Assembly (NCBI GenBank): GCA_039680175.1
Contig: JBDKTO010000060.1
Location: forward strand, 1 to 37,298
Reading direction: 5' to 3'
DNA: 37,298 bases
From: Veillonellales bacterium
GTDB taxonomy: Bacteria > Bacillota > Negativicutes > JAAYSF01
Below, piece after piece: positions 1 through 37,298 of the stretch. Both the position numbers and the translations under genes were made by a program. Each line of letters opens with the position of its first letter. Position 1 is the first letter of the stretch. The notes beneath the pieces are model-generated. The model saw only the letters and a program-made list of their open reading frames with translations. It was not told the origin of the DNA and did no database searches.

Positions 1-554
1 TAGACAAAGTCGGTCAAAGCAGGCGAATATACCGCCCCGCCGGCGCAAGGTCCCATAATGGCGGAAATTTGCGGAATAACGCCGGAAGCCAAGGTATTCC
101 GATAAAAAATCTTGCCATAACCGGACAGCGCGTCCACTGCTTCCTGAATCCGGGCTCCGCCGGAATCATTAATGCCAATGACCGGCGCGCCCATTTTCAG
201 CGCCATATCCAGCACTTTACAAATTTTAGCGGCGTGCATCTCACCCAGCGAGCCGCCGACTACGGTAAAATCCTGGGAGAATACATAGACCAGACGACCG
301 TCCACCGTGCCCCAGCCGGTGATCACCCCTTCAGCGGGCGCCTCGACTTTTTCCATGCCAAAGTTGGTACAGCGATGGGTGACAAATTGGTCCAGCTCCA
401 CAAACGTACCGGGATCAAGCAGCTTTTCAATGCGTTCGCGTGCCGTCATTTTGCCCTTGGCATGCTGTTTTTCTATCCGCTTGGGACCACCCCCGTTTAG
501 AATCTTAGCTTTATGTTCTTTGAAAACTTCCCTTTTCGCACTCGTTCCAGACAC
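1..554 (-). CDS. mmdA: Methylmalonyl-CoA decarboxylase alpha / propionyl-CoA carboxylase beta subunit, 5' part
   Basis: This is the N-terminal 184 or so residues of a biotin-dependent carboxyltransferase; the 3' end runs off the left edge. The translation shows the family core: [101 protein letters not shown]. The enzyme transfers CO2 between acyl-CoA and biotin. In Negativicutes such proteins are usually the alpha subunit of the sodium-pumping methylmalonyl-CoA decarboxylase of the succinate-propionate pathway; a propionyl-CoA carboxylase beta chain cannot be excluded without the neighbours to the left. I place the start at a GTG at 554, because AGGAGG lies 7 nt upstream. An in-frame ATG at 572 overlaps that Shine-Dalgarno and is less likely. 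The upstream two-component genes are separated from it by a terminator, so it has its own promoter in 555-734. Confidence 0.88.
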
Positions 555-651
555 ATTACCACCTCCTGGCATATTATTTCTCTGCAATAGCACCAAAAAA
601 TAGCCTAATAAATGACTTGATGCATTACAGGATTAGCCCTTACTGTTTCAC

Positions 652-680
652 TATATAAAAAATTTAAACTATTTTATATA
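652..680. promoter_or_regulatory. AT-rich inverted repeat upstream of the carboxyltransferase gene
   Basis: TATATAAAA at 652-660 and TTTTATATA at 672-680 form a 9-bp inverted repeat with an 11-bp centre, about 100 nt upstream of the carboxyltransferase start. It lies in the AT-rich spacer that must hold that gene's promoter; I could not pick an unambiguous -35/-10 pair. It could be an operator or a promoter. CitB-family regulators such as the one encoded next door are known to bind AT-rich sites, which makes a link conceivable but unproven. Confidence 0.3.
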
Positions 681-734
681 TTTCGTAATTTGATTTGCAT
701 TTTGTAACTAAAGTAATCATTTAAGTCTGAATAA

Positions 735-777
735 TGCTAAAAAGCCAACCCCTAGCAGCGGGGTTGGCTTTTTAGCA
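735..777 (-). terminator. Rho-independent terminator after the response regulator gene
   Basis: A perfect 18-bp inverted repeat (735-752 with 760-777) has a 7-nt loop. Its stem contains GCCAACCCC/GGGGTTGGC flanked by A5/T5, so the T-run is inside the distal arm. It lies 18 bp past the stop of the minus-strand response regulator and isolates that operon from the carboxyltransferase gene. Confidence 0.85.
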
Positions 778-795
778 GGCAGCGCAATATTTATT

Positions 796-1512
796 TTACC
801 ATCCGGAAAGCAAAAAATGTTTCAGCGCCGAAGTGGATGCTTGTATACATCGGTATTTATAAACAGGACGCCCAATCGTTCCGTAAATAAGCTGCAGCGT
901 TAAAAGCTTATGCTGTTTTAAAAAATCCAGATACTTTCGCATGGAAATACGTGAAATACCGACAAGCTGAGCGATTTCTTCCGTCGAAAAGGCACTGCCG
1001 TTTAAACCCTGTATATTCTCCCACACGGTATTGAGCGTGTTGGGATCAATGCCTTTAGGCAACGGGTTCTTCATTGATCGCTCTTTTTTATATAAAAAAT
1101 TATCCAGTTCAATCTGATTTATTTGTCTCTGCTCCTCCATAACAGCAGTCAATTTTTGATAAGCGGTTAAGGCTGCACTCAGACGTTCAAATTCAAACGG
1201 CTTAATAATATAATCTACCGCACCAAACCGCAGGGCTGTTTTTATACTCTGGCTGTCGCAAGCGGCACTTACTATGATCACGTCAACGCCTTTGCCGATT
1301 TTCCTGATTTGGATCAGTAACTCAAGGCCGCCCATTCCAGGCATATAAATATCCAATAAAATAAGATCAATCTCATGTAATTCCAACATTTCCAACGATT
1401 CTGCCGCCGAATAGGCAGTTGCTGCCAATTCAAATCCTTCCACCATGTTCAAATAATGGCTGTTGAATTTTACCACCATCGGATCGTCGTCAACGATCAT
1501 AACTCTTATCAC
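796..1512 (-). CDS. CitB/DcuR-family response regulator
   Basis: 238-residue DNA-binding response regulator. The receiver domain has the acidic cluster D8-D9-D10, the phospho-acceptor D54 in LLDIYMPG, S82 and K104 in IIKPFEFERL, which is typical of the DcuR/DpiA/CitT group. The C-terminal part (about 150-238) has the winged-helix-like HTH seen in this group, including TEEIAQLVGISRISMRKYLDFL. It overlaps the sensor kinase gene by 4 nt (ATGA), so the pair is translationally coupled. Family members control uptake and catabolism of citrate, malate, succinate or fumarate. The terminator right after it and the carboxyltransferase gene next in line suggest, but do not show, that C4-dicarboxylate or propionate metabolism is the target. 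Confidence 0.93.
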   Translation of the reverse strand: MIRVMIVDDDPMVVKFNSHYLNMVEGFELAATAYSAAESLEMLELHEIDLILLDIYMPGMGGLELLIQIRKIGKGVDVIIVSAACDSQSIKTALRFGAVDYIIKPFEFERLSAALTAYQKLTAVMEEQRQINQIELDNFLYKKERSMKNPLPKGIDPNTLNTVWENIQGLNGSAFSTEEIAQLVGISRISMRKYLDFLKQHKLLTLQLIYGTIGRPVYKYRCIQASTSALKHFLLSGW

Positions 1513-3116
1513 GAAACATCCTCCTTAGCAGTATACGGCATAGTAACAGTAATCTGAGTACCCTGACCCTGCTGTGAAGTCACACTGATTTGACCGCCTG
1601 TCCTTTCCAGACTGCATCGGACCAGGTATAATCCCATACCGTGCTGACTTCCTTTGGTTGAATATCCTTTCACAAATATATGGTCGATACTCTGCTCATC
1701 TAATCCTGTGCCGCTGTCCCGCACGATGATCGTAAGCGTGCCGTCTTCATAGAAAAAACCGGCCTGAACACATTTTGAAACAGAGTTTTCAACTGCTTCC
1801 AACGCATTATCGATCAAATTTCCGGTAATTGTAATAATTTCATGAACGATTTCCGAATCAGCCGCCTCCGGTAAAAAACAATCTTCATCCAGCAGCAGAA
1901 CACCGCCGGTTTCTCTGGCCCGGCTTTGTTTCCCCAGTATAAAGCCGGCCAATACGGGATCTTTAATTTTTCTGACTACAGCACCTACCTCGGCGTGATA
2001 CTGCTGCGCAATCTGAGTGATATATTCCGTCAGCTGATCGTAAACACCCATGCGCACCATTCCCTGAATCACATGAAGTTTATTCATAAACTCATGGGCC
2101 TGAGCCCGTAACGATTCAGCATAATTTCGCACCCCTGTCAGCTTTTCCGCTAAATTTCTAAACTCAGTTTTGTCCCGGAATGTAGCGACAGCACCAATAA
2201 TCCGTTCGTCGACACGAATTGGCACCCGATTAGTCATGATGATAATTCCATTAATATCCTGCTCCTGATCCAGTTCCGCTCTGCCTGTTTGAAAAACATT
2301 CTGCAAGCGGGTATTCGGCACACACTCCTCGACTGGCTGCCCGACAAAGGGACCGGTTACACCTGCTTTGTTAAAGATTTGAAGTGCCGCATCATTAACA
2401 AGTGTAAGGCGGCTGTCGCTGTCAACAGCGATAATGCCTTCACGGGCAGACTGGAGCATAGCGCTGCGCTCTTCCACCAACCGGGCAATGGCAGACGGCT
2501 CCAGGCCAAACATTTTTTTCTTAATCTGGCGGGACAAAAGTATCGCTCCTGCCAAACCGACCAGCAGGCCGATAGCGATTCCGCCATAAATGCCTGATCG
2601 GCTATTTTCAATCGCCTGCTGCACACGATCCAGCATAATACCGACAAGTACCACACCTATTTGCTGACCGTTTTTATCAAAAATGGGGACCAATGCCCTT
2701 GAAGATTTTCCCAAAGACCCTTTCGCAATCGACTGAGTTACCTGCCCGTTAAAAGCAGGATCGGCATCATCTTGCTCGTAATGCGTCCCTATCATTGTAA
2801 CCGTAGGATGAGACTTGCGGATACGATTCATATCCATAACCACAACAAACCGCATATGGGTTATTTGACAAACTGTCTGACTGTAGTCCTGAACCGTCTG
2901 TATCTCTCTTTCTCCCTTCAAAGCTTCGATAACTTCAGGTGATTTCGCTACAATACTGGCGACTTCCAAAACATGGTCGGACAGCTGATTTTCCGTTTCT
3001 TCACTGACTCTGCCGCTAATCAGCATATCCGCCACCAGCAGCGACACCGCCACCACAGTGCAGACAAAAATTGCAATGATCGTGTGAAGCTTAAAAACAT
3101 TTTTTTTGATTTTCAC
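1509..3116 (-). CDS. CitA/DcuS-family sensor histidine kinase
   Basis: Membrane sensor kinase. In order it has an N-terminal membrane segment (IIAIFVCTVVAVSLLVADML), an extracytoplasmic single-Cache sensor domain of about 140 residues with the family motif RKSHPTVTMIGTHY, a second membrane segment (GIYGGIAIGLLVGLAGAILL), a PAS domain (REGIIAVDSDSRLTLVNDAA), the SpoOB-type helix with the phospho-acceptor His in AQAHEFMNKLHVIQG, then HATPase N- and G-boxes (NLIDNALEAV, DSGTGLDEQ, GMGLYLV). The SHP motif resembles that of carboxylate-binding relatives. I chose the GTG at 3116 because AAGGTGG lies 6 nt before it and the product then begins MKIKKNVF like relatives. The ATG at 3140 adds 8 residues but has only a poor SD. 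Confidence 0.92.
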   Translation of the reverse strand: MKIKKNVFKLHTIIAIFVCTVVAVSLLVADMLISGRVSEETENQLSDHVLEVASIVAKSPEVIEALKGEREIQTVQDYSQTVCQITHMRFVVVMDMNRIRKSHPTVTMIGTHYEQDDADPAFNGQVTQSIAKGSLGKSSRALVPIFDKNGQQIGVVLVGIMLDRVQQAIENSRSGIYGGIAIGLLVGLAGAILLSRQIKKKMFGLEPSAIARLVEERSAMLQSAREGIIAVDSDSRLTLVNDAALQIFNKAGVTGPFVGQPVEECVPNTRLQNVFQTGRAELDQEQDINGIIIMTNRVPIRVDERIIGAVATFRDKTEFRNLAEKLTGVRNYAESLRAQAHEFMNKLHVIQGMVRMGVYDQLTEYITQIAQQYHAEVGAVVRKIKDPVLAGFILGKQSRARETGGVLLLDEDCFLPEAADSEIVHEIITITGNLIDNALEAVENSVSKCVQAGFFYEDGTLTIIVRDSGTGLDEQSIDHIFVKGYSTKGSQHGMGLYLVRCSLERTGGQISVTSQQGQGTQITVTMPYTAKEDVS

Positions 3117-3220
3117 GCTAAGCCACCTTACACTACTCATCCTGCCTATAATTCATCCTTTTAGGCCGGCGCAGAGGATTTTACAAATTTTATCTTAGGA
3201 ATCCAGCTATGATCCGGTAA

Positions 3221-4825
3221 TTACCACGCAGCAACGGCGCTGTCGGAGCGGGGTTCAGTTCCGCCGGCCAGCACTCCGTCCCTGTCCCGCCAAATGATTT
3301 GTCCCCGGCCGAAGCTGTTGGGCTCCAGAGTGACACTGACCTGATGACCCCGTCGTTCCAGTCCTTCGGCAATATGGCGGGGAAACTGGGATTCCACCTC
3401 CACCTTTTTATCCCCGACCCATTGCCAGCGGGGTGCATCCAGGGCCGCCTGGGGATTCAAATGAAAATCAATGGTATTATTAATCACCTGCACATGCCCC
3501 TGAGGCTGCATAAAAGCTCCCATGACGCCGAAAGGTCCGACTGCCTGATTATCCTTGGTCAAAAAGCCGGGAATAATCGTATGATAAGGGCGCTTGCCCG
3601 GTGCCAGACAATTGGCGTGCCGGGGATCCAGAGTAAAGTTGCAGCCCCGGTTGTGCAGACTGATGCCGGTTCCGGGTACAACCAGGCCGGAGCCAAACCC
3701 CATATAGTTGCTTTGAATATACGATACCATATTTCCCTCGCCGTCGGCAGCCGCCAGATAAACAGTACCGCCGCAGCGGGGATCGCCTGCTGCCGGCTGC
3801 AGCGCCCGGTCGCCGATCAGCTGTCTTCGCCGGGCGGCATAGCCGGAAGACAGCAGTTCCTCCGCCGTTACCGCCATACTGCCGGGTTCGGCAATATATT
3901 TTTTCCCGTCGGCGAAAGCCAGTTTCATGGCTTCAATTTGCTTATGGCAGGTATCCACATTGTCTTTTCCCGTTAATTCCAGACCATTTAATAAATTAAG
4001 CGCCATCAATGCCACTAAACCATGACCGTTGGGCGGAATTTCCCAGACATCATAGCCCCGGTAATTGACCTTTATCGGCTTCACCCACTCCGGTGAAAAA
4101 CCGGCCAAATCAGTTTGACGCAAATAACCGCCGTATTGCCGGGAAAACTGATCGATTTTTTCCGACAGATCTCCCCGGTAAAAGGATTCTCCCTTAGTTC
4201 TGCCGATTTCCATCAGAGTTTTGGCATGGTTAGGCAGCGAAATCATTTCACCGGCCCGGGGCGCCCGTCCTTTTACAGTAAAATGATCAAACCAGTACCG
4301 GTATTGCTCTCCTTCCAGGCTGTGGTATATCTCATAAGAACGCTGCCAGTTTTTCGCCACAACCGGGGAAACGGGAAATCCTTCGGCAGCATACCGAACC
4401 GCCGGCTGCAAAACAGTCAGCAGCGGCAGCCGGCCGAAGCGCTGAGAGAGGGCGGCCCAGCCGGCCGGAATTCCGGGAACAGTCACCGGCAGCCAGCCCC
4501 AGGATGGCATCTGCTCATACCCGACCGCCCGAATCAGCTCCGCCGAAATTTTTTGTGGTGCCGGTCCGCTGGCATTTAAGCCATAAAGTTTCCCTTTGCT
4601 CCAAACCAAAACAAACCCGTCACCGCCGAGTCCGTTGGAAGTAGGCTCCACCACCGTCAGACAGGCAGCCGTGGCAATAGCAGCATCCACAGCATTGCCG
4701 CCCTGCTGCAAAATCGTCAGCCCGGCCTGAGCCGCCAGCGCCTGAGAAGTCGCCACCATTCCCTTACGGCTATAAGTCACCATTCGCCGGGAAGAATAAG
4801 GATATTCCAGCGCATCAAAATCCAT
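3221..4825 (-). CDS. Gamma-glutamyltransferase family protein (YwrD-like)
   Basis: 534-residue N-terminal-nucleophile hydrolase of the gamma-glutamyltranspeptidase family. The large-subunit signature is plain (GMVATSQALAAQAGLTILQQ, GGNAVDAAIATAACLTVVEP, NGLGGDGF). The proenzyme is expected to cleave itself before a Thr; the candidate is the Thr in CGGTVYLAAADGEGN, followed by the small-subunit motif NYMGFGSGLVVPGTG. No signal peptide is visible, so it is probably cytoplasmic, as for Bacillus YwrD, whose N-terminus (YPYSSRR...) I recall as similar. The substrate is unknown; glutathione or another gamma-glutamyl compound is likely. The start ATG has GAGGAG 11 nt upstream. It follows no operon partner and is divergent from the DUF3231 gene. 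Confidence 0.92.
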   Translation of the reverse strand: MDFDALEYPYSSRRMVTYSRKGMVATSQALAAQAGLTILQQGGNAVDAAIATAACLTVVEPTSNGLGGDGFVLVWSKGKLYGLNASGPAPQKISAELIRAVGYEQMPSWGWLPVTVPGIPAGWAALSQRFGRLPLLTVLQPAVRYAAEGFPVSPVVAKNWQRSYEIYHSLEGEQYRYWFDHFTVKGRAPRAGEMISLPNHAKTLMEIGRTKGESFYRGDLSEKIDQFSRQYGGYLRQTDLAGFSPEWVKPIKVNYRGYDVWEIPPNGHGLVALMALNLLNGLELTGKDNVDTCHKQIEAMKLAFADGKKYIAEPGSMAVTAEELLSSGYAARRRQLIGDRALQPAAGDPRCGGTVYLAAADGEGNMVSYIQSNYMGFGSGLVVPGTGISLHNRGCNFTLDPRHANCLAPGKRPYHTIIPGFLTKDNQAVGPFGVMGAFMQPQGHVQVINNTIDFHLNPQAALDAPRWQWVGDKKVEVESQFPRHIAEGLERRGHQVSVTLEPNSFGRGQIIWRDRDGVLAGGTEPRSDSAVAAW

Positions 4826-4910
4826 TGGTATTCACACTCCTCACAATACTTTCTAAATCTAAATCAAATATTCAATGCAAGAATCAGGATTCCCCTTTTA
4901 TGTATCAAAA

Positions 4911-4939
4911 TTGTTTTTTTGTTTATCCTAAAAGATAAA
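4911..4939 (+). promoter_or_regulatory. Candidate promoter of the DUF3231 gene
   Basis: TTGTTT at 4911 and GATAAA at 4934 are separated by 17 bp, a weak sigma-A-like arrangement ending 35 bp before the DUF3231 start codon. The same bases contain a short inverted repeat (TTTATC/GATAAA). If the gene is sporulation-controlled, another sigma factor may be used instead. Confidence 0.35.
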
Positions 4940-4974
4940 TCCTTGATGCACAATTTATGATTGGAGGCTGATTT

Positions 4975-5514
4975 ATGACTATCCTTGACAAAGTCAACGC
5001 GGAAACCCGTAACATTTTTAACACGTTTTTTGACAAAGAACCCCTGAATTACCTGGAAGCAGCCGGTCTTTACGGCATCATTGCCCAGGGGCGCTATAAT
5101 ATCGCTGCCCTTGAGGTAATGTACAATCACGCCCAGGACCCCAAATTAAAAGATATAATTCAGGAAGCCATTAACCGCCATACAAAAACGATCATCGCCC
5201 AATCGGAAAATATGCTGGAGCAAAGCGGCGGCAGCTTGCCAAAACTTCATTTTGAAAAACGGACCCTCCACAAATCACCGTTAAATATCCCGGCAGATGC
5301 ACATCTGAATGACGGAGAAATTGCCATCGCTGTCGGTACCATGGCCAAAGCCGCCCAAATGACTCTCTTAACAGCACTGCATCAATCCTATCAATTGAAT
5401 GTGGCACTGATGTACCGGGAATTGCTGGACGCAGGCCTGGACTGGGACTACCGTCTGCTCCAGCTGATGCTGGACCGCGGCTGGCTGCCCCGGCTGGCCA
5501 AACTGGAACATTAA
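4975..5514 (+). CDS. DUF3231 family (ferritin-like helical bundle) protein
   Basis: 179-residue all-alpha protein resembling the DUF3231 family, which is found mostly in spore-forming Firmicutes, often alongside CotF-like coat proteins. It shows two similar helical halves: residues about 20-75 (EAAGLYGIIAQGRYNIAALE) and about 110-165 (DGEIAIAVGTMAKAAQ, LLTALHQSYQLNVALMYREL), with the hinge motif LPKLHFEK between. No membrane segment or signal peptide is present. GGAGG lies 8 nt before the ATG. It is monocistronic: its own terminator follows 12 bp after the stop. A sporulation or stress role is only an inference from the family; no function is established. Confidence 0.72.
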   Translation: MTILDKVNAETRNIFNTFFDKEPLNYLEAAGLYGIIAQGRYNIAALEVMYNHAQDPKLKDIIQEAINRHTKTIIAQSENMLEQSGGSLPKLHFEKRTLHKSPLNIPADAHLNDGEIAIAVGTMAKAAQMTLLTALHQSYQLNVALMYRELLDAGLDWDYRLLQLMLDRGWLPRLAKLEH

Positions 5515-5526
5515 ACTACTTTCTCT

Positions 5527-5551
5527 TCCGGCTAACTGCCGGATTTTTTTT
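5527..5551 (+). terminator. Rho-independent terminator of the DUF3231 gene
   Basis: TCCGGC (5527-5532), a 5-nt loop and GCCGGA (5538-5543) are followed by eight T residues on the plus strand, 12 bp after the stop codon. Confidence 0.88.
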
Positions 5552-5552
5552 G

Positions 5553-5638
5553 AACTGCAAAGAACGCAGAGGGTTCGGAAGATTACGGTTTTTATCTCTA
5601 TCCGATCTTTCTCTGCGTTCTCTGCGTTCTTCGCGGTT
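5553..5638. repeat. Long-armed inverted repeat with 9-mer duplication
   Basis: A 19-nt left arm (5553-5571, core AAGAACGCAGAG) and its reverse complement at 5620-5638 match at 17 of 19 positions around a 48-bp centre. The right arm carries an extra tandem copy of the nonamer CTCTGCGTT (5611-5619 and 5620-5628). It sits between two convergent genes, just after a terminator. No ORF or target-site duplication is evident. It looks like a small non-coding repeat element; copy number in the genome is unknown. Confidence 0.7.
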
Positions 5639-5661
5639 AGCGTCCTCTATTTTCAATATGT

Positions 5662-6423
5662 CTACCAATTCCGGTTGGACCCGCCGCCTCCGCCGGAGCC
5701 GCCGCCAAACCCACCGGAACCGCCGCCTCCGCCGCGGAAACGGAGCAGGGATAAAATAAAGAAAGTAATGCTGCCGCCGAAGAACAGCCAATCAACAACA
5801 AACAGCAGCAAAAACCCGGCGACAATAACGATTTGCAGCCAACCGGGAACAGAATTCCAGCCGGAAGATTGATTTACATGCTGAGGCTTAGGCGCCGGTT
5901 TGGCGTCGCTCTTGAATTCCAGATTGTATTCCTTGGCAACTGCACCGACTAACGTCAGATAGCCGTTTACGATCCCCTTGTCATATTCACCCTTTTGAAA
6001 AAAGGGAATCATATAATCATCCTGAATTTCCCCTGTTTTGGCGTCGGGCAGCGCTCCTTCCAAGCCGTATCCCACCTCAATCCGGGACTTGCGGTCGTTC
6101 ACCGCCACCAGCATTAACACGCCGTTGTTCAACGTTTTGTCGCCAATTCCCCATTGCCGCAAAAGGCTCAGCCCATATTCCTCAATCGGCGCACCGTCCA
6201 GAGTCTTGACGGTAACCACCACAACCTGAGCCTTGGTTTTGGCTGCCAGCTGCCCGCCTAAATTATTGATGCGGTTCCTGGATTCTGCGGACAGAACACC
6301 GGCATAGTCCTGAACATATATGCTGGATGCAGGCGCAGGCGGAAGCTGCGGCTGCGCCCACACTGCCGCTGCTCCCGCTGTCAGACAGATAGCCGTTACC
6401 AGCCAGACCAGCCATTTTTTCAT
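5662..6423 (-). CDS. TPM-domain (YgcG/Psb32-type) membrane protein
   Basis: Secreted, membrane-anchored TPM-domain protein. An N-terminal signal peptide (KKWLVWLVTAICLTAGAAAVWA) is followed by the TPM domain (YVQDYAGVLS, VVVVTVKTLDG, RQWGIGDKTLNNGVLMLVAV, RIEVGYGLEGALPDA), a transmembrane segment (LQIVIVAGFLLLFVVDWLFF), a second hydrophobic stretch, and a Gly/Ser-rich tail (GGGGGSGGFGGGSG) ending in NRNW. TPM domains have been linked to photosystem repair in plants and to phosphatase-like folds; the bacterial role is not settled. The start at 6423 is preferred because GAGGG stands 6 nt upstream; the ATG two codons earlier overlaps poorly. It lies 29 bp after lemA-like and is probably co-transcribed with it, a pairing common in bacteria. 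Confidence 0.9.
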   Translation of the reverse strand: MKKWLVWLVTAICLTAGAAAVWAQPQLPPAPASSIYVQDYAGVLSAESRNRINNLGGQLAAKTKAQVVVVTVKTLDGAPIEEYGLSLLRQWGIGDKTLNNGVLMLVAVNDRKSRIEVGYGLEGALPDAKTGEIQDDYMIPFFQKGEYDKGIVNGYLTLVGAVAKEYNLEFKSDAKPAPKPQHVNQSSGWNSVPGWLQIVIVAGFLLLFVVDWLFFGGSITFFILSLLRFRGGGGGSGGFGGGSGGGGGSNRNW

Positions 6424-6452
6424 TGCCATCCCTCGCTCATCACAGCAAGCTG

Positions 6453-7007
6453 TTAAAATTTAACCTGAGGAACTTGTTTTGCTCCTTCTTCCACTTTAAA
6501 GTATTCTTTCGGGCCAAAACCTGTCATACCGGCAATGGCACTGATCGGAAAGGTGCGAATCTTAGTATTGTACACCTGAACAGCGTCATTGTAATCTTTC
6601 CGGGCTACGGTAAGCCGATTTTCCGTGCCCGACAACTCATCCATCAGAGCCCGGAAATTTTTATCGGCTTTCAAGTCCGGATAATTTTCGGCAACCACTA
6701 ATAAACGGCTCAAAGCGCCGCTTAATTCACCGTTGGCTTCCGCCTTGGCAACCGGCCCCTGAGCGCCGGCCAGTTTGGCCCGCGCGTCGGCCACTGTCTG
6801 AATGGCCTGCTGCTCATGGGTAGCATAGCCTTTTACCGTATTGACCAAGTTGGGAATGAGATCGGCTCGCCGCTGCAGCTGGTTGTCGATCTGACTCCAC
6901 TTGCCATTCACATTTTCATTCATACTGACCAGTCCGTTGTAGCCCATAATGGTGCCGACCACCAGCACTACGACCAGAGCAATAATAATCCAGTTTGTTC
7001 TCTTCAT
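6453..7007 (-). CDS. LemA family protein
   Basis: About 184 residues with an N-terminal membrane anchor ([19 protein letters not shown]) and a long helical LemA domain containing the signatures [54 protein letters not shown] and [21 protein letters not shown] stands 10 nt before the ATG at 7007; an adjacent GTG at 7010 is also possible. LemA and TPM proteins are often encoded together and are thought to act at the cell envelope, but the activity is not known. A sigma-A-like promoter lies about 50 bp upstream, so lemA and the TPM gene form a two-gene unit separate from uvrC. Confidence 0.93.
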
Positions 7008-7059
7008 CACTGTATTTCCTCCCTCAATACTGAGTTTGATTTTTTGACTTTACTCATCT

Positions 7060-7089
7060 ATTTTACTACCTGAGGTATAATTTTGGCAA
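7060..7089 (-). promoter_or_regulatory. Sigma-A-type promoter of the LemA/TPM unit
   Basis: On the minus strand TTGCCA (7084-7089) and TAAAAT (7060-7065) are spaced by 18 bp, about 53 bp upstream of the LemA start codon. This is the best promoter-like pair in the spacer after uvrC. Confidence 0.55.
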
Positions 7090-7111
7090 TATGTTCCCGC
7101 TCCCTTATTCT

Positions 7112-8911
7112 TCACTGCGTTTGGCGAAAAAAATCATATACCGCCTGAGCGGCCGGCAGCGTCATTCCGGGAGCGGCAGCCAGTTCCGCCAGAGAAGCCG
7201 CCTTGATTTTAGGCAGGCTGCCGAAGGTATCCCACAGTGCTTTGCGCCGTTTGGGGCCAATCCCGGCAACATGATCCAGCACCGATACAAGATTCCGTTT
7301 AGAGCGCAGCTTCCGGTGATACGTAATGGCAAAACGATGGGCTTCATCCCGGATACGCTGAATCAGATACAGAGCCTGGGAGTCCCGGGGAAGGATGACC
7401 GGATCGCTTTCCCCTTCCCGGAAAATATACTCAAACTCCTTCGCCAAACCCACCACCGGTATATCTGCCAAACCAACGCCGCGGATCACCGCCAGAGCCG
7501 CATTCAGCTGCCCTTTGCCGCCGTCAATAACGATCAGATCAGGCAAAGGCTCGGCAGCCTCCCGGTAACGCCGCCCCACCACTTCCTCCATGGAGCGAAA
7601 ATCGTCCGGCTTTCCTTCCACCGTGGTAAGTTTATAACGCCGGTAGTCCTCTTTCTTCGGTACGCCGCCTTCAAACACGACCATGGAAGCCACGGTTTCC
7701 GACCCCTGAATATGGGAAATATCAAAACATTCCATCCGTTCCGGCACCACCGGCAGGGAAAGATACCGGCCCAGATCGGCTGCCGCTCCCTCGGTCTGAG
7801 CCGAGCGCAGCTTCAGTTTAGCCGCCTGCTCTGCCAAAAAAATCGCCGCATTGCCGGCAGCCATAGTGACAATATCCTTTTTCGTTCCTCGTTTTGGTGT
7901 TTCCACCGCCACCCGCCCCTCTTTCCGGCTGCTCAGCCAATCGGCCAGCAGGTTTTGCTCCGGCAAGTCCATGGGCAGCAAAATTTCCCGGGGCACAAAA
8001 GCTGCCTGACTGTAGTATTGCTTAATAAAGGCTTCCAGTACCACTTCGTCCTCTTCCTCTTCATCGCCGGACAGCAAAAAGTGGTCTCGGCCCACCATCT
8101 TGCCGCTGCGAATAAAAAACACCTGTACGCAGGTCCCCAGAGGGGATCGGGCCAAACCTAAAGCATCCTGGTCACCGGAACTTGTAACAATATTTTGCTT
8201 TTCCACAATTTTTTTCACTGCCGTCAGTTGATCCCGCAGTTTAACTGCCTGTTCAAATTTCAAATTTTCAGCCGCTTCCGTCATCCGCTGGTGCAGCATT
8301 TTTACCACAGCATCGCTCCGTCCTTCCAGGAACAAACAAACCGACTGAATCATTTCCCGGTACTCCGCCTGGTCCACCTTACCGGTGCAAGGCGCCAGAC
8401 AGCGTTTGATATGATACTCCAGGCAGGGACGGCTGGCATCCAGGCGGCGGCAGCTGCGCAGCGGAAACAGTTTTCTCAGTAAGGCCAACGTCTGATGAAC
8501 GGCCCCGGCGCTGGTATAGGGACCAAAATAGCGGGCTCCGTCCTTGTTGACCTTGCGGGTAACGTAAACTCTGGGATATTGTTCCTGAGTCGTCACTTTA
8601 ATATAGGGATAAGTTTTATCGTCCCGCAGACTAATATTATATTTAGGATGATGCTGCTTGATCAAATTGCACTCTAAAATAAGGGCTTCCATTTCCGAGC
8701 CGGTGATAATGTATTCCAGATTTGCAATGCGGGCCACCATAGCCGTTACTTTCGCTGAATGATTGCGGCTGGACTGAAAATAGGAGCGTACCCTGTTTTT
8801 TAAATTTACAGCCTTACCGACATAAATAATCCGGTCTGCCGCATTCTTCATTAAATAAACACCCGGTTGATCCGGCAATAAGGCTAATTTTTCCTCCAAT
8901 TCCCTATTCAT
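7112..8911 (-). CDS. uvrC: Excinuclease ABC subunit C
   Basis: 599-residue dual-incision nuclease of nucleotide excision repair. The GIY-YIG domain is intact (GVY 17-19, YVG 30-32, R40, probable catalytic Glu in the SEMEALILE stretch). A Cys-containing segment follows (RCLAPC), then the UVR motif that binds UvrB (LKFEQAVKLRDQL), the RNase-H-like second nuclease domain (ECFDISHIQGSETVASMVVF, LIVIDGGKGQLNAAL) and C-terminal helix-hairpin-helix motifs (VAGIGPKRRKALWDTFGS, AAAPGMTLPAAQAV). Length and order are normal. UvrA and UvrB are encoded 1.7 kb to the right on the same strand, separated by a divergent biotin carboxylase. The start ATG has GGGGG about 6 nt upstream. Confidence 0.98.
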   Translation of the reverse strand: MNRELEEKLALLPDQPGVYLMKNAADRIIYVGKAVNLKNRVRSYFQSSRNHSAKVTAMVARIANLEYIITGSEMEALILECNLIKQHHPKYNISLRDDKTYPYIKVTTQEQYPRVYVTRKVNKDGARYFGPYTSAGAVHQTLALLRKLFPLRSCRRLDASRPCLEYHIKRCLAPCTGKVDQAEYREMIQSVCLFLEGRSDAVVKMLHQRMTEAAENLKFEQAVKLRDQLTAVKKIVEKQNIVTSSGDQDALGLARSPLGTCVQVFFIRSGKMVGRDHFLLSGDEEEEDEVVLEAFIKQYYSQAAFVPREILLPMDLPEQNLLADWLSSRKEGRVAVETPKRGTKKDIVTMAAGNAAIFLAEQAAKLKLRSAQTEGAAADLGRYLSLPVVPERMECFDISHIQGSETVASMVVFEGGVPKKEDYRRYKLTTVEGKPDDFRSMEEVVGRRYREAAEPLPDLIVIDGGKGQLNAALAVIRGVGLADIPVVGLAKEFEYIFREGESDPVILPRDSQALYLIQRIRDEAHRFAITYHRKLRSKRNLVSVLDHVAGIGPKRRKALWDTFGSLPKIKAASLAELAAAPGMTLPAAQAVYDFFRQTQ

Positions 8912-8931
8912 GGCGGCCCCCTTACAAAATT

Positions 8932-8956
8932 TAGCAATATTATAGTAATATTGCTA
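8932..8956. promoter_or_regulatory. Perfect AT-rich palindrome over the uvrC -10 region
   Basis: TAGCAATATTA (8932-8942) and TAATATTGCTA (8946-8956) are a perfect 11-bp inverted repeat with a 3-bp centre. It covers the predicted -10 of uvrC, a position from which a bound protein would block transcription. It does not fit the Firmicute LexA box (CGAAC-N4-GTTCG), so the regulator is unknown. Confidence 0.5.
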
Positions 8957-8968
8957 TTTTTCTGTCAT
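8939..8968 (-). promoter_or_regulatory. Promoter of uvrC
   Basis: On the minus strand ATGACA (8963-8968) and TATAAT (8939-8944) are spaced by 18 bp, about 28 bp upstream of the uvrC start codon. Confidence 0.6.
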
Positions 8969-9001
8969 TTTATGTTCATTGTATACATGAGGGAAAGACA
9001 C

Positions 9002-9030
9002 TTGTAGAATCGACACGGCTATACTATAAT
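9002..9030 (+). promoter_or_regulatory. Promoter of the biotin carboxylase gene
   Basis: TTGTAG (9002-9007) and a consensus TATAAT (9025-9030) are spaced by 17 bp. The leader to the ATG at 9098 is about 60 nt. Confidence 0.7.
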
Positions 9031-9097
9031 AACAACGTTAGAACTATATTTCACAATATCATAGCTAACATACTATTGCAATGGGAGGTCTGTAGCA

Positions 9098-10459
9098 ATG
9101 TTTAATAAAGTATTAATCGCCAATCGCGGCGAAATCGCCGTTCGCATCATCCGGGCGTGTCATGAATTAGGCATTCAAACCGTTGCCGTATATTCCGACG
9201 CCGATGTTGATTCCCTCCATGTCCAACTGGCGGATTATGCCTACCATATCGGACCGGCAGACGCCTCGCAAAGTTATTTAAACGGCGAAGCTATTCTTGC
9301 TGCAGCCATCACTGCCAATGCCGACGCCATTCATCCCGGCTACGGCTTCCTGTCGGAAAATGCCGATTTTGCCGAAATGGTCAATGATTCGGGTATTGTC
9401 TTTATCGGACCCCAGGCTGAAACCATCCGCAAAGTCGGCAATAAGGATGCCGCCCGGGAAGCGATGCACCAAGCCGGACTGCCCATGACAAGAGGCAGCG
9501 AGCCGATTACCAGCACCGAACACGCTTGTAGCATGGCCGAAGAGATTGGCTATCCGGTGATTTTAAAGCCGGTATCCGGCGGCGGCGGGAAATCCATGTT
9601 TGTCGCTCACAGCCGGGGTGAACTGCTAGCTGCCTTAAATAACGTAGATATCAAAAAAATTAACTTTTATTTAGAAAATTATATCGCTGAATCACGACAT
9701 ATTGAAGTACAAATTATGGCAGACAACTACGGCAATATCCTGCACTTAGGCGAACGGGAATGTTCCCTGCAGCGGCGCAACCAAAAAATCCTGGAGGAAG
9801 CGCCTTCCAACGCCCTTACGCCGGAAATGCGCCACCGGGTCGGTGCTCTGGCCATTAAAGCCGCTAAAAGTGTCTTCTATACTAATGTGGGCACGGTGGA
9901 ATTTCTCCTGGATATTAAAAGCGGTGAATTCTATTTCATGGAGATCAATCCCCGAATTCAGGTAGAGCATGCCGTTACCGAAATGATTACCGGCGTTGAC
10001 CTTGTACGGCGGCAAATTCGTATTGCCGCCGGCGAACCCCTGAACAAAAAGCAGGAAGAAATCACCTTCATCGGTAATGCCATCGAATGCCGGATTAACG
10101 CCGAAGACCCAAAGCGCAAATTCCAGCCATCTCCCGGGATGATTGATTTCTACCATGCTCCCGGCGGCCCCAGAGTGCGGATCGACAGCGGTGTCTGCGC
10201 CGGGAAAACGGTTCAGCCTTATTATGATTCCTTAATCGCCAAAGTTATCGTCCATGGCCGCACCCGGGGCGATGCCATCCGGATCATGCGTCGCGCACTG
10301 GCCGAATTCCGGATTTCCGGTGTTGAAACTACAATCGGCTTCCAGCAGGAAGTACTCCGCAATCCTCATTTCTGCAGCGGCGACATTGATACCCAGTTTA
10401 TCTATAAACGAATGGCACCAAGAGAGAAAAAAGCGATTCTAAATGTGTCGGCGATTTGA
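9098..10459 (+). CDS. accC: Biotin carboxylase (AccC-like), stand-alone
   Basis: 453-residue ATP-grasp biotin carboxylase, which carboxylates biotin on a carrier protein using ATP and bicarbonate. The N-terminal fold is typical (KVLIANRGEIAVRIIRACHE, IHPGYGFLSENADFA). Catalytic positions are kept: K157, H201, K230, E268, E282, N284, R286 and the PGG-VR segment. Unusual features are the glycine loop, which reads SGGGGKSM where E. coli AccC has GGGGGRGM; a lid (between that loop and HIEVQ) about 6 residues shorter than E. coli; and Asn at 228 where E. coli has His236. EINPRIQVEH resembles pyruvate carboxylase more than AccC. No biotin carrier or carboxyltransferase gene is adjacent, so its partner is unknown. 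GGGAGG stands before the ATG. A 15-copy heptamer array begins 10 bp after the stop. Confidence 0.9.
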   Translation: MFNKVLIANRGEIAVRIIRACHELGIQTVAVYSDADVDSLHVQLADYAYHIGPADASQSYLNGEAILAAAITANADAIHPGYGFLSENADFAEMVNDSGIVFIGPQAETIRKVGNKDAAREAMHQAGLPMTRGSEPITSTEHACSMAEEIGYPVILKPVSGGGGKSMFVAHSRGELLAALNNVDIKKINFYLENYIAESRHIEVQIMADNYGNILHLGERECSLQRRNQKILEEAPSNALTPEMRHRVGALAIKAAKSVFYTNVGTVEFLLDIKSGEFYFMEINPRIQVEHAVTEMITGVDLVRRQIRIAAGEPLNKKQEEITFIGNAIECRINAEDPKRKFQPSPGMIDFYHAPGGPRVRIDSGVCAGKTVQPYYDSLIAKVIVHGRTRGDAIRIMRRALAEFRISGVETTIGFQQEVLRNPHFCSGDIDTQFIYKRMAPREKKAILNVSAI

Positions 10460-10469
10460 TTGACACTGG

Positions 10470-10577
10470 GCTCATAGCTCATAGCTCATAGCTCATAGCT
10501 CATAGCTCATAGCTCATAGCTCATAGCTCATAGCTCATAGCTCATAGCTCATAGCTCATAGCTCATAGCTCATAGCT
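10470..10577 (+). repeat. Perfect heptamer tandem array, (GCTCATA)15
   Basis: Fifteen uninterrupted, identical copies of GCTCATA run from 10470 to 10574, followed by a partial GCT. The array lies in the convergent spacer between the biotin carboxylase gene and uvrA. It has no spacers and is not in a reading frame. Perfect identity suggests recent expansion by slippage, so copy number is probably variable between strains. The same heptamer occurs in degenerate arrays elsewhere in this window. Confidence 0.97.
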
Positions 10578-10609
10578 AAAAAATTATTACATGACTTACA
10601 AATTCTATC

Positions 10610-10638
10610 AAAGGGATAGGCCGACGGCCTATCCCTTT
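10610..10638. terminator. Bidirectional terminator overlapping the uvrA stop codon
   Basis: AAAGGGATAGGCC (10610-10622), a 3-nt loop and GGCCTATCCCTTT (10626-10638) form a perfect 13-bp stem. It serves the convergent biotin carboxylase and uvrA genes. The uvrA TAG stop (10629-10631) lies within the stem, so the last uvrA codons are part of the hairpin. Confidence 0.82.
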
Positions 10639-13469
10639 AATTTTGCTCCTTCCGCCAAAACCGGTGCCAGAAATTGTCCTGTATAAGATTCCGGCTTAGC
10701 GGCGACAGCCTCCGGCGTTCCCTGAGCCACGACAGTGCCGCCTCTCATGCCGCCTTCCGGACCTAAATCAATCAGATAATCGGCCGTCTTAATCACATCC
10801 AGGTTATGCTCAATGACAACCACCGTATCGCCGCCATCGACCAAACGCTGCAGCACCTCCAGCAGACGGTGAATGTCGGCGGTATGCAGTCCGGTTGTCG
10901 GCTCATCCAGAATATATAAAGTTTTCCCGGTACTGCGACGGGCCAGTTCGGCAGCCAGTTTAATTCGCTGAGCTTCACCGCCGCTTAAAGTAGTAGCCGA
11001 CTGTCCCAGTTTAATATAGCCCAGCCCCACATCCTGCAAAACCTGCAGCTTACGGTAAACCTTGGGAATGTTCTGGAAAAACTCCACCGCTTCATCCACA
11101 ACCATATCCAAAACCTGCGCGATACTTTTCCCTTTATACCGCACCTCCAGCGTCTCCCTGTTGTAGCGGGCCCCCTGGCAGACTTCGCAGGGGACATAGA
11201 CATCAGGTAAAAAATGCATCTCAATTTTAATAATTCCGTCGCCATGACAAGCCTCGCAGCGGCCGCCTTTCACATTAAAGCTGAAACGGCCCGGCTTGTA
11301 GCCCCGCATTTTAGCTTCCGGCGTCTGGCTGAAAATCTCACGAATCGCGTCAAACAGACCGGTATACGTAGCCGGATTGGAACGGGGCGTTCGTCCGATA
11401 GGCGACTGGTCGATATTTATAATCTTATCAATATATTCGACACCCCGGATATCCCGGTGATCACCGGGACGAATCCGACTGCCGCGATAAATCCGCCCAG
11501 CCAGACCTTTGTAAAGGATCTCGTTCACCAGAGTACTTTTCCCTGACCCGGACACACCGGTGACTGCCGTAAATACCCCTAAAGGGAACCGGACATTGAT
11601 ATCCCGCAGATTATTTTCTTTAGCGCCCACAATCTCCAGCCACTTGCCGTTAGGCTTGCGCCGGATCGCCGGCACCGGGATAAATTTTTTCCTGCTCAAA
11701 TACTGACCGGTAATCGACTCTGGGCAATCCTTGATTTCCTCTACTGTTCCCTGGGCGACAACCCGACCGCCGTTTGCCCCGGCCGCCGGGCCGATGTCGA
11801 TAATATGATCAGCAGCGTACATAGTATCCTCGTCATGCTCCACCACTAACAGCGTATTACCGGCATCCCGCAGCTTCTTCAGTGTGGCCAGCAGCCGGTT
11901 GTTATCCCGCTGATGAAGACCGATACTGGGCTCATCCAGGATATACAGCACTCCGACCAATCCCGAACCGATCTGAGTGGCCAAACGGATTCGCTGGGCT
12001 TCGCCGCCGGACAAAGTGCCGGCAGCCCGGTCTAAAGTCAGGTACTCCAAGCCAACATTCAGCAAAAATCCTAAACGGGCATTAATTTCTTTCAAAATCT
12101 GCCGGGCAATCGTTTTCTCCCGGTCCGTCAATTCCAGACGGTTAAAAAACTCCTGTCCCTCGGCAATCGTCATCCGGGTAACTTCATTGATATTTTTGCC
12201 GCCTACCTTTACCGCCAGAGACTCCGGCTTCAGCCGTGCCCCCTTACAAGACGGACAGGGCTTGGAACTCATGTAGCCCTCGATTTCCTCCCGCGACCAG
12301 TCGGAAGTTGTCTCCCGGTAACGGCGGTTCAGCAGGGGAACTACCCCTTCAAAAGCTGAATGATAGACCTTATTTTCACCAAACATATTTTCGTATTGAA
12401 AAGTATACCGTTTCTCGCCCGATCCGTATAAAATCAACTGCTTTATCCCATCGGTCAGGCTGTCCCAGGTGCTGTTAAGGGAAAACCCGTTCCTGTCGGC
12501 CACCGCCTCCAGCTGGCACATGAAATAAGAATTGACGTTCTTGCTCAACGGAGCGATAGCGCCGTCAATCAGTGCCTTGCTTTCGTCGGGAATAACCAGG
12601 GACGGATCGATTTCCATATTGTTGCCCAGTCCCGTACAATCGGGACAAGCGCCAAAGGGACTGTTGAAAGAAAACATCCGCGGGGCGATTTCCGGCAGGC
12701 TGATGCCGCAGTCCACGCAGGCAAAATTCTGGCTGAACACCAGCTCTTTGCCGTCCACAATCTGAACGCTGACTACTCCTCCGCCTAATTTCGAAGCCGT
12801 TTCCAAGGAATCGGCCAGCCGCCGATCCATTCCTTCCCGGACCACCAGCCGGTCCACTACCACTTCAATGGTATGCTTTTTATTTCTTTCCGGCTTAATA
12901 TCCTCGCTAATGTCCTGAATTTGTCCATCCACCCGCACCCGGACGTACCCGTTCCGGCGAATATCCGCCAGCACTTTCTGATGCTCGCCTTTTTTGCCCC
13001 GGACAATGGGCGCCAGCAGCATCAGCCGGGATCCCTCCGGCAGTGCCAGCAGTTGATCCACCATCTGATCCACAGTCTGCTGGCTGATAGGCTTGCCGCA
13101 CTTGGGACAGTGAGGCCGCCCCGCCCGGGCAAACAGCAGCCGCAAATAGTCATAAATCTCGGTAACCGTCCCTACCGTAGACCGGGGATTGCGGCTGGTC
13201 GTCTTTTGATCAATAGAAATCGCCGGCGACAGACCCTCAATGTAGTCCACATCCGGCTTGTCCATCTGACCGAGAAACTGCCTGGCATAGGCCGACAGCG
13301 ACTCCACATAGCGCCGCTGTCCCTCGGCATAAATGGTATCGAAAGCCAGGGAAGATTTACCGGAACCGCTTAGTCCGGTAATCACCACCAGCTGATCCCG
13401 GGGAATCTCAATATCAATATTTTTTAAATTGTGCTGTCTGGCCCCTTTAACAATGATTTTTTCCTTCAC
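10629..13469 (-). CDS. uvrA: Excinuclease ABC subunit A
   Basis: 946-residue damage-recognition ATPase of nucleotide excision repair. It shows the first Walker A ([20 protein letters not shown]), the UvrB-interacting and insertion regions, Cys pairs at [19 protein letters not shown] and CPSCKGARL, the first ABC signature ([19 protein letters not shown]) with [15 protein letters not shown], then a second Walker A ([15 protein letters not shown]), the zinc module CEACHGDG...[10 protein letters not shown], and the second signature [18 protein letters not shown] with [10 protein letters not shown]. All ATP-site motifs are intact. It lies 12 nt after uvrB and is evidently in one operon with it. 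Its stop codon is embedded in the terminator. Confidence 0.98.
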
Positions 13470-13481
13470 AATATAATCCTC

Positions 13482-15497
13482 TCACATTTTATTCTTCAGC
13501 TCCACCAGCATATCCCGCAATTCGGCGGCCCGTTCAAATTCCAGCTGTCTGGAGGCCTGACGCATTTCCTTTTCCAGCTTGGCGGCAAGAGCCGTCATTT
13601 CTTTCCGGCTCATCTTCTCCACAGGGCGGACCGCATATGATGATGCTGTTTCCGCTATTTTGGTCGTTTCGATCAGTTCTTTAACCCGCTTGTGAATCGT
13701 CCTAGGCGTAATGCCATGTACTTGATTATATTCCCCTTGGATTTCCCGTCGACGGTTTGTTTCACTAATGGCCCGCCCCATGGAATCGGTAATCACATCC
13801 CCGTACATAATCACCCGTCCCTCAGCGTTGCGCGCCGCCCGGCCGATAGTCTGAATCAGAGAAGTGTCCGACCGTAAAAAACCTTCCTTGTCGGCATCCA
13901 GTATGGCTACCAGAGAAACCTCCGGCAAATCCAGTCCCTCCCGCAGCAGATTAATGCCCACCAGTACGTCGAACACACCGGCCCGCAAATCCCGGATGAT
14001 TTCCACCCGCTCAATAGTGGCAATATCAGAATGGAGGTAGCGAACCCGTATCCCCATTTCCTTTAAATAATCGGTTAAATTCTCTGCCATCTTTTTCGTC
14101 AGAGTCGTCACCAGCACCCGTTCATTCCGGGCCGCCCGGACTTTTATCTCACCCAGCAAATCATCCATCTGCCCTTTAAGCGGCCGAACCTCGATTTCCG
14201 GATCCACCAGTCCCGTAGGGCGAATAATCTGCTGTACAACCTGGGCGGCTTCTTTTAGCTCATAGTCTGCCGGAGTAGCCGATACATAAACAATTTGATT
14301 GATATGCTCCACGAACTCTTTAAACTGAAACGGCCGGTTATCGTAGGCGGAAGGCAGACGAAACCCGTTATCCACCAAAGACTGCTTCCGGGAGCGATCA
14401 CCGGCGTACATCGCCCGAATCTGAGGCAGAGTCACATGAGACTCATCAATAACAATCAAAAAATCATCGGGAAAATAGTCCATCAACGTATAAGGCGGTT
14501 CCCCCGGCTTGCGGCCCGTCAAATGGCGGGAATAGTTTTCAATACCGGAGCAGTACCCCATCTCCTGCATCATTTCCAAATCATATTTTGTCCGCTGGGT
14601 GATTCGCTGGGCTTCCAGCAGTTTATTCTGCGAATGAAATAAAGCCGCCTGCTGTTCCATTTCAGCCTCAATATTATCAACGGCCCTCAGCATATTCTCC
14701 CGGGAAGTCACATAGTGGGACGCCGGATAAATGGCAATATGCTTCCGTTCGCATAAAACCTCGCCGGTAACAGTGTCAATCTCCTGAATCCGCTCCACCT
14801 CGTCGCCAAACAGTTCCACCCGGATCGCTTTTTCCCCGAAGGCGGCGGGAAAAATCTCAATCACGTCTCCCCGCACCCGGAATTTTCCCCGGACAAAATT
14901 AATATCATTGCGCTCGTACTGAATTTCCACAAGTTTTCGCAGAATATCATCCCGATCCCGCAATTGTCCCTGACGCAGGGACAGCACCATACCCCGGTAC
15001 TCGTCCGGTGAACCCAGGCCGTATATACAAGATACGCTGGCGACAATAATTACATCCCGCCGTTCAAACAGGGAACTGGTTGCCGAGTGGCGCAATTTAT
15101 CAATCTCATCATTAATCGACGCATCTTTCTCGATATACGTATCCGTATGGGCAATATAAGCTTCCGGCTGATAGTAATCGTAATAGCTGACGAAATATTC
15201 CACGGCATTATTGGGAAAAAACTCTTTGAACTCACTGGCCAGCTGAGCGGCCAGCGTCTTATTATGAGCAATCACCAATGTCGGTTTCTGCACCGCCTCA
15301 ATCACCTTGGCAATCGTAAACGTCTTGCCTGTTCCGGTGGCGCCCAGCAATACCTGCGCCCGGTCGCCCCGCCGGATTCCCGCCGCCAATTTTTCAATTG
15401 CCCCCGGTTGATCCCCGGTAGGAACAAACGGCGCCTCCACCTGAAAGGGAACCCCTCCCCCCCGGTGGACTGTATTTAATTTAGGCACAGTATTCAT
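13482..15497 (-). CDS. uvrB: Excinuclease ABC subunit B
   Basis: Helicase-like component that verifies damage and loads UvrC. It has Walker A ([15 protein letters not shown]), the beta-hairpin region ([20 protein letters not shown]), Walker B ([11 protein letters not shown]), helicase motifs ([42 protein letters not shown]) and a C-terminal UVR domain ([17 protein letters not shown]). I prefer the ATG at 15497, with AGGTG 6 nt upstream, over the GTG at 15506. The N-terminus before PTGDQP is about 12 residues longer than in Bacillus. The leader is odd: a promoter and a good SD (AAAGGAG, 15707-15713) lie more than 200 nt upstream, and the space between is filled with heptamer repeats and a palindromic element. 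Confidence 0.97.
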
Positions 15498-15523
15498 ATG
15501 ATTCACCTGTCTCTGTAGAGCTG

Positions 15524-15565
15524 GCTGTTGGGACTTGGAACTTGGGACTTGGCACTTGGTACTTG
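15524..15565 (+). repeat. Heptamer array, GCTGTTG plus (GNACTTG)5
   Basis: Six heptamers stand in register: GCTGTTG, GGACTTG, GAACTTG, GGACTTG, GCACTTG and GTACTTG. In the last five only the second base changes, and it takes all four values. The array lies in the leader of uvrB, between its start codon and the palindromic element. Confidence 0.9.
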
Positions 15566-15582
15566 GTAAAATGAACGAGAAC

Positions 15583-15671
15583 TGTCATTGCGAGCGGCAG
15601 CGAAGCAATCTCAAGGTCTCTATTGCAGTTTCCAGCTTTGAGATCGCCACGGCTGACGCCTCGCGATGACA
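15583..15671 (+). repeat. Palindromic repeat element, copy 1
   Basis: An 89-bp imperfect palindrome runs from TGTCATTGCGAG to CGCGATGACA, with GCAATCTCAA and TTTGAGATCGCC as inner arms around a variable centre. A second copy lies at 35686-35773 in the same orientation. The outer about 30 bp on each side are nearly identical between the copies, while the central about 22 bp differ. It carries no ORF of its own. I recall closely similar ATTGCGAGC...GCAATCTC sequences from many unrelated bacterial genomes, which suggests a REP- or MITE-like element. Confidence 0.9.
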
Positions 15672-15675
15672 ACTA

Positions 15676-15696
15676 GCCAACAGCCAACAGCCAACA
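15676..15696 (+). repeat. Heptamer array, (GCCAACA)3
   Basis: Three perfect copies of GCCAACA (TGTTGGC on the other strand) flank the palindromic element 4 bp from its right end. The left flank of the element starts with the complementary word GCTGTTG, so the element is bracketed by inverted heptamers. Confidence 0.9.
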
Positions 15697-15720
15697 AATT
15701 ATAATTCTCCTTTAATAAAT

Positions 15721-15750
15721 ATTATATCATATAAGATCAAAAAACCGCAA
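15721..15750 (-). promoter_or_regulatory. Candidate promoter of uvrBA
   Basis: On the minus strand TTGCGG (15745-15750) and a consensus TATAAT (15721-15726) are spaced by 18 bp. An AAAGGAG Shine-Dalgarno (15707-15713) follows within 8 bp of the -10, but the uvrB start is over 200 nt further on, beyond the repeat island. Confidence 0.5.
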
Positions 15751-15754
15751 AGGC

Positions 15755-17005
15755 TTATTTTCTCCTAAGCCCTTTCAGCCATTCCCAGATGGCAAACCTT
15801 TCCGTCGCCATCTCCGCATATACCTGTTCATGCCCTTCCGGCACCAAAATAACGCCTAAACGGCGTTCATCACCCTGAGTATGCCACCGGCTTTTCTTTT
15901 TCAACCGACGGCCGTCCCGCTCAATAACAAGAGGAAATTCCTGTGGTGCGTAGAGAATCGCCGTCCCCAGGTCGGCACCGCAATTGACCGGCCTGCCGTC
16001 CAGAGATAACAAGATATCACCCGGCTTCAAACCAAGCTGACGGGCCGGTGTATCCAATACAGTATCCAAGATCATTACCCCGTGATTTGGCGGCACATAA
16101 CGGGGTTCTCCCTCCGTTTCCCGCCGGTTGTCAAGCTGAATCAACAGTTCGTGCCCCAGGGGACAAAGCAATGCGGCAAAGACCTGCAGCCACTCATATT
16201 TTGCCGACAACAGCGCCAGCGCCAGCAGCGTGGCACTGTAAACGGCCAGATGACAGGCCGTCTCCATCCGTCGCCGCAGCGGTGAACTGGTAATGGCCAT
16301 GTCCGTATAGCCTAAAGCCGCCACTACCGGTGTCAGGGCGTAAACCCAGCGCTGTCCCTCGGGAATTTCAATTCCCAAAGGAAGAAGCGGCCACCAATCG
16401 CCTATATGCATCGTTCCCGCAGGCAGATCGCTGCCGGGAACTGCCACTGCCATTAACAGCACCAGCGGCAGCGGCCAAAAATTCTGCAAGCTGAACGCCC
16501 CCACCAGCCGGCCGTCGCCTCGACGCAGAATCAACGGCGAAGCACTGTACCTGCCGCTTATAGCAATCAGCAGACTTTCCGTAATGTGAAGAACAGCCAC
16601 CAATGTCAGGATTTGCGGCACGTTTACATCTGCCGGCCAATTAAATAATATTTTCCCCAGCGCCACAATGCCGCCGGCATAGGCAAAACACAAAAACCGG
16701 ACACTGACCATCATCAGCAGCAGCGCCAGCGGCCAAATATAATTAAACCCCATCTGATTCAGCGTAACCCCGACTACTGTCAGCAGCACACTGCCAACAA
16801 TACCGCCTAAAGTACCATAAAAGAGAGTCAATAATACCTGCTGTCGGAGAGAATAACTGCAGACACCAAACATTCGCTTCTGATTGCGCTGCATCGTCCA
16901 ATACTGATAACCCACCAGCGCCAGAACAATCCAGTACATAAAATCAAAATAAACCGAAATGGTACGGGCAATAATCAGTTGAATCAGATCCTGCCAGGGA
17001 AACAT
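15755..17005 (-). CDS. MinJ-like multi-pass membrane protein with C-terminal PDZ domain
   Basis: 416 residues. The first about 290 carry roughly eight hydrophobic segments (for example FMYWIVLALVGYQYW, LFYGTLGGIVGSVLLTVVGV, IWPLALLLMMVSV, FWPLPLVLLMAVAV), followed by a cytoplasmic PDZ domain (GVMILDTVLDTPARQLGLKP, GDILLSLDGRPVN) and a short basic tail (EWLKGLRRK). This plan of membrane helices plus a C-terminal PDZ is that of MinJ, which in Bacillus bridges DivIVA and MinD at division sites. Position downstream of ctpA, the M23 gene and ftsEX supports a division or envelope role, but overall identity to MinJ cannot be judged here. GAGGTG stands 5 nt before the ATG. The spacer to ctpA holds a terminator and a heptamer repeat, so it may be transcribed separately. 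Confidence 0.8.
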   Translation of the reverse strand: MFPWQDLIQLIIARTISVYFDFMYWIVLALVGYQYWTMQRNQKRMFGVCSYSLRQQVLLTLFYGTLGGIVGSVLLTVVGVTLNQMGFNYIWPLALLLMMVSVRFLCFAYAGGIVALGKILFNWPADVNVPQILTLVAVLHITESLLIAISGRYSASPLILRRGDGRLVGAFSLQNFWPLPLVLLMAVAVPGSDLPAGTMHIGDWWPLLPLGIEIPEGQRWVYALTPVVAALGYTDMAITSSPLRRRMETACHLAVYSATLLALALLSAKYEWLQVFAALLCPLGHELLIQLDNRRETEGEPRYVPPNHGVMILDTVLDTPARQLGLKPGDILLSLDGRPVNCGADLGTAILYAPQEFPLVIERDGRRLKKKSRWHTQGDERRLGVILVPEGHEQVYAEMATERFAIWEWLKGLRRK

Positions 17006-17039
17006 GACGTCACCTCAAAGTAGTTAGTAGTTAGGGATG

Positions 17040-17148
17040 GCGAGGGCTGTTGGTTATTGGCTTTGGGCTTTGGGCTTTGAGCGATTAGCTTTGAGCTGCT
17101 GGCGGCCCATCGCCCTTAACCAAACGCTCATAGCCAACAGCCCCTCGC
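17040..17148. repeat. Heptamer island with inverted ends
   Basis: The left end GCGAGGGCTGTTGG and the right end CCAACAGCCCCTCGC (ending at 17148) are inverted repeats with one extra C on the right. Between them are heptamers in register: GCTGTTG, GTTATTG, GCTTTGG, GCTTTGG, GCTTTGA, GCGATTA, GCTTTGA, GCTGCTG. The word GCTCATA recurs near the right end. The island lies between the ctpA terminator and the start of the MinJ-like gene. Confidence 0.8.
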
Positions 17149-17159
17149 TCCCCATAGGC

Positions 17160-17188
17160 AAAAAGCGGCTGGGCGAAATGCCAGCCGC
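17160..17188 (-). terminator. Terminator after ctpA
   Basis: GCGGCTGG (17165-17172) and CCAGCCGC (17181-17188) form an 8-bp stem with an 8-nt loop. On the minus strand it is followed by five T residues. It lies 29 bp past the ctpA stop. Confidence 0.8.
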
Positions 17189-17216
17189 GATGCTTTTTTG
17201 CCACGTTTCTAGTATG

Positions 17217-18359
17217 CTACATCTTGGTTTTTATAACCTCAATGGCCTTATCCAACTGAATATCCTGCCCCGGTTCCCTAACTTCCGGCGCTTCGATCTT
17301 CACATCCGGTTCAATGCCAATGCCGTTAATCGAACGGTCATTCGGTGTCAGGTACTTGGCAATCGTCAGCTTAATAGCACCGCCATCCAGCCTGAGCAGT
17401 GTCTGCACCGATCCTTTGCCATAGGTTTTTGTGCCGACTAATACTCCTGCCCCGGTATCCTGAATAGCGCCGGATACAATCTCCGATGCGCTGGCACTGC
17501 CACCATTCACCAGCACCACCGCCGGATACTTAACTGCTTCCAGATTGGAATTATGAACTTCTCTGTGGCCGTCACGGGTGACTACCGATACAACCGGCCC
17601 TCTCGGCACAAACCTGCCGGCTACCTTGACGCTTTCCTCCAGCAATCCGCCGGGATTATCGCGAAGATCAAGAATTACGGCCTTCATTCCGTTCTTTTCC
17701 AATTCATCATACTTGTGGAAAAAATCATTGGCTGTATTTTCATTAAACATGGAAATACGGATATAGCCGATATTTTCCGGCAGCATCTTGCCGGAAACGG
17801 TCTTAATCTGAATATTTGACCGGATTAACGGGTAATCTTTAACCGGTTCGCTGGCTCTGCCGATCGTAAGTGTTACCTGACTGCCTTCCGGACCGCGGAT
17901 TTTGCTGACTGCTTCGTCCAGAGCCATATCCTGGGTGTCCTGTCCGTCAATTTTCAAAATACGGTCGCCGCTCTTAATACCGGCTTTCTCCCCCGGCGTC
18001 CCCTCAATCGGTGAAACAACGGTCAGCACTTTGTCTTTCACCCCAATTACAATACCAACGCCGCCAAAAGATCCTTCCGTCTCAATCATAAATTCCTTGT
18101 ACATCTTGGCATCCATATAAATAGAATGAGGATCACCCAGCGCGCTGACCATGCCTTTGACCGCTCCGGTCATCAGTGTCTCCACCGGTACATCCTCAAC
18201 ATACCGGGACTTGACAATCTGTATTGCCCGGAAAAGCTTAATCGTACTGGCAACATCGCCGGAGCGGATGTTTAATAGATACAAGAACCCGCTGGCAGTC
18301 GCTGCAAAAGTAAACACCACCAGCAAAACAGCCCCAACGATTGCTTTGCGCCGACTCAA
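17217..18359 (-). CDS. ctpA: Carboxy-terminal processing protease (S41)
   Basis: About 380 residues: an N-terminal membrane anchor (AIVGAVLLVVFTFAATASGFLYLL), a PDZ domain (VVSPIEGTPGEKAGIKSGDRI), and the S41 serine protease fold with the nucleophile in NGGSASASEIVSGAI and the general-base Lys in TYGKGSVQT. The active site is complete, so it should be an extracytoplasmic protease acting on envelope proteins. It directly follows the M23 peptidase gene; in some bacteria Ctp proteases control cell-wall hydrolases, so the pair may be functionally linked. The likely start is the TTG at 18359, which has GGGGTG 7 nt upstream and gives MSRRKAIVGAV; an in-frame TTG at 18374 lacks an SD. Confidence 0.95.
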   Translation of the reverse strand: MSRRKAIVGAVLLVVFTFAATASGFLYLLNIRSGDVASTIKLFRAIQIVKSRYVEDVPVETLMTGAVKGMVSALGDPHSIYMDAKMYKEFMIETEGSFGGVGIVIGVKDKVLTVVSPIEGTPGEKAGIKSGDRILKIDGQDTQDMALDEAVSKIRGPEGSQVTLTIGRASEPVKDYPLIRSNIQIKTVSGKMLPENIGYIRISMFNENTANDFFHKYDELEKNGMKAVILDLRDNPGGLLEESVKVAGRFVPRGPVVSVVTRDGHREVHNSNLEAVKYPAVVLVNGGSASASEIVSGAIQDTGAGVLVGTKTYGKGSVQTLLRLDGGAIKLTIAKYLTPNDRSINGIGIEPDVKIEAPEVREPGQDIQLDKAIEVIKTKM

Positions 18360-18470
18360 TAAAACACACCCCAATTCGATATCCGGAATTCAACAGCCCA
18401 GACATCTGATTTCCCCAAAAACTACATTTGGCATATAAGTAGCTATATGTAAAATTCCGGCAAAGTATTC

Positions 18471-19607
18471 CTATAGATATCCCATGGGATCCACCGGCGA
18501 ACCATTTTCCCGGACTTCGAAATGCACGTGAGGTCCGGTAGCATAGCCGGTAGCTCCTGCCCGGGCAATAATCTGTCCCTTACGAACCCTCTGTCCTTCA
18601 CTGACCAGAAGTTCTGAATTATGCCCGTAAAGAGTAGTAATTCCATTGCCGTGATCAATAATCACCGCTTTGCCATAACCGCCCATCCAGCCCGCGTCAA
18701 TCACCACGCCGCTGTCGGCGGCGACTACCGGATCGCCGTAATCGGCCCCGATATCAATACCGCTGTGATAAAGGGCAGTGCCGAAAATCGGATGAGTCCG
18801 CCAGCCAAAGGGCGAAGTGATCGGCCCTGATATCGGCCACATCATAGCACCCGTACTGCCGGTGGATGCCCGGGTACTGGAGCTGCTGGAAGCCTGGCTG
18901 CGCAGCCGCTGTTCAATCTGGCGGGAAGTCTCCATCAATTCCTTGTACGCTTTTTCCGCCGTATCCCGCTGACTCACGGCAGTACTCAATACTTGTTCCC
19001 GATCCTGTTTACGGGCCTGAACCTGCTGCTTCTTTTCCGCCGCCGCCTTTTGCAGCTCCAGCACAACGGCACGATCCCGTTCCAGCTCAGCCCGCTTCTC
19101 CAGTATCAGCTCACGTTCGGCTTTTACTTTAAAAATCAAATCCGTATCCTGCTTGATTACCCGTTTTAAAATATCCATGCGGGTGGTAAAATCGCCAAAA
19201 TCATTAGCGCCCAGCAATACGTCCAGATAACTTACCTGGCCGTTTTCATAAATATCACGCACCCGTTTATTGAGGATCTTCCCCCGCAATGCCAAATCCT
19301 TCTCCGCTTTGGCCAAAATCTCCGTATTGGCCTGAATCTTCTGCTGCGTGGCAGTGACTTTTGACGTAATACTGTTATAATCATTTTGGGCGCTGTCCAG
19401 ATCGCCCTGTACCTGCCGCAGCTGCTCCGATACACTGTCCACCTGATGCTGAGCCTGCGCCGCCTGATTCTGCTGCGCCTGCATCTGCTGCTGAATATTG
19501 CCCAGCTGCTCTTCCAAATCATCGGCCAAAACCGGTCCCACGACCGACATGACCATCAATATACTTAAAAAAACTGAACAGTAAATCTGTCTTTTCCGAT
19601 GCTGCAC
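18471..19607 (-). CDS. EnvC-like murein hydrolase activator (coiled coil plus M23 domain)
   Basis: 378 residues. A signal peptide (FLSILMVMSVVGPVLA) precedes about 200 residues of coiled coil rich in Gln, Lys and Glu, as in EnvC and PcsB-type partners of FtsEX, then a Ser/Thr linker (SSSSSTRASTGST) and a LytM/M23 domain (SPFGWRTHPIFG, HSGIDIGADYGDPVVAADSG, LYGHNSELLV, GYATGPHVHFEV). The zinc ligands look complete (H and D of HSGID, then HVH), so it may be a real endopeptidase rather than a degenerate activator. It is encoded directly after ftsEX, which in well-studied bacteria gates such a partner through the FtsX outer loop. The start is a GTG with AAGGAGG 6 nt upstream. An 84-bp heptamer array ends 7 bp upstream of that SD. 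Confidence 0.93.
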   Translation of the reverse strand: MQHRKRQIYCSVFLSILMVMSVVGPVLADDLEEQLGNIQQQMQAQQNQAAQAQHQVDSVSEQLRQVQGDLDSAQNDYNSITSKVTATQQKIQANTEILAKAEKDLALRGKILNKRVRDIYENGQVSYLDVLLGANDFGDFTTRMDILKRVIKQDTDLIFKVKAERELILEKRAELERDRAVVLELQKAAAEKKQQVQARKQDREQVLSTAVSQRDTAEKAYKELMETSRQIEQRLRSQASSSSSTRASTGSTGAMMWPISGPITSPFGWRTHPIFGTALYHSGIDIGADYGDPVVAADSGVVIDAGWMGGYGKAVIIDHGNGITTLYGHNSELLVSEGQRVRKGQIIARAGATGYATGPHVHFEVRENGSPVDPMGYL

Positions 19608-19627
19608 CGAATCCCTCCTTGAAGATA

Positions 19628-19711
19628 GCTGTTGGCTATTAGCTGTTGGCTGTTGGCTATTAGCTGTTGGCTTTTGGCTGTTGGCTCATAGCTCATAGCT
19701 CATAGCCCACA
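19628..19711 (+). repeat. Twelve-unit heptamer array between ftsX and the M23 gene
   Basis: Twelve heptamers in unbroken register: GCTGTTG, GCTATTA, GCTGTTG, GCTGTTG, GCTATTA, GCTGTTG, GCTTTTG, GCTGTTG, GCTCATA three times, then GCCCACA. The spacer is inside a co-directional gene run, so the array is probably transcribed, and it ends 7 bp upstream of the AAGGAGG of the next gene. Confidence 0.95.
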
Positions 19712-19722
19712 GCCATCCTTTA

Positions 19723-20610
19723 TCACACCTTCATAAACCGCCGCAGCGAAATGGAACTGCCCAGAGCGCCAATCGCCGCTCCGGTGACCAGCAAAATCAA
19801 ACTAATATTCGTAATAAACGGATACTGAGGAATGAGCGGCAAAAATGTCAAAGACTCATATACTTCATGGGTCAAGGCGCTATATGTCTGATTAAGCAGC
19901 AAAACGGCAATCACCGCTCCACCCATTCCCAGCAAAGTGCCCTCCAGTAAAAAAGGCCAGCGGATAAACCAGTCGGTAGCCCCCACATACTTCATAATGC
20001 CGATCTCCCGGCGTCGGGCAAAAACAGTCAAACGAATCGTATTGGAAATAATAAACAAAGCCGCCAGCGCCAAAAACAAAATAAGCACCAGCCCAAATAT
20101 CCGCATCATTTTTGTCAGGTCAAACAAATGTTCAACCACTTCCTGGCCGAACTTGGCATTCTCCACGCCCTTCAGCTGACCGATAGCCTGGGCCACCGGT
20201 TTCACCCGCTCCGGCTTGTCCACCTTGACTTCAAAAGCATTGGGCAGCGGATTTCCGTCTCCCAGCGCCGTCAATATGCTTTGCTGGTCGCCTAAACGCT
20301 GCTTGAACCGGGACATGGCTTCATCCTTACTGATATAAAGCACCTGAGTCACACCCGGCAGCTTGGTAATCCGGGTACCGATCTCCCTGGTTTCCAGCTG
20401 ACTCAGATTATCCTGCAAATAAACGGAAATCTGTACCTGGGATTCCAAAGTCGAAGCCATATTATTCAAATTCAAAACCATGACTAAAAAAATCCCTAAA
20501 ATTAACAGTGACAGTGCCACCGTGCTGACGGAAGCAAAACTCATCAGCCCGTTGCGGCGCAGAGAAATAAACGCCTCCCGGATAAAATACTCCCAAGTCC
20601 TAATCTTCAT
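19723..20610 (-). CDS. ftsX: Cell division protein FtsX
   Basis: 295-residue permease-like subunit of the FtsEX complex. It has the N-terminal cytoplasmic helix (WEYFIREAFISLRRNGLMSF), a first membrane segment (VALSLLILGIFLVMVLNL), a large extracytoplasmic loop (about residues 55-170: QVQISVYLQDNLSQLETRE, LPNAFEVKV) and three more membrane segments in the FtsX domain (GLVLILFLALAALFIISNTIRLTVFARR, EIGIMKYVGAT, GTLLGMGGAVIAVLLL, ISLILLVTGAAIGALGS). FtsEX does not transport a substrate but switches on peptidoglycan hydrolases; the M23 protein next door is the obvious partner. The gene overlaps ftsE by 11 nt. Confidence 0.97.
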   Translation of the reverse strand: MKIRTWEYFIREAFISLRRNGLMSFASVSTVALSLLILGIFLVMVLNLNNMASTLESQVQISVYLQDNLSQLETREIGTRITKLPGVTQVLYISKDEAMSRFKQRLGDQQSILTALGDGNPLPNAFEVKVDKPERVKPVAQAIGQLKGVENAKFGQEVVEHLFDLTKMMRIFGLVLILFLALAALFIISNTIRLTVFARRREIGIMKYVGATDWFIRWPFLLEGTLLGMGGAVIAVLLLNQTYSALTHEVYESLTFLPLIPQYPFITNISLILLVTGAAIGALGSSISLRRFMKV

Positions 20611-21286
20611 AGCCGTATACCCCTTTCACCTGATCGCGGACGATACGGCTCTTTTCAATCGCAATGACCCGTTTCTTCATTTTGTCTACCACCGTTTTAT
20701 CATGGGTAGCCATCACAACGGTTGTGCCATTTTGATTGATCCGGTCAAAAATCTTCATGATCTCCCCGGAGGTATCCGGATCCAAATTGCCCGTCGGTTC
20801 GTCGGCAATCACAATCAAAGGACTGTTGACAATCGCTCTGGCAATCGCCACCCGCTGCTGCTCACCGCCGGACAGTTCCGTGGGAAAACAGCGGGTCTTG
20901 CTGCGCAGTCCCACCAGATCCAGGACATGATGAACCCGTTTTTGCATTTCCCGCCGGGATGCCTCCACCACCTGCATGGCAAAAGCAATATTTTCATAAA
21001 CCGTTTTATTCGGCAGCAGCCGGTAATCCTGAAACACAATTCCCAGCGCCCGCCGCAGATAAGGCACCTCGCCGGGAGACAAGTCGCTGATATTGCGGCC
21101 GTTTACGATGAGCTGGCCGTGAGTCGGCAATTCCTCCCGCAGAATTAATTTTACAAAAGTAGACTTACCGGCACCGCTGGGGCCGACAATAAAAACAAAT
21201 TCGCCTTTTTCAATATCTAGAGTGACATCCGAGAGGGCGACGGAGCCATTATCGTATATCTTCGAAACGTCTGTCATGTGAATCAT
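20600..21286 (-). CDS. ftsE: Cell division ATP-binding protein FtsE
   Basis: About 228-residue ABC ATPase. It has Walker A ([14 protein letters not shown]), the Q-loop ([21 protein letters not shown], with the FtsE-typical YRLL), the signature [17 protein letters not shown], Walker B ([14 protein letters not shown]) and the H-switch ([12 protein letters not shown]). I place the start at the ATG at 21286, which has GAGGGAG 8 nt upstream; a GTG at 21295 abuts that SD. The gene overlaps ftsX by 11 nt, as is usual, and heads the gene run that continues through the M23 gene and ctpA. Confidence 0.97.
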
Positions 21287-21411
21287 AACTGCCACTCCCT
21301 CTTCTCTTTTCTATGTTTTTTGCCATGTCCTAAATATGATTTGACATTTTTAGTGAAAAACCTTCTCTTGTGACATTTTTTTTCATTTGAATGCAATGAT
21401 GCCCAATGCCG

Positions 21412-22152
21412 TTAGCGTATTATTTCCGCAATATAGAGAGTCGTCGCTCCCAGCACCAGCAGCAATCCCAGATACCACCATAATACCGTCAGACGCTGTT
21501 CTGCCGTTAACCGGTAGTAATAAGCGTTTTCCCTTTCCTCCCCCTGCCAGAGACGAAACAGGGAAAACAGAAAAACCAATAAAATAAAAAAATTGCCGGT
21601 ATATAAAAACAACAAGCCAATGGCGATACTGCCCACCCACCACATGTGAGGCGATATAGCACCGGCAATTCGCCCGCCGTCCAACGGATCACAAGGAATT
21701 AAATTGAACAGATTCAGCAAACCGGCAGTATAAGCCAGTACCAGCATAAGAATACTGTCCGTCCAAAAATATACGGCCAGACAAACCAACGCGCTGAGAG
21801 TGCCGGCTGCCGGACCGCCGATGGCAATATTGGCTTCCATCCTGGCATTAACCGGTTCCCGTTCCAAACTCATCGCCGCACCGATAAAGGGCAGGAACAC
21901 CGGTCCCGACGCCGGTACGCCAACCGCTCTGGAGGCCCCGATATGACCCGCTTCATGAATAGACAACAATATAACAAAACCGACCGCAAAATTCATGCCA
22001 AAAGCCAGAGCATAAACTGCCAGCGACACTAACAAAGAAGCCGCCATTACTACCGTCGGTCCCCCATGCACCAAAGCCGTCAGCCCCAGTATGAACAAAA
22101 GCACCCGGCGCACCAAATTTCTCCCCAGATAAATGACCCGCCACGGCTTCAT
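21412..22152 (-). CDS. Site-2 protease family (M50) integral membrane metalloprotease
   Basis: About 246 residues, mostly hydrophobic, with the zinc motif HEAGH (LLSIHEAGHIGASRAVGVP) and the second metal-ligand motif in NLIPCDPLDGGRIAG, in the usual order for S2P-type intramembrane proteases. The middle segment AMSLEREPVNARMEANIAIGGPAAG is typical of the Rip/SpoIVFB-like group without a PDZ domain. Substrates cannot be inferred. AGGAGG stands 7 nt before the ATG at 22152; the ORF extends two codons further without an SD. The only DNA between this SD and the upstream transketolase terminator is a 70-bp heptamer array, and I see no promoter in it. Confidence 0.92.
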   Translation of the reverse strand: MKPWRVIYLGRNLVRRVLLFILGLTALVHGGPTVVMAASLLVSLAVYALAFGMNFAVGFVILLSIHEAGHIGASRAVGVPASGPVFLPFIGAAMSLEREPVNARMEANIAIGGPAAGTLSALVCLAVYFWTDSILMLVLAYTAGLLNLFNLIPCDPLDGGRIAGAISPHMWWVGSIAIGLLFLYTGNFFILLVFLFSLFRLWQGEERENAYYYRLTAEQRLTVLWWYLGLLLVLGATTLYIAEIIR

Positions 22153-22171
22153 AGGCATTCCTCCTTTGTTG

Positions 22172-22241
22172 GCTGTTGGCGTTTGGCTGTTGGCTTTTAG
22201 CTCTTAGCCCATAGCCCATCGCTCATCGCCAACAGCTCATC
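22172..22241 (+). repeat. Ten-unit heptamer array upstream of the M50 gene
   Basis: Ten heptamers in register: GCTGTTG, GCGTTTG, GCTGTTG, GCTTTTA, GCTCTTA, GCCCATA, GCCCATC, GCTCATC, GCCAACA, GCTCATC. Most neighbouring words differ by one to three bases, as if the sequence had drifted stepwise. The array starts 6 bp from the AGGAGG of the M50 gene and ends 6 bp from the A-run of the transketolase terminator. Confidence 0.95.
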
Positions 22242-22247
22242 ACCAGC

Positions 22248-22289
22248 AAAAAAACGACTCTCTACATGTATATTCATGCAGGAGTCGTT
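22248..22289 (-). terminator. Terminator of the transketolase operon
   Basis: AACGACTC (22253-22260) and GAGTCGTT (22282-22289) form the base of an interrupted hairpin with CATG/CATG further in. On the minus strand the stem runs into seven T residues. It lies 75 bp past the transketolase stop, with a heptamer array on each side. Confidence 0.85.
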
Positions 22290-22313
22290 CTATGTGGTAA
22301 AGAGGGATGGTTG

Positions 22314-22362
22314 GCTTTGGGCTTTTAGCCAACAGCTCATCGCCCATCGCCAACAGCCATTG
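22314..22362 (+). repeat. Seven-unit heptamer array after the transketolase gene
   Basis: Seven heptamers in register: GCTTTGG, GCTTTTA, GCCAACA, GCTCATC, GCCCATC, GCCAACA, GCCATTG. They end 2 bp from the transketolase stop codon, so they form the proximal 3' untranslated region before the terminator. Confidence 0.93.
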
Positions 22363-22364
22363 TT

Positions 22365-23300
22365 TTACTTCTTCCGCCTCACTACTCGTTTTGCGGCTTC
22401 AACAATATCAGCGGCTGTCAGATGGTACTTCTTCAGTAAAGCGGCAGGGGTGCCGGATTCACCGAAGGTATCCTGCACGCCGACCCGTTCCATGGGAACC
22501 GGCTGATGTTCCACCAGCACTTCCGCCACGGCGCTGCCGAGGCCGCCGATAATGTTATGTTCTTCGCAGGTAACAATCGCACCGGTATCCCGGGCCGCTT
22601 TGCAAACAGCCTCCACATCAATCGGCTTAATAGTGTGAATGTTCAGCACCCTGGCGCTGATTCCGGCAGCCAGCAATTCTTCCGCAGCCTCACGGGCCGC
22701 GCTGACCATTACCCCGCTGGCAATCAGCGTCACATCCTTACCGTCGGCCAGCTCCACGGCTTTGCCGTGCTGAAATTCATAATCGTCGCCGAACAGTTCA
22801 GGCACCGCCATACGACCAAGACGGATATATACCGGGCCGCGATATTCGGCGGCAAAAGCAATGGCCTGACGGGTTTCCGCCGCATCTGCCGGAACGATAA
22901 CCGTCATATTGGGGATGCTGCGCATCAGAGAGATATCCTCGATCGCCTGATGAGAAGCCCCGTCTTCCCCTACTGTCAGGCCGGCATGAGTCGCCGCGAT
23001 TTTCACATTCAGCCGGGGATAGCAAATCGAATTCCGCACCTGTTCAAACGCCCGTCCGGCGGCGAACATAGCAAAAGAAGAAACAAAAGGAATTTTGCCG
23101 GCAGCCGCCAGTCCGGCGGCCGTTCCCATCAAATTCTGCTCGGCAATGCCGACATTAAAAAAACGCTCAGGAAAGGCTTTGGCAAATAGATTGGTTTTGG
23201 TAGATTTCGATAAATCCGCATCCAGCACAATAATATCTTTATTCAGCGCGCCCAACTCCCGGAGGGCTTCGCCGTATGCTTCCCGTGTTGCTTTTCCCAT
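22365..23300 (-). CDS. Transketolase, C-terminal subunit
   Basis: About 311 residues covering the pyrimidine-binding and C-terminal domains of transketolase. Characteristic parts are NVGIAEQNLMGTAAGLAAAG with the Glu that activates thiamine diphosphate, SSFAMFAAGRAFEQVRNSI, HAGLTVGEDGASHQAIEDI and the final domain with HTIKPID and TCEEHNIIGGLGSAVAEVL. Together with the upstream N-terminal subunit it makes a split transketolase, an arrangement common in Clostridia and Negativicutes, acting in the non-oxidative pentose phosphate pathway. I use the ATG at 23300, since the AAGGAGAGG segment is 8-11 nt upstream; the GTG at 23309 is too close to it. It lies 15 nt after its partner. Confidence 0.95.
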   Translation of the reverse strand: MGKATREAYGEALRELGALNKDIIVLDADLSKSTKTNLFAKAFPERFFNVGIAEQNLMGTAAGLAAAGKIPFVSSFAMFAAGRAFEQVRNSICYPRLNVKIAATHAGLTVGEDGASHQAIEDISLMRSIPNMTVIVPADAAETRQAIAFAAEYRGPVYIRLGRMAVPELFGDDYEFQHGKAVELADGKDVTLIASGVMVSAAREAAEELLAAGISARVLNIHTIKPIDVEAVCKAARDTGAIVTCEEHNIIGGLGSAVAEVLVEHQPVPMERVGVQDTFGESGTPAALLKKYHLTAADIVEAAKRVVRRKK

Positions 23301-23315
23301 TACTAACACCTCTCC

Positions 23316-24149
23316 TTAATCATCAAGCTCGCTGAGGAACAACTGGCATTCCTCGCGGCTGGGCGCCTTGCCGTGCCATTCCGCCGCATTTTCCATTTCA
23401 CAGACTCCTTTGCCTTTAACAGTATGCGCGACGATCATGGTTGGCCGATCTTTTACGGTTTTTGCAGTTTGAATGGCAGCATAAATAGCGTTCATATCGT
23501 GGCCGTCGATCTCCAGAACATTCCAGCCGAAAGATTGCCATTTTTCCGGAATCGGCAGCGGCGACATCACCTCAGCAATCGGTCCGTCAATCTGCAGCCC
23601 GTTAAAATCAACGAAAGCCGTCAGATTATCCAGCTTATAGTGAGGGGCAAACATCGCCGCCTCCCATACCATGCCTTCCTCCAGCTCGCCGTCCCCCAGC
23701 AGAGCATACACCCGGTAATCTCTGCCATCCAGCCGGCCGGCCAGAGCCATGCCGTTAGCCGCTGCCAAGCCCTGCCCCAGAGAACCGGTAGACATATCCA
23801 CCCCCGGAACGTCCTTCATACTGGGATGTCCCTGAATGCGGCTGTCAATTTTCCGCAGCGTCAGTAATTCCTCGGCGGGAAAGAATCCCTTCTCCGCCAA
23901 AGTCGCATATAAAACCGGAGCGGCATGTCCTTTTGACAGTACAAACCGATCCCTGGCAGGATCAGCCGGGTTCCGGACATCCACCTTCATTTCCGCAAAA
24001 TACAGCACCGTTAAAATATCGGCTGCCGACAAAGAACCGCCGGGATGACCTGACTTAGCCTCAGTAACAGCGGCTATAATATTACGGCGTATCGCTCTGG
24101 CGTGCTTTGCCATTTGGGTTAATTGATCCTGTGTAAGTTTATCAGCCAT
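23316..24149 (-). CDS. Transketolase, N-terminal subunit
   Basis: 277 residues carrying the thiamine-diphosphate-binding domain: SGHPGGSLSAADILTVLYF, DRFVLSKGHAAPVLYATLAE, GVDMSTGSLGQGLAAANGMA, the GDGELEEGMVWEA diphosphate/Mg motif and VDFNGLQIDGP. Active-site His residues of the family are visible (SGHPGG, SKGHAAP). It pairs with the next gene to give a complete transketolase. AGGAGG stands 10 nt before the ATG. It follows yitT by 26 nt and is probably in the same transcript. Confidence 0.95.
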   Translation of the reverse strand: MADKLTQDQLTQMAKHARAIRRNIIAAVTEAKSGHPGGSLSAADILTVLYFAEMKVDVRNPADPARDRFVLSKGHAAPVLYATLAEKGFFPAEELLTLRKIDSRIQGHPSMKDVPGVDMSTGSLGQGLAAANGMALAGRLDGRDYRVYALLGDGELEEGMVWEAAMFAPHYKLDNLTAFVDFNGLQIDGPIAEVMSPLPIPEKWQSFGWNVLEIDGHDMNAIYAAIQTAKTVKDRPTMIVAHTVKGKGVCEMENAAEWHGKAPSREECQLFLSELDD

Positions 24150-24175
24150 AGTAATTCAACCTCCTCTATCTATCA

Positions 24176-25024
24176 TCAGGATGATCCTTTAATCTGAGAA
24201 AAGCCTTCGCCCATGACTTCATGGGCATCTGCCACGATCACAAAGGCCTTCGGATCCATCCGGTAAATCAGTTCTTTCAGCCGGGTCACTTCACCTGTGC
24301 TAATGACGCAAAGCAGCATTTCCCGGGCGTGACCGGTATATCCTCCCCGGCTTTGCAGAAAAGTAACGCCGCGGCCCATATCCTGTAAAATCCCGTCCGC
24401 CAGTTCTTCCGGAAACAGAGTGACAATCAAAAAGGCCTTGGCGGAACTGGGTCCCACTTGAATCAAATCAATAATCCTGGTCGTAACAAATAAAGAAATG
24501 AGTGCATACAGAGACAGCTCCGCACTATGAAAAGCCACCCCGGCAGAAGCGATGACAAAGAAATCCACACTAAGGAGAGCCTGCCCGACACTGATGCCGA
24601 ACAGTTTATTCAAAATGGCAGCCGCCAAATCCGTTCCCGCCGTAGTTCCCTTAAACCGGAACACCATCCCCATGCCGACACCGGCCAAAACGCCGCCATA
24701 CAGTGAACTCAGGAGCAAATCCTGAGTCAGTACCGGCACAAAAGGAGCTGACCCATCAATCGCCAGGGACAAAACCAGCGCCCCGAACAGCGTATTGATG
24801 CCAAACCGGGCTCCCAGCACTTTCACACTGAGGAGAAACAAAGGAATATTCATCGCCAGCATCGTGATCCCCACCGGCCAGCCCAGCACATAATGGAGCA
24901 CCGTGGCCATACCGCTGACGCCGCCGGCGGCGACCTTGTTGGGAATCAGAAACATATTCAGGCTGACCGCCGTAATGACAGCTCCCAGTGTGATACCGAG
25001 ATAGTCACGCCACCACATCTTCAC
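24176..25024 (-). CDS. YitT family membrane protein (DUF161 plus DUF2179)
   Basis: 282 residues: five or so membrane segments in the YitT_membrane (DUF161) part (YLGITLGAVITAVSLNMFLI, GGVSGMATVLHYVLGWPVGI, LLLSSLYGGVLAGVGMGMVF) and a soluble C-terminal DUF2179 domain (FLIVTLFPEELADGILQDMG, RGVTFLQSRGGYTGHAREML, YRMDPKAFVIVADAHEVMGE). The motif GTTAGTDLAAAILNK is typical. The function is unknown. The start is a GTG one base after the csaB stop, with AAGGTAGG inside the end of csaB 7 nt upstream, so translation is coupled to csaB. Confidence 0.92.
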   Translation of the reverse strand: MKMWWRDYLGITLGAVITAVSLNMFLIPNKVAAGGVSGMATVLHYVLGWPVGITMLAMNIPLFLLSVKVLGARFGINTLFGALVLSLAIDGSAPFVPVLTQDLLLSSLYGGVLAGVGMGMVFRFKGTTAGTDLAAAILNKLFGISVGQALLSVDFFVIASAGVAFHSAELSLYALISLFVTTRIIDLIQVGPSSAKAFLIVTLFPEELADGILQDMGRGVTFLQSRGGYTGHAREMLLCVISTGEVTRLKELIYRMDPKAFVIVADAHEVMGEGFSQIKGSS

Positions 25025-25025
25025 A

Positions 25026-26132
25026 CTATCGCCTACCTTGGAATTTTCCCACCAGTTCCATCGCTAATTCGGCATTATAACAGGCTTTTTCCCGCAGTGC
25101 ATGAATCCGTTCCTCCCGGCGTCTGTTAGGCTGGTTGATTTCCGGCCACAATGACCGGACTTTGTCTAATAAATGATCCACCGTTACATTTTTCAATGTT
25201 CCCACATGTTGTTCGCCCAGAGTTTCTAAAAAACGGTCGATCTTAGGATCATAGGAAATGCCAATCATCGGCACATGCATAATGGCAGCAAAAATCAAGG
25301 CATGCAGCCGCACACCGATTAGCATATCCATGTTGCCAATAATAGATAACAATTCACTGGTGGTATATTTTTCATTCAGCACCGTTGCCGGTCGGCAGGT
25401 ACGGCCGGCGACTTTTTGGGCAACCGTCAAGTCTTCCGGGCACTGCATCGGTAAAAATATAATCCGGGCGCCGAATTCGGCCGTAATTTTGTCGGACGTC
25501 TGAGCCAGCACCTGCTTATAGTAACTCCAGTCCTTCCATTCCCGCACCGATATGCCGACCAAAGGGGAAGCCCCCTCCAACCCATGCTGGCGCAGAATGC
25601 TCCGGCCAATCTGTTTATCAACAGGATGCATAGCCACCACCGGATCGGCAGTAACGTAAACCGGCGGTTTATAGACTTTAAGCCGTTTCAATTCATCCCG
25701 GGAACCTTCATCCCGTACGGTAATCAAATCCACCATATTGCCAATATAGCGCATGGCACCTTTAGCCAAAGATCCCCGCACCGGTCCTATGCCTTGTGCA
25801 TAGAGCATTACCGGTTTGCCCAACTTTTTCGCCAGCATCATAATGCTCAGATAATAATATAAACTGCGGTCGCTGGTAACATCCTGCAACAGGCTACCGC
25901 CGCCGCTGATTAACAAATCACTGTGAGACAGTACCCGTACAATCTCCGGATAGTTTAAACGGTGTATCGCCGCTACGCCGTGCCGCTCCCGGGTATCAAC
26001 CGGATTGCCGGAAATGACGGTCAATTTTACCTCAGGATCCAGATCCGTTAATACCTCGATCATCGCCGTCAGCATCGCCTCATCGCCGGCATTGGCGAAG
26101 CCGTAATACCCGGAAATTACGATCTCACTCAT
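25026..26132 (-). CDS. csaB: Polysaccharide pyruvyl transferase CsaB
   Basis: About 368 residues of the polysaccharide pyruvyl transferase family. Signatures are the N-terminal GYYGFANAGDEAMLTAMIEVL, LLISGGGSLLQDVTS, VMLYAQGIGPV, VGISVREWKDW and the C-terminal RLHALIFAAIMHVPMIGISYDPK. CsaB adds ketal pyruvate to secondary cell-wall polymer, which anchors SLH-domain proteins in S-layers and envelopes. I place the start at the ATG at 26132 (MSEIVISGYYG), with AAGGAG 11 nt upstream; the longer ORF to 26189 lies inside the DUF5693 gene. It overlaps that gene by 8 nt and is followed at once by yitT. Confidence 0.95.
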   Translation of the reverse strand: MSEIVISGYYGFANAGDEAMLTAMIEVLTDLDPEVKLTVISGNPVDTRERHGVAAIHRLNYPEIVRVLSHSDLLISGGGSLLQDVTSDRSLYYYLSIMMLAKKLGKPVMLYAQGIGPVRGSLAKGAMRYIGNMVDLITVRDEGSRDELKRLKVYKPPVYVTADPVVAMHPVDKQIGRSILRQHGLEGASPLVGISVREWKDWSYYKQVLAQTSDKITAEFGARIIFLPMQCPEDLTVAQKVAGRTCRPATVLNEKYTTSELLSIIGNMDMLIGVRLHALIFAAIMHVPMIGISYDPKIDRFLETLGEQHVGTLKNVTVDHLLDKVRSLWPEINQPNRRREERIHALREKACYNAELAMELVGKFQGRR

Positions 26133-28173
26133 CTTGGGCAGGTCTCCTTCCCAACAGAAACGACAGATAATGAAGGATCTGCACGCCAATTACCGCCAAA
26201 ATGCCAAAAGCGATTCCCGCCGCCAAACCGTCCAATCCCCGGACAAAAGACATAAGAATCGGGGTACGGATATGAGCGAAGGTTTCCACCAGGGAACCCT
26301 GGCCGATCGTCGCCGCCACTACCAGCGCATAATGAAGCACCCGGGGCCACTGACGGTACAGTGCCATTACCGCCAAAATAAACGCGGGATGACCGATCAT
26401 AAATTCCTTTTCCCGCGGCCGGGCATACATGGCTTGCTCCAAAAATGAGCGGAATTTCAGTTCCACATTCGGCACCGGTACCCCGGCAGTATGTCCCGAA
26501 CGACCGACGAACACCCAGGCGCCTACCGCCACAACCGCCAATACCAGCAATGATTTGATATAAACCGGATAATCCAGAATCCGAACCATCTGCTGCCAGA
26601 CACTGCGGGGTTCGACCGACTTGCTGAACAGACTGTACCTGGCCAGATAAGTCAGGGATATTAATAGCAGCGGCGCCACAAAGGTTAGTTTCACACCGCG
26701 GAATATTTCCATTTCCAATAGAAAACGAACATCGCCCAGCAAAGCGCCGACATAAAAGCCGCCAATCAGCGATAAACAAACCGTGATTGCCAGATCCCGC
26801 ACACCGTCAATTAAAATTCGGGTCAAGGGAGCTCCGCCGTGAGGCGGGGCACTGCGCCAGCGATCCAGCTGCCAGGTCATGGCCAGCACCGGGAACAAAA
26901 TAGCGCTTGCCGTCGCTGCGGCCTGCCTTACAAGCATACCGCCTTTGAATAGAGGCAGAGTCAAAATCAGCCCGATAACCACCAGCAAAATATATTGATA
27001 GCGTCGGGAAAATGGACGCACCAATGTCAAAAATAATACTCCGGCGGCCGTAGCCCCGACAATCACCACTGCCAGCAGCAGCGGGCTGGGAAAATACGGT
27101 CGAAAGGTACCGGCCCGGCCTAAAGTAAAGTTTTTTGCCAACAAAGCATCCCGGATTCCGGATACATAGGCCAGATTCGTCTCCACCAGCGTCTTGCCGG
27201 CTTCCGGCTTATCGTATTTGCGCAGTAGATTAATACGAATATTCCGTTCCTGATCGGTCAGCTGCCAGCGTTGAATCGCCTCGGCCAGTTTCAGTTTCGG
27301 CTGCTCATCTTTGGGAATGACATAGGCCCGGGCTGCCTGATAATCATTAGCCGCCGCCAGTGGAAGAAGCCCCTCCTGTTTCACAAACTGCAGCTGCAGA
27401 GGATGTTCAATCATAGCCAGTGTCAGCCTCCTGGCTTTCATCTGCTGTACGACCAATGGCAGCTGATCCGGAAACCCTAATGTCTGTTCGCCGACAAACA
27501 TAATACCGGAAACATTGTCCACAGCGTCCAGACGCTGAAATACGGCTTCCACATCTTCCGCCCGAACTTTTGTATAATTCGTCGGCCGCGCCATAACGTA
27601 AAAGCCCTGCCCAACTACCTCCCGCATCTCATCGGTAGGCAGTCCCAGATTCCATTTAAGTATTTTCTCAAAATTTGCTTTTACATCCAGCACCGGATGA
27701 ATGCCGTCGGTAAGCAAAGCTACTCGATCCGGGCTTAACCGGCGAATCAGATCACTTTGCACTTCGGCAAACACCTGTTGATCCTGCCCCACGACATACA
27801 CATCGTCGGACTGAATCATTCCTTCTTCTACCAGGCGCCGCCAGTTGGCTTCCATTAGAGCGCCGGTTCGGTATTGATGGAGAATTTGGGCACCGGATAC
27901 AGCGGTCACTTTACCGCTTTTATTCAGCTTTTCCAACGTCATTTCATACACTGCCAGAGAAGTAACCCCGGACTCTTTGAACTCCTGCATTAGCGTATGA
28001 ACGGGAATACCCTCTATCTGAGCCAGCTCCACAACCTCTTCATAGTCCATTACCATCTCGACTTGATAATTGCTCTCCTCTACCTGATGGCGCTGCCAGC
28101 CAATCGTCAGTGCCGCTGCAAAACCAATAAAGATGAGGGCGACCAAAACCTTGTTATATCTAAACTCGATCAA
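26125..28173 (-). CDS. DUF5693 family multi-pass membrane protein
   Basis: About 682 residues. A first membrane segment (KVLVALIFIGFAAALTIGW) leads into an extracytoplasmic domain of about 340 residues (AQIEGIPVHTLMQEFKESGV, YVVGQDQQVFAEVQSDLIRR), followed by about eight or nine membrane segments (LLLAVVIVGATAAGVLFLTL, YILLVVIGLILTLPLFKGG, LLISLTYLARY and others). It matches the DUF5693 architecture, which has no assigned function. The tight overlap with csaB suggests a joint role in a cell-wall polymer, perhaps in its assembly or export; this is inference. The proposed start is the TTG at 28173 with AAGGTGG 8 nt upstream; upstream GTG or TTG codons in the same frame (up to 28209) have weaker signals. 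Confidence 0.8.
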   Translation of the reverse strand: MIEFRYNKVLVALIFIGFAAALTIGWQRHQVEESNYQVEMVMDYEEVVELAQIEGIPVHTLMQEFKESGVTSLAVYEMTLEKLNKSGKVTAVSGAQILHQYRTGALMEANWRRLVEEGMIQSDDVYVVGQDQQVFAEVQSDLIRRLSPDRVALLTDGIHPVLDVKANFEKILKWNLGLPTDEMREVVGQGFYVMARPTNYTKVRAEDVEAVFQRLDAVDNVSGIMFVGEQTLGFPDQLPLVVQQMKARRLTLAMIEHPLQLQFVKQEGLLPLAAANDYQAARAYVIPKDEQPKLKLAEAIQRWQLTDQERNIRINLLRKYDKPEAGKTLVETNLAYVSGIRDALLAKNFTLGRAGTFRPYFPSPLLLAVVIVGATAAGVLFLTLVRPFSRRYQYILLVVIGLILTLPLFKGGMLVRQAAATASAILFPVLAMTWQLDRWRSAPPHGGAPLTRILIDGVRDLAITVCLSLIGGFYVGALLGDVRFLLEMEIFRGVKLTFVAPLLLISLTYLARYSLFSKSVEPRSVWQQMVRILDYPVYIKSLLVLAVVAVGAWVFVGRSGHTAGVPVPNVELKFRSFLEQAMYARPREKEFMIGHPAFILAVMALYRQWPRVLHYALVVAATIGQGSLVETFAHIRTPILMSFVRGLDGLAAGIAFGILAVIGVQILHYLSFLLGRRPAQDE

Positions 28174-28257
28174 AAATCTCTCCACCTTACACAAAAATAT
28201 CATTGACAAAAATATACATAATAACGATTAGTATGCACCAATTACAAATTGTTAAAC

Positions 28258-28278
28258 CTGCCGCAGCCGATGCGGCAG
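28258..28278 (-). terminator. Possible terminator after the DUF2993 gene
   Basis: CTGCCGCA (28258-28265) and TGCGGCAG (28271-28278) make an 8-bp hairpin with a 5-nt loop in the spacer after the DUF2993 gene. The T content after it on the minus strand is low (GGTTTAAC), so it may be inefficient or only a hairpin. Confidence 0.45.
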
Positions 28279-28339
28279 ATTATGTGCGAATTTATGTTAT
28301 TCTGCCACTTCCTGCTAATATCCTGCCGCCGGAAGAAAT

Positions 28340-29038
28340 TTATTTGCCGCTCCCTCCCTGATTATCGGTATAAATCACTACTTTTCCCTGCTCCATTACG
28401 ACATCCCGCACCGTTACCCCAAACGGCAGCTTCTTCAAATCCAGGAGCGGAATTTCGGTTAGCGCCGCACCGCCGATATTACCCACAACCGTATTATTGA
28501 TCAAAAACCGCTCGGTAACAAACTTCACCTTTTGGCTGTCAACAGCAATACGCCCCTCCAGAGTAATCCCCACATTGGCAAAATTGCCAATGGCGAAACT
28601 GCTGCTGGCCGTCACCTTATCGGGGGTAATCGCCACAGCCGCATTCCTGATTCCCTTTACCGACTGGTTCAAATAACGGGCCAGTTCCGCCTCAGTCAGC
28701 GTTCCCACAACCTGAACATTCCCCACTGACTGAAGCACAATGGTCTGATGTTCCAGCAGAGCGTTCCGGTCCAGCTGCACATCAGTCATCACACCATTCA
28801 GTTCACTGAATGTCAATTTATCGGTTTTGGCATTGACCGCCGACAGGGTGATCTTGTCAAAGCTGCCCCCCAGCATTCCCAGGGCCGGCTTCTTCTCCAA
28901 CTGGACACTGACCTGATCGCTGCCGGTCTGACTCTTCATCCCCTGGGACACCATCTGGGAAACAACAGGGGGCAACAGCATCTGGCCGGCTGCCAGCAGT
29001 ACGCCCAGCACTGCCAAAATTCCAATCAGGCGTTTCAT
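28340..29038 (-). CDS. LmeA-like (DUF2993) phospholipid-binding family protein
   Basis: 232 residues with an N-terminal signal or anchor segment (LIGILAVLGVLLAAGQMLL) and the repeating beta-strand pattern of DUF2993 (GMLGGSFDKITLSAVNAKTD, LTFSELNGVMTDVQLDRNAL, VQVVGTLTEAELARYLNQSV, LKKLPFGVTVRDVVMEQGKV). The mycobacterial relative LmeA binds phospholipid and helps lipomannan synthesis; in a diderm Firmicute a periplasmic lipid-binding role is plausible but untested. GGAGG stands before the ATG. It follows prfB by 23 nt and probably ends the secA-prfB transcript. Confidence 0.82.
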   Translation of the reverse strand: MKRLIGILAVLGVLLAAGQMLLPPVVSQMVSQGMKSQTGSDQVSVQLEKKPALGMLGGSFDKITLSAVNAKTDKLTFSELNGVMTDVQLDRNALLEHQTIVLQSVGNVQVVGTLTEAELARYLNQSVKGIRNAAVAITPDKVTASSSFAIGNFANVGITLEGRIAVDSQKVKFVTERFLINNTVVGNIGGAALTEIPLLDLKKLPFGVTVRDVVMEQGKVVIYTDNQGGSGK

Positions 29039-29061
29039 CTCGACGCCTCCTTTTCCCTTCC

Positions 29062-30157
29062 TTACAAACCCTTTTTTAAATAGGCTTCAATGAAAGGATC
29101 AATTTCACCGTCCATTACGGCCTGCACATTGCCGGTTTCTTCATTGGTACGGTGATCCTTGACCATGCTGTAGGGATGAAATACGTAGGAACGGATTTGA
29201 CTGCCCCATTCAATGGCCTGATATTCACCGCCCAGTTCGGTTTTCATCGCCGCCTGCTTTTGCCGTTCCAATTCAAACAATTTAGCCCGCAGCAGCCGCA
29301 TACACTGTTCCCTATTCTGGATTTGCGACCGCTCGCTTTGACATTGAGCCACCGTACCTGTAGGCAGATGGGTCATCCGCACGGCGGAATCCGTCTTATT
29401 AATATGCTGACCGCCGGCGCCGCTGGCCCGATAAGTATCGACCCGCAAATCCGCCGGATTAATTTCAATCTCCACCGTGTCGTCAATTTCCGGCATCACA
29501 TCCACCGCCGCAAACGAAGTATGACGGCGGCCGCTGGCATCAAAGGGGGAAATCCGCACCAAACGGTGCACCCCTTTTTCCGCCTTTAAATACCCGTAAG
29601 CATTATGCCCGGAAATCAGCATGGTCGCACTTTTGACCCCGGCTTCATCTCCCGCCAGAAAATCCATCGTCTCGACCTTAAAATTATTTTTTTCCGCCCA
29701 GCGGACATACATTCTAAGCAGCATCTGGCACCAATCCTGAGCCTCCGTACCACCCGCACCGGCATGCAGTGTCAAAATGGCATTATTGGCATCATATTCC
29801 CCGGACAGCATCAGCGTCAGCTCCAGATGTTCAATATCATCATTAATCTGCTGCAAGGCAGCAGACACCTCCGGATAGACGCTTTCATCCTGCTCATCCA
29901 TCCCCAGCTGCCACAAAACCGCCAAATCACTGTAACGATCATGAATCCGATGATACCCGCCGGCCGAATCTTTCAGCGCCGTTACTTCCTGCATCACCTT
30001 CTGCGCCGCTTCCGGTTCGTCCCAGAAACCAGGCGCGCCCATTTCATTTTCTAAATCGGCAATTTTCTCCTCTTTACCGGCTACGTCAAAGAGAAACCCT
30101 GATTTCTTCTATTTTTTCCTCTAATTTGCTCAGTTCTACCCGTAAATCTTCCAACAA
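29062..30157 (-). CDS. prfB: Peptide chain release factor 2, with programmed +1 frameshift
   Basis: The gene is read in two frames. A 23-codon first frame (30157 down to 30089) starts at TTG with GGAGG 8 nt upstream and ends ...RVSL then TGA. Skipping one base (30088) at CTT-T-GAC continues as DVAGKEEKIADLENEMGAPG to the stop at 29062, giving 364 residues, the normal RF2 length. The class I motifs are intact: the tripeptide SPF in RISPFDASGRRHTSF, which recognises UGA/UAA, and GGQ in SGAGGQHINKTDS, the catalytic loop. Annotation from the ATG at 30042 alone would lose the first domain. It lies 21 nt after secA and is probably in that operon. Frameshifting lets RF2 limit its own synthesis. Confidence 0.96.
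30085..30100 (-). other. prfB: RF2 programmed frameshift site
   Basis: On the minus strand AGGGTTTCTCTTTGAC contains the shift codon CTT, the in-frame UGA stop with its unfavourable following C, and an upstream AGGG. The usual stimulator (AGGGGG three bases before CTT in E. coli) is reduced to AGGG five bases before CTT. Confidence 0.92.
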
Positions 30158-30178
30158 GTCCCTCGCCTCCAAAAATTA

Positions 30179-32695
30179 TCACTTATTTAAACCGCAGCAG
30201 CGTTTGTATTTCTTGCCCGAACCGCAGGGGCACAGGTCATTCCGACCGATATGCTCCTTGTTGACCACCGGCTGATGAACCGGCTTCTCCTGATCCCCCT
30301 CGCCGTGAGTCGCCTGGGCATTTTGCAAATGATCTTCCGGCTGAGACACAATATTCACCCGGTAGATATATTTCACAATATCTTCCTGAATATGATCAAT
30401 CATCTGCTGGAACATATCATAGGCTTCGATCTTATACTCAATCAGCGGATCCCGCTGCCCGTAAGCGCGAAGCCCAATGCCTTCCCGCAGCATATCCATA
30501 GCATCCAGATGCTCCATCCATTTGGCATCCACCACTTTCAGCATAACAACCTTTTCCAATTCCCGCATGCTGTCGGCGCCAAACAACGTTTCCCTGGCAT
30601 CATAAGCCTGAGTGGCAACAGCCAAAAGTTCCTCCCGCAGCTCTTCCCGGCTGAGTTTTTCCAATTCAGCCTGTTTCAAACGGCCCTCGGGGGCAAAATA
30701 TTCTTCGCAGGCTTCAATTAAACCGGCATAATCCCACTCTTCCGGATATACTTTTTCATCCGCATACAATTCCATAGACTGGTCAAGCATCTTTTCAACC
30801 ATATTGAAAATATTTTCCCGCATATTGTCGCCGGTCAGAATCTGACGGCGCTGACCGTAAATCACTTCCCGCTGCTGGTTCATCACATCGTCATACTCCA
30901 GCACATGTTTCCGCATGTTAAAGTTGCGGGCTTCCACTTTCTTCTGAGCCTGCTCAATGGAGCGGGTTATCAGCTTATGCTCAATCGGCTCATCTTCTTC
31001 CATTCCCAGCTTATCCATAATACTGGAAATGTTATCGGAACCGAACAGCCGCATCAAATCATCTTCCAGCGACAAGTAGAACCGGGTCGATCCGGGATCC
31101 CCCTGACGGCCGCAGCGGCCCCGCAGCTGGTTGTCAATCCGGCGGCTCTCATGCCGTTCGGTACCTACGATATGCAAACCGCCTAATTCCGGCACTCCTT
31201 CACCCAACACAATATCCGTGCCACGTCCGGCCATATTGGTCGCAATCGTAACCGCTCCCCGCTGACCGGCGCCGGCCACAATTTCAGCTTCCATTTCATG
31301 AAACTTAGCGTTCAGCACATTATGGGGAACACCCTGCCGCTTTAACAGCCCGCTCAGCTCCTCCGACTGAACAATCGAAGTCGTCCCGACCAGCAGCGGC
31401 TGGCCTTTGGCGTGGCGCTCGGCAATCTCCTTGACGACCGCCTTATATTTGGCCCGCTTCGTCTTATAAATCGTATCCGGGAAATCCTCCCGGCGAACCG
31501 GCATATTCGTAGGAATCACAATAACATCCAAATTGTAAATCTTGCGGAATTCCGACTCCTCCGTCTTGGCCGTACCGGTCATCCCGGCCAGCTTCCCATA
31601 CATCCGAAAATAATTCTGGAAGGTGATCGAAGCCAGCGTCTGGCTCTCCCGCTCAATCTTCACATTTTCCTTCGCCTCTATCGCCTGATGCAAACCGTCG
31701 GAATAACGGCGGCCGAACATCAACCGTCCGGTAAATTCATCGACAATAATCACTTCGCCGTCCTTCACCACATAATCCCGGTCCCGTTTCATCAAAGCCT
31801 GGGCTTTCAAAGCCTGAGTAAAGTGGTGAGACAGTTCGATATTTTCACTTTCATATAAATTTTTTACATTTAAAGCCTTTTCAGCCTTAGCAATCCCGCT
31901 TTCCGTCGGCGCTACCGTATGGAGTTTTTCATCCACCGTATAATCGTCGCCTTCTTTCAGCTTCGGCACCACCTTGGCCAGAACGTAATACAAATCAGTG
32001 GACTTTTCCCCCGGACCGGAAATAATCAGCGGCGTCCGGGCCTCATCCACCAAAATACTGTCCACTTCATCGACAATAGCGTAATTTAGCTCCCGCTGCA
32101 CCATTTGATCCTTATAAATAACCATATTATCCCGTAAATAGTCGAAACCGAATTCATTATTCGTCCCATATGTAACATCGGCATTATAGGCCATACGCCG
32201 CTCGGGAAAATCCAGGCCGTGAACCACCAGACCAACCGACAATCCCAGGAAGCGGTACAATTTCCCCATCCACTCGCTGTCACGACGAGCCAGATAATCG
32301 TTGACCGTAACCACATGAACGCCCTTCCCGGTTAAGGCATTTAAATAAACCGGCAGCGTCGCCACTAAGGTTTTCCCTTCACCGGTACGCATCTCGGCAA
32401 TATTTCCCTCATGCAGCGTAATACCGCCCAGCATCTGCACATCAAAATGGCGCATCCCCAGGATCCGGCGGGAAGCTTCCCGTACCACGGCAAAAGCCTC
32501 CGGCAGAAGCTCCTCCAGTGTTTCGCCATCCTCCAGACGGCGTTTGAACTCCCCTGTCTTCCCCGTCAGGGAAACATCGCTCATATTTTGCAGCTCCGGC
32601 TCCAGACGACTAATGTTTTCCACATATTCCGTCATACGCTTTATTTCTTTTTCATTATCATCGCCAAACAAATTTTTGATAAAACTCAGCAACAA
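30179..32695 (-). CDS. secA: Preprotein translocase ATPase SecA
   Basis: 838-residue motor of the Sec export pathway. It shows Walker A ([20 protein letters not shown]), [19 protein letters not shown], the DEAD-type box ([20 protein letters not shown]), the preprotein cross-linking domain, motif [47 protein letters not shown] and the C-terminal zinc module ([17 protein letters not shown]) that binds SecB or phospholipid. Nothing is missing. The start is a TTG at 32695 with AAGGAG 7 nt upstream; no ATG is suitably placed. A consensus-like promoter lies about 55 bp upstream. prfB follows after 21 nt, an order widely conserved in Firmicutes, as is hpf upstream. Confidence 0.98.
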
Positions 32696-32751
32696 ATATC
32701 AACTCCTTGATTCTGGCGCTTATATTCTTTATATAATACACCTATCTTAAA

Positions 32752-32780
32752 ATTTTATCAGAGTCCGGAAGGAAAGTCAA
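32752..32780 (-). promoter_or_regulatory. Promoter of the secA-prfB operon
   Basis: TTGACT (32775-32780) and TAAAAT (32752-32757) on the minus strand are spaced by exactly 17 bp. The leader to the TTG start is about 50 nt. Confidence 0.75.
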
Positions 32781-32904
32781 AAATAGGATGACCGTCCTTA
32801 AACCGCTGGCAGCGTATCTTTTCGGCTATTTATGTCAATACTGAAACTAAGCAAAATATTCCAGTCTGCGCTGAAATTTCAAATAAAGGAGCGTGTCCCT
32901 GCCC

Positions 32905-33102
32905 ATGAATAAAATTGAAACTATCGGACAAATTGCCGATTTAAAAGACACCGGCTATAAAAACGCCCTGGCAGTCTCCGTCTTAATCGAACTGCTGATT
33001 GATAAAGGCCTGTTCACCCGGCAGGAATTTGCCGCCAAAGCCAGCCGGGTGGACAGGGATACTTTGGCCGAAGCCGCTCTGCTGTGCCGGATGAACCGCT
33101 GA
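32905..33102 (+). CDS. Small hypothetical protein
   Basis: 65 residues beginning MNKIETIGQIADLKDTGYKN if read from the ATG at 32905. AAAGGAG lies 13 nt upstream, which is rather far; a GTG at 32893 in the same frame is too close to it. The product looks helical, with a central NALAVSVLIELLIDKGLF stretch followed by TRQEFAAKASRVDRDTLAEA, reminiscent of short helical domains ending in ID-KG-hTxxEF. I do not recognise the family. It is on the opposite strand to its neighbours and converges on hpf with a shared terminator, which supports its being a real gene. Confidence 0.62.
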   Translation: MNKIETIGQIADLKDTGYKNALAVSVLIELLIDKGLFTRQEFAAKASRVDRDTLAEAALLCRMNR

Positions 33103-33109
33103 CATTATA

Positions 33110-33143
33110 AAAAATCACCGGAGCATCTGCCCCGGTGATTTTT
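33110..33143. terminator. Bidirectional terminator between the small ORF and hpf
   Basis: AAAAATCACCGG (33110-33121) and CCGGTGATTTTT (33132-33143) form a 12-bp stem with a 10-nt loop. A/T runs on both sides fit termination of both the plus-strand small ORF and minus-strand hpf. Confidence 0.88.
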
Positions 33144-33151
33144 ATTTTCTC

Positions 33152-33685
33152 TTAAAATTCCGGCTCAATCAAGCCGTAGTTGCCGTCGCGGCGGCGATAC
33201 ACCACATTGACTTCTTCCGTCTCTGAATTCGCAAACACATAGAAATCATGATTGATCAAGTTCATCTGCATAACCGCTTCCTGCACATCCATCGGTTTTA
33301 CAGCAAACCGCTTTGTCTTCACAACCCGAAACTCATCACTGTCCGTAACTTCCTGACTCACATTGGGTACTAACTCGCCTTTAAAGGTTCCCCCCCGGAG
33401 TTTTCGCGCCAGTTTGGTTTTATATTTTTCAATCTGCTTTTCCAGCTTTTCAATTACAAGATCAATGGAAGTATACATATCGGCTGTCGACTCTTCGCCC
33501 CGCAGCAACATGCCATTAACAGGTACGGTAACCTCAACGATATGCCGTCCCTTTTCTACGGTGAGGATAACGGTAATCTCCCCAAGCGAGGCAAAATACT
33601 TAGTTACCTTGCCGACACGCTTGGCAACATAATCCTTTAGCGCTGGTGTGATTTCAATGTTTTTTCCTCTTACAGTTATTGCCAT
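33152..33685 (-). CDS. hpf: Ribosome hibernation promoting factor, long form
   Basis: 177 residues. The N-terminal HPF/RaiA domain (ITVRGKNIEITPALKDYVAK, RVGKVTKYFASLGEITVILT, VEVTVPVNGMLLRGEESTAD) binds the 30S decoding site. A linker and the C-terminal dimerisation domain (VVKTKRFAVKPMDVQEAVMQ, MNLINHDFYVFANSETEEVN, VVYRRRDGNYGLIEP) make it the long form that pairs ribosomes into 100S particles in stationary phase. AAAGGGG precedes the ATG by about 10 nt. It ends at the shared terminator and is transcribed as a single gene. Confidence 0.97.
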   Translation of the reverse strand: MAITVRGKNIEITPALKDYVAKRVGKVTKYFASLGEITVILTVEKGRHIVEVTVPVNGMLLRGEESTADMYTSIDLVIEKLEKQIEKYKTKLARKLRGGTFKGELVPNVSQEVTDSDEFRVVKTKRFAVKPMDVQEAVMQMNLINHDFYVFANSETEEVNVVYRRRDGNYGLIEPEF

Positions 33686-33760
33686 AATACCACATCCCCT
33701 TTCTGCTTCCTACTTAGTATTATTCTCCTAAAAGGAAAAAATTCCTGTCACACAATTCTA

Positions 33761-33790
33761 AAAAATTAAAAACCCGGCCTAAGCCGGGTT
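33761..33790 (-). terminator. Terminator of the cold-shock gene
   Basis: AACCCGGC (33771-33778), a 4-nt loop and GCCGGGTT (33783-33790) are followed on the minus strand by TTT, AA and a further T-run. It lies 22 bp past the cold-shock gene stop. Confidence 0.9.
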
Positions 33791-33811
33791 GTTAATACAA
33801 GTGAAATAAAA

Positions 33812-34009
33812 TTATGCCTTTGTAACGTTCGCTGCCTGAGGTCCGCGTGCACCTTCGACGATATCGAACTGTACTTCCTGGCCTTCAGTCAAAGTTTTGA
33901 AACCCTGTTCCTGAATTGCAGAGAAATGTACGAAAACGTCGCCGCCATCTTCTCTTTCAATAAATCCATAGCCCTTTTCGGAACTGAACCATTTAACTTT
34001 ACCAATCAT
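33812..34009 (-). CDS. csp: Cold-shock domain protein (CspA family)
   Basis: 65 residues, a complete single cold-shock domain that binds single-stranded nucleic acid. RNP1 is KGYGFIERE and RNP2 is DVFVHFSAI, with the aromatic residues W8, F9, Y15, F17, F27 and F30 in place. Such proteins act as RNA chaperones and transcription antiterminators. AGGAGG stands before the ATG. The gene has its own strong promoter, a short leader with a small GGTCA/TGACC hairpin, and its own terminator. Confidence 0.97.
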
Positions 34010-34062
34010 TCTAAAAACTCCTCCTAAAATAAACTACCGGTCAAAAGATGACCACGACATAG

Positions 34063-34091
34063 AGTATAGCACTTCTGGTTATAACTGTCAA
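34063..34091 (-). promoter_or_regulatory. Strong promoter of the cold-shock gene
   Basis: TTGACA (34086-34091) and TATACT (34063-34068) on the minus strand are spaced by exactly 17 bp, about 53 bp upstream of the start codon. Confidence 0.9.
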
Positions 34092-34134
34092 TGCAAATGA
34101 AAGAAAAGCCGAGAAAAATTTCTATTTTTTCCCA

Positions 34135-34854
34135 TTATAATATTTTTGATAAAAAAGCCCTGGTCCGTTCTTCCCGGGCATGACTAAAAACAGCCTCCGG
34201 CGTTCCTTCTTCCACAATACACCCTTCATCCATAAAGAGCACCCGGTCGCCCACCTCCCGGGCAAACCCCATCTCGTGGGTAACAACCACCATTGTCATA
34301 CCTTCCCGGGCCAAAGCCTTCATTACATCCAGCACTTCATTAATCATTTCCGGATCCAGCGCTGAAGTCGGTTCGTCAAACAGCATAACCCTAGGGCGCA
34401 TCGCAAGTGCCCGGGCGATAGCCACCCGCTGCTGCTGCCCGCCGGAAAGCTGTTCCGGATAAGAATCCGCTTTATCCGACAACCCGACCTTAGCCAACAG
34501 ATCCATAGCAATCTTTGCCGCGTCACCTTTCGAAAGCTTCCGAACCCGAACCGGCGCCAGCATGATATTCTCCCGTACTGACATATGGGGAAACAGATTA
34601 AACCGCTGGAATACCATCCCCACCTCAGCCCGGACTTTATTAATATTCGCCTTATTGGTCAAAGGAATCCCGTCAACCACAATTTCTCCTTCGCTGGGCT
34701 GCTCCAAAAAATTGATGCAGCGCAGCAGCGTACTTTTTCCCGAACCGCTGGGGCCGATGACTACAACAACCTCTTTTTCCTTGATATAATTGCTGATTCC
34801 CTTCAATACATGGAGACTGCCAAATTTTTTATGGACATTTTTAATGCTTATCAT
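34135..34854 (-). CDS. glnQ: Polar amino-acid ABC transporter, ATP-binding protein
   Basis: About 239 residues. It has Walker A ([20 protein letters not shown]), the Q-loop ([20 protein letters not shown]), the signature [18 protein letters not shown], Walker B ([14 protein letters not shown]) and the H-switch ([13 protein letters not shown]), all typical of the GlnQ/HisP group. GGAGG inside the end of glnP is 10 nt before the ATG at 34854. The gene overlaps glnP by 14 nt. The substrate cannot be fixed from the ATPase; glutamine or a basic or other polar amino acid is likely. Confidence 0.95.
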
Positions 34855-35506
34855 CAATTTTATACCTCCGCTCCAAATAATCCACCAAGCGGGAAATCGT
34901 CAGTGTCATCATGAGATAAATAAAGGCAACCGTCAGCCAGATTTCAAAAGAGCCGTACGTACGAGCGATAATCAATTGCCCCCGCCGGGTCAGTTCCTCA
35001 AAGCCGATCACCGAAACCAGGGAAGAATCTTTCAGCATAGCAATAAACTCATTACCCAGCGGCGGGATAATCCGCTTAAAAGCCTGAGGAAGAATCACAA
35101 AGCGCATAGTCTGAGCCCACGTCATCCCCAGGGACCGGCCGGCTTCCATTTGTCCTCTGTCAATGGATTGGATGCCGGCGCGAAAAATCTCCGCTACATA
35201 AGCGCCGCTATTAATACTGCAAGCCGTAATCGCCGCAATAAAAGGATCGATTCGCTGTCCAACAACAAGGGGCAGCGCAAAATAAATCAGAAAAATTTGC
35301 ACCAGCAGCGGCGTACCGCGAATAAAGTCAACATAAACAGCAGCAGCAGCCTTAATCAGCCAGGTTTTCGACAGACGCGCCATCCCCACAAACATCCCGA
35401 TCAGCAGGCCAAACCCCACACTCAAAGCGGTAATCTGTATCGTTACTCCAGCCCCCATCAATAACAGAGGAAAAGAACGCCCAATCAAATCAAAATCAAA
35501 ATTCAT
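34841..35506 (-). CDS. glnP: Polar amino-acid ABC transporter, permease
   Basis: 221-residue His/Glu/Gln/Arg-type permease with about five membrane segments ([38 protein letters not shown] and others) and the EAA loop that docks the ATPase ([40 protein letters not shown]). GTPLLVQIF is a family hallmark. It has its own promoter and is separated from the binding-protein gene by a terminator and 346 bp holding a heptamer array and a palindromic element. Confidence 0.95.
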
Positions 35507-35556
35507 CGTTGATCCACCCTTATTTAAGCTAATGATGTATATTCATGCACATTCAA

Positions 35557-35585
35557 ATTATATGCACACATTTGGAGCCTGTCAA
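35557..35585 (-). promoter_or_regulatory. Promoter of glnPQ
   Basis: Consensus TTGACA (35580-35585) and consensus TATAAT (35557-35562) on the minus strand are spaced by 17 bp. The -35 box ends 5 bp from the heptamer array. It allows glnPQ to be transcribed without glnH. Confidence 0.88.
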
Positions 35586-35590
35586 TAGGC

Positions 35591-35674
35591 GTGTTTGGCG
35601 TTTGGCTCATAGCGCATGGCTCATAGCATTTGGAACTTGGCACTTGGCGGTTGGCGGTTGGCGGTTGACGGTTG
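35591..35674 (+). repeat. Twelve-unit heptamer array between glnH and glnP
   Basis: Twelve heptamers in register: GTGTTTG, GCGTTTG, GCTCATA, GCGCATG, GCTCATA, GCATTTG, GAACTTG, GCACTTG, GCGGTTG three times, ACGGTTG. GCTCATA-type and ACTTG-type words occur side by side in one register, which shows they belong to one family. The array stops 11 bp before the palindromic element. Confidence 0.94.
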
Positions 35675-35685
35675 ACGCTAAATTA

Positions 35686-35773
35686 TGTCATTGCGAGCCG
35701 CAGCGAAGCAATCTCACAGCTGCGGTTGCCTCTTCTGCGTTGAGATCGCCACGGCTAACGCCTTACGATGACA
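35686..35773 (+). repeat. Palindromic repeat element, copy 2
   Basis: An 88-bp imperfect palindrome, TGTCATTGCGAGCC to CTTACGATGACA, in the same orientation as the copy at 15583-15671. The left 30 bp differ at one position, the right about 35 bp at a few, and the middle is unrelated. As in copy 1, its left neighbour is a heptamer array. Confidence 0.9.
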
Positions 35774-35810
35774 CAACCTGGCTTCCCCGCTCACCATACA
35801 CCGCAGTTGT

Positions 35811-35843
35811 AAAAAAAATAAGCGCGACATGTGTCGCGCTTAT
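35811..35843 (-). terminator. Strong terminator after glnH
   Basis: ATAAGCGCGAC (35818-35828), ATGT, then GTCGCGCTTAT (35833-35843) form an 11-bp stem. On the minus strand it is followed by eight T residues. It starts 10 bp past the glnH stop and would uncouple glnH from glnPQ. Confidence 0.93.
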
Positions 35844-35852
35844 CCCGTTACC

Positions 35853-36632
35853 TTATTCCTGAGGCGGCTTTTTACCAAACCACTTTACGTATATTTTTTC
35901 ATACTCGCCGTTCTTTTTCAATTCATCCAACGCCTTATCAATCTTCCCGATCAGTTCGGTGTTTTTCTTGGCAGTGGCAATCCCATAATCTTCGGCGCTG
36001 AGTAAATCGCCTACAGTTTTTACATCTTTCCCGCCGGCTTTAGTAATATAGTATTCATTCACCGGATTATCATTGATGACAGCCTCTACGCCGCCGGCTT
36101 TCAGTTCCATAAAAGCATCCGGCGGAGTATTGAACTCACGGACCTTGGCATTGTTGATTTTTTGCGCTTCCTTAGCGCCGGTAGTGCCAATCTGTACGGC
36201 GATATTTTTCCCCTCCAGATCTTTAAAACTCTTCACCGCGTTATTGTCCGCTTTGACAACGATACTTAACCCGGATTTATAATAAGGTTTGGAAAAATTC
36301 ACTTTCTGGGCCCGTTCACTGTTAATTGTCATACCGGAAACGATTACATCGATATTGCCGGCTTCCAGTGCCGGAATCAGACCGTCAAAGCCCATACTGA
36401 CAATTTGAACCTCATATCCCATTTGCTTCCCAATTGCTTGGATTAAATCCATATCGAACCCAACATAAGCCTTACTTTGTTCATCCTGAAACTCAAACGG
36501 AGCAAACCCCGGTTCCGTACCCACCTTCAAGACTTTCTGGTTAGGGGCCGCCGCCTTCTGCCCGCATCCGGTCAAGCCGAAAGCAAACAGAAACATACCT
36601 ACCACAATAAGTGCAATCACCTTTTTCGACAT
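35853..36632 (-). CDS. glnH: Polar amino-acid ABC transporter, substrate-binding lipoprotein
   Basis: 259 residues. A lipoprotein signal peptide ends in the lipobox LTGC, so the protein is tethered to the membrane by lipid on that Cys. The mature part is a type II periplasmic-binding fold (VLKVGTEPGFAPFEFQDE, YVGFDMDLIQAIGKQMGYEV, GFDGLIPALEAGNIDVIVSG, MTINSERAQKVNFSKPYY, VQIGTTGAKEAQKI). The Arg in SERA and the Asp in VINDNPV are the expected amino-acid ligands. The exact substrate is uncertain. AGGAGG stands 6 nt before the ATG. It has its own promoter and terminator, so binding protein may be made in excess over GlnPQ. Confidence 0.95.
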   Translation of the reverse strand: MSKKVIALIVVGMFLFAFGLTGCGQKAAAPNQKVLKVGTEPGFAPFEFQDEQSKAYVGFDMDLIQAIGKQMGYEVQIVSMGFDGLIPALEAGNIDVIVSGMTINSERAQKVNFSKPYYKSGLSIVVKADNNAVKSFKDLEGKNIAVQIGTTGAKEAQKINNAKVREFNTPPDAFMELKAGGVEAVINDNPVNEYYITKAGGKDVKTVGDLLSAEDYGIATAKKNTELIGKIDKALDELKKNGEYEKIYVKWFGKKPPQE

Positions 36633-36669
36633 AAAAATCCTCCTTTAATTTCGCTAATTCGTATTTATA

Positions 36670-36698
36670 ATTATACATATGAGCGTATAAAATTTCAA
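36670..36698 (-). promoter_or_regulatory. Promoter of glnH
   Basis: TTGAAA (36693-36698) and TATAAT (36670-36675) on the minus strand are spaced by 17 bp, about 37 bp upstream of the start codon. Confidence 0.85.
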
Positions 36699-36717
36699 GA
36701 ACCATTTTTGAGCCATG

Positions 36718-36838
36718 ACTCATAGCGCTTGGAGATTGGCACTTGGCACTTGGAAATTGGCACTTGGAAATTGGAAATTGGGACTTGGCTCATAGCGTTA
36801 GAACGAAGGGGCTCATGGCGCATGACTCATAGTCCAAG
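36718..36838 (+). repeat. Heptamer array upstream of glnH
   Basis: Twelve heptamers in register from 36718 to 36801: ACTCATA, GCGCTTG, GAGATTG, GCACTTG twice, GAAATTG, GCACTTG, GAAATTG twice, GGACTTG, GCTCATA, GCGTTAG. After a 9-bp break a second run at 36811-36838 reads GCTCATG, GCGCATG, ACTCATA, GTCCAAG. The array lies between the glnH promoter and the terminator of the zinc-ribbon gene. Confidence 0.93.
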
Positions 36839-36847
36839 CTTCCAAAC

Positions 36848-36873
36848 AAAAAGCCCGGAAATAAATCCCGGGC
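36848..36873 (-). terminator. Terminator of the zinc-ribbon gene
   Basis: GCCCGG (36853-36858) and CCGGGC (36868-36873) form a hairpin with a 9-nt loop. On the minus strand it is followed by five T residues, then G and TTT. It lies about 33 bp past the stop. Confidence 0.82.
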
Positions 36874-36906
36874 GTAATTTATATCGTTTCAGTCACCAAG
36901 ATATCC

Positions 36907-37206
36907 CTATTCTTCGCCTTGCTCCTTACGGGCAGTAAAACAATCGCGGCAATAAATAGGACGATCATTGCGTGGTTTAAAAGGTACCTGGGTTACCGCA
37001 CCGCACTGGGCACAAACTGCTTCGTACATTTCCCGCTGATGCCCTTCGCCGCCTTCACGGCTGCGTCTTCTGGCATCACGGCATTCGCGGCAACGCACCG
37101 GTTCATTTTCAAAGCCTTTTTCTGCGTAAAACTCCTGTTCCCCCGCTGTGAAAACAAACTCTTTTCCACAATCCTTGCACTTAAGAGTTTTGTCCTGAAA
37201 AGCCAT
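36907..37206 (-). CDS. Zinc-ribbon domain protein
   Basis: 99 residues with two Cys4 zinc-ribbon units. The first uses CKDCGKEF and CRECRDAR (with the conserved FVFTAGEQEFYAEKGF between, typical of the probable zinc-ribbon family zf-trcl). The second uses CAQCGAVTQVPF and CRDCFTARK, joined by a Gly/Arg/Glu-rich linker. Small proteins with this plan are widespread in Firmicutes and related phyla; a nucleic-acid-binding role is guessed, not shown. GAGGGG stands 10 nt before the ATG. Its upstream neighbour lies outside the window. Confidence 0.9.
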   Translation of the reverse strand: MAFQDKTLKCKDCGKEFVFTAGEQEFYAEKGFENEPVRCRECRDARRRSREGGEGHQREMYEAVCAQCGAVTQVPFKPRNDRPIYCRDCFTARKEQGEE

Positions 37207-37298
37207 TAAAGAAATCCCCTCACCTTATGAAATTTAAGGACCTTTGCTTAGCCGACCTGGTCTTTGACCCCACACTCGCCTGCTGGAAGGTTTGCTAC
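37207..37298. other. Right-end spacer without a supported gene
   Basis: The last 92 bp hold the SD of the zinc-ribbon gene. On the minus strand the rest could be the 3' end of an upstream gene, but there is too little sequence to recognise one. No promoter or hairpin stands out. Confidence 0.4.

Follow-up and report, generated by a model that had tools for sequence, protein, structure and literature searches.

Heptamer arrays and palindromic repeats, the two components of the repeat island considered here, are of known kinds. Bacterial heptanucleotide repeats have been described in Geobacter metallireducens (PMC2700814, available part) and Chloroflexus (PMC6749651, available part), and a 2007 survey, as outlined in portions of PMC4692102 and PMC4679880, found such repeats to be over-represented and proposed polymerase slippage. 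According to sections of PMC10969869, a Correia element is used for the transcription of uvrB in N. gonorrhoeae (Black 1995, as told there), and transcripts of mtrCDE are cut by RNase III at another Correia copy, immediately downstream of its promoter. Elsewhere among bacteria, REP elements have been noted within uvrA and uvrB themselves (excerpts of PMC3733652). As to regulation, in C. acetobutylicum uvrB is placed under LexA and the rubrerythrin and desulfoferrodoxin genes under PerR (PMC3828012, in the portion available). Among the matches listed in a literature search with the letters of the palindrome, none was on bacterial repeats by title.

The window, that is, the whole stretch of 37,298 nt analysed here, contains uvrB with uvrA directly 3' of it and a gene for a PDZ-domain protein upstream (Table 1). 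The order of elements is promoter, conserved box, repeat island, native Shine-Dalgarno box, uvrB, uvrA. The first-pass annotation had described a leader with a TATAAT, an AAAGGAG, repeats and a distant start codon; this anatomy is present on the minus strand and was correct to within 1 nt, the uvrB ATG being at 15497-15495, one base from the 15498 given earlier. A terminator-like hairpin precedes the promoter.

Table 1. Features of the uvrB locus, in window coordinates
Feature	Position	Strand	Evidence or remark
uvrA, directly 3' of uvrB	10629..13469	-	TIGR00630, 1505.2 bits
uvrB	13482..15497	-	TIGR00631, 1082.6 bits
Native uvrB Shine-Dalgarno box AGGTGA	15508-15503	-	sequence and relatives; 5 nt before ATG
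Repeat island, two 7-bp tandem arrays flanking an 89-bp palindrome	about 15695-15514		between uvrB promoter and uvrB
Heptamer array (CCAAGTN)5 = (GNACTTG)5	15528..15568	-	array scan
89-bp palindromic interspersed element	15583..15671	-	44 loci in 397-kb sample, partial ones included
25-codon TTG frame, proposed upstream ORF	15697-15620	-	present; not supported as a gene
Heptamer array (GCCAACA)3	15675..15696	+	TTGGCTG on the uvrB strand
Conserved 24-nt box containing AAAGGAG (15713-15707)	15696..15719	-	ungapped alignment; resembles a Fur/PerR-type operator
Extended -10 TGATATAAT of uvrB	15729-15721	-	sequence; TGNTA[TC]AAT in 16/33 relatives' leaders
Terminator-like hairpin with T run, overlapping the end of the PDZ gene	15749..15774	-	1 against 0.4 expected (shuffles)
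PDZ-domain protein gene, upstream of uvrB	15755..17005	-	PF13180, 28.5 bits

Relatives of the locus were found through the upstream PDZ gene: with an alignment as query there were 159 confirmed relatives, and the 80 best were used further, whereas a single-protein search confirmed none. They include the Negativicutes Sporomusa, Pelosinus and Lucifera, so that the bacterium of the window is probably a member of this class too. From 110 loci, 34 distinct uvrB leaders were obtained, the window and 33 relatives, after dropping 32 loci with no uvrB at E 1e-20, 35 in which the UvrB alignment started after residue 4, and 9 duplicates.

The flanks of the island can be aligned on both sides with the relative G001, which lacks an island: the distance between the conserved box and GAGACAGGTGA is 182 nt in the window and 9 nt, up to GACACAGGTGA, in G001. 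Thus the island was inserted between the promoter and the Shine-Dalgarno box, and not between the Shine-Dalgarno box and the start. The earlier statement that a repeat island had split the leader stands as far as an insertion between promoter and uvrB is concerned, but not as a parting of a Shine-Dalgarno box from its start. In the comparison with relatives, a multicopy repeat is seen to be preceded by an ancestral promoter (extended -10) with its conserved box and followed by the native Shine-Dalgarno box and ATG. The most probable reading, in which we have good confidence, is that an interspersed-repeat island was inserted into the uvrBA leader between the ancestral promoter with its box and the native Shine-Dalgarno box and ATG, so that uvrBA would have a structured leader some 216 nt long. 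The effect of this is probably small. Transcription would start near 15713 and pass through the island, uvrB would be translated from AGGTGA, and the island, with its strong hairpin in the 5' leader, would be tolerated, its effect on mRNA level or stability being modest at most. Against this reading count, from the results given below, the negative promoter scan, the lack of a target duplication, the absence of copies around the Y1 transposase loci and the failure of the window's box to reach E<=2 with the box model; in addition, the G002 leader has a repeat of its own, different from that of the window. That repeat occurs at seven places in G002, the leader included, and at six in G001. The uvrB leader of G045 contains arms of the same palindrome type as the window, as judged by eye.

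A consensus promoter scan of 15450-15800 found no -35/-10 pair. The assignment of the uvrB promoter is based on the extended -10, of which TATAAT (15726-15721) is a part, and on its conservation in the relatives. A further TATAAT is found at 15703-15698. No LexA-type box, which we take to be of the form GAACN4GTTC, was found on either strand of 15481-15800, and LexA (SOS) control of uvrB at this locus was rejected, since there is no box near the promoter.

The AAAGGAG had been interpreted as an orphan Shine-Dalgarno box. According to that interpretation, the island separated the former uvrB ribosome-binding site from an old start, and indeed AAAGGAG is a consensus Shine-Dalgarno sequence beside the promoter with the island following it. 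However, the uvrB start has kept AGGTGA, and among the leaders compared only that of the window contains AAAGGAG in the 300 nt upstream of uvrB, all 33 relatives lacking it there. Start-proximal Shine-Dalgarno boxes are common to the relatives: a permissive pattern finds them in 31 of 33, the other two having GCGGTGA and GCGAGG. Even the looser A[AG]GGAG is absent within 22 nt past the extended -10 in all 16 relatives having that -10. Instead, the corresponding position in relatives is held by a conserved box, with which AAAGGAG aligns without gaps (consensus ATTnCTAnTGGATAATTATTAT), so that on this alignment AAAGGAG occupies the position of the box and not that of a Shine-Dalgarno box. The split is thus extremely improbable. 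The absence of AAAGGAG near the uvrB of relatives is just what had been named in advance as speaking against it, although some of these relatives carry other repeats in their leaders. The comparative data replace a plausible but wrong reading.

The same AAAGGAG might act in another way, as the ribosome-binding site of an upstream ORF. It had been proposed that TTG at 15697, 9 nt past AAAGGAG, opens a frame of 25 codons and that translation of this leader peptide tunes uvrBA expression under stress. The frame exists as described, ending with TAG at 15622-15620, and the spacing is suitable. AAAGGAG by itself is a credible candidate Shine-Dalgarno box in this organism: 39 of its 73 sites in the 397-kb sample described below have a start codon 4-12 nt further on that opens at least 25 codons. 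However, a start at this distance opening at least 25 codons is present in 18.3% of Markov-1 randomised leaders, and therefore the frame carries little weight. Moreover, it enters the repeat element and would start at about +17 of the mRNA, and the relatives, as stated, have no AAAGGAG in this region. So the frame itself is confirmed, whereas its status as a gene is not supported, and a regulatory leader peptide is very unlikely.

The island belongs to repeat families that are abundant in the genome. When the island was used as query against its own genome (4.08 Mb in 121 contigs; 40 of 92 candidates scored), at least 50 matches were obtained, itself included, some of them partial or overlapping. 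Arrays were counted in a 397-kb sample consisting of the window and 20 stretches picked around the island matches, so that densities from it are biased upwards: there are 48 arrays of period 7, none of periods 4-6 and 8-11, and three of period 12. A Markov control contained no period-7 arrays, and thus, given also the 50 island matches, the repeats exceed chance. Of the 48 arrays, 35 are intergenic by simple ORF calls (at least 90 aa), and most are, by eye, variants of the unit NCYAWNN. The strand of the array agrees with that of tandem genes in 18 cases and disagrees in five; the 25 others were ambiguous, lay in ORFs or had no tandem genes on their two sides. The window has other arrays of period 7 at 10470-10577, 17050-17082, 19628-19714, 22167-22229, 35593-35677 and 36736-36788, the longest being a perfect (GCTCATA)15 between uvrA and an accC-like gene. 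A second copy of the palindromic element, at 35686-35773, adjoins a heptamer array.

The association between palindrome and array was counted in the four contigs that were available whole. Of 34 elements whose 3' end is intact, 15 have an array within the next 80 nt, and of 29 whose 5' end is intact, six have one on the 5' side, against 319 of 4000 random intergenic windows (Fisher p 2e-8 for the 3' side and 0.026 for the 5' side). In the class, the palindrome arm pattern was found in 18 of 200 genomes, this one included, with most matches in this genome (32), followed by G075 (17). Three tandem CCAAGTN units were found in one of the 200, namely this one. The loci of relatives (109 loci, 789 kb) contain 18 period-7 arrays; the ten listed are formed by other units.

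The palindrome has terminal inverted repeats TGTCAT...ATGACA, and its outer stem pairs are retained in 23-24 of 24 copies. Two or three matching flank bases were found at three of 26 full-length copies, with 3.6 expected from shuffled pairs, and insertion with target-site duplication was rejected as not above this level. At the seven Y1_Tnp loci of the own genome, the palindrome had no matches at E<=10 within 1.7-3.3 kb; a REPIN/RAYT origin was rejected, as no palindrome lies around any of them. At two loci (L140 and L142) Y1 transposase genes are edged by another short repeat, of the GAACCGTC type by eye.

The island may also be a working regulatory part, either as a hairpin for RNA processing or stability or as a source of promoters, for which the Neisseria Correia elements are a precedent (PMC10969869, in the sections cited above). 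The predicted hairpin is strong: the folding energy of the palindrome is -39.8 kcal/mol (z -4.21), and the whole leader has z -2.27, two of 200 shuffles being equally stable. The 33 nt upstream of the uvrB ATG fold weakly (-4.4 kcal/mol). Orientation points the same way, as 21 of the 37 elements in the four whole contigs are oriented as both neighbouring genes and three are opposite, with eight overlapping ORFs and five in other arrangements; the genes of these contigs are mostly on one strand, so that the directions of transcription and replication are inseparable in this count. However, such a hairpin is expected from any palindromic insertion, and the promoter scan found no pair in the region. 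Two-sided changes were seen at none of 22 pairs in the 24 copies compared (out of the 44 element loci). At the gathering score Rfam has no match in the window, nor in three relatives' loci (L010, L011 and L030). With neither an Rfam match nor two-sided pair changes, a structured regulatory RNA leader was rejected, and on the whole a regulatory role of the island is unlikely. The preferred reading remains that of an inserted, tolerated island. In this respect the case is mostly ordinary. It provides a clean example of a repeat island that has landed between a conserved repair gene and its promoter, and the period-7 arrays of the host genome are almost restricted to one unit type.

The conserved box downstream of the -10 is present in several relatives among the Negativicutes (L010-L013, L015, L016, L023, L065, L071). 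GATAAT or its equivalent starts 11 nt past the -10 in nine of the ten relatives located and, by counting, in the window also; the distance is 8 nt in L071. A box matrix was built from nine relatives, with the window excluded and L036 excluded as divergent. With it, the window box scores 11.9 bits and comes third among the 37275 positions of its strand, and the relatives score 11.0-28.4 in a leave-one-out procedure.

The core of the box resembles the Fur/PerR consensus, presumably a 7-1-7 box GATAAT-N-ATTATC. The 7-1-7 palindrome is found complete or nearly so in some relatives (G004, GGATAATTATTATC) and is degenerate in the window (GGAGAATTATAATT). With less confidence, the conserved box may be assigned as a candidate Fur/PerR-type operator that has diverged from the consensus in the window. 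There are four Fur-family genes in the genome.

Exact pattern matches recur before two further genes, but wider searches are weakly supportive of an operator. In six genomes the pattern GATAATNATTATC was found at 17 sites and its reversed form at four; the 17 include the G004 uvrB box and a site upstream of desulfoferrodoxin in G002. A longer box pattern has six exact matches in eight genomes, four of them before uvrB, the other two being upstream of rubrerythrin in this genome and of desulfoferrodoxin in G002 (PF02915 and PF01880). With one mismatch allowed there are 23 matches, hardly above the 19 of the reversed control; among the 13 of 18 such sites away from uvrB at which neighbouring genes were inspected, peroxiredoxin, superoxide reductase and nitroreductase genes occur. 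A covariance-program model trained on uvrB (R1; 150 candidates scored per genome) gave 27 matches, six of them being relatives' uvrB leaders. The other 21 include dfx (twice, at one site), rbr and nitroreductase, and about ten are internal to longer ORFs. In this genome the R1 matches at E<=2 do not include the box of the window itself. Good box matches were also observed in G001 (L209) and G002 (L216), at a distance of 206-218 nt upstream of a gene whose 68-aa product matches no Pfam family.

Taken together, these similarities permit a tentative proposal, to which we give somewhat less than even weight: in part of the Negativicutes uvrBA may be controlled by a Fur/PerR-type peroxide operator (ATTnCTAnTGGATAATTATTAT) near +1, shared with rubrerythrin and desulfoferrodoxin genes and replacing a LexA box, and the AAAGGAG of the window would be a diverging copy of it in a leader lengthened by the island. 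Were the box indeed such an operator, these anaerobes would have their excision repair tied to oxidative stress. Of the leads obtained here, the possible control of uvrB by oxidative stress in Negativicutes deserves most attention. A narrow search of the open-licence literature, including the available parts of PMC3828012 and PMC8546684, did not turn up a paper describing control of uvrB by PerR.

Compared with described repeats, the island palindrome shares terminal inverted repeats with MITEs but not the target duplication. Like REP/REPIN elements with RAYT (Y1), it is built of a pair of inverted arms, each about 30 nt long, and occurs many times, mostly in intergenic DNA; it differs in that no element lies in the 1.7-3.3 kb around any of the seven Y1_Tnp places. 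The Correia elements, which are Neisseria MITEs and were compared by description, also are short palindromic multicopy repeats upstream of uvrB; unlike them, the island has no promoter that could be found and no target duplication, and its palindrome is flanked by heptamer arrays. With the bacterial heptanucleotide repeats, the arrays share tandem 7-bp units, a largely intergenic location, many sites per genome and related variants, the differences being the unit NCYAWNN (by eye) and the frequent adjoining of a palindromic element. The candidate operator has a core resembling the GATAAT-N-ATTATC of the PerR/Fur operators of Clostridium and Bacillus, and its pattern has exact matches before rubrerythrin and desulfoferrodoxin genes; it differs from those operators by an asymmetric extension ATTnCTAn. 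Finally, whereas uvrB of C. acetobutylicum is assigned to LexA (PMC3828012, available part), here uvrB is preceded by a putative PerR-like box.
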